A DNA stretch of 64,000 nucleotides from Citrus sinensis (lineage: Eukaryota > Streptophyta > Magnoliopsida > Sapindales > Rutaceae), in contig NC_068556.1 in NCBI RefSeq assembly GCF_022201045.2, positions 22,735,501 to 22,799,500 of the forward strand, written 5' to 3'. Shown piece by piece: positions 1 to 64,000 of this stretch. Numbering within the stretch: position 1 is the first letter of the stretch; each line of letters opens with the position of its first letter. Under the pieces are notes generated by a model. It searched no databases, was not told the origin of the DNA, and was given only the letters and a program-made list of their open reading frames with translations. A program made the position numbers and the translations under genes.

Positions 1-1125
1 TATATAGGTATTCTAAGTAATTATATAATATTAAATTATTTATAATCATAATTTATATTATGGTTATTTTTATAATATTTTTTATTAAAATTAGAGTCAT
101 TATAATAATTTTTAAAGTACAAATAACCCCATTCAAAGTAAAATTACAATTAGTTGACGTGTAGTTATGCCGCGATACTCTTCAAAGTATGTGAAGGCAC
201 TCAACCAAACTTAAATGAAAATTCAAAGGGAGTAGGTTTCATCATTTATCATCAATCAATGAATTGCTTGCGGATAAACTTTTGGTCTACTCAAAGGAAA
301 TGGTTGATATTTTCTTCGTCCATATCAGTGAGAAAGAAAGAGGGAGGAAAGATCATATAACAAATTGATTTGCTGGTCCTCCTCCTATTTTCTTGGATAG
401 ATAAATCTTACACATCTCAAGGACAATTTTGGATTCTAGATCTTTGAAAATTGTAATCCTGAATGGGAACCAAGTTAATGAAAGTATTTGTTTTCTTCCA
501 AAAAAAAAAAAATCACAATTATAAAAATTTGATAATCTTCTGCCAGGTTGGTGATGGCCAATTAATATTCGCATTAGCCCAGAAATTGTGGGGTTCTCCA
601 CCAACACTGTTCTTCTTTTGCAATATTAGATCACCTTTAAAAAAATACTAATAATAATTGTTTTTGAGTCCCAAAAACTCACAAACTGAGACAACGAATG
701 AACAATCATTGCATCTAAAAACACCTCATCCTCCTCCCCCAAACTGTGCACCGGATGAGCAATTATCCAATAATCATAATCACCGTAATCCTTCTCGATA
801 TCAAATTATTGAACATGAATAAGCAAGAAATTAACAGCTAAAATTGTCTTAAATAATTTGCGTACAACTTGATTTGAATATATTGTTGTAAGTAAATGTT
901 AAATCTTTCGCAATCGAGTGTAGTGAATAATTTTGTTGATGTTTTAAGTAATAATGTTAATTAATTTGAATAGTTTGAATAAGGATCCTTTTTGGAATTT
1001 TAAAGAGTGTTTAAAGTAAAAATTAAAATTTTTTAAAATTAACAAATAAAGTGTATAAAGCAATAGAATGTTTCAAAATATTTTTTGTAGTGCAAACAAC
1101 CCTATTCTAGCAATTTAAAGAAGAA
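1..1125. other. AT-rich intergenic DNA, no gene seen
   Basis: Low-complexity AT-rich sequence. No reading frame shows a recognisable domain or paired splice signals. The few short open frames look like chance. Confidence 0.6.
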
Positions 1126-1428
1126 ATTTTCTGAGTGGTCAGGGTTGCTGCCCTCCAAGTTGGAGGGCAGCAGTTCGAACCCCCCAAATGCATTGTGGGA
1201 GTATTTTTTTTCTCAATTAAATTTGAGTGAAGGCGGTCTTCTTCCTTACCCAAGTGTGAGGAGTAGACATCCCTCGAATATTTGTGAGGGTTAAAATCTG
1301 GACAGTGCTCCATTAGCATTGATGTAAGTTGGTTCCAGTAATAGTCTAATTTATAAATATCAGTTATAGTCTCATGTAATATGAGTTGTAATTTGAGCAA
1401 TAGTCTCATGTAATAAAAAAAAAAAATT
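1126..1428 (+). mobile_element. tRNA-derived SINE with poly(A) tail
   Basis: An RNA polymerase III-type head is visible. An A-box-like GAGTGGTCAGGGTTG lies near 1133-1147 and a B box GTTCGAACCC at 1173-1182, about 30 bases downstream. About 300 bp later the unit ends in a run of A at 1413-1426. The flanks AAATTTTCTG before and AAATTCTG after may be an imperfect target-site duplication. Between the boxes is a short hairpin, CTGCCCTCCAA / TTGGAGGGCAG. There is no coding capacity. Its body resembles that of the unit at 15.2-15.5 kb (shared GACATCCC and TTTGTGAG motifs), so both probably belong to one family. The family name is not known to me. Confidence 0.7.
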
Positions 1429-3900
1429 CTGTAAACATAACTAAAGTGGGCTTAGTAATGAATGGCTTATAAACAGAAGGCTTGAGGGCCGTAGAGTGTC
1501 AGCAAGCCCATTACTATAAAATCGAATTCTCTAAGGCAAGAGAACAATTTTTCGAAGTTGGAAAGTTCTATATAGACCTGCTTCGAGTTCAAAGGTCCTT
1601 AAGCCCTGCAGAGCTCATTGGCTCCTGGGCTTTCCAGCAAGTGAGCGTTTTGGGCTTGAGTGTCATAACGGCGTGTTTGCTTACGCAAAACGATCTTGCT
1701 CGCCATTATTAAGGGTGAGACCGACATGACATCTCAAACTCTATGGTTCCAAATTTATCTTGTCGGATTCATCCCGCATCGCATTCGAACTGTGGACCCA
1801 AATTCTTGCGTCAACAAGATTAAATAAATCCAAATAAAGTCCTGACGCTCCACTTGACGATTAAAAATCGAAACGTGAGGTTGAGAATTGATGATGACCT
1901 CCGCGCTTTGTCGCAGGCAAGAGGCAACCTCTTTTCACGTCAATTTCTCATCTTACATTTCACTAAAGCTACTCCAGCTGATGTAACCCAACTGCTGTTA
2001 GTGCCGGCTTGGATTTTCCACTGGGCAAGAGAGGATTTTCTTTTGTTTTTTTTTTTGTGCGATTATTGAACAGAAATCGGAATTGATAAAAATTAATATA
2101 AGTTAGAATGAGAATAGAGAATATAAATCTGAATAAATTATTTATTTAAAGTGTAAGAATTAAAATCGAAATGAATTCGATTGAAATTAATGTGCTTTTG
2201 TCATAGAATCGGAATTAAAATGAGTTAAATCATTACGAATTATTAAAAAATCCTTAAATAACTATGGTCATAATTATTATATTGTATTTTGATTATTGTG
2301 ATTATTTACTTAAAAATATAATTATTAATAATTATTTTTAATAATATATTAATTAATTATAAAAACTATTATCATTATTATATTATTAACAATAAATTTT
2401 TTTATCATTAATAGTAGTAGTAGTAGTAATTATTATTATTATCATCATCATCATCATCATATCAGAACCTTGGCCGTTGGAGACAAAATCGAGATGGCCC
2501 AACGAGGATGAAACTAGTAACCAGCCACAGCTCCACAACTTTAGACCAACGATGAAGAAGATGGTGACTAATTTGGCTGTGATGGTGCAGCTGAATGCGA
2601 GGCTTAGGGATTTGCTACTCTCTTTTTTTTTTCTGCTATTTATATTTTTTAATTCAAATGAGGACATTTTCAAAATATTAAAATTTTAAAAAGGGCAAAA
2701 TAATCAGTTATGAGAATGAGAGGCAATTCTCACCTCCCCTCTTGAGAATAAATTTTTCATTTTCTATTTCAAATTGGGATGGACCTCAAGATTCTAATTT
2801 TTGCTTCCGGCCTCAATTTTACAAATTAAATTCTACCAATGATTTTGATTCTACATTTCAATTTCTCAATCTAAAAAGTAATCTCACCATTAATGTTGTT
2901 TCGTTGAAACTTAGTAGAGTTTTTTAGAATAAAAAATTATTATTATTACTTCATTGGAAAAAAAATGTACGAATTTAAATTTTTAAGGGACCTTAGATTG
3001 TAATAGCAGAATTAAAAGTTTAAAACCAGATTCATACCTACATTTATAAGTGTGGACATTGCGTAAAATTTCATATTATAAAATAATTTCCCATCCACTC
3101 AATTATTGTTAAATTTATAAAAAAAATGATAACATTCTCTCCATTCATAAATTTGCCAATCAATCTTTTCATCCACACATAAACCAAATTCAAGCGGCAG
3201 ATTGATTGCAATTTATGCCAATTTTTTTTTTTTCGTCATGACTCAATTTTTTTTCACTTTTGGAAAGGTACACGCTCCCAAATTTAAGGGCACATTAATT
3301 AAATTGCCCCATTCTCATGACACCCACCCCACCCTATCCTATCTTGCTTCCACGTTGGCATGAGATTCTTATTATAAAATCAAACCGGGGAAATTATTTA
3401 TTTAATTATTTATCTTTCTTTTCAGAAGATCGACTTCAAAGAGGCAGTAAAATGTGATGAAATCTTGACCCGAGCAAATTAATTAATGCCCATATGAAAA
3501 ATAGCTGCTACCAGCCATGATCTCATTGTGCATATACATGCTTTAATTGTTGGCTTTTTATATGTCAGTGTATGAATTTAAAAACAAAATTTTATTAAAT
3601 TTTTATCTAATTTTTTTTTTTACAAATTATTATTTTTAAAATACAGTTAAAATTAATTATTTTAAAAGTTAGAACATCAAAATATTAAATGCTTGGGCGT
3701 TACAGAACTTTGCACCACACAAACAATTAGCCTGCCATCGATACGGCATACCAATATCATAATATGACTTGATTGCGACAAAATTTTGCATCTTCCTCCA
3801 GCTGCCGTCTCTCAACCTCTCACATTAAATGTCCTTTTAATTAGCACTTTCCCTATCACCTACGGTGGCAACTTTCCTTTTTCCATATTCCCACGCCAGT
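1429..3900. other. Intergenic region upstream of CASP-like gene
   Basis: Mostly AT-rich. Two less AT-rich islands, about 1480-2030 and 2470-2620, contain short open frames without recognisable motifs. The second could encode a 70-residue peptide but has no supporting signal. I see no confident gene here. Confidence 0.5.
2413..2460. repeat. Compound trinucleotide microsatellite
   Basis: Consecutive TAG, TTA and TCA trinucleotide runs form a compound simple repeat that is probably length-polymorphic. Confidence 0.85.
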
Positions 3901-3912
3901 CTGTTTCGCTCT

Positions 3913-3921
3913 CTATTTAAA
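3913..3921 (+). promoter_or_regulatory. Probable TATA box of the CASP-like gene
   Basis: CTATTTAAA lies about 110 bases before the chosen start codon at 4024. It is in the right place for a plant TATA box with a short 5' UTR. Position and consensus are the only evidence. Confidence 0.45.
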
Positions 3922-4023
3922 GCTCCATTTGACCCTTATCACTTCAGTGAATGTGTTCATTTGTTGACAAAATTCTCTATTCTTTGAAGGGTTACTTGTC
4001 TGTTTGTTTCTTGGGAATTTGGA

Positions 4024-5670
4024 ATGGATGGGCTGGAGGGAAAGTCAGAGGTTGCAGGAAATTATAAGAGAAAGCTGAATCATGGTGATTTGAGTCTGAG
4101 GGTATTGGCCTTGGCGCTAACACTTGTCGCAGCAATAGTTCTTGGAGTTGGTAAGCAAAATAAGGTTGTTCCACTCAAGATTATACCAACTTTGCCTCCT
4201 GTTAATGTTGCAGTCACCGCTAAGTGGCAGTACTCTTCTGCTTTTGTGTAAGTTCTTTGATCCCTCGCTGTTAACACTTGACACCCCATGCATGCTTGAA
4301 TAAGAGAGTCGTTTGTGACTTCAGTGTGTGTATTTTATTCGTTTGATTTTCAAGTTCAATTACTATGAGATTATTAACCTGTATGCATAAAAATTACAAA
4401 TATGAGTAAGTGGGTTCGATAATTGGTGGGATGAGTGTCATGTTTAAAGAAGTACATGGGGTAGATTTTTCTTCTGAATAATTTTTTTTGAAATCACATC
4501 TAACTTATTCTAGCCTCAAAACATTAGGACTGATTCCAAAGGAAATTATCTAGTTATGGATTTCAATGTATTTATGGGTATAACTATTAAAAAATAAAAA
4601 ATATATATATTTGTAAAGTAATTATAGGACCATTCCTTAAAAAAAAGGTTTTTATAGGATTTTTTTAAATAATAAATTAGATTTTTTATAGGATTCTTAA
4701 GTCGTCCTTGAAATTAATGAACATGTAAATATAGTATGTTACGTAAATGATAAATAAGATTGTGACTTTGTATCAATAATTTTCAGCAAAATGCAAATAT
4801 TAATAATACAATTGTTGATTATTGTTGACACAATATTCATAACGTATATTTGTAATTATTTTTTTTCCCTAAATGTATATTATCAACATAACTAACATAT
4901 TCATCCGAGTACAGCTGCCGGTTACAACGCCGAACCGTCACTCTTATCCTTTGCTTTTAGCTATTTAATAGACCAGTCACATCATCAACGCCTTTATTAA
5001 ACAACCGCGTTACTTCGTATTATCATCAAACTAACCCACGTGGCAACCTTTAATTTAATGATGTGAAACTGATAGATTATTTCTCACATCGATTGATTGG
5101 TAAACATAATATTATTATTTATTTTTTTTTGAGAGGACATAATATTATTATTTAATTGTAGGCATTCGGGGCTTGTGGCCATTTTCGAACTACTTTATTT
5201 TATCGACCACCTTAGTTTCCATTCTAATAAGATAAGAGGTTAAAATATAATTTAAGCTTTGCCCTATTTCCCCATCTTTTCAAGAAAAAAAAAAAATTGT
5301 AATATTCATAATTTAACCACTTTTTGGCAGGTTCAATGTGGTGTCAAATGCCATAGCATGCTCATACGCAGCAATCTCTCTACTCCTTTTGTTGGCTGAC
5401 AAGAATGGAAACAAGGGCTTGGCTATGTTGATCCTTCTTCTTGACCTAGCAATGGTAGCGCTGCTCTTTTCGGCCAACGGCGCCGCTGGTGCCGTCGGCC
5501 TCGTGGGCTACCAGGGGAATTCGCATGTGCAATGGAGAAAGGTGTGCGACGTTTTTGGGGAATTTTGCAGCCACGTTGCAGTCGCAGTTGTTCTCTCTCT
5601 CCTTGGTTCACTGGCTTTCTTCTTGCTAGTTGCCTTGGCTGCAATGAGAATTCTCAAGAAAACCAACTAG
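4024..5670 (+). CDS. CASP-like membrane protein, CASPL1E type
   Basis: Two exons, 4024-4247 and 5331-5670, join across a 1083-bp intron (GTAAGT...GCAG) to give 187 residues, the usual CASPL length. Four membrane segments are visible at about residues 24-42, 73-95, 105-122 and 156-179. The family-typical Arg is at the start of TM1 (R26) and the Asp in TM3 (D113). After TM1 come VGKQ-KVV and IPTLPP, and the C-terminal half has a VCxxFGxFC motif. These match Arabidopsis CASPL1E proteins as I recall them. CASPL proteins are MARVEL-like plasma-membrane proteins; true CASPs scaffold Casparian strip assembly, but the 1E group has no settled role. The start codon is the first ATG after a TATA-like box, and the N-terminus is short and cytosolic-looking. 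The subgroup is less certain than the family. Confidence 0.93.
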
Positions 5671-6064
5671 AATCAATAATTTGCATGTTCCTTAGGGAAC
5701 CCTTATGCTAATTAATTTGGTTTGGTTTGGTTTATTTTCTTCACTAAGCGACTTATTATGAACTTCGAGACAATGAGGCTAGTTTCTGTATATCTATCAA
5801 CCTTTGGAATTTGCCCAAAAAAATGAATATGAAGACTGGAAACTTTTCTGGATTTGCAGAGTAATTTTAACACTTGCAACATTTACTAGATATATGTTGT
5901 GACAAGTTAGACTTTGCACATTACAATCACGACTTTCAATGTATACAAGTGTTAAATCTCAGGGAACCTGGTGTTTGCCACCTTACTACTGTTGACACTG
6001 GCTGCAAGTATGTAATATTAAGAGATTCCCTATGATTATGATGTTGTCACTCGGTCATGAGAGC
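5671..6064. other. Convergent 3' intergenic interval
   Basis: About 390 bp between the CASP-like stop codon (+) and the YqgF-like stop codon (-). It is AT-rich and probably made up of the two 3' UTRs. Confidence 0.6.
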
Positions 6065-8192
6065 TTAATTTATGATGGGACGCAATACATTCGCTTTCAG
6101 ATTCACCTTCCTGTTCGCGTTATCCAGGTACTCCTGCAAATGTGAAAGTTTAGATAGATGCAACTCTAAGGTTAGAATGGTGACCCTGGAAACAAGTGAA
6201 CTGACAGAAAGAAAAATGGAAATAGGCATTTCAAACAATGGACATAACTTTCAAACTAAAATTTCAACCATTAAAAAGGTATTACTTGATTCAACTAATG
6301 CTACAGTTTGAATTACCAACCGTCAAATTGCTAGTCCTCATAGATAATAAGTTGATCGATCATTTACACTGTTTTTCTTGAGATTTGAGATAAACTCAGA
6401 TTGCATTATAATGCAACCCACTGTTCTAGAGAAAAACTAATGAAAGTTACACATGATAGGGATGAATAGAAAGGAACCTGCAATATCCCAACAGCAGCAA
6501 ACTTGTCAAGTATCGTCTTATGCTCAACTGGGTGCAAATCCAAAGGATTCAATAGCAATTCCACACCCTGTGAAGAAAAATAAACCGTCAGATTCTGTAA
6601 TTTGTATGATCAAATTCAGAAAATTTTATAACAATAAAGCATAAGCATGATAAAAATAAATAAATGGGAAAAACTTTTTTTGGCACTGTTATCCAACCTA
6701 ATTCTGTGGATTGGTTATTCTTTGAAAGCTTTCATATAAAAAAATTTGATCCAAATTTTCATTGGGTTACAACAGAGCAGAATGAATTTGTACACTTCCA
6801 AACATAGGACATCTTTTGATTCACAAACTACCTAGCAACTGAAGTGAGTTATAACCTGTTGCATGTGCTTCTAAGATATGCTTGAGTGAAAAAATCCCAC
6901 ACAACACTCACCTTTGACGTAAAACCCTCATTCCAATATGCGTACTTCATATCTTCAAGTTTTTTGGTTGCAGAAAGGTCGTCTATAAAAAGCTTCACTT
7001 GCACAGCCTGATCAAAACAAGAAAAAGATTATAATCAGAAGGGATCACATAAGATATGACATTGACAAATAGAGAGATAGAAGAAACTCACATCAGCTGC
7101 ATTCTGTTGTCTATTAAAGGGATAACCTACAATGAAGCCCTCTAGATTAAATTCAGAGATCTGTATAAACACAATAGGAGCATGGATAAGTAGAATTTTA
7201 AAGTTGCCAAGGTTAAAAAACATACCATTTTGCATACGCTCTCAGATATAAGCACACTCAGTAATGTACCACATTAATCACGCATGGATAGGTGCAGCAA
7301 AACACATATTAAACCGAACAGAGTGGTGATATATATGTTTAAAAGGTAGCATATGCTCCACAAAGTAATTACGTAACTAGACTTCAAGATCATTGAGACT
7401 TGAAACAAAAGGTAAAGCATCATAAGTATATTGTTTTTAAGTCTTTGAAAATAAGTGAGGATTATATTCTATTTTTGTGGTTTATTTTTTGATGGACAGA
7501 GCCAAGAAAAACACCAGAATATAAATCACAAATCCCTAAAAAAGTGGACAATTAATCATTACTCAACCACATATGTTAACACTGGATCACGGGATGAGAA
7601 ACCTTTTAGCCTTTCAACAAGAAGTTTATCAATCAGAAGTAAAATTGCAATTTCCAAATGACATAACGATTCGGTGTACACTAACAATATTTTCCATGGA
7701 TTATTACCTACAAGTGCTTCTCGTCCTACACCCCAAAGGAGATCAAACTCTCAAAAATGACTACGCTAACTACTAAAACATGAAAAAGGGAAAAAAAAGA
7801 AAAATACAGAGAAATGAACTTACCAGGCTTCGAAAATCCTCAGCCATCAAATCTATAGTGTTCTTTTTCCTTAGCAAAACGCTGCGGCATTGAGAATAAT
7901 CCATGTAATAAACATAATAAGAAAAAGAATTAAAAAAAGTAAAGAGCCATCTTGATTAGAAATCAAATTATAACATTCAGAGTTCAAGAACAACTCTAAC
8001 TTTGTTGATATTAAAATATTCATATGCAGTAAGAAAATTATACCTTAAAGGTGATGCAATTTTGTTCTTAGGGTCTGAAATAGATAGCCCAACATACTTA
8101 TCACCAACATCCAAACCAAGGAACCGACCACGTTTTGATACTTTTCTCTTCAGCATTTGCTCGAACAATCTCAACGGCTTCACGTACTTCAT
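6065..8192 (-). CDS. YqgF/RuvX-like RNase H-fold nuclease (putative pre-16S rRNA nuclease)
   Basis: Six exons on the minus strand, 8192-8044, 7881-7824, 7160-7092, 7007-6912, 6567-6478 and 6133-6065, give 176 residues. Every junction is GT-AG and keeps frame. Features: LGLDVGDKYVGLSISDP at 25-41 holds the first catalytic Asp (D28), GFIVGYPFNRQQ near 76-87 is the YqgF core, YWNEGFTS at 116-123 replaces the usual DER-type motif, and LDKFAAVGILQEYLD at 144-158 holds the last acidic residue (D145). Bacterial YqgF trims the 16S rRNA 5' end and belongs to the Holliday-junction-resolvase fold group; plant relatives are uncharacterised and may act in an organelle. There is no obvious transit peptide. 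Asp-to-Asn at 118 is an oddity next to the retained E119. An in-frame ATG four codons upstream (8204) is an alternative start; the chosen start begins MKYVKPL as in the Arabidopsis relative I recall. Confidence 0.9.
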
Positions 8193-10084
8193 CTGCAATT
8201 CCATCCATTAGAGGCAATATTGAATCTTTTATCAAATATTGAAGCATACACGATACCCAGTAGGGCAATGTTAAGATGAAGTAATCCAAAGTTTCTAATC
8301 TATGCTTATTTTTCAGCGTGGCATTTTCACAGACAGTTGGTGGACACAAAATTTGGAAGATACGCAACGACGAAGGTTAAATGAATGAGTGTCTTATACC
8401 TTTTAAGAAAAATAATATTAATTATTAATTATGTGAGAATTGAGAACTGAAAAATGAAAATGAAAAACTTTCTGACGGTTATGAGACGCGCGGCGCGGGA
8501 GGCGACTGGTGAGTGCGAAGGAAATGACTGAGCGCAGCGGGTTGGTTAGTTCAGTGAAGGCCTGATTACAAACAACCTAGTATTCCATTTTCCATTTTGT
8601 GATGGCTAAAATGTCAAATTAGTGGTCTCGAAAATTTATTTGTGGGTAATTCAATTTCATAATCATTCACAGGTGTGGAACAGTGGAAGTTTCCTTTTTC
8701 TTTTAATGCGGACAAGCAATGTGATTTAATAAAGTTAATTTGTAGGGTCTGATTATATTGAAAGAGTGTTATTATTTATTCTGAATTCTTGTCCTAAATT
8801 TGTGCTCTGAAAGTCAAAACGCACCGTTTGGTTTGGTAAGGGAAAGCGGAAAGTAAATGAAACCAAACCAAACGGTGCGTTTTGGCTTTCGGTGCGTAAA
8901 TTCAGGGTTAGAATTCGAGGTAAATAGCTTTTCTCATATTAGAATCGCTATAAGATAAAATGTACTTTCATAATTATACAATCAAAATTATAATAAACTT
9001 TTTATTATTTATTACTTTACGTGTGTGTCAATGATTCGTATTATATTTTAAAGCAACTCTAAAATAGTTATAGTATAATTTTTAATATACTATAAAGGGT
9101 TGTGGTGTATTCACACCGACTCTATTAAACCGCACAACTTAATAAAATAACGTGTTTGCTTAATAATAATAATAATAATAATAATAAGGACCCCTTGTTA
9201 GAGTACGACTCTACAATTTGATTCAAGTAAAATTTTAAAATCTACTTGAAAAACTTTATTTTAATTAAAATTGATTTCTGTGGAATTGTGGCTGACTGTC
9301 AATTTGTCACCTAACTTACTTGTCCATTGCCCCGACTCGAAGTTGCACCATTAAAATGTCACCCTTTGCTCGTTTAATCCATGCGATTTCAATACACAAA
9401 TCTTTCCCACATCTTTCTACTTTTCTCTCAATACATTACAAACTAATAATTTCAATTCTATTTATAAAAATCGTCTTCTAGTACTCATTAACAAAAAGTA
9501 TATAAAAATATTACCTTATTTCTTGATCTGCAATAATTCATTTAAATCTAAAACTGGAGAGAAAAAAAAATTCTAAAATGAAGAACACACAGTCTATAAT
9601 TATTCAAATTGGCTCCCTTCCCTTCCTTAAGATATTGTCTTCAAAATTGCTTCTTCCTTCTAGGTAGAACTGACCCATCAAATATTAACCGAACTTTAAC
9701 AGACTCTTGACTTACAAAATAAGTATCATCGAGCCACACAATTACAAGTGTCCGAGCTTGTGACATTCTGATGAACATCTTTTCAAAAACATATAATATG
9801 ACTATCAAAAAGAAATTGTTCCTAATTTGTTATGCATACAATACATTTGTAGTCGGAAGTCTTTCTCCCTAATTGACCATAGAACTTGTGAATATGGTGG
9901 TAGTATTATATAATACAGTAATCGACAATAATCCATGGCCCTTACCCTGCTGAAACTCTTTTTCCTTATAAGAATGTCCGAATGAAAAAGTGACCATGAC
10001 ACCAAATTTTTTTCATAAATTTTACGTCCACTTGAAGACAGAATTGTGAGAGAAAAAAAAAAAAAAAAAAGTCCACATTATATT
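8193..10084. other. Intergenic region with foldback element and AAT repeat
   Basis: Probable 5' UTR and promoter of the YqgF-like gene to about 8570. After that comes AT-rich spacer holding the foldback at 8.8 kb and an AAT microsatellite near 9163-9187. No gene was recognised. Confidence 0.5.
8770..8930. repeat. Small foldback (MITE-like) element
   Basis: Arms 8783-8836 and 8863-8916 are inverted copies around a 26-base loop. The inner part is nearly perfect: CGCACCGTTTGGTTTGG pairs with CCAAACCAAACGGTGCG. The outer part is more diverged and ends in GAATTC on both sides, with weaker pairing beyond. There is no coding capacity. The CGCACCGTT motif recurs in the terminal repeats of the element at 47.9-49.0 kb. 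Confidence 0.75.
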
Positions 10085-10327
10085 CAAGTTGAGCAGGTTG
10101 AGCAAACATTGTGCTTCCCCGATATACAAAAATGTGCAAACAAACTATAATGGTCTTCTTAGAAAGATCCAACAGCTGGGTTCTTAAAATATATCCGAAA
10201 CTAGAATGCTCCATCAAATTTTATAAGAACTTTATTTTTCCTCAATTACATAGCTGAGTTTACCCTCTGATCAAAAGACAAGTTGAGCAGGTTGAGGAAA
10301 CATTGTGCTTCCCAGATGTATAAAAAT
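10085..10327. repeat. Duplicated ~49-bp segment, mTERF-tail derived
   Basis: The segment 10085-10133 (beginning CAAGTTGAGCAGG) recurs at 10279-10327 with a few substitutions. The second copy ends exactly at the left edge of the retroelement at 10327. On the minus strand both copies could be translated as a degraded C-terminal tail of the mTERF pseudogene next door, so they look like a local duplication of that gene's end. Confidence 0.65.
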
Positions 10328-10790
10328 GTCATGACCCAACCCAGACCGGGCAAGATATTGTCCGCTTTGGGCCTTAACAAGGCCCGCACGGATTTGTTCT
10401 TGGGGCGCCCATACACCCCAAAACGCGTCTAGACAATTAAGGTGTGGATCACCCCTTATAAACCCAGCATCTCTCCCGTGCTTTGCCGATGTGGGATTCG
10501 CCTAGGGTGTTACATTATGGTATCAGAGCGGCTCCGCGTGTCCTCTTGAGCGATGGTGGGGCAAACCTCAACGAGGACGCTGAGTCCCCAAGGGGGGGTG
10601 TATGTAACACCCTAGGCGAATCCCACATCGGCAAAGCACGGGAGAGATGCTGGGTTTATAAGGGGTGATCCACACCTTAATTGTCTAGACGCGTTTTGGG
10701 ATGTATGGGCGCCCCAAGAACAAATCCGTGCGGGTCTTGTTAAGGCCCAAAGCGGACAATATCTTACCAGGTCTGGGTTGGGTCATGACA
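10327..10790. mobile_element. TRIM-like retroelement with inverted terminal repeats
   Basis: Two 188-bp arms, 10327-10514 and 10603-10790, are inverted copies with four differences that I count. Each arm starts TG and ends CA, as LTRs do. The 88-bp centre begins, three bases after the left arm, with the primer-binding site TGGTATCAGAGC and ends with a purine tract AAGGGGGGG just before the right arm. AAAAA flanks both sides (10322-10326 and 10791-10795) as a possible 5-bp target duplication, though in A-rich DNA. Normal TRIM elements have direct repeats; here they face each other, so a transcript would fold into a long hairpin. Each arm carries CCCACATCGGC and a TATA-like TTTATAAGG in the right-arm sense. 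There is no coding capacity. It sits inside an mTERF pseudogene. The arms and flanks are seen directly; the element class is inferred. Confidence 0.8.
10518..10529 (+). other. Primer-binding site (initiator tRNA-Met)
   Basis: TGGTATCAGAGC is the standard plant LTR-retrotransposon primer-binding site, complementary to the 3' end of initiator tRNA-Met. Its place three bases after the left repeat is what an LTR element would show. Confidence 0.8.
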
Positions 10791-11345
10791 AAAAATCTCT
10801 ACAAGAAGGTTTTTTCAGGATACTTTAATAACGTACAGCTAGTACTCTCCTTGGTCAAACCTCTCGATAACAAAAACTAAAGTACTGCACATCTGGGAAT
10901 AATCTTCTTCTTGAGACCCAGAGTAATAACAATGGAACATCTAGTAATAACTAATGATTTGCAACCCATTTTGTTCGCAAAAATATCTATTGCTGCCATA
11001 TTCTTATCAGTGGATGCAATCGTATGCCAAGGATACATTTTAAAAGCAGCTAAAACCTCCTCCGCAGACCAACCCCACCTCTTATAAAGATCAAGTTTTC
11101 TTTCCCACGGGGATTTACTAAATAAAACTTTTGCTAGAATTGCTGAAACAAACTGTAATCTCAAAGGATTGATACCCATCTCTCTTATAACTACTATTTT
11201 CTCCTTAAAAAGGGTTTCGGATTCGTAAAGAATACTCGGGGCCAAGAATCAATCAACTTAGCAATTTTTTAATTGGCCACACCACAATCTTGCAAAATTT
11301 TAATATTGGGTACCAAATAATATCCAACGCACCGTCTTGTATTGG
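10791..11345 (-). pseudogene. mTERF-family pseudogene, broken by retroelement
   Basis: Minus-strand translation gives a run typical of plant organellar mTERF proteins, including VPNIKILQDCGV, KLIDSWPRVFF, VVIREMGINPL, ERKLDLYKRWGWS, EEVLAAFKMYPW and LLKYPEKTF. mTERF repeats bind organellar DNA or RNA and act in transcription or splicing. This copy cannot work. There is a stop after GVAN, a one-base frameshift before LFKEK, a TAG after RCAVL where the family has Gln, another TAG near TFL, and then the 464-bp retroelement. Degraded remains of the C-terminal tail continue at 10326-10085. The N-terminal half is missing. An intact parental copy is expected elsewhere in the genome. Confidence 0.85.
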
Positions 11346-11872
11346 ACTCTTTTTAGTTTTAGAGAGCAAGACACTGTTGACTTAGGCTGGGCCATAAACA
11401 ATTTTATCGCGGAATTGGCCATTAGTTAATGATTTGCGGAAAATCTTGTTTTTTTTTCACAAACTAAATTAAATTACTTGTTTTCACCGAACAGTAAATT
11501 AAATCCTCCTTAAACTTAATTATAATTTTTGTTACTTATGTCTCTTCATCATTCTTGATTGTTGCAATAGAAGGTTAATTTGATCATCTTTGAACGTTGA
11601 ATAGAAGACTGATTTGACCATTTTACACATAGGATGAAAATGACCAAAATCTTGCGTTATAATGTTTTAACTAATACTAGAGATCCACATCTGTTTGTAT
11701 ATTTAAGCAAATATCACTGGAGATCCATGTATTCTTGTCCATATTTCTTTCTAATATCAAATTTTTTGATAAATTCCATGTGATTAATTTGCATTTAGTT
11801 TGTTTTAATGGTAAAGAGTTTTTATAGTGGTACAATATATGATTACTGTCAAGCTATAACATGAAAAAGAAT
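11346..11872. other. Intergenic spacer
   Basis: AT-rich sequence between the mTERF pseudogene and the CACTA element. The first 30 bases or so may still be mTERF-derived. Nothing else was recognised. Confidence 0.5.
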
Positions 11873-14394
11873 CACTACAAGAAATTTGACTTTTTAAGAT
11901 GATGTTTTTTTAAAACAGTTTTAATTTTAGTCACAGAATGGTACTTCTTATGACCATTTTTTTTAAATCGTAGCCAATAGTCTCATCCTAACTTATGTTA
12001 TATTTTATAACTAATAATTTCTGTTTTGAAACTCGTTAATCGGCCACTAATTCGATTTTTTTACGACAAATATTATTTAGTCACAACAAGAATATTTTTT
12101 TTTTGCACATAAATTTCCCTTCAAAACTAAACATTTTAGGACAATATTTCATCTTTAATGACAAAAATTAAATCGTTGAAAAATATAATTATAGGCAACA
12201 AAACTATTTCGTCACTAAAAACAGGTGTAAATTTCAATAAACCATTGTGAAACATAATATTAGTCTCAAAAACTATTCTTGTTTTTTTTTTTTTATAATT
12301 TTAAGATCTCGTTTTTTACTTACAAATAATTACTCATCGTGACAAAACTAAAAAATAATAGTAAAAAATATTTTTTAATTAATATGACATTTTATGACTA
12401 AAATATTTTGTTGGCTAAATATTATTCTAGGTGACGCAACTATTTCATATCTGAAAAAGTAAGGTAAATTTAGTCAAACCATATGTAATACAAAATTTTA
12501 TTCTCTAAAGCTATTATAATTTTCACTATTTTTATTTTTTTGTCATAGACAATCACATAAAGTGACAAAAGTAAAAATAGTAGTAAAATTTATGTTTAAT
12601 TTGGACATAAATTTTAGTAGTGAGAATAAAATTAAATTATAAAGATTATATGGCGGCATTGGACTATTTTTTGTTATATTGGGCAATAACTAAAGTTTTT
12701 AGATTGTGATACAATTCTTTCACCATCAACCAATCTAGTGCCATGTGGATAAAAATTATACTTTCACACATTTATGTCACCCATTTCTTAACCTATCTTT
12801 TCCCCGATGTGTTTAAGTGTTAACCCTAATTAAAAGAAAAAGGATAGAAACCCTTTATTTTCTATCCTTTTTTTTTCCCCTCCACGTGCCACTTCTTTTT
12901 CTCAACTCTCAAATTCTCACATCTGATAAAAACAAAGCCGCTGTCATTTCATCCATCTCTTTGACAAGGTTTGTATTTAATTTACCGTTGACATTTTATA
13001 TTTATTTATTGTTAAAATTTTTTTTTAGTAAAATTTATTGACCTTTATTTCGATAATTTTTCCTAATCATCAAAGATGAGGAGGCAAGGACAGGCAATTG
13101 GCTATGCTCTACACAATAACAGTCGGTGATGAAGGTATAAAATCATGTCTAGGACTTGACTTTTACTTATTTACAAATTGGACCTAAAGAAAATAAGACA
13201 ATGATTTTCTTCTTTTAACTAATTTTATTTTGTCACTAGCATTTGATCTTTATTTATTATGATTGTATATTCAAGATAATATAGGCAGAGTTTGGGGAGA
13301 CCAGATATGGCATTTCAGTTGGTACAAAAAGGTATGTACCGAGATGCAAGCTCTAAATTATTATTATCTTATTAAATAGTTCTTGAATTTGAAGAACATA
13401 CTTGGTCATTAACAAAGTGAACAAGATATTGTTTGCTATTATATCACTTTATATATATATGTGTATCTTTTGTTTTATTAAGTTATTATTTATTATTTTA
13501 ACTTTACTTTGGATGAATTTTTTTTTTTTTAATGTTATCTTTGTGTTTATTGTAGGATAATAAGACCGATGGCTCTAATGTATTAGTTTGGAAGCATTTG
13601 TAGAAGTCAATTAGTTTGGAAGTATTTAAAGAAGTCAATAAGAGACAACTGCAATCAATTTTTATTATAATTAGAAAAAGCATTTGAAGAGTAACTCGCC
13701 ATTTAAGGAATTCATTGATAAAGATCAAGGACCAAGACAATTAGGTATCTTTTTCAATTTTCTTAATGTATTGCTTTAAATAATTGATATTTGTACATTT
13801 TGTAATTGAATTTGTATGATGACTTTGTAAAGTGTTTTTAATTTTTATTTATTTAATTTTACCGTCATTTGCACATTTTGGTTTATCGATGTTTGAAGTG
13901 TTTTATTTGTTAATAATAATGTATGGTTATGTTACTTGTTTAGACTAATTATTTCAATCGCCGAGTGTTTTTAACAACAAGAAAAAAAATCACCAACAAC
14001 TTTTTGATATAAAACAATTAGTTACAAAATAAACAATTATAATTTGTAACAAAAGAAATAGTCACAAATCCTAAAAATTGGAGACGATTAGTTTTAGTCA
14101 CTGAAAGTAACATTTAATGACTACAAAATGTTGTTGCAGATATGTTTTCAAACTACTGTTTAGACATTTTAATACTATTTTTTATTTCAAACTTTAATTA
14201 GAAACAGAACATTTGATCATGAAAATGTATATTCTTTAGTGATGAAAACAATTTGGCCACTAAAACCTTTTAAGACAGTTTTTCCATGACTAATATGTGA
14301 CGATTTATTTTTGGTTATATAAAATATAAAGTGACTAATTTGGTAAATTTAGTGACTAAATCTTTTGTTAAAAAATATCATTTTTCTTGTGGTG
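11873..14394. mobile_element. Non-autonomous CACTA (En/Spm) transposon
   Basis: The left end is CACTACAAGAAA at 11873-11884, the hallmark CACTA terminus. The right end at 14383-14394 reads TTTCTTGTGGTG, whose complement CACCACAAGAAA matches with one change. Three-base flanks AAT (11870-11872) and AAT (14395-14397) give the expected 3-bp target duplication. Both ends carry many short subterminal repeats such as TAGTCAC and GTGACAAAA in either orientation, typical binding sites for a CACTA transposase. The 2522-bp interior has no transposase-like frame, so the copy would need a helper element. The middle (about 12.8-13.7 kb) is not repetitive and is unidentified. Confidence 0.82.
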
Positions 14395-15207
14395 AATGTT
14401 GTGACAGAAATATTATAAGGTTTCTTATTCGTGCGATTGCATATATCTATAGTGCATATGCCTTTACTCATTTCACCATACTTCCTATGCCACCGTAGTC
14501 GGAATGAACACTTTATTTACTATTGATTATAGATAACAACAATGATTTATATAAGTTGAAAAACAAACGATAATTTACACTTTTAAGATTATTATCAAGG
14601 ATACAAATTTCTTATACAAATGGGTTTGACGATGTTATATGATTATCACATAACATGTGTTATTTATTCTAATTAATGGAATTTAATTTTGATACTTTTA
14701 TCCAATCAATACTTATATTACATCAATTTGAATTTAATTTTTATACTTTAATCTAATCAATACTCATGTTACATCAACTTGTACACAACAATTGCATTCA
14801 TGCTCTAAAAAAAAAGGAAAGAAAGAAAAGTCGCAATTCAAATTTAAGTAGATACATTTTACATTTGAGGTTAACTCGGGTTACATCAATTTATAAATAA
14901 TTATTTGTATTTATGCTCTACAAAAAAAATAATAAAATAAAAAAATAAAAGAAAAGAAAGAACGAAAAGCTACAGTTCAAAGTTAACGATATATATTTAT
15001 TTTAAATTTGAAGTTGATTGGGGAGTGAATGAAAAAAAAAAAAGGTCAAGATAAATCCAACTGCATAATATACTATCTCAAATCAACTCAAGATCTTGCA
15101 ACTAATTCTTAAATTTCCATTTATAGAAATTTACTTTGGGAAAAAGACACCAAGACCCCTTTAATTTGAGGAAATAGTTATAAAGAGATCCTTATTTTTA
15201 AAGACAC
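14395..15207. other. Intergenic, imperfect local duplications
   Basis: Contains imperfect copies of a segment ending in TTACATCAA-TT followed by A-rich GAAAGAAAG runs (about 14670-14840 and 14875-14985). No gene was seen. Confidence 0.45.
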
Positions 15208-15533
15208 CTCTATTCTCACAGTTAAGCATGATTGTGAGAGTAGGGGTTCGAGTCCACACAGACTCAAACTCTCGCAATTAAGTATTATGCATGATTGTGT
15301 GGAGTTATTTGTAAGTTTTTTTCCTTTGCGAAATGCGAGTGGAGTGAAGACATCCCCCGTTTGTGAGAGTTATTTATTTGGGCAAATACTTCATTGCATT
15401 TAATATAATATTGTAAGTCTCAGTTATATGTCTGATTGTACATATCAATGTAATGTCTGCTGTAATAGCAGCTATAAAAATATAATGTAATTCAGTAATC
15501 TGATGTGTAATTGGTATTCAAAAAAAAAAAATT
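15208..15533 (+). mobile_element. Probable SINE with poly(A) tail
   Basis: A B-box-like GGTTCGAGTCC lies at 15245-15255 and a run of A closes the unit near 15521-15532. The body shares GAAGACATCCCCCGTTTGTG-type sequence with the SINE at 1.1-1.4 kb. The A box is poorly preserved and no clear target duplication was found, so this copy is older or truncated. Confidence 0.5.
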
Positions 15534-18500
15534 GATAGATTCATTTTGTATGTAAAAATGGTCATTCAAATGCTTTCTATAACATAAAAAATTACTTTTG
15601 GTATTAAAAAATGATCATAAACTTACATAAATCTTAAAAAAATTTCTAAAAAGGGAGTAGTTATCCTAACTAGGACGATAACCTTAATTGTTTAGATTTT
15701 ATGACTGTTTCACCAAATCACGAGTTCACGAAAGGTCGATACCCTTTTATGTTTTATATATTTACATAATCACATTATATGTAGAATATTCGATTTGATG
15801 TTGAAAAATTCCTATATATTTTTTTTTACATTCCAATTTTCCATCCCTTTCCCTCAATTTATTTATAGTTTATCAAAATAAAAGTTGAAGTGCTAATAGA
15901 AAAAAAATTGGAAGGAGGCGTTGTACCCACCAGTGGTGGGCACACAGAGACTAGAAGATTTGATAAATCTATTCTCTCTTCAAGATTTGAGCTCGTATGC
16001 TAGTCTCTGCGAGGCCCATTCAGCGCGCGGAAGGTAGCCCCACCTATATAAAAAGGGCAAAAAAACAAAAAAGAAACCATAAATTCTAATTAAATTAAAG
16101 AAATTAATTTGGAGGAGAGATCCGTAACCTGACCCATCACCACCACAATCACTTCGCCGACATTTGGTCGATGTGATACGATCACTACTGTCCAAAACCA
16201 ACCAAACATTAAAAAGCTTACATGTGGCCAAAACCTGTCCAAGTCAAACCAAAACCACTTTCCACCTGACCACCGGCTGTTTCCGTACCCTGTTATCCCA
16301 CTACTGCTGCAGATGACTGGCTACACCCGGTCATTTGTTTTACCTGCTTGGATTGTTTAATTTGGCATTTAAAGACTTCTGACCTACTACGCATCATCGT
16401 ACGGATGCCGACATGCAAGAGATCATGGCCGTCCGTTTGTGCTGAGCTGATCTGAACCGTTGGGTACTCAACCGAATGCAACTGGAACAGCCTTCCCACG
16501 ATGTTTACCAGAACAAGTAGTCAATTAAACATTAACTAACCTGACTGTTTGGCCCACGCGCTGCTGAGGCGACTCCATTCCACTCGCATTGAGGTTCAAA
16601 TAATTGTTTTTCTTAAAAAGAAAAAAAAGTCGAATTATTATTAGTGTAGTCAGGGAAACATCAGATTCCGCACTTTCACATTTTTCATAAGTGAGAATAT
16701 AACTTTTTCAATGTTAGATGAGTGGCTAGTTAGAGATTTGTCTGCGGTTAACCTTCTAACTTAATGATTCTTATTTCTTTATTAAGTGATAATTCAATTT
16801 TCTTTATCTAAACGTGGGTATAATATTTTTAAATACTAGAGTATAACCTATTTGGTTTTAGGGACTTGTAGACAATTTATATACAATGTAATATCAATAT
16901 TCAACAAAAAAAAAGGTTATTAATATTAATCATCTAAAATTTAAGTCTCAATTTGATTTTTAATTGATGTGATATTAATCTATTAAATAATAATTAAAGA
17001 ATTGTATAAGTTTTGAAATTTATTATTTAATTTATGAGTGACACGTGATATTAAAACTTAAGTTGGACTAAAATATTGAGATTCTTAATTATAATATTTG
17101 ATACAATTAAAGAAAATAAATATATTATTACAATATTTTGATAAACTAAATAAAACGATTTCACTTTTCATGCAAAAAGAACATATTGTATTTTAAAATA
17201 ATTAAGTCAATAGATGGTTGCATCTTTTTGGACGGTTTTTACTTTTTATATACAATCGTTTGCACGGCCACAAATTCAATTCGCCTGCACTTCACTCTTT
17301 GTCAAGGAGCGTGTGGGTGTAATTCTCCCGTGCGAACCATCAAGTAAGAAGCTTTGTTAGCCCAGGCCTTGATCGACCACGTGTCATTTCATGGTTGGTT
17401 CATCCAAAAAGCGTTTTGCCCTTCATTATCTTTTTCAAATCAACTTCTCATGCTCTTTCATTGAAATTCGTTAATTGACGAAGAAGATGAATGGCAATTT
17501 GCTCATCATTTAACTAACTAATAAGAGAAACTAAGGGTATTAAAAATAATAATAATAAAAAATAAGAGAGAGTAAGGGTTTATTAACTTTCTAACAAAAA
17601 TGGAATGGATACTAGATTAACATTTTAAGATCTCTTCACGTTTGTATACAGTGGATGGGATCATTGATTAATACCAACATCAAATTATTTTTGGCAATTA
17701 AGTTGAACATTGAATGAATTGAGCCAACAAACTATATTGTCTATTCGTTATTTTGTCATTATTTGCCAGTAAATTATAAATTCAGGTCATTTATTGTAAA
17801 TTTTCTTTAAGCAAAAAAAAAAAAAGAGTTTCATTTATTGTAACTTCTCCTTTGTTGTTATATCGATCTGCATGTTGTATCATAGAGCATACTTCTAAAT
17901 TCACTATAGTTTATAGTTGATTTGATTAGGCCATTAAATAAGAGATTGATTAAAAGGTTTAAATTTGGACTAATGAGCTTCAACTACATTATATATTTTT
18001 CTGCTAGGTATAGACGCTAACAAATGTTTAAATATAAATTTGATGTTACACAATATTTAGTTTCAGATCCATATTTTAAAATATATAAATGGATGCACTA
18101 GAGAATTACACAATGTATATTCAATAGATAATTACATGTCAAACTTTATCAATTTTTTTAAAATTATAAGTATATTTATTTAAATAAATTGATTTGAAGC
18201 TTATATGTCCAAAAAAAAAAAGGAAAGAAAGAAAAATCAATGTCTATCAATATCGATAAGTATAAACGGTCTAAATCTTCTAGAATAAAAAATTTATAAA
18301 TTTATCCATTTCAATTTTCAACGAAGTACTTTAATGATGGAAATATCAAAGAAAAAATCTCTTCAGAATTGAAGGTCTTCACAATAAACAATAATAAGTT
18401 TGATTAGAATATTGCAACGAAGCATAAGCTAAATTAAATTATGGTACACTTTGCACCTTTTACTATTTTTAAGGAAGATCCTCTAATGATGCCACGTTGA

Positions 18501-18720
18501 GCTAACCCTGTACCTACCTTTTTCACCCTTCAGCATTACTTAATTAAATTTTTAATTCAAAATAAAAAAAAATTTAATGCCATCATTACCTTTTTTGTAA
18601 TAACGCCTTAACGAAAGGACAAATACGTCACATGCTTCACTCTCCAATCATACAACACAATTCGAGGATAATCTCGTCATTAGACATCTCCTCCCTCCAT
18701 TTCTGGTAATTTCCCCTCCA
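15534..18720. other. Intergenic region, with a GC-richer block at 16.0-16.6 kb
   Basis: Mostly AT-rich DNA. The block from about 15.98 to 16.60 kb has higher GC and short open frames on the minus strand, but they show no domain, no conserved start context and no splice partners. It could be an old promoter or transposon remnant. The last part is the promoter of the CCCH gene. Confidence 0.45.
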
Positions 18721-18729
18721 TTTGGCGCG

Positions 18730-18737
18730 TATATAAA
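18730..18737 (+). promoter_or_regulatory. TATA box of the CCCH gene
   Basis: TATATAAA lies about 450 bases before the start codon at 19178, which implies a long 5' leader. The leader holds a TG repeat at about 18888-18914. Confidence 0.6.
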
Positions 18738-18887
18738 CGAACACCTTCGGTACCCGCACACAAAATTAATTAATTAAAAAAAAGAAAATTAGAAAATAAT
18801 AATAATAACAATAAAATAAAGATCAAACAAACAGCAGCAACAAAAACAACGATGCCTTTGAAAACTGAAACACGAGAGAGAGAAAGT

Positions 18888-18914
18888 GTATGTGTGTGTG
18901 TGTGTGTGTGTGTG
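18888..18914 (+). repeat. TG microsatellite in CCCH-gene leader
   Basis: About 12 TG units preceded by short GA runs, inside the predicted 5' UTR. Confidence 0.85.
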
Positions 18915-19177
18915 AGTGTTGAGTGAAAGAAAGTAGAGAGAGAAAAATCAGAAACCCAAAAACCCCCCATAGCCAAACAGAACATAAACGCAGTTCGTGT
19001 TCGTGTCTTTGCAAAGAAGAAGAGAAAACGAGCACACACAAACACGAACGGGCAGTTTTTCTCTCCGATTCGATCGGGGACTCTCATTGTACATACATTC
19101 AATAATTCTCCTTCTCTCCGGTTAGCCTTCTTTTTCTGCTCTATCCCGGTTCAGTTCGGTTCGACTGCCCGTGCGAA

Positions 19178-22100
19178 ATGGAGCGGCACGGTCGGGTCAG
19201 TGAAGGCTCTCAGTCCGATCCGTCTCCGGAATGGACCGCTCCGGGAACCGAAACCGGTCCCGAAGGTCTGTTCATTTTCAACCGTATCCACATTTGAGAT
19301 ATTATTTTTCCTACTTTTTGGTTTGTAATTACATTCTACGGTGGTGATTGAATTAAACGTGAATGTGAATGTGATTATTGGATGTGATCTTGAATTTTAT
19401 TTCAATTTATTTTTATTTCTGCGGAAAATGAGTAGAGCCTTTGTGGCAATTAGGATTGGGAGTCGGTGCCGAGTCATATCCAGAGCGGCCTGACGAGGCC
19501 GATTGTATTCATTATGTGAGGACGGGGTTCTGCGCGTACGGGTCGAGGTGTCGGTTCAATCATCCACGTGACCGCGGCTCGGTAATTCATTGGTTTTTCC
19601 CTTATTCTTAGGGTTTCAATTGAATGTGATCAAGTTGTTTTTTGGATGTCTATTGTGTTCTGATCTTGTCAATTATTGAAGTTTTATTGTGTAATTAAAT
19701 GTGAATGTGAAGTTGATACGGTTAGATCAGGTTGTTTGTTTGATGTTAAAAGAGCAAACACTTGTTAGGTTATGGGAGCTGCAAGAGCAGGTGGAGGCGA
19801 ATTTCCGGAGCGGGTGGGCCAGCCAGTTTGTCAGGTACTTGATTTCATAATTTTGTGGTGGCATTGGGACTTGGTTCATACGGCAATGGCTGATAACCGG
19901 CAATGTACATTCACTTAATTCTTCCAATTAAAGGAGACATTTTTTTTTTGGCTAATTTATTTGTTATGCAGTGATAGTGTCGGTATTGGTCTAATCTATT
20001 TTCAACGCAATTTGCCAAACAACATTTACATTCTGATGTGGCTTTCCATACAAGAGTACAATGCATGCCACGTGATTGTGATGCATTACACATTTTTTTT
20101 TGGCTCTTGTATGCATTCCATGTGATCATGGTTTATGTTACTGCTGTCTTTTTGTTGGCCAGTTTGATGGGGTATCGGGTTTCCATTTTGATTGATTTTG
20201 TCATTCTGACTTAATTTGCAGTATTATATGAGGACTGGGACATGTAAATATGGTGCATCGTGTAAATACCACCATCCCAGGCAGGGAGCTGGTTCTGTTA
20301 GCAATGTGTCATTAAATTATTATGGTTACCCTTTGCGTCCGGTTTGTATATTTTTTCATCTATGTTAAATTTTTTAAACCTTCCATCATATTATAATCAT
20401 ATCCTGTACATATGCAATTAATCTTACTTAAACGTTGGAGTTATTAACAACAGGGTGAAAAAGAATGTTCCTACTATATGAAAACAAGGCAATGTAAGTT
20501 CGGTGCAACATGTAAATTCCATCATCCACAGCCAGCAGGTGTGCCAGCTCCAACACCATCTCCTGCACCTCAAGTTGCCGCTGTGCCCACGCCAGTACCT
20601 GCACCCGCATTGTATCCTCCGCTGCAGTCTCCATCTGTTCCTTCAGCTCAACAATATGGGGTAGTAGTTGCAAGGCCTCCTCTATTGCATGGTTCATATG
20701 TGCAAGGTCCTTATGGTCCTGTGCTGGTTTCTCCAAGCATGTTTTCCTTGCAGGGTTGGAGTCCATATGCGGTAGGCAGATAAAAATGTCTTTCACTTTT
20801 ACTTTTTGGTCATGTTTTATTTTAAGTTTTTCTTTAAGTTGTTTCTGCCACTTGGTTCAGACATCTTTAAATCCGATATCCTCTCCTGGAACTGGTACTC
20901 AATCCTCTGTTGGATCAAGCTCCATTTATGGGATTACGCAACTCTCTGCTTCAGCACCTGCTTACACTGGAACTTATCAATCTCTACCTTCTTCAGTTGG
21001 TCCTTCAAGCAGTAGTCAGAAGGAGCATCCATTTCCTGAGAGACCTGGGCAACAAGAATGTCAATATTACATGAAAACTGGGGATTGTAAATTTGGGTCC
21101 TCGTGTAGATTTCATCATCCTCGAGAATTGATCGTGCCAAAAATGGACGTCACCTTGAGCCCCTTCGGTCTTCCTTTGCGTCCAGTAAGCTTCTTTTGGC
21201 ACCTGCTTTTGCATTATTATGCTTTACATGAGTGAAGAAACCTTTTTCTCTTTTTTTTCCTTGTTTCTTAATGCTGTGTGAAATGACTTAATTACTCGAT
21301 ATTTGGCCTGTTCTTTGGTGATGCATTGGAGTTCTTTTTACAAAACTTGTATTTTTTGTTTTTAGACTTGTAACCTGACTCTGTTTTTGTCTGTGTGGGA
21401 TAAAACATATTATCTTTTTTCTTCATGCTTCTTACTCTTTCTGCCCTGACACGCTCATGCTTCTTTGTTTCTGTTGTGTGGACTCATCAAGTTTCCATTT
21501 GATGGCCATAATTTCAACTTGCATCTAGAGCTCTAAACAGATGCTTTCTCATTTGCTTTCTTCTAAATGGATCAAGATTTACAGGAAAGTGGTGAGTTCA
21601 GTCTGTTCTTGCATGACAGGAATCTGAGAAAATGGCTTTGCAACTTGTTGAGATTGGGGTTAGAGAGAGAGAAAGAGAGTCGAGAGATATATAGTCAGAG
21701 ACTCAGAGGGCACCGGCTCATTTGAGACTTCATAATTGCTCACAAAGTTGTAACCTCCCTGTCTTGCCCTCTGCTTGAAGTGGCAGAGATAAAACACTGC
21801 TTCAATTAGGAATTATCCATTTGTTATATTCTGTTTGGCTTTATCTCATTTTCTCTTTTAAAATCAAACCAGTGAAGTGATAACTTCTGATTCAATAAGT
21901 TGATTATAGCATAAATCTACTTTTTCCCTTTTATCAAATAGATGAAATTGTTCATTATGTTGTTATTTTTGCTGTTGAGAGTTAAATGTTTGAGTAATTT
22001 CCTGTTAATCGGTTGACTCTGCATATTGTTTTTTTAACACAAGGTTAGACAGCTGCATTAAGCATTTTTGAGCTATTATGCAACATAACAAAGCTTGTCT

Positions 22101-24174
22101 ATGATATGCAAGGCCATTATGTCATTTTCACAAGCATGGTTTGAGTTGTTGAGACTGGTTGAAATGAAAAAGGGTAGCTTATGCTTTATGGGTTGATCTT
22201 TCATTTTCAGTGACTGATTGTGAAGATAATAGTCATTTCTATCTTTCTTTTCTTTAAATGGAGAGTAATTTACTGTATCTGCTTCTGTTCTGGTAAGAAT
22301 TATGTATAAACAATTGATTATTTCTATTTTGAATATTTTATTCTATATTATGTTTTGTCGTTTCCTTCAAAAGGTTGTATTTTTTTTTTTTGTTTTTATT
22401 TTCCTGTTTGATGATTTGTCATCTTTGATATGATTAAATCTGTTAACTATACTGCAGGAAAGCTAGGTTGTTAATGAAATTTATATATTTAGCAGGGCTA
22501 CCATTATGAAACAACTTAAGAATTTATGGGGCACTGTCTGTTTGGGTTTGGCAGCTGCCCAGGTCCTGGTGTCTCTGCCTGTTGGTGTCATTTCAGTGGC
22601 TGTTGGGCTCTCCTCTTGTGCCATTTCATTGGCTCCATTAGAGTAAATACCCATTTCTGACTTTACGTTCAGGGTTCACTTTGATCTTGCCACTTCCCTC
22701 ATGGAATTCTATTTTTATAACCAATGGAGCAAAGTTATCTTGACTTCATCTATTTAGTTTATTGGCTTAGTCTTCTTCCCCCTCCCCCCCTTTTACACTT
22801 TCAATTTTCAGAAACATGAAGTGTAGCTGACTTTTTGGCACATGTATTTAGTTGGTGGAGAGAATCAGTTACAGTGTAGATGATTTTATGATGCGGTTTG
22901 GGAGATGCAAGGGTTACTGGTAGTTCTGGCAGATCGAATTTAGGACCTTTTAATTACTACGCTGCTGTTTAGGACCTTCAACGCAACCTTCTATGAGTCA
23001 TGCAGTTTTTGGTGTTATTGATGTTTCTTATAGGTTTTCTATTTAGTTGAAAACTGAATATTGGCACGATCACGCTTATTCTTTCTTTAGAGGGGCTAAG
23101 CATGGCTTCTATTATATATTATTTGTATTTTTCTATTTCTACAATTACTACTTGTCCACTTGCAGATCACCACTTTTTCTGTGGACCCTGGTTATCTTTT
23201 GATTTCATCTTTCTGGATTATGCACAAACTTTGTTTTCATGTCTGTTGTCGAAATCTTTTCCTATTTTCAACACCTATCTTCATTTTTTTCCCTAGTGCG
23301 TCCATGGTCTAAGGAGAATAGATCTTTTGTTGCTTTCATTGGTACAAACTTGATAACATTGCTGAACTACAGACTGCTAACAAATTTGTTGAAGCAGGTT
23401 ATTTGAAGTCTGTAAATATCTTCAAAGTTTCTACTCTATTCTACAAACTTATTGATATGGGCCCTTCTATTTAAGATGTGTATCAGTGAGTAAAGCATGA
23501 TTGAAATGCATACTCCATGCATCCAACCACAGTGAAAGATGATAATGCTTCAGGGATTCATTTATATGCGCCAGTTACAGTGTAGCAGTATGACTTAAAT
23601 ATGGCAGTGGACATCCTCTTTGCTGTTTTGTATTTTGTCTTCATGCAGGGATGTTGTGTGCTTATATTGATGCATACCCATTTTTGATACTAGTGTGCAT
23701 TCTAGTTATTATGCATTTGGTGTATGCATCCAAGATAAAATTAATATGCATCTGATATGATTGATTGGTTTATTCTTCTATTATCAGGGTGCAGCACCTT
23801 GTACGCACTATGTACAACGTGGAGTATGCAAGTTTGGGCCTGCTTGCAAATTTGATCATCCAATGGGAATGCTAAGCTACAGTCCATCTGCATCTTCTCT
23901 GGCTGATATGCCAGTCGCACCATATCCTGTGGGATCTTCAATTGGCACTCTCGCCCCGTCGTCCGCATCCTCAGATTTGCGGCCAGAACTTATTTCAGGA
24001 TCGAGCAAGGACTCTGTTTCAACTCGAATGTCTTCATCAGTTAGCATATCAAGTGGATCAGTTGGTTCAATTCTTTCAAAGAGTGGTCCTGTTCCTCATT
24101 CAAGCATGCAACAATCTGGCCAGAGTTCTGGTCCTTCAACTGCTGACGACAGCAGCGCTGAGGCTCGTACTTGA
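19178..24174 (+). CDS. CCCH zinc-finger protein, ZFN-like (Arabidopsis C3H58 type)
   Basis: Seven exons (19178-19265, 19436-19581, 19769-19834, 20222-20341, 20454-20771, 20861-21184, 23788-24174) give 482 residues. Five fingers of the form C-x8-C-x5-C-x3-H start at residues 53, 99, 145, 313 and 359, each inside a YPERP- or PLRPGE-type frame typical of the plant ZFN group. A Pro/Ala/Ser-rich linker separates fingers 3 and 4, and the C-terminus is Ser-rich. Proteins of this group bind nucleic acid and are nuclear; their precise targets are poorly known. The first residues ([16 protein letters not shown]) match the recalled start of Arabidopsis C3H58, which supports this ATG. Finger 3 reads KTRQC where relatives have a Gly. 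The last intron is long, about 2.6 kb. The gene lies tail to tail with the PUCHI-like gene. Confidence 0.93.
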
Positions 24175-26823
24175 AGCTAAGCACAAAGAGAGGCACTTTC
24201 TTCATTCCTTTTTTCGATCAAATTCATGAACCAAAACTTATTTTTTCTGCAAGTCGTCAAAATAGGAGGCTTCATTTCTGTTACAGTTCCACATTTCAGG
24301 TCTAGCCCTCATTAGCTTTATGTTCATACAATCTTTATATGGCCATCCTTTTTATCTTGAATAAGCCATGACCAACCTCGTATAGCCTTTACTCCTTGCT
24401 TTTGAATAACCATGAAAGAATCCACACTCCACAGTTCCATTAGGCAAAAATCTGTCTTTGGCCCTCCAATTTTGGAATTGGTGCTTATTTATGGTCCAAT
24501 CCTTTTCGAAACCGAAAAAGATTCCACCCACAGCATTCGGCCTTTTAAATCAATGGTGTTTTCCTGTCTATCGTTGTAGATCATCTTTAAATTTGGGAGC
24601 AAGCTTCCAATTCAACATAGAAAGCAATTTGAAGTTATTCTGGTTCCCCAACTTTTTTGTCTGGGGTTTATCGTGAAAACACAGAGAATTAAAAGAGACT
24701 CAAAAGGAGGCATAACAATGCTACCTTATATGGGGTTCAGATACGTAGTTACATTTGTCAAATGAAACGCTTGACATGGCTATTGATAAATTTATTATGA
24801 TACACAAATATGACAAAAAGATACTTCCAACTCTGTAGCTTTGCTTTTACATAATCATCCATCTTTCTTGTTCCTCCTCATACTCTTGTCAAGTTATTCT
24901 TGTTAGCTTTGCTTTTACAAGTTGTATTTAGTTAAGTGATTCTCCTAAAGAAGCACTAGTTTGAGCTAGTGAAAGAAAAATCGACAAAAACATCCATGCA
25001 ATTACAGTAGGATCGTAGCGAATGCCGTACTTGATATTCACTTACACAAAAATATGCACTAATAGTCAGGTGGTTTGGCAGTTCAAAGGGTAGCTTAGAA
25101 GCAGAATATTAAGCTTGTACAAATAATTCATATTCTTTGAGCGTCTCTTTGGATAGAGGCTGGAGGAGTAATTGACCCGGACGTTTTTCATTGGAAATTA
25201 CCTACAGCTTCTCTTTATATACTGCTTGTACCAATTTCTTGTCAATTATTGATGAGTACCTCCAAATTTTAGCTCCCATATATTAGCTCCTTTTACCGGA
25301 GGCTTGTAGCTTATTAGAATCCTGAAGCTATGATTTTGGGGACTGCAATTATTGGGTCATAAGAGTAGCCCCATGATGCCCCCATATCAGTCAGTCTCGG
25401 GGCTCTCCACACTCTCCAAAGCAGAGACTCAATTTTTTGTGACTGCGCCAGGAATTTCTAGTTGGGTTCTCTTATAGCTAGCTTAGTTTCGGTGAGTTTA
25501 TTGAACGAGGAGACATTAACGAGAGTTGAGACTAGTGGCAGCACGTGGGCCATAAATAAAACGCAACACCATGTCCGGCTAATAAAAGTTTGCATGTACA
25601 TTCGTACTTGAGCAACATACCTACTTGTCCATGTATACAAAAGCTTCCGTCCGAGATTTAAACATGCGGTCTTTGGACAACTTAATTAGGTGGTGGTGAT
25701 TAACTAATTGTGATTAGTGTAACCATAACATTATTATTTGCCACTGATTCTCTGAATCAAAAGCTATTAAATAAAAGTCCATCATTAATAATGGAGGCAA
25801 AAGCACCAACGTTCACTAACGTGCCCAATAATTTTCTATAACCTTTCACTCCCTCGCACATTAATGGAAGTTAAATTTTAGCAAAATGTTAAAAAAACTT
25901 AAGGCGCGAGAGAAATAATGGTAAAACTCGCCCAAGTTTGATGTGTTCGATTAATCATTTTTCAATTAACACTATAATCCCAACTAGGTTTGTTGTTGTT
26001 TCTGTCAGTGTTCTATTAAATTTTTTTAGTCAAATATCATGGCTCTAAAATTAATTGTAGAATAAGCCAAAAATTATATGAAGCATGCATGTAACCCAAA
26101 AATACCTAGTTTGAGCTTTCATTACACTCATTGAGTCACCATTATTTACTCACTTGTTTATTTATTTTAAAGCGAGAGGTGCCTATATTAATTTTTTAGT
26201 CTTCTATAACTTTATTTTTTCAAATTTAAATTCAAGTAATAAATAAAAGGAAATTTAAATTCAAGTGATAAATAAAAGGTGCTTAAATTAATCTTTTAGT
26301 CCTTTACGATCTTATTTTTTCAAAATCATTCCATCAAGGCTCAAGCGGTGGGACAAAGTACAGTTACTCAAAAGTTATTAAAAACAAAAAAAGGCTACAG
26401 TTGAAAATATTAATGATGATCATTCGTACCTAGTTTTTAGCATGCATTCTTGGCTAGGATTAGGGTTTGTCGTAAAAAGTGAGACATCATGCAACCATTA
26501 TTTGAAGACGGTAATGAGCAAATTCATACCCACCAATTATAAACAGATGAATCGTGGATTTTGTTACTTAGATAGCTGTTAGCTTTAAGGAAATTAACTT
26601 TTTAATGATTTTTTGTCCATTCAATCTAGTAGAATCAAATAGGAAAACTTTAATTCCAATTCCCTTTCTAGCTAATCTCACTTATGAGAACTTTTTAATG
26701 TAAACATCAAAGACACGAGAGAAAAGAAGAAAGTGCATATATGTAGATGAAAATTATATTAAAGTAATACAATTCACGATAAATAGCGTCACACTCTAAT
26801 ATCAGTAATCACTCACATTAAAC
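24175..26823. other. Convergent intergenic region between CCCH and ERF genes
   Basis: The first few hundred bases are probably the 3' UTR of the CCCH gene. The rest is AT-rich spacer with a tandem repeat at 26222-26279. No further gene was recognised. Confidence 0.5.
26222..26279. repeat. Two tandem 29-bp copies
   Basis: AAATTTAAATTCAAGTAATA... is followed directly by the same 29 bases with one change. A looser duplication (GGTGCxTAxATTAATxTTTTAGTC) brackets it at about 26178 and 26278. Confidence 0.75.
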
Positions 26824-27852
26824 TCAAAACAGTGAATAGCCGAAGTCAACCACATTACCACCAAACAATGGAGTTGAAGAGGAGCTAGCTGATGAAGAAG
26901 AAGTGGCTTGAGGCACTATCCCATGGCTAGGGTTATGATAATGATGGTCAATGACTGCAGGATCAGACAAAGCTCCCATGGAGCAGCCATCTTCAGCCAT
27001 TATTGGGTTGTTAATCATAGCAGAAAGTTCATTCATCTCCCATGACTGCTGACGATCATCCCAAAACCCATCATTGAACTCACCAAAGTAAGAGAAATCT
27101 CCAGCCATATATGGCTCTGTTGGCAGCACAGTGCTTGTCGTATCCATTATTGAGCAAAAGCTTTTTTGATCATTTGAGGCACCAGAGTTGCTATTAGCTT
27201 GATGATTTGAAGGGGGGTTTAAGCAACTATCAGGAACAATGCAGCCCAGGTAGCCAGAGTTAGAATTATCAGGTTCAGAGAAAAAGAAACCAGTATCATC
27301 AAGTGATGACCCATAGGAAGTTTCATTAGTACTGGTTTCATTATTGGATGTGATAGTGATCTTAGATGTCGTGTTATTTTCAGAAATGTCAGGCTGGAGC
27401 TGCTGAGGTGGAGCACTCGTACTATTTTGAACTGTGAACTGTGATGATTGTGGTGGCGGCGGCAAGAGAGCTTGGATATCAAAAGGTGTAAGAAGAGAAT
27501 GGAAAGTTCCATTGTCAGTGTAAATGAAGTTAGTTCTAGCTTGTGCACCTTTCATTGAAAGTGCAGCTCTGTCATAAGCAAGAGCTGCTTCATGAGCAGT
27601 ATCAAATGTGCCAAGCCAGTGCCTTTCTTTAGTTGTAGGGTCTCTTATTTCAGCTGCATATCGTCCCCAAGGCCGCCTCCGCACGCCAAGAAATCTTCCA
27701 GGCTCAGGCTGCTTTCTTCTTCCTCTTTTTTCTGATGATGGAGATGCACTGTTGGGGTTTCTCTGAATAAGAGCAAAACCCATTTGAGCTTGGCCTTGTT
27801 CATCATAGCCTTGGAAAGGTTTATCTAAGGTTTTGGAAGTACTACTAGACAT
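26824..27852 (-). CDS. PUCHI: AP2/ERF transcription factor, PUCHI/ERF086 type
   Basis: A single exon of 342 residues beginning [17 protein letters not shown]. One AP2 domain spans about residues 53-110 ([20 protein letters not shown], then HWLGTFDT and AYDRAA), followed by [12 protein letters not shown] as in the group VIIIb ERFs PUCHI, LEP and ESR. In Arabidopsis PUCHI specifies floral meristem identity and lateral-root primordium patterning, acting in the nucleus on GCC-type sites. The C-terminal two-thirds is Ser/Thr/Asn-rich and ends [10 protein letters not shown] chose this ATG because MSxSTSKTLD agrees with PUCHI. An in-frame ATG at 28047 would add 65 residues, mostly encoded by a GA/CT repeat, and is more likely leader. 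Position between the CCCH gene and ObgC matches Arabidopsis. Confidence 0.88.
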
Positions 27853-27883
27853 TGCTGTGATTGTGAAGAAGATGGAAAATGGT

Positions 27884-27885
<2 letters not shown>

Positions 27886-27918
<33 letters not shown>
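27886..27918 (-). repeat. GA/CT microsatellite in PUCHI leader
   Basis: About 16 AG units lie just upstream of the chosen start. Read in frame from the upstream ATG they encode a Leu-Ser repeat. Confidence 0.85.
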
Positions 27919-27920
<2 letters not shown>

Positions 27921-30900
27921 TAAAGAGGCTGTAACAGTTTCTTGTTTTGAATGGAAGCTGTGTAGCTGCTTGAGGAAGTGTAGGTAAGTCTTTTAAAGAC
28001 TGTGAATTGGACAAGGGAGAGGAAGAAAAGGACACTGCAAGTGTCATTCCTTACCTTTTCCACCTACTTTTTTAAGATCTCTCTCTCTCCTTGCTTCTCT
28101 TTCTATGGTTTTAATTGTCTACGTATTAGATTCTGACCGTAGTCCATTTACATTTATTTATCAAATTAGCTTCAATTTCAAATAATTCTAATTATGCTTT
28201 TAGAACTTAAAAATAAATAGCTAAATCTCATTATTTTAATAATGAACGGGTAAATTCTAATATTTTCTAAATAAACATTCAAACTCATTAATGTTATTGA
28301 ATTTTGTCTATTTGAATAAAAATGAAAACACTGTAATACATTTATTTCGTAGATATTATAATAAATAAGTGTATTTACTAACTAAAGGGACTGCATATTA
28401 CGGTTTTGAAACAACGAAATCATTTGGGTATCCCATTTAGTAGAAAATATTTGAAAGTCAGAATTATTTATATATGTTAAGAACTTAATATTATCATTGT
28501 GATGTAAAGGTTACATCAGATGAATGCAAGCTAAGCTATCTGGGGTTGATAAAATTAAACTTATAATGATCAAGTCACGTGTTAGAGCTACACTAGAAAT
28601 CTACCTTAAATCGACATACACCTCTCCTATTTATAGCCCTTTGATGCTATTATGATGTTATACTAAATCGTTGATGCCATTAAAAATGACAACATCAAAG
28701 CAACCATGCATACGGGAATGTCATACTTAATTACTATAATTAATGAAGAACATGATTGAGTGAGCACTGGTGGGTAGCAGCAAGATGATGAGTATGATGG
28801 TAGGATCATTGCTCGTATAATTTTCAAAACCAGTAAAAACAAAAACCGCTGCATATAAAATGGTTTTGTGTTTGCAAAAAAACTTCTTGAGAGTCTCGAA
28901 CGTTTGAATGAGAAATTTACTCATTTTAGTAATAGTAAGTTGTTTTTGTAATAGCTCTGGTATTATGCACATGTGAGTCCTCATTTTAAGCAAAATAAAT
29001 CAATGAAATTACTTGTCTGATTCATGATTTTCAAAGGGAGTAGTTAAGAATATTATCTCTAACTAAGCAGAAAATGCCTAAGAATATGAGGCTCTCGTGT
29101 CCAGAATCATGGAAACAACCACCCCACATTAGAGTACAAGCCAAAGGGCCCATCATAAGTGTGTCTATAAGTCAAAATAAGCCATTTTTTATTTGTCATT
29201 TTGCACCTAGTTTCTCAATTTTAATTTGGTCTTATTCTTATATTTCTATTAGGGACAAAGTTGGGGTAACCTTGCAACTGTTGCAAGGTAGCTGGATCCT
29301 TCTATTAGTAACTTGATCTTAAAAATGACATATTATCTTATTTAGAACGCAATTTTTTAATAAATAATTATAAAAAATAATCAGTTGTGTTAATATAAAG
29401 TCAAGTTACAAACTACAAGTATTTAGTAAATACTTTAACAGCTTAACTTTTGCAGGTAAACAGATGTACACTATAGGTTTTTCTTTCACAAATAGCATGG
29501 CTTCCTGTTCAATTCATTTTAAGTAAAGCAAATTGTAATTCACAGAAACATGGGTCTTGTCTCTGATCTCCAAAAGCAAATTGAAAAGGCTACAGTCAAA
29601 AGGGCAATCAATAGATTAAAAAACAGATTGTAAAGCAAGATGAAATTTAATTAAACCGCCCAAGCAAAAGCATGAACATGGTGGGCACTCGGCACTAATT
29701 AAGAGTACATTTGTTTAGTAGTTTCTACAGGAGTTTGATCAACTCAATTTCATCCTCTTTGATAAGATTAGTAGTTTCTACAGCACCACGATCAATCTAA
29801 TTTCATTCTCTTTAAAAAGAAGAATTTTAGAATACATAAAAGGTATTATATCCACTATATAATAAATAAATAATGTTATATTATATGATCATTTATTTTT
29901 AAAAAAATTAACATGTAAGTGATAGTTATGTTAAATTTAATTACACATATAATAATTAATTGTATGGTTCATATGTACCATCGACTTTCTCCTTTGATAG
30001 TCCTAACATGCCTAAAATGGCATTGGGAATGACAAAGCCTAGTCATAATTATCAAACGGGTCAACTGTTGTCTTGTTTTTATAACATTTCCAAATTCTAA
30101 AATGCTTAGTCACTAGTCATTATAATGGCAACTCTAATTAGTAGTCTTACTGACCTAATAAATTAAGCCTAATCAATCAAGAAAGTAATGTATTTTAATT
30201 TGACGCGGTAGAACGAATATAATATGGAGAAAGAGAGAGATTTATTAAAATAATTTAATCAAATTAGGTATATTAACTAATCGTCTTTCATTTCTTTTAA
30301 GAAATGTGACATTTGCACTTGTTAAAATCTACAACCCTTGACTCATCCACTAAAGATTTGAAATCGACAGGATGAAATTCCATTTGACTCGTGTATTTAT
30401 CTAAATGGGCAAATGTCCATATCTACGAACATGGTATCATAATGTTCCCATGTGGAACAAAACATAGGTTAATTATTAAATAACACACAAAATAAAACAA
30501 ATTATTTCTCATTGCACTTAGTAAATCCATACATATAATTTTCAAGTAGGTAACGTTACCTATGGTTTAGTTTGATCAAGAGGTACACGTGCATTTGTAA
30601 TTAAAGAGTAAAAATGGTGGTGAATTTTACCATTTTCAGAGAAGCAGAAAAGTTCAGTCAAGCTTCTCATGAAAAGGTGTGTGCCGAGCCGAGCGTACAC
30701 TTCAGAAAGTAATGCTCAGGAAAGTAAAAATGGTGGTGAATTTTACCATTTTTTTTTCTTTTTTTTTTTTTAAGTGTTCAAAACGTAACGTAAGCTTGTA
30801 ACCTGCAGGTGTAGGGGCCTGTCTCTTCCTTTATTTTCTCTTATTTTCTCTTTTTATCGGATGATCTTCGTCAGCTTTTTTTTCCAAGTTTTCTTGATGT

Positions 30901-33239
30901 CAAGAGAATTTTTCTGCACATTTTTCCGAGAGAGAGAAAAAAAAAAAAGCACACACGAACTCATCACATTCTATTTTTATTTATTTTTCCTTTTTAATGG
31001 TTCAAAAGCCCATCCGGGATTCATGGAAAATGATATGTAGTTGTCCTAAGACTTGGACTTTGACGGAAATGAAGAGTTAAATGACTTAACCCTAAAGTGG
31101 AGAATTTATATATTAATCTTGACAATTAATTAATTAATTAATTAAGAGATTTTTATTTATTTATTTATATATTACTTTTTGTACAATTTGGTATCATCAA
31201 AAGACTCATCTTTTTTTTTTTTTTTTTTTTTTTTTATGGCTGAGCAGCTCCTTGTCTCTTTCTAGTCAAGTAGTCAAAAACACTCGTGTCATTCCACTTA
31301 ACAATCATGTAGCCCTTTGTTATTTTATAGGTGGCAGGCCAGGCTCAACTCGCTTTGCAATTAATGATTGATTCTTCGCTCTATAGCTAGGGATAGCAAA
31401 AATCTTCCAGACGGATTCACGAGGGATTTTTTTTTCCTTATTTATAAAAGATATATAAATAATTTTACATCTAATTTCTTATTCAGAAAAAGAAAAATGA
31501 TAATTTGATACTTAATATTATATTCGGGGAGAGACAAAAAAAATTGCGAAATACTTATGCTCTCCTCATTTCTCCTTTTCTATTTTTATTTTATTTTTCT
31601 AAAATTAGTTAATACGTTTCAAATTTAAATTGTAGCGATGCGGATGTAAATAAAAATATAATAATTTTTATAAAAATAATATAAATAAAATTAATATAAA
31701 CATTCGAATGAAATTTGCCACAATTACTTTGTTTATAAATAAGAGATAATTTTGTTAATGATCCATACCGTATGACTTTTGTAATGGATTAATGTTATAA
31801 TGCAAGAGATATTGTCATTTTTTTTATGAATGTGTTTAAATTTGAGGTTTTAGTTTTGCTTAATTTCATAGAGTATCTTGTAATGTTTATGTAGGTTTGG
31901 CAATAAAGCGTGGTTTAGTCTGCCCGATTGGCCCTCCATGTGAGGGACTAGACATGTGTATAATAATAATAATAATAAAAAGCTCGGACAAGCATGACCT
32001 TCTATTTTTTTTTAAATAATTGAATATAAACTAATAAATAAAAATCTAAAAATGTAATAGAAAAAAAAAAAGAAAACTAAAATCCCCAATTCCTAAATCA
32101 ATGATGATTAAAAAAACTCAAGATTATAACACTAAACTCACACATGCACACTATCACACTCACATACACCCTTGATCTACTGCTGATCAAATCAGATTAT
32201 CACTGGCATTGATCTTATCTACCTTACTATCTCGTAAAGATGCTTATTCCATTATTTACATTAAGTTCCCAAATGCACCAACTTAAACTTGCTTATAATT
32301 GCTTTGTGATATAATCTATCAATTTCCAACCATTTCGAATTCCTCTTCTAGCTTATATATTCAAAACTCAACTAATTTAAAAACATTTAGGCTTTAGGTA
32401 GCTTCAACTAATTACGAAGGTGCTTGAATTAAAGTATATAGTATTAAAAAATTAAATATGTATGCTTTTATTTGCTTCATTTTTATTTATTATTTTATTT
32501 TAAAATAATGATTTTCTTTAATTCACTCTTGATTATAATAATTTGTTGATTATTAACTGATTATGAGTTTACAATAATTTTAAAAATAACTAAAAATATG
32601 TGGAAGCCTTTTAGAGGGCCCGTATCCATTTTTTCTAATATGGCCTTAGGCTTGGGCTTGAGCTTGTAAAAACTCGAGTTATGACATTGACTTAATTCGA
32701 TGGAAAATTTTTTAATCACTTTATCATTTTTTATGCTTTTGCGTTGGTAACATACAATTTTATTCTTTTATTTTAATATGATTAAATTAAGTTCAAAAAT
32801 AAAATGTATTAATTATTCAGAGATTAAGTAGTCTCAGTGATTCATTTTTTTTTTTTTGAGATCCCCATCTCTCACTCAAAAAATTATGATGGTTCCATGC
32901 TATGCTTTCAATTTACTTTTTAAAATTGTAAAGGAACAAAAATATGATAAAACCTTTTTGTCAGCTTTTAAAATTTCTTTAATGGTTTTATATTTTTCTT
33001 TCTAGAAAAATCTTCAAAATTAACTAGAAATTTAAAAAAATTTGTCATGACTTTGTTCATTTTGTAACCCCATTTTCAAACCCTAGTTGTATATCTTTTT
33101 ATCTTAACACATGGCTATAAGGTTTCAGAGACGGATAAAAACATGAGCTAAATAGCTTTGTGTATTAGGGAACACAATTTGATGTCATCTCTTTCTTCGG
33201 ATAATTATGCATATGGGAAATCCATTACCATTAGCTAGC
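27919..33239. other. Large intergenic region upstream of PUCHI
   Basis: About 5 kb of AT-rich DNA with long homopolymers (for example a T run near 31211-31235), a TTAA repeat near 31128-31145 and the duplication at 30.6-30.75 kb. I found no coding exons. The part nearest 28 kb is presumably the PUCHI promoter. Confidence 0.5.
30608..30752. repeat. Direct repeat of a 29-bp hairpin
   Basis: The 29 bases at 30608-30636 (GTAAAAATGGTGGTGAATTT...) recur exactly at 30724-30752. Each copy is itself a small inverted repeat, with AAAATGGT pairing with ACCATTTT. Confidence 0.75.
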
Positions 33240-33850
33240 GAATGAAAGATGCACATAATGAAGTAAGACCACTTAAAAGACTCGCAATGCAACCAATGAG
33301 ATTCTGCCACGCAGCGTTCATCAGCCGACCACCAAAACCTAGGAGAACTACCACTGTTAGTCGTGTCTAATCGGACACGTGTGCAAGAACTGTTGCGACG
33401 TCATGATCTGAATCCTTGCGGGTCCCACTACTGAATTCAGCTCATGATGACGCACGGAATGGCGTCTCCAGACATACCAAGCCTTGCTTGTACGGGCTAC
33501 GGGTCACAAATTAAAGGAACTCGCAACGGGGTACACACAATAGGAAGATACGGCGTTAAGATCGTAGATGTGCGATCACGATTTTGTAAGAATATTGGGT
33601 AAGTGAATGAGTTGTTACAATGGAGAGTGGAACAGGGAAAGCAAATCCACAGGGTGAAAGTGAAGAGAGGGAGTCAAAAGATTCAATGCGGACGGTTGAT
33701 TGATTTGAGATTTGAGACTGCACGGCTGTTGCTGAGAGTGCAGAGAACTTGAGGCCCCGGTTTAGGGCGCAAATTACGAGATTTGCTCCCAATGCCAGAT
33801 TTCACATACATCGGTTGTGAGTTCATATAAGACCCTCTTCGGCAGTACCT
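33240..33850. other. GC-richer block with promoter-like motifs, gene uncertain
   Basis: This stretch is clearly less AT-rich than its surroundings. It carries bZIP-type sites such as GGACACGTGTGC and GCGACGTCATG near 33373-33405. A minus-strand frame at 33792-33556 could encode 78 residues (MGANLVICALNRG...), and a plus-strand frame of 27 codons starts near 33619. I recognise neither. It may be the promoter and first exon of a small unrecognised gene, or a gene relic. Confidence 0.3.
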
Positions 33851-34651
33851 AGTAAAGGTGAGATGACCAAAACTTTTAGAACATCATAAACTGTCGACAG
33901 GAAAAATTTAGATTTAAATTCAAGAGCATCTTAAGAAAACAGGAGGGCATGCCAGAAAATCTATTAATTTATTCCACTTTAGGAATTCACAAGAATCCTT
34001 CGAAGAATAGAAGGCAAAAAAGTACACCTAATAATTACACTCTATCTCAAATGCATTTACTAACAAAATTTGCGTGGCAGAGCTTGAATGCCTCTTTTGA
34101 TCTACCAATCCTATTTACTGCAAATGAGGAGAATAAAATTAATTTAACTTATCACACTTATAGGCTCATAGCAAAGCACCTTGAACCAGACTCCAGAGGC
34201 GTGATCTATTGCAACGTGTTGGTGCCCGAAGTGGAGCTCGAATCTATAATCTGGGTGGCAAGCAGATTTATTTATATTACTGTTTTGCCGTTTGATAAGT
34301 CTTGAATCAACTTCCACACCTTTTCTCTTAGTCTCATAACCAATCCCGGTGTCCTGCATGATTCGCCCATTTTAAATCACTGCATGCAAGTTTTAAGCTT
34401 ATCACTACACATCTAAACAAGGCTAAACTGATCCAGTCTAAAATGCAAAAAACAACTACTATACCTTTTCTTTTGGGTACAGGAACAGCAACCTCATTAC
34501 TCCAATTTATAATATATTTCTTAGATCATTCAAAGGATTAAAAGATGAGTCGAAAAGGTATAAGATAAATAGTTACTAAACATAGAAATTGAATGTCATT
34601 ATCCATACCTACTATAACCAGCAGTGAATTGGCATTGGCACCAAAGGCGTA

Positions 34652-37600
34652 TTACTTCCATTGAGGCCATTTGATTGAATCTTCAAGTCCCTTCTTTGCT
34701 TTAGAAGGCCCAGGGTTATTGGCAGAGTCATGCCACACCATCTCCATCTGGCAATAAGAAAAGAGAGGAACAATGAAGTTCACATGAGATTGGACGTGAA
34801 GAAAAGGAAACAAATTCAAAAGTTGCACTAAAATATTCATATTTTTTGTTTTTCTGCTAGAAAAATAAGAGCCATGTGGGTTATCATCAATCACAGGTGG
34901 TGAACTTCGTAAATCACAGACCATATATACTTCTGTAAAAAGGATCAAAGTAGATTGTATGTGTCTGTTTCAATGAAGCCATGGCAGGAGTTTGCAAGTG
35001 TGTATTCTGTACAAACTGAAGTACATTCTTTACTGCTAGCGAGATTGTATCACTCAAAATGAAACACAATACAAATGGCAGGATAAGGTCATTAAAACAT
35101 ACATCTCCAACAATCACTGTGTCTCCTTCCTTTACACCAAGCTTCATGAGGGACTTGGTCACACCACAAGCCTCCAGACCATGTTGGAACCTCCTCTCAG
35201 AGTCTAGATATCTGTTTCCAGAGATCAGCCAGAAAGAAAAGAATGGCAGTTAATCCCAGAACAAGCAACATTGTTGCATCATGATAAAACATATTGATGG
35301 AAGTGTAGGGTTAAGTTAAAATAGCTGTAAGTTGCCGTGCAAGGTGTATGCTATCTGTATACAGAATGCACTCACTAGACCAACCTGGTTATAAGTGCAA
35401 TACACCACACTATATCACAATTATTAAGTTATTATCAGTTATTATCCCAGAGGAAAGGCTTACACATTTATCATGCAAAACCCAGTTATAGGATACTTGC
35501 ATGGTCTCTGGAAGTGGAACATATAGTTTAACTGGATGCATATAGGTTCAGCATAATGACGTCTCAGACTCCAAATAATAGCCCCCAGTTGAGCTTTACA
35601 AACCAATACATTTGCAACAAATAGAGAGACGATAGACACAATATAAGCGATAGAAACTAAGTAAAGAGAGATTAAGAACAATAGCATCAGCAGTGATCAT
35701 AATGAAAATGTATTGACACACCGCCAGTTAGTCATCTGAACAAAACGTTGCAAGCCAGCTCCAACTACATTCCAAGTATTGGAGCCACTGTCATGAAAGA
35801 TCTCAAAGTCATTGATTGATGCGCTTCGCTGCTTATTAACCAGATCAGCTACTTGGTTCAAATTTACTTGATCTGTTCCATACAAAATAGTGGAACTAGC
35901 CAACATTATATATGCCTCACATAAGAAGGATTAGAATAAATCAATATACATAAAATGCCATGCATCCGAACATACAAAAAGCATAATATATAAATAATTT
36001 CAGTGAATACTTGTTTGACCTTCAAAGTCTTTCTCAGCTTCTTTATTTTTCTGCAGTAGTTGATAAGCAGCAGAGATAACTTCATGGGTGCCCTCCCTTT
36101 TCACTGCACTCATGCAAAAAGGTTCAATGCCACGGGCTTGTAACTTTTCCTTAAACGATGGCCACTTCTCATATGCTTCTGGAAGGTCCATTTTGTTAAA
36201 AGCAACTATGTAAGGCTTCTCTGCAATTTCGGGACTGAACATTTCCAGCTCCAGACGAACTGCATCAAACTCAAACTCTGGCTGCTCCGCTGAGCCATCA
36301 ATAAGATGAACCTAAGGTTTGAAAATAACAAAAATTGCATAGTCTATAACAGAATGACGGGAAAGATTTCTAGAATGATGATTGCAGTGAAAAGAGAGCT
36401 ATGCCTGTAAAACTTAAGCTAAACTTTGAAATATTTACTGAAGCATCATGCCCATGATGTAAGCTAATATCTTGAAGAGTTAAAAGAGTTTGTAACTTAA
36501 TTAGTAAAGTATGCATGATTTAAACACCAAAAAAACATTTCTTCTTCTGAGAAAAAGAAAATCACACAGAAAGAGAATTAAATTCTATGCCTGAAACACA
36601 AGGAGTCTTTAGATTGGCGGTACCAATTTTCAATCCAAAACTACATTACGGTAATTTCGAACACACTAAGGAGATTAAAAGCATAAAAGGAAACCAAAAA
36701 TGTTCATTTGCAATGACTCTTGTACGGTCATGCCATAGCCACCTGTCAGGAGACCCAACACGTCATTCAGGTCATACAGAAGCCCTCCCGTCTAGCAGAT
36801 ATTGACCTTTTTTGTCGAAAAACTATCAATAACTAGATTTATTGTTTGTTCTTGCAAAAACTTCATCATGCTTGCACAGTCACTAATAACAAACAGCCAA
36901 TACTCCACCTAGAATTTCACTACAAATGCCAGATTGTTTTTGTGCCATCTACTAGTTAAAGAGACAAAGGAATCACTTAAAAGCTATCATGTCATCTAAT
37001 TGATGCACAAAATGAGGCAATGTAGGGAAATTTAAAAATAAAAGCTATCAAATAAAAATCTGCTAATATGACATGAAATCTGTACCAGGGCAGAACACCT
37101 CTCAGTGTGCCGTAAAAATTCGTGACCCAAACCAAAACCCCGGTGAGCTCCTTCAAGTAAACCTGGCAGATCTGCTACTACCATGGTAGAATCATAATCG
37201 AATGAAACTACACCAAGATTGGGAAGCAAAGTGGTAAAAGGGTAATTTGCTATTGTTGGCTGGGCAGCACTTATCACACTCAAAAGTGTACTTTTTCCAG
37301 CATTCGGAGCACCCACTATTCCAACATCCGCTACTAGCTTCAACTCCAACTCCAACCACCTGATCAACATTATCATTATCCCCAACGTTCATATTGAAAA
37401 GAAAAAATGGTCATGCATTCTTCGCAAGGCAATATGGATCCAATGTGGGAAAGAAATGTCGTCTATTAAAGATTAAAAAAAAAAAAAAGTGGGGGACAAA
37501 GGAAGTCAGTTTTGGCTAACAAACTCATCCCAACAATTTATGTCAGCAGGGATTTGTTAACTATCAAAAATCAAATTCTGGAAGGACACATTGATAAAAT

Positions 37601-39085
37601 GTCTGTGATCTTATTTGAAGCCATGCACGCAGCTCACCAGTTTGTTGGACCAAAAATCAGTTCAAATTCCTTTGATGCATATAACACAGAAGTAGCTCAA
37701 TATGTATTTTTCAATTCTCCCTCGGAATGACCTCGACCGATTTCAAAAGCACAAGTGTGATTTATCCAAATTCATTTTCAGCTTAAAACATTAGCATCTC
37801 TCACCCGCTAATAATGATTCTCAAACTCTCATTCATGTCATTGCTTAGTAATCTCATCTTCAAAGTTCTGCTTTGAAAGAAGTGAGTCCTACAATTGCAA
37901 CATTGCTACATGACAGAAATTGTGACAATACTCTTCCATCCACCAATTCTGTGTTCCCCTATAACTGACCCAATATGCCAATATCTAAAATCCTAATAGC
38001 AAAACAAAACCCTTCAATCACCAAAATATAAAACCAACCAAAAGAACTATACAATGCACACAACAATAATAAATAAATAAAAAAAGAACTCACATTTCAG
38101 GACCTTCTTCACCATTCTCAGCAATTCTCGGGACCTTATTCGTTCCACTTTTAAACGATGCGTTTCCTCTACCACCTCTGCCACCCGGCAGCAACAATGC
38201 CTTCTGCCCTGGAACCAATAACTCCAACAAAACCTTCGATTTTCCAGCCTCTCTAATAACTGTCCCTGGCGCCACCTTAACCACTACATCCTGTCCCTTA
38301 GCCCCGCTCTGCATCCGCCCCTGCCCATGACTTCCTCTCCCGGCCCGAAAATGCACACTGTTGCGAAACGGCAGTAAGGAATTCATGGATTCATCAACTT
38401 CGACGTATACATTCCCGCCTCTCCCTCCATCGCCTCCAGAGGGCCCACCCATCGGCACGTACTTCTCGCGTCTAAAAGCCACGACGCCGTTTCCACCGGT
38501 CCCTGCTTTTACGAAAATCTTCGCCCGGTCGAAGCATCGCATTACTGCTGGCACTCCCTTCTCTTTCACATCTTCTTCCAGTTCGCCTTCATAATAGCCA
38601 TTCTCCTTATCAAAATTTTCAATTTTTCCACCGTCTTCATTTTCGCTGCTGTATTTGTCTTCGTCTTCTCCTTCTTCTCCTTCGAATATTTCGAATTGCC
38701 CGTAACTGAGCCCTAAATTACCACCTAGCCCTTCCTCTTCCTCCTCCTCCTCCTCCTCCTCCTCCTCGTCTTCTTCGCTGATGTAATCTTCATTTTCAAG
38801 TTTGGTTTCGTCTTTAACATTCAACTTGGCTACTTCGCAATCGTCGAGCTTAATTTCTGCAGCAAAGACAGCTGATAGATCGTCTTTTGGAGGGAGACGC
38901 GTGTAGGTGGTAGCTTCGCCGCCGGCTAATGGCTGCGGAGGGGCTTTCAGGGAATTGCCTCGAAATTTGACCTTACCGTTGGATTGTTTTGATGAACTTT
39001 TTGGACTACGTCTAGGTTCGTTCCGAGTTCTCGCCCGGCATACGACTTGAATCCGAGATAAGCAGCTTATCGAAATGGAAGCCAT
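34652..39085 (-). CDS. OBGC: Chloroplast Obg-family GTPase ObgC
   Basis: Six minus-strand exons (39085-38094, 37359-37086, 36311-36011, 35872-35722, 35211-35103, 34747-34652) give 640 residues. A Ser/Arg-rich plastid transit-like N-terminus is followed by a very acidic region with a long Glu run (about residues 105-180). The glycine-rich Obg fold spans about 185-330 ([36 protein letters not shown]). The G domain has the P-loop GAPNAGKST at 347-355, then DLPG and NKMD. A C-terminal OCT-like domain ends [18 protein letters not shown]. Plant ObgC (CPSAR1) is needed for plastid ribosome biogenesis and thylakoid development. The Met chosen starts a plausible transit peptide; an in-frame ATG 31 codons upstream (39178) is possible. 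Its position beside PUCHI is as in Arabidopsis. Confidence 0.93.
38731..38777 (-). repeat. Coding GAG/GAA repeat in ObgC
   Basis: A triplet repeat encodes about 15 Glu residues in the acidic linker between transit peptide and Obg fold. Length variation here would change protein length without a frameshift. Confidence 0.85.
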
Positions 39086-39179
39086 TTGTTCGGGAGTTGA
39101 TTTAGCGGCAAAAGTGAACCGAATTGGATAATGGCAGAAATAGTTTTGCAGTTTAACACCAGACGGCGTCGTTTGCATC

Positions 39180-40972
39180 TGAAGAAATAAGAAAATTAAT
39201 AATAGATGAGAAATATCATTTTGACCCTTAAGTTTTATGCATTATCTATGAGGGAATAGTTTACCCACTTTTACCAGTTAGGTGCTTGCCTGCTTGGGGA
39301 CCAATTTGACAGATATAGAAAAACTATATCTTCAATTGAGAACATCTAAGATAATAGGAATCCGTATGCTATCACGTCGAAGCGTGCTTCTCTCGTCAAA
39401 ACCCCGTTTCATTTGGTTTGTTTCTTGAAAAACTATACCATGCACTTTTCTTTGTTTTAATTTCTGCAAACTTTTTATTACTTCAGAACAGAAACTATTA
39501 CTGTGACTTTTAGCACAGAAACCAGAAACTGTAACTTGTAGCTTTTCTTTAGCTTGGGGACCATAACAGTAGTTGCCCACGGTTATGAATCTTTAATTTC
39601 TTTCATCTCTTTTAGCACAGAAGCCGTGACTGTATGTTTGTGACTGCATGCCCATATACAGTCTTAAGATAAACTAAGCTAAAGCAGTTTCTTGATTACT
39701 GATAAAAATCTTCAAATTTCACCAGACCAGAATTGGATTAATGCATCACACAAGATGCTATCTACTGAAGCAAATCGAGAAATCAATATACATAAATAAA
39801 AGCTAGCGTATATGTAATTGAATTTTCTTTAATTTGACATTAAAAAAGCATTTCTCAAAGAGCAAGTTACATGAATAGAAGAGTGGATGATATGGTATAT
39901 TATCTTCACTTGAAAAGAGAAAAGAAAGAGGTATTATCGTCGGGTAACCTTAGAATCTTAATGGACCCCCTCGTTCGAATGGTGATGGATATTGTAGTTG
40001 GAGAAAAGGGGACAAAGAATCTTGATGGGGCAAAGGCAGCTTCAATTACTAAGACTTGCTAATGTTACAGATGATCTAATACAGTTTTTATTACTTCAAG
40101 CTATTGAGGTTTTCAAGAGGAAAAGGAAGGTAACTAAACTTAGTTTTTTACTTACCTTTCACATTGGTCCTGTTAGATCAGATCTGGACTTCTGGTCACA
40201 AGTATTTTCAAATGATTAATTAGAGGATATGGTCCCAGTGTTGCGTACGCATGAGGTGGTTGGTGGAAGAGGTTTGTCACAATCATCATCTTTATGGTCT
40301 TTTTCAATGAGATGGCTGAACATGACTTGTAGATACATCATTGCCAGCATTACAAGACAGGCATGGCCAGATTTAGTATCCATTGCATTCATTTGCACAA
40401 ATCTTGGCGTTTTTTATATTCGCAACTACCTTAGCTTTCAGACCGAAGCCAATACGCCACCCTATATTGTGTGGAGGCATTTAAGACTTTGCAAAGGAAT
40501 ATCAATCTAGGGTGTTGATGCTGTCTTTCTGGTTGGAACAAATTTTTATGTGGTTTGAAAACTCTCTTTTTATCAGTACGGATGATGCGCAGAATCTCCT
40601 AGCAATATTTGTTCTTGAAACTCAAAATTCTTCCGGGCAACACCTGTTTCGGATCATATGATGCTTCCTGTGAATGTTTTTAGCTTGACTGATGATTGAC
40701 GGCTTGTTCCAAGTTAAGTACTTTTTGACAGCAAATGATTGAAAAAGAGAAAATGACATTTTTGAAGCATAAATCATTGATGAATGATGCTAAAATCGCT
40801 AACAGCATTTGCACTCAAATCATATACCACCATTGGTAAAACAAATTCTTACTTACATCAATTCCTTTACAATTGCACCCCCGATACCCCTATAAAACAA
40901 TAATATCAAACAGTTTCTGGTATTGTTATGCTTAAGCGTGGCCTAAACACAACACCACAGCTCACTTCATTT
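39180..40972 (+). other. Intergenic region with unrecognised exon-like remnants
   Basis: Between ObgC and the kinase gene there are plus-strand stretches with protein-like translation: near 39957-40060 (LVRMVMDIVVGEKGTKNLDG), 40050-40128 (LRLANVTDDLIQFLLLQAIE) and 40229-40510 (RYIIASITRQAWPDLVSIAF). They lie in different frames and are interrupted, so this looks like a decayed gene fragment. I cannot name the source family. Strand and identity are tentative. Confidence 0.3.
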
Positions 40973-42872
40973 TCAAGTAAATAGCTCACTACCTAAAGCA
41001 ATTTTAGCAGTTCCTTCACCCATGAATGTAGTCAGTGCCATCTCTTTCTCATGAATTCTTTCAAGCTCAGTCATAACAATTTCCATCTTCGGTCGCCTTC
41101 TACCTGGAGAGCTCATGCATTGTAGTGTCAGCCTGATCAAGTCCCTCATTCCCTCTGTAGTGAATGTTCCAGCCAGCCGATGATCCACAAAATTGTTTGA
41201 ACTCAGGCGTGATCTCACCTTCAAAATGCAAGAGAAATCAATACAAACCAATGTGTTAAAAACATTGGTCCAACTTTGCAAACTCTGAAACCAAACCAAC
41301 ACTCACGTTATGGTAAACCTTTGCTTACAACTTTTCATGAAACCTTGAACTTAAAACATCAGCATAAATATAAGATTGCTTTTATGTACCCATTGAATTA
41401 AGGCTTCATAGGATCCCAAGGAGACAATGTGTGAAGCCTCCTGTCCAGTTACAAGCTCCAAAAGAAACACACCAAAGCTGTAAATATCACTCATTTCTGA
41501 GAAGACCCCCGACTCTTCTACCCTAAACATTTAGGGCATAAGATTAATACAATAGGAGTGAAAACCAAGATATTTGCATAAAAACGAAAGTGCAGTCAGA
41601 AGAAATTTAATTTACTCTGGATCTCGGAAAACATTGACAATAGACCCGTGGGATGGACCTGCTTCTTCAATATTTTCGAGTAGTTTTGAGATTCCTGTGT
41701 CTGCAACCTTGGCAATGAAGTTCTCATCAACCAAAACATTAGCTGTTTTGAAGTTCTTGTGTACCAAGGGGGGTTTTAAACTATGTAAGTGGCATAAACC
41801 TGCACTATGTAGAAACTTGGATTTTTATTTTCCACCGTTTTCTCAACAATTCAACAAAAATCTTTCATCAGACTCTGGATTTACCTTTGGCTGCCCCCAG
41901 AGCTATTGATACCCTCTGTTTAAACTCTAGTTTTGTTGAAGACTCTAGTCCAGTCTCTGTCAGGAAATGGATTGCTGAAATGAAATGTAGAGAAGAACAT
42001 TCCAAACAGAAATCTGTAAGTGAATCATACCGTACAGATGATTGCACATGCTGCCATTCGGTAGATATTCGAAGACTAGCATTTGATATCCATTCTGTTG
42101 GCAGTAACCTAGAAGAGTCACTAAATTGCGGTGCCGAATCTCTGATAAATAAGTTACCTGTTTGCCACAAAGCTGTTAACTTTCTGTTGAATTAAGTTTA
42201 ACAGAGAAAGATGAACCCAAGTATGTAAATCTTGAAAATTCAATTGCTTCACAAAGCAAGTAGGAGTAACAGATTCTATTCTTCCAGTGTTGTTTCTGGG
42301 GGAATGACTGGTTTATTCTCTTCGAAGGAAAGATGTGCATAACGAAAAGCATTGATATCAGTTCATATGTTTATACTTAATTAATATACCTCCGCAACAA
42401 ATTCTTGTCGGGGAGAACCAACGCGCCTTTTAATAGCAACTACTGTGTCACGAAGCAAACCCTTATACACAGGACCAAAACTTCCAAAGCCAATGAGACT
42501 AGTTTCACTGAATTGCTTTGTTGCTTGCTCCAACTCTTCCATTGAGAACTGCCTTGCTCCTTGTGGTCCAAATGAAGGCTGGCCTGTGGCTGAACTCGGT
42601 CCTGCTCCTCTATTCCACTCAACTGCAAAGTGGGAGAACTAATCAATGATTATTTGACTACCACCTAGCTATAAAAAAAGTTCTCCATTTTCTATATGCA
42701 ATTAAGTTGAAACCTTACCTAATGCAGATGGATCTGAAGAACCTGTCTCCGAATTCTTGTTTTGATAGTTTTTACTCTGTGACTTGCAGAGCCACACTAG
42801 CCCAAGAACTATTGCCATGAAAGCAAGCGCCCCTGCAGCACCTCCAACTACAGCTGCTATTGACTTTGACAT
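40973..42872 (-). CDS. Membrane-anchored receptor-like kinase with degenerate HRD/DFG motifs
   Basis: Seven minus-strand exons (42872-42719, 42622-42390, 42157-42031, 41956-41885, 41799-41616, 41522-41390, 41218-40973) give 382 residues. The N-terminus MSKSIAAVVGGAAGALAF begins a single membrane span (about 6-29) with almost no outside domain. A kinase domain follows: glycine loop GFGSFG at 96-101, Lys116 in VAIK, HRN-LVTLLGYC, then the catalytic loop VHKNFKTAN with Asn211 where active kinases have Asp, and DTG (229-231) in place of DFG. Subdomain SDIYSFGVFLLELVTG is intact. The C-terminus ends TAKIALGSELF. Recalled Arabidopsis relatives read HKD and DAG here, so the Asp loss may be specific to this gene and suggests a pseudokinase or weak kinase. 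No partner or pathway can be inferred from context. Confidence 0.85.
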
Positions 42873-45280
42873 GTGGGTAAATCTTCGCGTCTCCTTCAAC
42901 AAACTTGAACATTGAACCTGTAATGTAGAAGAGCAAAGGACTATCAAGCAAGCTATTAAATCCGGCATAGAAAAATATAAATAACACCAGGAAGAATTAT
43001 CCAGATTTCAAAGAAGAAGAAACTCAAGATTCCAATACCTGTGGGGAACACTACAGCAGAAGTGGTTATAATTGGATTTTTTCTTGTTCACATTGACATT
43101 GAACAACTAATGCCAATTCAGGTACTTATAGCGCCCACCAGTATTCAGAAAATGCAGGCTTACCGATCTCGAGTATCCACTTAGGAAAGAGACATTTGGC
43201 AAGCTGAGACACTGCTGCAATGAGGAGAATAACAGATCAGAAAACAACTCATTTGCTTTTCCAAGTACCCCACTTTGCTGTCCAATGTTGAGAATCGCAC
43301 CAAATTTACACTATGAGAGGCCTAGTCACCAAAAGAACATCAAATCCTTGCATTACTTCAAAACATTTAGTGCCTCAAGGAAGAAGAAAAAGCATTTTGA
43401 TTCATGGCTAGAAGTTGAATAAGGTAAAAGAGACGACAATGTATTCACACTCTTGTTTTGACATCATTGGACACTATGTGGGAATCTCTCGATTGGAAAA
43501 CCAATGCCCCATGTGGATTATTGTTACCAACTGTAAATATGTTGATTTTACTAACAAGATGTGGACATGCATGAAAGTGACTTTAATTAGACAGGCACTG
43601 TAGAAGACATAATTATTGAAGGGGATCAAAAGAAAAGGTTGTTATCAATCTTTCAATTTCAAGTCTCTTCCCTGAATTCACTCTTTCTTTTTTGGGCCTC
43701 TTTTTTGCAATCTGATGTGGAAAGAAGAGAGGCTGTGTCTATTTTTGTGCAAGAGATGGGCCTGTTTCTCCTATGGGGTCATGACAGCTGCGCTTACGCA
43801 AGACATTACAACAGCAAAGTTTATCAGGCGCACAGTTTCCATGGCTAATTGTTCTTGGTCTTCTTGCTTAAGAATGAATATATTAGCTGTTTTAGAAAAC
43901 TTAATTCAATTTTCTTCTCTTTATTCCCTTGTGCAGCATATGGTTGAGCTGCGTCAGCAAAAAGTGGGGAAGGCTGTTGAGCTGTAATGTAATTGTCTCT
44001 CATTTATTTATTTTGTTTGTTTTTCCTGAATTTTGTTGTGTTTTTGGGTTGGTTTTAAAAGAAACATGGGATTGATTGGAAGGAAGTTGTCTTGTTGTGC
44101 AGGTCTGTATAAGCACAAAAATATAAGAGGCCAATCTTGGATACAGAGGTAGATTTCCGAAACAGAATGTTGTTTGCATCTGTTGTCTCGGACTCCGGCA
44201 GCGAAGCAAGTTGATAGATTTGTCTGTGCATAGCCTGATTGCAAAAGATTGTTTCTCTTGAATCCTTTGTTCTTATTCTTACAATGGACACTTATGTTTT
44301 CTTCATTGAATGAACCTACTGCACCAAAAGAATAGACAGCAACAGAAGCATGAGATCTTTCTTTTAGTCAAGGATCATTCCATTTTTTCTTTCCTTTTTT
44401 TTTTTTTAATTTTTTCCTTTGGTAATGAGATCTTTTCAATTAGAAGGATTTAATGTGCTTGGAATGAAAATGAGATCTTTGTGTTTGAGGGGACCATTTT
44501 AGCCGTGGTTAACTAAATCTTGGTGATAAAACAAACAAATCAAGGCCATATTTAAGGCTGTTGCTGTGGTCCTTCAAGTAATAGAAAGGTGACTCTTGAG
44601 CTATATTTGGTAGCAACAACCAAGCTCTTGCCAGCCATGCACCCCAGCAGTAGTAGAGTTGTTGGCTGTTGTTATTCTATTTGCGGAATGGTAAATGGAA
44701 ATATCAAAAAGTTCAGTTTGATCAAACACAGAAAGCCAATTTCTTTTCTTTATTCAATCAATTATTGAATTGAACCATCTTGCATCATGCTTTGTATTAT
44801 TTCCGTATCACTAACTCAATGATTCTTTCCATGTCAAAATCTGCTTAACTACTACTTTGAAAATCATCATGTATCCCCCTTCTTTCGCCGTAAATCCAAC
44901 TACTGTGGTTCTTTCTTAGCTTCACTCTTTACCTGGATCTAGTTTAGTTTTACATTGCTTCTGGGAAAGTAATTAACTTTAAGCAGTACTGCCTTTTTCT
45001 TTTTGTCCTGCACTCTGTTCAAATCTTTAAGCCAATTAACAAAAAGACCAATGAGCACTGAAAAGCAAAGGGTAATACAGTTATTGACTACTAAATATAT
45101 CTTAGTGAATCCCTCATACTTTCTGACAAGGATGTTACCTTAACTTCTATCATCACCAAACATTCAGTACCCACCACAATTTTTTTTTCCCCTTTTTTAA
45201 GAATCTCTTTCACATCTTCCACAAATTTAAAAAGAAAAAAAATATATATATATATGAATACGATGACATCAGTATTCTAA
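42873..45280. other. Upstream region of kinase gene and spacer
   Basis: The first few hundred bases probably include the 5' UTR and perhaps a leader intron. The rest, to 45.28 kb, shows no convincing exons, only short open frames without motifs. Confidence 0.45.
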
Positions 45281-45640
45281 GTGCCTGTTTGGTATGACTT
45301 ATTTAAGAGCCATAAATGCTTATTTAATCGTATAAGCACTTTTTTACAATTTTTATGGTGTTTGGTTATTTTTTTAGTAGAATTTTTTTAGCTTAAATAA
45401 GCTAATTTACCTCTACTAGCAAAAGTCCAAAATTGAGCTTTTGGGAGTAGAGGTTATAGAGCTTTTCTAAAAATAGATAATATAAAAAATATCACACAGT
45501 TTAATGGTTCAAAAATACTTTTTTTATTGACAACCAAACACCCAATGACTTTTTGTCCAAAAGCTCTATTGGTATAAGCTATACTGCTATAAGCTCTACT
45601 GTTATAAGCTTTATTTAATAAGTTGTACCAAACGGAGCCT
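45281..45640. mobile_element. MITE with GTTTGGTA-type terminal inverted repeats
   Basis: The left end GTGCCTGTTTGGTATGACTT pairs with the right end, whose complement is AGGCTCCGTTTGGTACAACT. The inner termini (TTATTTAAG and TTATTAAATA) also correspond. The element is 360 bp, AT-rich and non-coding. No clean target duplication was found, so superfamily (hAT-like is a guess) and exact ends are uncertain. Confidence 0.6.
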
Positions 45641-46220
45641 GAATAGGAATGATAATCACTTTCCCGAAGCAAAAATGGCAAGCAACGCCACCCTTTTTAA
45701 TTGCTAATTGATCAAAGTTTATTTGTTTTGTACACAGACTCACAGTCACAGACTTACTGGCCGATCTTGGTACATGATTAAGCCCACTTGAAGACAAGCG
45801 AGCATTGTTCATTAACTCATTAAGGTCAGAACATAATAATATATTAAAATTAAGTGCTTTTTTAAATACCCACTTTACTGTCAACTGCATTCCTGTAATA
45901 TGATTAAAATCAAAAGTGATTTGGATGATCTTCTTTTAAAGATGATGCTTTCAGGTTGGCTCACATCACCTGATAAAGCAACTTTTTTTTTTTTTCCTGC
46001 CTTTGTCCTTTTTCATTGCCAAATCAAATCATATCATATCTGTATAACGGTTCTAATCACCACTATAATCTTCCACATAATCACAAGAAGGAAAAAGATC
46101 CGGCGATGAGATGACAGTTTTGTAACATCAGCTACTGTTGTCTATTTTTGTAGAGGATGAGTCTCAAATGAAATAAATACAAACATTTAGAATGCTACTG
46201 AAAACATTCATTTGCCAGTT
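45641..46220. other. Spacer without recognised features
   Basis: AT-rich sequence between the MITE and the tandem repeat. Nothing was recognised. Confidence 0.5.
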
Positions 46221-46290
46221 GTCATTGTGTTTTTATATGCATAGTTTGTCTTTTTGTCATTGTGTTTTTATATGCATAGTTTGTCTTTTC
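46221..46290. repeat. Two tandem 35-bp copies
   Basis: GTCATTGTGTTTTTATATGC... is repeated immediately with one mismatch, followed by a CTTTTT-rich tail. Confidence 0.85.
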
Positions 46291-46656
46291 TTTTTCTTTT
46301 TCTTTTTAATTCACCATTATAAATGCACAGGTGACCCAAGATTATAAAAAGATTAACACACTGACCATATTCAAATTTCTTTTCAAGTATACTACACTTC
46401 CCAAGTATAATTTTAATAAGTGGGGTCAACGTTATTTAATGGTAAATTTTATTATTATTAAAATTAATTGACTATTAATGTATGTAACTATTCAATAAGT
46501 GAATACCTCCTTAAGATCGTAATTGGTTCACTTATTGTAATATCATAGGTGTTTATGGTGACAAATCTAATGAATATAACTACTTTTTAGTTAGGTTATT
46601 ATTGTTTCGCTTTTTAAAATTATGGAATATCAAATGACTGCAAGAAAATAATGTTC

Positions 46657-47768
46657 TCTATCATTTTACTACTATAACATTGTAAAATTTTTCATTTTAC
46701 TACTTTTCTATTAAAATTGTTAGTCGACCAATTAGTTAACTAGTAAAATATTAATTTTACCCTTTATGATAAAATACACAAATAGAGATATCAAATGATA
46801 GACAAAAAAAAATATGTTATACCCTTAAATTGTTGAATAATAGTTTCAACCATGAATTTATGAATAACTTTGAATTTATTATAACTACGAAAGTAGCAAA
46901 TTGATAAAAATGCATTGAAATATTTTTGTTAAAAAACACACAATCTATTCTGAAAAAACCAAAAAACACTTAAAGCTTATCTACAAAATCAACATTTTCA
47001 TATTTAGGTTTTTTTAAAGAATATATTGTGCTTTTTTTAACACAAAAATTTTAGCAGTATTTTTGTCAATTCACTAATTTTATTGTTATAATAAATTCAT
47101 GGTTAAAACTATTATTTAATTATTTAAGGGTATAAAAAAATTTTATTTCTATTATTTGATATTTTTATTCTTATATGGTAAAAATATAAGATAGACAAAA
47201 AAACCTAAATATGAAAATGTTGATTTTGTAGATAAGCTTTAAGTGTTTTTTGGTTTTTTCAAAATAGATTGTGTGTTTTTTAACAAAAATATTTCAATGC
47301 ATTTTTATCAATTTGCTACTTTCATAGTTATAATAAATTCAAAGTTATTCATAAATTCATGGTTGAAACTATTATTCAACAATTTAAGGGTATAACATAT
47401 TTTTTTGTCTATCATTTGATATCTCTATTTGTGTATTTAACCATAAAGGGTAAAATTAATATTTTACTAATTAACTAACTAGTCAACTAATAAGAATATA
47501 TTGTGCTTTTTTTAACACAAAAATTTTAGCAGTATTTTTGTCAATTCACTAATTTTATTGTTATAATAAATTCATGGTTAAAACTATTATTTAATTATTT
47601 AAGGGTATAAAAATATTTTTATTTCTATTATTTGATATTTTTATTCTTATATTTTACCTAAAGGATAAAATTGGTATTTTCCTAGACAACCAACTGGTCA
47701 ACTAACGGTGCTAATCAAAAAATAGTAAAATGGAAGGTTTTGCAAAGTTATAGTAGTGAAATAAAAGG
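46657..47768. mobile_element. Nested palindromic element (about 1.1 kb)
   Basis: The outer ends are inverted copies: CATTTTACTACTATAAC near 46662 against GTTATAGTAGTGAAAT near 47747, about 100 bp on each side and imperfect. Inside, a ~290-bp arm (46719-47010) is repeated inverted at 47203-47490. A ~180-bp segment (47019-47199, starting GAATATATTGTGC) is repeated directly at 47493-47670. All four blocks are related to one another (ATAATAAATTCATGGTT, TTTAAGGGTATAA). The best reading is repeated insertion or rearrangement of one MITE family. There is no coding capacity. Confidence 0.75.
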
Positions 47769-47872
47769 ACACAATCCTTCTTACGGTCATTTAATATTTT
47801 TAAATTTTGAAATAATTAAATAATAATAATCCTTTTTTATTTTTATTCATAATAACTAGCTCGGTTCGTATA

Positions 47873-48988
47873 TTCTCACAACATATAGCACAACATTAAG
47901 CACTGAACGGTGCATTTTGAACATAATATAAAATGCTATTGTTGAACACGAGAACAAGGCTTTCGGATGTGCATTCTCCCCTGATTCAACACAAGAACGA
48001 GGCTTTTGGACATGTGCATTCTCCCTTAATTCCCACCAAATCCACATCTTACTCAACACTCCTGATCTGATCTTCTTTTGAGTAAAAATATATGTAGGTG
48101 ATTGGTAGTTAATAAATAAAGAAAATAAAGTAGTTAATAAATAAAGAAAATAAAGAAGTTAAATCTTACCCATACACTATCACTTAAAGACACATGTCAC
48201 AAAATCTTTAAAAAGCTCATGAAAGCTAGATAAAGAGAAGATCTTTATCCATAACATACACATTTCCCCTCCTCATTTCCACCAAATCCACAGCTCACTC
48301 AAGCCAAATCTGACCAGCAAATTCTCACTGCATTCTCTCAGCTCGGCTTCACTCTCTTGGCTTCACTTCACTCGTTGTCAGCTGCCGTAATCAATTTTGT
48401 TGAGGTAATTTGCTTTATTTATTCGAAATTTGGTTGTGATGGTTATGAAATTGTGAAGATTTAGCTTGCATTGTGTTAATTTTTGTTGACGGTATGTAAG
48501 TGCATAGGATCCTTTTATATATATACGGTTCATGAATTGTTGATTTTGGGATGATTATGCAAGAAAATATGAGTTTGCAACGGGCATGTACGTGCAAAGG
48601 CAACATGCATATGAACTTACCTTCTTTTACTATGAATTTGTTTAGCTTTATGAGTTAGATTCAGTTAGTATTGTGTTAAAATTCTGGTAATAAACGGTCT
48701 CCTGCTAACTAGAAAACGGCTAACCGATTTCATTGAGACAGTTGTGGAGAGATAAAGGGAGCAAAAGAGAGCTAGAGACCCAGGGCGAGAGAGAGCCAAA
48801 TCGATGGTGAAAAGGGAGCAAGGTCAGATGCGTGAGAGAGAGCCAAATTGACGGTGAAAAAGGAGCAACGTGAGAGGGCTGTGTTTTGCGTGCGAGACTT
48901 GTGTGAGGAGCCGGTTTTGAGTTGAATTTATATTCAACTCAAAACGCACCGTTCGGTGCTAGGCGTTGTGCTTAATGTTCTGTGAGTG
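47873..48988. mobile_element. Element with ~58-bp terminal inverted repeats
   Basis: The left arm 47873-47930 (TTAAGCACTGAACGGTGC...) pairs with the right arm 48930-48988 (GCACCGTTCGGTGCT...GCTTAATGTTC). The interior has two ~43-bp tandem copies at 47942-48028 (GGCTTTxGGA, GTGCATTCTCCC) and a leader-like stretch near 48290-48410 ending in a possible donor GAGGTAATTT. There is no transposase frame. It lies against the nested palindrome and ends about 385 bp before the TON2 start codon, so its right end may contribute to that promoter. Confidence 0.65.
48105..48154. repeat. Two tandem 25-bp copies
   Basis: GTAGTTAATAAATAAAGAAA... is repeated exactly once more, followed by a partial third copy. 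Confidence 0.85.
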
Positions 48989-49372
48989 TCATTTTCCTAA
49001 TTAGCTGGCTTTGACGTCATCAAAATTTATAGGCCTAAATTCGCCCATAATCTTAGCCCAGTGAGCATGCATCGAGGAACTCCTGAGGGCCCAAATCAAT
49101 AAATAAAACAAACAAAAGCATTAAGGACCTTAATGAAAAAGGCCTTGCCGAGAAAAGTTTCAGTTTTTTTTTTTTGGGGGAAAATAAGACGTGATAGATT
49201 ATGAGTTTCTAATTTCTTGAATTGGTTTTTTCGCTAAGCCCGTCCTGAAATTCTAGGGTTTAATTCATTTCTACAAATTCTGTAAATTTTATTTAACAAA
49301 TTACAGGGTGAAAAAGTTGAACTTGTTCGAGTTTACTGAAGAGTCGAATTAGTTACTTGGATTCGGCCGGCC

Positions 49373-52300
49373 ATGTACAGTGGGTCCAGTGATGGCGAGA
49401 GTCACGAGGCCGCGCAGCGAAAGATCCCGCTGGCTTCGTCAATGCTTTGGGTCCGAAACTTGCGTCGCTTCATTGGATCCGGTACCGGCCTTGGATCCGA
49501 AGCCTTGATGGGTAACTTACTATCTCTCATTTTGAAATTTTTACTTTCAAATTTAATTTTTTACTTGAGAAAATGTATTTGTTTTATGGATATAGTAATG
49601 TTGGTTCTTCATTATAATGTCACAGTAGTTTATGGTGACAAAATAAATTCATATGAATTTGAACTTAGAAATTAATTGGTTGATTATTGAGCTTTTATTG
49701 GATAAATGTGCTTAACTATCCATTTAACAATTAGCTCTTTATTGCCTGAATTTTTTTGGAAACGAAACAAATTAAAATTTGGGATTTTGGGTTGTTATCT
49801 TTTATCATCAGCTGCAATCTAACTTGGTTCATTTCTGTTATCCTTTGCAGAGCTTGAGACAAAGAGAATTTTGCTTGATATATTTAGAGAGAAGCAACAG
49901 AAAAGTGCTGAAGCTGGCACAATTCCCAGCTTCTACAAGAAGGCATGTGCATGAATTGGTTGCTTGGGTACTTTGCTTTAAATGATTATATATGAAGATA
50001 CTTGTTATGTGATATCATATCTTTAAGGGCAAAACCCTACTTGAATTTTGCATAACTATTTTGAGTTTGATTGATTATTTTTGTGGTTTTGTCACCGAAT
50101 TCTCACTTGTTATTATGTTTCTTTTGTTTCAGAAACCTGAAGAAGGGTCCATTAGTCACAGGGTCCAGAGACTTGCAAAATATCGGTTTTTAAAGGTACA
50201 TTTTCTTTTTCTGCTTTGCCTCCTTGTTTACTGATTGTTCTTAGTATTGATCACGAAAGCAGTTTGTGATCTGCTATAATTGATTATCTCACTTAATTTC
50301 TGCAGAAGCAATCAGATCTTTTACTAAATGCTGATGATCTGGATGCAATGTGGGTTTGCTTGAGAGAAAACTGTGTTATTGATGATGCCACTGGTGCAGA
50401 AAAGGTATGTGAAATGTATCTTGCCATCTTAATCTGCGTCCAACCATGTTATTTTATATTCTCATTGGAGTTATGATTATTAACAAACTTTAGTATCGCT
50501 GTAATTGTGCAGCTACCTTATAAAATTGATTTACTGTTTTATGTTGGCTTCACCGCCTCTTGAAGCCCTTAAGCTGTGTTTGTTTTTGTACTTATGCTAA
50601 TGTTTCCCGACATGTCATCTTGTAGATGAATTATGAAGATTTTTGCCACATTGCGTCAGTATGTACTGAGCAAATAGGCCCTAAGTGTAGACGTTTCTTC
50701 AGCCCGTCAAATTTTATGAAGTTTGAGAAAGATGAGTCGGGGAGAATCGCCATTTTGCCGTTCTATCTATATGTGATGCGTACGGTAGGTCTTGGTTTTT
50801 TTGTTATTTGATTCTCAGAAACCTGATTCTTTCATCTTATTTGAGCATTGGAATGTACATAGTAAGATCTGTCATTAAGGTTCAAATTTCTGGTCGTTGC
50901 AATGATATGCCAGTTTCCGTTCTTTTACATCTTTATAGTTGGCTGTTTGTTTAATTTAACATTTTGAAATAATGATAGTTTTCCCCTCCTGAGGAAAATT
51001 TCTTCACAGAACTTATCCCCACACCAAAGCAATCCTTCACCTCCTAATTTTCCTCCTAATTTTCCCGTCATATCTCTGCTCTTTGCTGATTATAATTATT
51101 TACTTTCAAGTTGGTTTTTCCCAAGGAGATTCTACTTCTTAATGTGAGCTCTTCAGTTCAAAAGGCATAAGGTTTCACTGGTTGTACAAAGTCAATGGAA
51201 ATTGCCTTTTACCATTATTGGATTGTGTATTTGTTCCCCTTGCGTAGAATTGATTAGCTGAAGCGGAGGTTGTAAAAGTAGTGAATGATATTCCTTCTTC
51301 CTTGTTTTCTCTTAGGATTCGCTAGGATCTTTTGGCTTTTTTTTTTTTAGAGCTCAAAGCAACTGATATCCCTTTGTTCCTTTTACTTGATGGCGCTTCG
51401 ATTTTTATGATTGTTCTTAACTTTTCACATTTGTTCAGGTTTCACTTACACAAGCCAGAATTGATATGAGTGAGCTTGATGAAGATTCTGATGGTTTCCT
51501 TCAACCTCATGTATGGACTATTTGTATGTTTGGACTTTTAAACCTTAGAAGATAGGGCACTGCATTGATTAATGATTCAGTGCCCACTTATATTGCATCT
51601 TCTGTGTCAAAGATTATAATCAATTTTTTTTCCCCTTTACAGGAAATGGAGGCTTATATACGTGGTCTGATTCCTAGTCTGGCACAACTACGTGATATGC
51701 CAACAGGCTTTATTCAAATGTATTGTCGGATAGCTGCACACAAATTCTTCTTCTTTTGTGATCCCCACAGACGAGGTTTATGTGGCCTTAGTTTCTGTTA
51801 CTATAAAGAGTTAATATTGACTTGTAATATCTTAATAAGCGGATGTCAATGTGATATTTTACGCTTTGTGAAATGTATATTGATTTTTATGGAATTCCCT
51901 TATTTGGCTTTTTAAATGGCTTTGGTTGCTCAAAATTGTTAACGGTTAGTCTTACTTACAGGAAAAGCCTGCATAAAGAAAGTTCTGCTTAGTAATTGTC
52001 TCCAGGAACTAATGGAACTCCATCAGGTAAATGTTAGATGATACTTTTGAAAGGCATCAGCTAAGCTATTTTGTTACTCTGTTAGTTGATTGAAAAGTGA
52101 AATTTGAAGAAACTATTTTCACAGCAAGAACATGTTTTCATTGCCAACATTTGCTTCCTACTCTTTTCAAATAATATTGACGAGTCTCATTGTTGTGCCT
52201 TCATGATCTGCTTTCTGATTATTTTGTCTGACTAAGAAGTTAAATATTTTGAACTGGGTTGATAGTCTCAATTTATTTTGATGGTGTTAAACTTCATTTA

Positions 52301-53733
52301 TATTAGGAAAGTGAGGAAGAAGTTACTGACACTGAACAAGCTGAAAATTGGTTTTCTTTGACATCTGCACAACGCGTATGCGGTGAGTACTGTGGATTTT
52401 TAATGTTTCATGAGTTCTTCATTTATTTATCAGTTTTGCAACACATATTAGGAGTAGATAGTTTGGTACCTTACTTCTTGGTTTATATATTTTTCACCTT
52501 TATTCATTTATAGAATTTACAACTGAAACTTAATTTGATGCTCATTCTTTCTGCAGACATGTTTATTGCCCTTGATAAGGATGCAAATGGGACGTTGAGC
52601 AAGCAGGAGCTTCGAGAATATGCAGATGGGACACTGACAGAAATTTTCATTGAGAGGGGTACACTGCTTTCCATTTGTTTCTTGAAAGTGTACAACTTTT
52701 CATGGCTGATTCTTGTATGTCATTCATCTGATGAGGCAGCAGATTTTTTTTTATATCCCCTATTTGCCATCTGCTGCACACCATCTTTATTTGAGAAGTT
52801 TCTTTTTAGTAGTATAGGGATGATAACTTTATTTATTTTATCTTATGTATATGATGTTATTAGATTTCTCAAATTTGTCTTTGTATTTGTTGCTGATAGT
52901 ATTTGATGAGCATGTCCGACGTGGCAAAAGTGGAGGAGGAAATGCTAGGGAGATGGACTTCGACAGTTTCCTTGACTTTGTTCTGGCCTTAGAAAATAAA
53001 GATACTCCAGAAGGGTTAACATATTTATTTCGCAGTCTTGATCTTCAGGAACGGGGATATCTCACTACAGCTGATATTCACTCTCTTTTCAGGTTATAAT
53101 CTTTAGTTTTTAAATTTAATCTTGGTTTACATCTTGTCCTGTACTTTTCCTGTTAGCTTTATTTGGTTGCTGAGAGTACATTTATGAATATCTTAATTTT
53201 TTCCGAGGAACCAAATTACAAGCTACGTATGGAAGTGAAGAAGGGGAACATCCAAGAGTTGAGATGTTGCCTGATACAATCTTCCTATAGAAAACTCTGT
53301 AAATTCCTGCTTGTAGCACTTAAGTAAAGTTCTGCAAGTCTCATATCTCCAGAGACATGAATCATATTAGATTAGAGACCCATTCACATCTGCTGTTGTC
53401 TTGGTTGGCATGTGATTCTTATTTTATTTAAATGCTTTGACCCTTGTGTAAATTTTGTCAGCTAAAAGAATTTCTTTGTTGCCTCTTGTAAACAGGGACG
53501 TGCATCAGAAATGGATTGAGGGTGGGAACTATGAACTATGCATTGAGGATGTAAGGGATGAAATCTGGGATATGGTCAAACCAGCTGACCCACTAAGGAT
53601 TACTTTGGCCGATCTGCTTTCTTGTAAACAGGGTGGGACTGTAGCTAGCATGCTTATAGACGTTCGTGGCTTCTGGGCTCATGACAATAGAGAAAATCTT
53701 CTCCAGGAAGATGAAGAACCTGAAGAAGAATGA
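49373..53733 (+). CDS. TON2: PP2A B''-type regulatory subunit TONNEAU2/FASS
   Basis: Twelve exons (49373-49511, 49851-49942, 50133-50195, 50306-50404, 50626-50784, 51439-51510, 51643-51775, 51962-52026, 52307-52382, 52557-52658, 52900-53092, 53496-53733) give 476 residues, against about 480 for Arabidopsis TON2, which it matches nearly throughout (MYSGSSDGESH at the start, GFWAHDNRENLLQ near the end). Two EF-hand loops are visible: DEDSDGFLQPHE at 198-209 and DKDANGTLSKQE at 306-317. As part of the TTP complex with TON1 and TRM proteins, TON2 directs PP2A to cortical microtubules and is required for the preprophase band and division-plane placement. The second intron starts with GC, not GT (AAG|GCATGT), the only join that keeps the conserved YKKKPEEGS. 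Confidence 0.96.
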
Positions 53734-54419
53734 CTGGCTTGTGTATGATTTAAAGGATGTGTTTGTACTAACAAAAGACTGCTGTCTGAAGCTGATGTAT
53801 TTTGTTTTGTGTTTATGTATCTCTAAATGAATATCTAGTACTCGAATCTGTATGTTCTCAATGTGTAGAAGAAAGTAGCAGGAACTTGGACGGCAAAGAA
53901 TGAGTGATTGAACATTGAATGCATGGACATCCGAAGGATATTTCAAAATCTAATGTTAAAACTAAAATCAGCAAAAAACTTGGGGGAGATATTTTCATAC
54001 TCGCATGGCACATTTACATATAAATACCAGGAGTTTGAATGCTATTTACACATCAGCCTGTCCTTTCTAGGATCACTGATATCCATAAGTTATTTCTATC
54101 GAGTACCAACTTGGAAATTGCTACCTGGGGTGCTTGAATCATGCCCTCACTGTTGCAGGCATGAGCTCTCACCCTTGGGCTAAGAGTTCAATGGCTTCAA
54201 ACTGAAGGGAGCTTGAATGGCTAATAAACACATTCGACCATTTCTATCTAGAAGTACAAAAGCTTTGCAGATGACAGCATTTCCATTTGCAGGTATAAAA
54301 ATATAACTTGTACTATTCGATCTCATTATATGTATGAAAGTGCGGAGAACACTATAAATTTCCAAGCAAAAGTACATCCAAGCAAAAGTACATAGTTAGC
54401 TATCCCAAACGAGCAAAGA
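53734..54419. other. Convergent 3' interval between TON2 and TTG1
   Basis: 686 bp between the two stop codons. Both 3' UTRs must lie here and could overlap as antisense transcripts. No gene was seen. Confidence 0.6.
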
Positions 54420-55433
54420 TCAAACTTTCAAAAGTTGCATTTTGTTAGAGAAAGCAATTGCAAGCCAATCAGGCTGTGCAGGAGACCATTGGAGTTGGTT
54501 AATTTCAGAGCCAGCAGAGTACATGGACATAGGATCAATACCATTAGGTCCAGCCACTGGTGGCAATGGCAATTCCCAAATGAAAGCCTGCGAATCATCT
54601 CCAACAGAACATATATGCCTACGACTCTGAGGAGCCCACGCAATGGCATTGACACAAGCTCTATGCCTCTCCAATTCAGCAACCGGCAATGTTGGCGACC
54701 TGATATCCAAAATGACAACTTTATTACTGTCCATCAATATAGTTGCCATGTACCTTAAATCCTGCTTATTCCAAGCTAATCTAAGCAATGGGGTGTCGGG
54801 TTGCGGGCTCTCGTAAATAATCGTGGAATGTTCTTTGTCTCTCAAATCGAAAATTCTCACTGACCCATCAGCAGAAACTGAAGCAAAAACCCTAGCTTCA
54901 CCCCAGCAGATGTCGTAAACCTCTTTGTCATGAGCAATAAGTTGAGTTTCAACAACACCCTTTTCAATATCCCAGATAGTGCAAGTAGTGTCGATGCTAC
55001 AAGTTCCAATTCTCTTGGGTTCAATCTCGTTCCAATCAAATGAAGTCAAAGGAGCGCAAAACTCACTGCTCTTGCTGTTGTTGAGCACGGCAACGGGCTC
55101 GATCGATGAATCGCCAACGTCCCAAAGGCGAAGAAAGTCGCCGGATGAAGCGAGCAGATGACGGTTGGAGGAGGATTTGCGTGATGAAGAGTTGGGATCA
55201 AACATTAGCTTGGTGGGTGGGTAAGGGTGGTCAAAGGAGAGAGAGGGATGGGTCTTGATAGAGAGAGATTCTGGCTCGAATGAAACGACGTCGACTCGAT
55301 TGGTGTAGTCTTCAATGAAGCTTCCGATGGCGATGCGTTGGCCGCACACAGCCATGGCGTAGAGAGGGTAAGGAGATTCATGGGTCACCGAGTTCTCGGA
55401 TCTGAGGTGGGATTCTTGGCTTGAGTTTTCCAT
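54420..55433 (-). CDS. TTG1: WD40 protein TRANSPARENT TESTA GLABRA 1
   Basis: An uninterrupted 337-residue frame, about the length of Arabidopsis TTG1 (341) and, like it, without introns in the coding region. Sequence agrees from SPYPLYAMA near the start through [60 protein letters not shown] and [20 protein letters not shown] to SNKMQLLKV at the end. Four WD repeats are recognisable. TTG1 is the scaffold of MYB-bHLH-WD40 complexes controlling anthocyanin and proanthocyanidin synthesis, trichome and root-hair fate and seed mucilage. The clock-related LWD paralogues are less similar. It faces TON2 tail to tail. Confidence 0.95.
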
Positions 55434-56576
55434 TTTTGTTTTGTTTTCTTTGAACTCTATTCGGGGTTTGGGCTCCTGTTTTTATTTGTTTTCGATAAAG
55501 TTTGAATTTTCCTGGAAAATTTGGAAGAACAATCGATTAGTCAATGGGGAGCCAAGTTTGAAGCTTATTGTAACCGTAGGTGCTGTGTGTTTTCAATGTT
55601 CGTTGGATCATTCATTTTATCACTGAAGTCCTTTGACTGTTAGGTTTGGTCCTTAAAAGAATTAAATGACTGTTCTACCCTTCAGGGCAACACAATATTG
55701 CTAATTGGGAGAGATCGGTTAAACAATTTGAAGGAAACTCTGGAGCTTCATTCGCTAAGCAAAATGAACTTTACTCCATTCGCCAGGCGAAAGATTATTT
55801 CATGCTAGAAGATTAATGAATTAATAACTTTTTTTCTCTGATTTTGAAAAAAATGAACTAATAATTTTTTTTTTGAGCATGAGTGAACTAATAATTTAAA
55901 ATGCAAAAGATTGACTAAGAGTAGTCGAGACAATTTGTTGTCATGATTCAGTACAAGTTGGAAAATCAGCCCGCAGTAATTTCAAGAAGAAACAAATTTA
56001 CATTTTTACCAACTGCAGTTCAGTATCTTTCAGATTCACAGGCTGCTAGGAAAATCATTTACAACAAAATAATAGCATCTCTGTTATCAAATGTGAAGCT
56101 CTATTCCCAATGACAGGCTGCCGGTAGATTGTCTCCATGGATGCAATTCGTCCTCCATTGAAGGTTGCGCACAATTCGGTCTTCACCTTGTACAATACTT
56201 GATAACCACATTCCTGAAGGTCTATTCTATACCTCTGATTAAACTGGAAAGGATTGAGAAGCTTCCAATTCCTTAGTTTTGAATAAAAATGGTCCCTCTA
56301 TCTACGATGATAGTAGGATGTCTGGCTAGCTCCTCCACGTCGAATCTGAATCTTACTTCTGAGGTGGAACATCATAGCTCCATCAGACTTTGGCTTATCC
56401 TCCAAGGAACAAGCAGCTAGGCAGCTCAGCGAATACCCCCATGGAAAGGAGAAACTGGAAAAACCAGAAAGAAGGATACACATCTTACCCCTCATAGGCA
56501 AGTTGTGAAGCAACTGATATCTTTGGCTGGCAATGGAGCATAAGAGAATGACAGCAATAGAATATTTCTGCAGCAC
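55434..56576. other. Intergenic: TTG1 promoter and RING-gene 3' side
   Basis: The first part is the TTG1 5' leader and promoter. The part from about 56.0 kb is probably the 3' UTR of the RING gene. No coding features were recognised. Confidence 0.5.
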
Positions 56577-58744
56577 TTAATCCAACTTTCTATATTCAAC
56601 CACCGCGTCATATGTTTCCGGGGTCAATGAACTCTCAGCAAAACATCTGAAGGATATTTCTTAGTTTAGTGTCAACTCAGAAGGAACAACAAGAGAAACA
56701 TTTTCACCCTTGCAAGGCATATGAATATCTTGTAAAGGTAAAAATAATCAACAACTGAATTTTTAATGTCAAATATCAGGTTAAAGTGATAAACAAATAA
56801 ATAACTAAATCTGACAAGATAATGCGGTTGGTCAATTGCAGGAGTTTGAATGTTATCAGCAATATCAATGCGTCCTTTCAAGGATCACTGGTGTTATCTG
56901 CATGATATCATGGAATTTAATCCTTCAAAGTTGCATACTTTTGTAGTCTTAAAAGCTACCAAGAACAATCTGGCTAATTTAACAGTGTTAATGAAACATT
57001 TTACAAAGAGGGGATAGACAAAAGAAATAAAGAACAACCAGTCACCAAAGGACATGAACTCAATTATACATTCAAGTGAATAGACCTTTGGAAACCAAAA
57101 TGGTGGAATGCTGAATTTATGCCGCCCAGGTATTACGAAAACAAACTAATTGTGAATTAAGTTGGTATTTTTGTACAGATATTGCAATGAAAGTCAAATG
57201 ATCTAAACTAGATAGACGAAGCTGTAATGGATGGTTCTTGCATAGAAGTATATACCTTAATTCATGCCAGAACATGTCAGTCTGGTTTAGCAAGAAAGGT
57301 CGTAAGGGAGCCAAAAAGTCATCTTCAACACTAGGCTGCCTTGGAGCTGCATTTAACTTTCCTTCCAGGCTCGCAATGAAAAGTGTAGAGGCCACATGAA
57401 CAATAATGGATGGATCTGGGTCCCCAAGGAGAGCCTGAAGCTCTCTTCGTATCCATGGATCTATTCGCTGGACTAGTCTTCCTTTCACAAAATTATTCCC
57501 TGATGCATTCTGAAAGGATCAAAAAGTTAAACGGAACTTATGAGAAAGAAAAATAATAGACATAACTAAGGAATGCTATCATACACCTCCCCTGTTTGAA
57601 GAATTAAAAACAGATAGACCCATTTGGTTTTAGTATTCAGTAAACCAAAGCTTTGTGACAAAATTTCAGAAAGTTCTGGTGAAAAAAGTTCATAAAGATA
57701 TTTTAATAACCTCATTTTTCAAAGGAGGACTATGAATGCAATGATACAAATAAACACACCCGAAAAAAAAAGAGAGAGATAATCATACCTGTCCAAGACA
57801 CATCCTAGGAGATAATGGAACAGCCTGAAAGCCTGCATTATAAACACTGCAAAAAGCAGCAATATATATTAAGATTTTCTATTTGGCACCACTCCAATTA
57901 TAATTTGCAAGACACTCTAAACTACAAACCACTACACTAATTTGCATCAACCGCAAACTAAAAATCTCCAGAAGAAACACTGACAACTTCAGAGTCATAG
58001 CTAATATCATTGATTTTGACATATTAAACTAAAATATGTGAAATGTTTCAATAACACAATAGTAGATAGCACACACATGGAAATTTTAACTTTTGCATCA
58101 ACCTCCAATTAGCAGTACTGATAAGTACCTGGCACGCCATCGCAGTTTTCTTTCAGAGACAACCTCATCAGGCACCGATCCTGGCCGTCCAAACGATCGT
58201 CGCCATGGTAACGGCCTTGATCGCCCCCTGTCACTACTAATTTCATCTCTGGATCTTCGTATAATCCTGCATAAATTAAAAACACCAATTAAAATTCAAT
58301 TCAACTATTAAAAAGGATAAAAATAAATTAAAAAAAAAACAGATTTTGCGCAAACCCAAAAAAAGAAACTTAAGCTGACCTGTGTGGAGTTCTTGGGCTG
58401 GAGTGAGATTGTGAGATGAAAGTTTTGTCCTTAATGAGAGGCTGTAACTGCTGTTGAAGGAAGTCTGAAGACGAAAGATTGATTCTGTAGAACCATGAAC
58501 GAAACGGTGCGTTGCAGAGAGGGCAGATTCGCTTCAAGTTGCTCCATTTTTCTATGCATTCCAAACAGTAGGCGTGCGTACAAACTTTAAGCACTGCAGT
58601 TCTGCGGACGGTGAGATTATCTAAGCATATTGGACACTTTTGCCATCGGATCGCCGGTGAAATTACTCTCGAAACGAACTTCTCCCGTTCGCGCTTCTCA
58701 CGTTTCATGTGATAGGATGATTTTCGGAGAGAAGATGATTCCAT
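56577..58744 (-). CDS. RING (C3HC4) E3 ubiquitin-ligase-like protein
   Basis: Five minus-strand exons (58744-58380, 58266-58129, 57846-57789, 57509-57256, 56646-56577) give 294 residues. A C3HC4 RING finger spans C37 to C77 (C37, C40, C55, H57, C60, C63, C74, C77), with CPICLDNL and CIEKWSNLKRICPLC, implying E2 binding and ubiquitin ligase activity. An Arg/Ser-rich segment follows (near 122-168). The C-terminal part has QRIDPWIRRELQALLGDPDP and LNQTDMFWHELRCFAESSL, which resembles TOPORS-like RING proteins in layout; that assignment is tentative. An in-frame ATG 15 codons upstream (58789) is an alternative start. The gene is divergent from APC7, only about 400 bp away. Confidence 0.85.
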
Positions 58745-59145
58745 CCGCGAGAGACAGAAACAGCGTCGGATTATTAGTCCGTCATCCAAGGCGGTTCCTG
58801 CTGTAAAAAGACCGGCGATGAGTGGTATGGGTGATGTTCTTCGAGCCCTTCAATTCCAAATAATACTTTTCTGACGTCACTCAAAACGCCAGCGTACTCC
58901 TACCACGGACAAAAGAGTGAATTGGGCTGGGCTTGGATGGAGGACGGCGGCTGGACTGGTCAACTACTCGGCCCAGTTGACTATTGGTTCAAAAACAGAG
59001 CGGGTTACGTTAATATAAGTGAGGGTTTTTGTCAATTCAAAAAAAAAAAAAAAATTGAAATTTCACTCTCAACGAAACCACCAGTAGCACACAGTGCGGG
59101 TGGTTGCTGGCTTTGCTGAGCTAGCTCTCTCTCGGCTCTCGCGAA
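58745..59145. promoter_or_regulatory. Short divergent promoter of the RING gene and APC7
   Basis: About 400 bp separates the two start codons. It contains a perfect TGACGTCA palindrome at 58872-58879, two overlapping TGGGCT site II motifs at 58923-58933, a reverse TGGGCC at 58970-58975 and a TATA-like TAATATAAG near 59010. Site II motifs are TCP-factor targets common in promoters of genes active in dividing cells, which suits APC7. Confidence 0.6.
58872..58879. promoter_or_regulatory. TGACGTCA bZIP (CRE/as-1-type) site
   Basis: A perfect 8-bp palindrome of the plant bZIP (TGA-factor type) consensus, in the shared promoter. Confidence 0.5.
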
Positions 59146-62100
59146 ATGGAAGTCCCAAAGGAGCAAATCACCGCTCTTATCGATCAAGGCCTCTACGACT
59201 CAGCCCAAATGCTCGTAATTTTGCACTCTCTTAAGTCTCTTTTCAACCTCGAATTAGCTTCAGATTAGCGTAAATTAACTAACCAGTTGTCGTCTTGCTT
59301 CGTTTTTAAATTAAATTTGGATCAGGGATGTTTCCTTGTTTCATCATCTGCTATTAATGGAGAAACCAGTCCACACCTCAAGGCCGAAAATCTAGTCAGT
59401 TGTTTTCTTTTCTTTTTTTTTTCCAATTAATAATACCGCCTTGCCATTTTTTTTTCAAAATTGTCATTTTACATGATGAGTGACTTTAGTTTTTTATTTC
59501 TTTTATTCGTTTATACAGATTATTCTTGGTGATTCATTGTTTCGGGATAGAGAGTATCGCAGAGCAATTGTAAGAGCCTTATCTGCATACTTAAATTGTA
59601 AATGCAAATTGCCATTAATGTGTGATTTTTAATATCTATTTGTCTTGGAGGATTTTGAGTTGTTTTGGTTCTTTTTATTTTTTTGTCTTTTGTGTTGTAG
59701 CATACATATAAGCAAGCATTGCAATATTACAAGATTGTTCCGAAGCAGAATTCAACCAGTTCTAGAAGTTCATTGTCCACATCAAATAGGTCCTCTTCTC
59801 CGAATTCTTTTAACGTTTCAGCAATCAATGAGAACGAGGTAGAGTGAACTTGTTTCTTGATGACAACATTTTCCCCCTTTTGGAAATATTTGCATTGGCA
59901 GGATTATGTTCTTAAGTTTTGTCTTCGTCCATCTCTGTTGCAGGTTAAGTACAAGATTGCATCTTGTCATTTTGCACTTGGTGAAACAAAAGCGGCCATT
60001 GTTGAGGTTCTGCTTTGTCATTTTTCATTTCACTGTATATTTTTATAAATATATTTGTTGTAAGCTGATTCTGTTGAATTTCAAAATTATTTTAGGATTG
60101 TTCCTTGTTGAGAATATAGTTAGTCTTTTTATATTCCTTTCATTGAACAATTTCGTACTTATCGCTCTTGTTTTGCAGATGGAGGGAATTCCTAGCAAAG
60201 CAAGAAATTTGCAGATGAGTCTATTAATGGCAAAGCTTTATCGGAATTCGAGACATAATCGTGGGGCTGTTGCTTGTTATAAAGAGTGTTTAAGGTTCCC
60301 CTGTTCTTCGTTCATCATCTTTTTCTTACTCTGGTTGCACTCAATGACATTATCTAGTCACTAATACTTGGGTTTCAAATTACTAACTTTTTTCTACTTT
60401 CCATTTTTGCAAGTACTGCTGAATTTATTTCTGCCGTGGTTTAAAGTATTTCTGTATCAACTACCTGAAAGCTTTTCATTTCTTTTTGATGGTCGCCTTT
60501 TCTCTAGGCATTGCCCTTTTTTCATTGAAGCCATTACAGCTTTAGCAGAATTAGGAGCTACTCCCAAGGATATCATTTCATTGTTTGCTCAGGTTTGTTG
60601 ATGAGTATTATATTTACCTATTCCATGAGGAACATTCCAAGATAAGATTTTCTTGAGGTGGCTTTTAGTTTTTTCACTCTGCAATATCTCTAGAATTCAT
60701 CCTGATATCGAATTGATGCTAGATGTTGTGAGTAGTAACTGGAATAAGTGATATTTAGTATTTCAATCAATAGTTCTGTTTATATTTGGGGAGAATGTTT
60801 AATTGACCAGATTATTTGATTTTCTTCTCTGTGGTTTTTGTTTCTCTTTATTTGTTTAATGATATTTTGGTGATTTATCCTTTATTTAGACTCCAAATAG
60901 AAGTGGGAGGGCCCCGTTTGATCATCTTGACTCAAGTCGCTGGCTGCACGTAAGTACATTACCATAGATATATTTAAGCATCTGGCACTTTTTGTCAGGA
61001 TATTGTTAGCGTACACATATTTTACCCTAAGCTTGTTTACACGACTTGAATGTGGTGTATGCACTTAATCATGCATTCATGTCATGCCATGCAAATAAGG
61101 GGGCATTTGGTGAACTAAATGTCCACGAGGCAGTGAGCAAAATGCTGAGTCAAACACCTGGCTTGTCGAGCATTGCTGAGCCACTAATATGGTATGAGTT
61201 TTTGATAACTACTCAATACATGGACTTTGTTGCATTTCTAGGTGCATTATAAACTCTTTCTGTCAATCCTTCAGTTTTCTCTACCTACAATTTTTATTTA
61301 ACAACCGGACACTAAGCAATGGTTGAAAAATATACACAGCCTTTTCACCATCTAGATAGTCTATGTCAGAAGCTCCAATAGTTTCCTGACTTGAAAGACT
61401 AAACTTATAAGCATGTTTTGTTTTTGTATAGGCAAGTTAAAATCATACTAAGTGGGAATAGAAATTGATTACTTAGTGCAGTTACTTTGTGTTGTTGTCA
61501 GGAATTTTATTGTCTACATTTCATTATTTGTATTCAATGGCTAGCTTCACGCGGACAATATTGTTTATAGTTTGTAATTTCTGTGCAGCGTTATGTTGAG
61601 GCCCAGTGTTGCATTGCTTCAAATGATTACAAAGGTAATAATCTGTTTAGGAGTGGATTTTCCTTTCGGGTGTGTATTTCTGGGGAAAAGTACTGTGCAA
61701 TTCAAGACAATGCTTCCTCTTTCTTTACAGTTTTTGAACCCTTTGGTTATGCAAATTATAACTTGGTTATGATCTTTTGGTTCCTGTGTCTGCTTTCGTA
61801 ACTATTCACAATCATACACTTATTTTTTGGTCCTTCATTGTCTTGGCAGGTGGTTTGGAACTCTTTGCTGAGCTTTTACAACGTTTCCCAAATAACATAC
61901 ATATATTACTTGAAATGGCAAAGGTTAGAAATGGTTGCACTTTGATAAATATTTGTCTTGTAAGATATCCAATGATTAAATACGATTATCATTTCTAGAT
62001 ATCCAATGATTAAATACGATTATCATTTCTATCTTTTTTATTTGGATAAAATTTTATTATTTTGATTGTCTTCAGACTGACTTACAAATGATTAAATATG

Positions 62101-63892
62101 TTAAGGTTGATGCCATTATTGGAAAGAACGATGAGGCCATATTAAATTTTGAAAAGGTAGTAAGAAGTTTGCTTTGTTATACCATGGAATTATGCATAAT
62201 CTGCATGCAACCACCCACAGAAAATAACATGCTAATTTACTGAAAAATTCATCATCTTTGCAGGTTCGATCAATTGATCCTTATATTATGACTTACATGG
62301 ATGAGTATGCAATGCTTCTAAAGGTGAAGTGTGATTATTCCAAGCTAAGCAAGTTAGTTCATGATTTGCTGAGTATTGATCCTTCAAGGCCAGAAGTTTT
62401 TGTAGCCTTATCAGTGCTGTGGGAAAGGAAAGATGAGAGAGGAGCATTGTCTTATGCTGAGAAGGTTAGTTTTTTCTTTCTTTTTTTAATTAGAAGAAAG
62501 AATTATGAATAAGGTTAATTCTTTTAATTTTTGGTGTTCAAGTTTCTTATTCTTATATTCACATAACTCATGGCTTCACTTTTCTTTTTTTTTTTTCTTT
62601 TTTCAATTTCAATTAGAGCATCCGAATTGATGAGAGACACATTCCAGGTTATATTATGAAGGTATTCATATGGTTTTACTCCTGAAAGACTGGGATTACT
62701 TTTGTTGACATCTTTCTTTTATTTATTTAATACACTTTTCTTGTATACTTTTAGGGTAATCTACTCTTATCTATGAAAAGACCAGAAGCAGCTGTAATTG
62801 CCTTCAGAGGAGCTCAAGAATTGAGACCTGATCTTCGCTCGTATCAAGGTGTGATTTTCTAAGTAAAGAAAATGAGATTAGTCATTCACTATGTCAGCCA
62901 AATGCCATGCTTCTTTATGTCTGCTTGTTATTGTTATATTTTATTACATAGGAAGAATGATAAGTAACACGGTATAAATACAGGTTTGGTTCATTCTTAT
63001 TTGCAATTCTCTAAAGTCAAAGAGGCTCTATATGCTGCAAGGGAGGCAATGAAGGCCATGCCTCAGTCTGCAAAGGCTTTAAAATTAGTTGGGGATGTAC
63101 ATGCAAGTAATGCAAGTGGGAGAGAGAAGGTAAACCTGTAATGGATAGTTTTACCATCTTACTTAGGTACAGAAATTACCTTAAAATCTAGCTTACAGTA
63201 AATTTTATACCCATTCAACTTGTAACAGGCGAAAAAGTTCTATGAATCTGCACTCAGGCTGGAACCTGGTTACCTAGGAGCTGCCTTGGCATTGGCTGAG
63301 CTTCATGTCATTGAGGGCCGAAATGGAGATGCTGTGTCTTTGCTTGAGCGATATCTCAAGGATTGGGCTGATGATTCCCTTCATGTCAAGTTGGCTCAAG
63401 TATTTGCTGCCACAAATATGCTGCAGGAGGCTTTGTCACATTATGAGGCTGCTTTGAGGTTAAACCTATTAAAGCTATTCCCCAAAAGTAGTTCTTTTAT
63501 TTCAGAAGGTTTTTTGCCTGATTATTAATGGGAAGAGCTGCCTTGCCTTTATCCAGATTATGATAGAAAAGACCATGTATGCCTCTTATTCATGTCCTTT
63601 ATTTCATTTTTAATGGGTGCTGCAGAATAAACTCACAGAATGAAGCTGCGAAAAAAGGGTTAGAGCGCTTGGAAAAGCAGATGAAGGTTTGTCTTATGCT
63701 GTCTACTCCCTGTACAAGCACTTTTTAAAGGTTCATTACAGCAGAATGCTAGTATAGCCTCTGGTGAATGTAAAATAACACGATTACGTTTATGTCTCCT
63801 TGTAGGGAGTGGATCCTGATGCCCCTGAAGAAGATGAGGAGAATGAGGTTGAGGATGCTGAAGGAGATCAAGAGGAGACTGACCTCTTGTGA
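59146..63892 (+). CDS. APC7: Anaphase-promoting complex subunit 7 (TPR protein)
   Basis: Eighteen exons: 59146-59214, 59326-59394, 59519-59569, 59701-59838, 59944-60006, 60179-60294, 60508-60592, 60890-60949, 61589-61634, 61850-61923, 62106-62156, 62264-62464, 62617-62661, 62755-62848, 62984-63129, 63229-63458, 63626-63686, 63806-63892. They give 561 residues, against about 558 in Arabidopsis APC7. Tandem TPR helices cover most of the protein (for example KYKIASCHFALGETKAA, GLELFAELLQRFPNN, PGYLGAALALAELH), and the tail is highly acidic. APC7 is a TPR-arm subunit of the APC/C ubiquitin ligase that degrades cyclins and securin. Exon 11 could start 30 bases earlier at a stronger acceptor (TTCAG at 62071-62075), adding ten residues in frame; I kept the version that matches Arabidopsis. 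Confidence 0.95.
61963..62030. repeat. Two tandem 34-bp copies in an APC7 intron
   Basis: AGATATCCAATGATTAAATA... is repeated exactly, in the intron after exon 10. Confidence 0.9.
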
Positions 63893-64000
63893 TGTAAAAC
63901 TAAGGGCGGTCTTCCAGAAGGTTTTGAGATGGAAAATTAACATCCATAGTCTGTTCATCGGAGAAAATGCTATGCCCTGCTACCTTGGACCAAAACTTTT

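Follow-up and report, generated by a model that had tools for sequence, protein, structure and literature searches.

Background

Inverted arrangements of TRIM parts are already known from maize, where a single 5-bp duplication encloses parts of the element SMART that face opposite ways (Gao 2016, PMC4717578); the TA-TRIMs of that study were confirmed by PCR and sequencing, and the sections of the paper that cover them offer no explanation of how the inverted form arises. Cassandra elements form tandem arrays of alternating LTR and core, for which template switching during reverse transcription is one proposed origin (Kalendar et al. 2020, PMC7215508); these arrays are direct tandems, and the Discussion of that paper does not take up inverted junctions. 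Tandem TRIMs are also described in PMC11899658, PMC6934838 and PMC4558846, in whose passages on such elements no inverted TRIMs were seen. Judged by term counts and titles, PMC4717578 was the only paper in the open-access literature searched to deal with an "inverted TRIM" in the present sense. The form described here, i.e., LTR'-core-LTR with a lone inverted arm, and a series of insertions with U5/U5 and U3/U3 ends, were not found in the same literature, which does not imply their absence from print.

Retroviral autointegration yields circles with inverted LTRs, and MITEs are short, non-coding elements with long terminal inverted repeats and a small duplication. The element analyzed here lies in a 64,000-nucleotide stretch of the Citrus sinensis genome (hereafter the window, to which all positions without a contig label refer). 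As in autointegration, its LTR inversion would have preceded integration; unlike the autointegration circles, the unit is chromosomal, lies inside a target site duplication and belongs to a group with microhomology at the junctions. It resembles MITEs in being short and non-coding, with long terminal inverted repeats and a small duplication, whereas its LTR ends, primer-binding site (PBS), polypurine tract and relatives with direct-repeat LTRs identify it as a retroelement; MITEs and TRIMs are also contrasted in the part of PMC4717578 concerned. With the inverted maize TA-TRIM (the type of Fig. 2C in PMC4717578) it shares opposed TRIM parts in one duplication, and it differs in that the maize case comprises two inverted TRIMs while the left arm in the window consists of a single inverted LTR placed directly against the core on the PBS side.

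Structure of the window element

The TRIM-type element at 10327-10790 (464 bp) consists of an inverted 188-bp LTR, an 88-bp core and a direct 188-bp LTR. A preliminary description made from the sequence alone had placed two 188-bp TG...CA arms facing each other here, around an 88-bp core with a PBS and a polypurine tract; its coordinates were exact and both tracts were found, as follows.

10322..10326, no strand: target site duplication AAAAA, left copy
10327..10514, minus strand: left LTR, 188 bp, inverted, U5 end outward and U3 start inward (minus-strand match to right LTR positions 1-188, 97.9%)
10511..10516, no strand: inverted-LTR/core junction TACATT, as read in the sequence
10512-10515: ACAT, a 4-nt microhomology compatible with the inverted-LTR as well as the direct-LTR side
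10515..10602, plus strand: TRIM core, 88 bp, the same core as in ordinary copies
10518..10529, plus strand: primer-binding site TGGTATCAGAGC, which complements the tRNA-Met (CAT) 3' end of this genome plus CCA
10590..10598, plus strand: polypurine tract AAGGGGGGG
10603..10790, plus strand: right LTR, 188 bp, direct
10684..10686, plus strand: two-base variant, T at LTR positions 82 and 84 (left-arm counterpart at 10431-10433)
10791..10795, no strand: target site duplication AAAAA, right copy

Both arms are 188 bp long with TG...CA termini and are identical at 184 of 188 positions; the four mismatches fall at LTR positions 99, 133, 164 and 167, and, judged against the commonest base, the right arm carries three of the changes and the left arm one. 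The repeat search, which returned the arms as 10327-10515 and 10602-10790, gave a complementarity of 98% and a spacer of 86 nt. When up to 3 mismatches were allowed, the 20-base start of the LTR occurred in the 64-kb window only in these two arms (0.01 occurrences expected). The tRNA 3'-end pattern matching TGGTATCAGAGC was found at 7 genomic places, and all three of the loci checked carried tRNA-Met (CAT). None of the three open reading frames of at least 80 amino acids listed for 8000-14000 overlaps the element.

AAAAA is found immediately outside the element on both sides (10322-10326 and 10791-10795), i.e., as a 5-bp duplication around the whole unit, with which a separate solo-LTR insertion as the source of the right arm fits badly; the preliminary description had overlooked this duplication. 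As AAAAA is of low complexity and the flank is A-rich, this duplication is weaker evidence than those of the other composites described below. The window copy lacks the direct LTRs of a standard TRIM, which ordinary copies of the family possess, and it is a rearranged TRIM-family product, not a standard TRIM. Next to the element, two direct-repeat copies of 51 bp were also observed (92% alike; 10085-10135 and 10279-10329, 194 bp apart); the second runs as far as the element's left border and takes in three LTR bases.

The TRIM family and its junctions

The genome searched (299,734,781 bases in 11 contigs) contained at least 264 matches to the 464-bp element, with 39 of 365 candidates scored. 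Many family copies form direct tandem arrays that repeat at approx. 276-bp intervals, which are TA-TRIMs as this term is used in the TA-TRIM sections of Gao et al. 2016 (PMC4717578). Within one long tandem TRIM array (L024, positions 2151-2401), an LTR carries a reversed 77-bp internal piece, which looks like another small fold-back-like rearrangement.

Exact pattern matches across the genome revealed 196 ordinary direct LTR/PBS junctions. The inverted-LTR/core junction occurred once, in the window, among 42 matches to an exact pattern that would miss copies with altered junction sequence; 30 of these matches were examined with their flanks and the other 12 were judged by the matched string, apart from one in L006 that was read in its locus as a Gypsy-like LTR end. 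An interpretation of all 42 matches to the pattern GGGTGTTACA...GGTATCAGAGC as inverted copies was rejected, as 29 of the 30 flanked loci show a different LTR end ahead of the PBS. Searches for exact abutments of the U3-U3 or U5-U5 type, with 0-30 nt between the LTRs, gave 0 genome matches each. No paralogous empty site was found with the left flank (10136-10326), which matched only itself and a local 48-base copy.

Mixed-orientation composites

Opposed TRIM parts were observed in 12 of 59 mapped TRIM clusters, so that the possibility, raised in the preliminary description, of only direct-repeat copies elsewhere fits the genome badly. The 59 clusters are a non-random sample, i.e., 39 were derived from the scored 464-bp matches and the others from pattern hits, which were partly retrieved by the inverted-junction pattern, and the sample is enriched for mixed cases; by hand count, 8 of the 39 clusters in the scored set show mixed orientation. 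Overlapping loci were merged and pieces more than 60 nt apart were treated as separate clusters, hence the opposed pair at C1:12262908-12263755 (140 nt apart) is not among the mixed clusters. Loci without a TRIM hit (L039, L041, L044, L045, L047, L051, L052, L054-L061, L063 and L064) and window duplicates or tRNA loci (L040 and L070-L076) were left out of the cluster map.

Eight of the 12 mixed clusters have LTR termini at both edges, and six of these eight, the window element included, are enclosed by a perfect outer 5-bp duplication. As controls, flanks of different clusters matched as a 5-bp duplication in 10 of 3422 comparisons, and a perfect duplication was present at 24 of 37 same-orientation clusters with at least 3 pieces. 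The six composites are:

window 10327-10790: U5-out, duplication AAAAA
C1:14950254-14950835: U5-out, duplication CCTAT
C2:31495830-31496426: U5-out, duplication ACATA
C2:6434047-6436305: U3-out, duplication CAAGC
C4:16544917-16548235: U3-out, duplication GAACT
C7:8282092-8284920: U3-out, duplication ATTTG

The two-edged composites without a duplication are located at C8:14954977-14955765 (L002) and C7:9801767-9802806; the other 4 of the 12 mixed clusters have a truncated edge or lie behind a Gypsy-like LTR and are outside this tally.

In the U5-out layout, minus-strand parts run from the U5 end through LTR and core and are followed by a lone LTR out to U5. One arm is a lone LTR in all three U5-out composites with a duplication (partial, LTR 93-188, in the C2 case), as would be expected from copying back to the 5' end of the minus strand. 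The sister inverted composites have their own break points, unlike the window junction; junction microhomology was observed as ACAT in the window, TGGGGC in the C7 array (L068) and ACA in the C2 array. The arms of the C2:31495830 composite, an old insertion, differ at 9 of 86 positions.

One-molecule fold-back was also considered as a general origin of the large arrays and was not supported by a mirror-register test in the C2 and C7 U3-out arrays, in neither of which a mirror-register match between the arms was found (the outermost cores differ at 9 of 88 positions in C2, the outermost LTRs at 7 of 188 in C7). These two large arrays were thus probably formed by the joining of different molecules. 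The same test gave no clear preference for the C4 array.

Private variants common to both arms

The 27-base stretch with the 82/84 variant is found, at up to 1 mismatch, only in the two window arms in the 300-Mb genome, which indicates that the arms came from one molecule or one source. By comparison, two or more exclusive LTR variants were common to different clusters in 5 of 1711 pairs. Private variants common to both arms were observed in 3 of the 12 mixed clusters (two LTR variants in the window element, one core variant at C2:6434047 and one LTR variant at C5:18773419) and in none of the other nine.

Origin of the inverted element

We consider it most probable, with a probability of about two in three, that template switching or microhomology joining produced an inverted cDNA, which then integrated normally. 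A member of the TRIM family would have been reverse-transcribed, and its cDNA would have turned into an inverted (palindromic) LTR'-core-LTR before integration. Most likely, the minus strand, with core and PBS copied, would have jumped, by way of ACAT, onto its own LTR at the U3 start; alternatively, an LTR end may have been attached at the ACAT microhomology. The palindromic molecule would have had a U5 end at both termini, and an integrase supplied by an autonomous element would have inserted it like the cDNA of any LTR retrotransposon, giving rise to the 5-bp duplication. The sequences themselves show the structure, the duplication, the private variant of both arms and the recurrence of U5/U5 and U3/U3 composites, each enclosed by one duplication; that the inversion preceded integration in the window copy, that the strand folded back and that a helper supplied the enzyme is our inference. 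Apparent switching of templates between elements at the PBS in this genome, at the 12 chimeric junction loci described below, also speaks for this explanation, but it is the recurrence of inverted composites in the family that tips the balance towards a pre-integration origin for the window element.

The main rival explanation, which we regard as unlikely, is that an ordinary LTR-core-LTR element was inserted and that its 5' LTR was flipped later in place via its TGT...ACA inverted ends. This predicts the same window sequence, including the duplication and the private variant, and the 82/84 pair fits an in-place flip of the 5' LTR equally as well as it fits one source molecule, as a private variant in both LTRs is expected from a normal insertion. 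Moreover, each arm is exactly one LTR, nothing was gained or lost, the duplication is intact and the exact inverted junction occurs once. On the other hand, a flip requires two breaks exactly at the LTR ends, with 3-bp homology, and a separate process would be needed for the five sister composites, in which LTRs are additional or truncated and one type of terminus adjoins both duplications; judging by their layouts, a simple post-insertion flip would not have left an identical, exact LTR end next to each duplication in these five. Less likely still is the head-to-head joining of two cDNAs (LTR'-core'-LTR' and core-LTR), inserted together, with the left side later shrinking to one LTR. Two-sided composites do exist, i.e., L002 at C8:14954977 and L006 at C8:13338895, and solo-LTR formation by LTR-LTR recombination keeps the target site duplication; but L002 has no matching duplication and L006 is truncated at its left edge, close to a Gypsy-like LTR end. 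Two different cDNAs would also not be expected to carry one variant that the rest of the genome lacks, unless both came from one source element outside the assembly.

Two further explanations appear very improbable. The preliminary description had suggested a distinct self-folding TRIM derivative, which would represent a mobile inverted-LTR subfamily and a source of small RNA; while the predicted hairpin is very stable, the inverted junction was found once as compared to 196 direct junctions, the sister inverted copies break at other points, and the LTR promoters would point outward, so that this suggestion was not borne out. An assembly artefact must be weighed because palindromes are hard to assemble, and it has similarly little to recommend it, given five further composites with different, matching 5-bp duplications and the PCR validation of inverted TRIMs in maize reported in the TA-TRIM sections of PMC4717578.

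The preferred reading, i.e., integration of a cDNA that was already inverted, leads to a broader proposition for which we see the chances as evenly divided, namely that reverse transcription in this plant genome regularly yields palindromic TRIM cDNAs as a by-product and that integrase accepts identical ends (U5/U5 or U3/U3). Integration with two identical ends works in a known system. If the proposition is true, identical-end integration would be recorded in the genome by the six insertions that have perfect 5-bp duplications, and the snap-back of a minus strand onto its own LTR by the U5-out insertions with a lone arm. An apparent one-off thus becomes a series, in which one TRIM family shows inverted composites with varied break points, several of them within one duplication. 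Two questions thereby become testable, namely whether identical ends are paired by plant LTR integrases in vivo, and whether the formation of inverted LTR arrays, a potential source of hairpin RNA, precedes insertion rather than resulting from chromosomal rearrangement.

Predicted hairpin RNA, age and neighborhood

The hairpin that the preliminary description had proposed for RNA of the arms was predicted to be very stable (-418.8 kcal/mol, as compared to a shuffle mean of -163.1; z = -37). Its expression from the element itself appears doubtful: as U3 lies on the inner and U5 on the outer side of both window LTRs, transcripts started by the LTRs would lead away from the core and not include the hairpin, which makes an LTR-driven hairpin transcript unlikely, and transcription of the hairpin would need read-through from outside. 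An mTERF-like coding fragment (10877-11245, minus strand; Pfam match at 10880-11245, E = 1.6 × 10-6) adjoins the insertion. Its frame continues past a first stop toward the insertion and contains a second stop; given these stops it looks like a pseudogene, with the inverted TRIM adjoining its 3' end. To judge from the sequence, transcription of this fragment, if any, could run into the window element.

The insertion sits in a gene-bearing region; long open reading frames at 26824-28047, 38090-39178 and 54420-55433 (minus strand) resemble, by their translations, an ERF/AP2 factor, an Obg-like GTPase and a WD40 protein, respectively. With a substitution rate of 1.3 × 10-8 per site per year for plant LTRs, the 4 differences in 188 positions between the arms give an age of about 0.8 million years, an estimate that gene conversion between the arms would make too young.

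Chimeras of Gypsy-like LTRs and TRIMs

At 12 of the 30 junction loci examined, a foreign LTR end is followed by the PBS and the TRIM core. These chimeras are found around position 1501 of loci L042, L043, L046, L048-L050, L053 and L065-L067, and, with other LTR ends, in L038 and L062; most of the foreign LTR ends belong to one Gypsy-like family. Three of the 12 (L048-L050) are spaced 7,800 bases apart at C4:18564218, 18572018 and 18579818 and probably represent one event; the spacing suggests a tandem array of a Gypsy-like element that carries a TRIM unit. At C4:18564218 and C3:34184461, PBS and body of the larger element come after the TRIM unit, with this PBS being the second one in L046 and L048. 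A 2-kb piece between two of the C4 junctions showed matches to reverse transcriptase, RNase H and the integrase zinc-binding domain in Ty3/Gypsy order, with an integrase core match below the curated cut-off, and a gag match was found in L047, beside another junction.

From their sequences, the chimeras look like products of template switching between RNAs at a shared PBS, and this would fit co-reverse transcription of the Gypsy-like element and the TRIM. The Gypsy-like elements are possible members of a helper pool for the TRIM family, while the domains and chimeras do not show that such an element moves the TRIM. L006 (945-1779; from C8:13338830) holds a head-to-head TRIM composite that follows a Gypsy-like LTR end with PBS at a distance of approx. 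40 unrelated bases.
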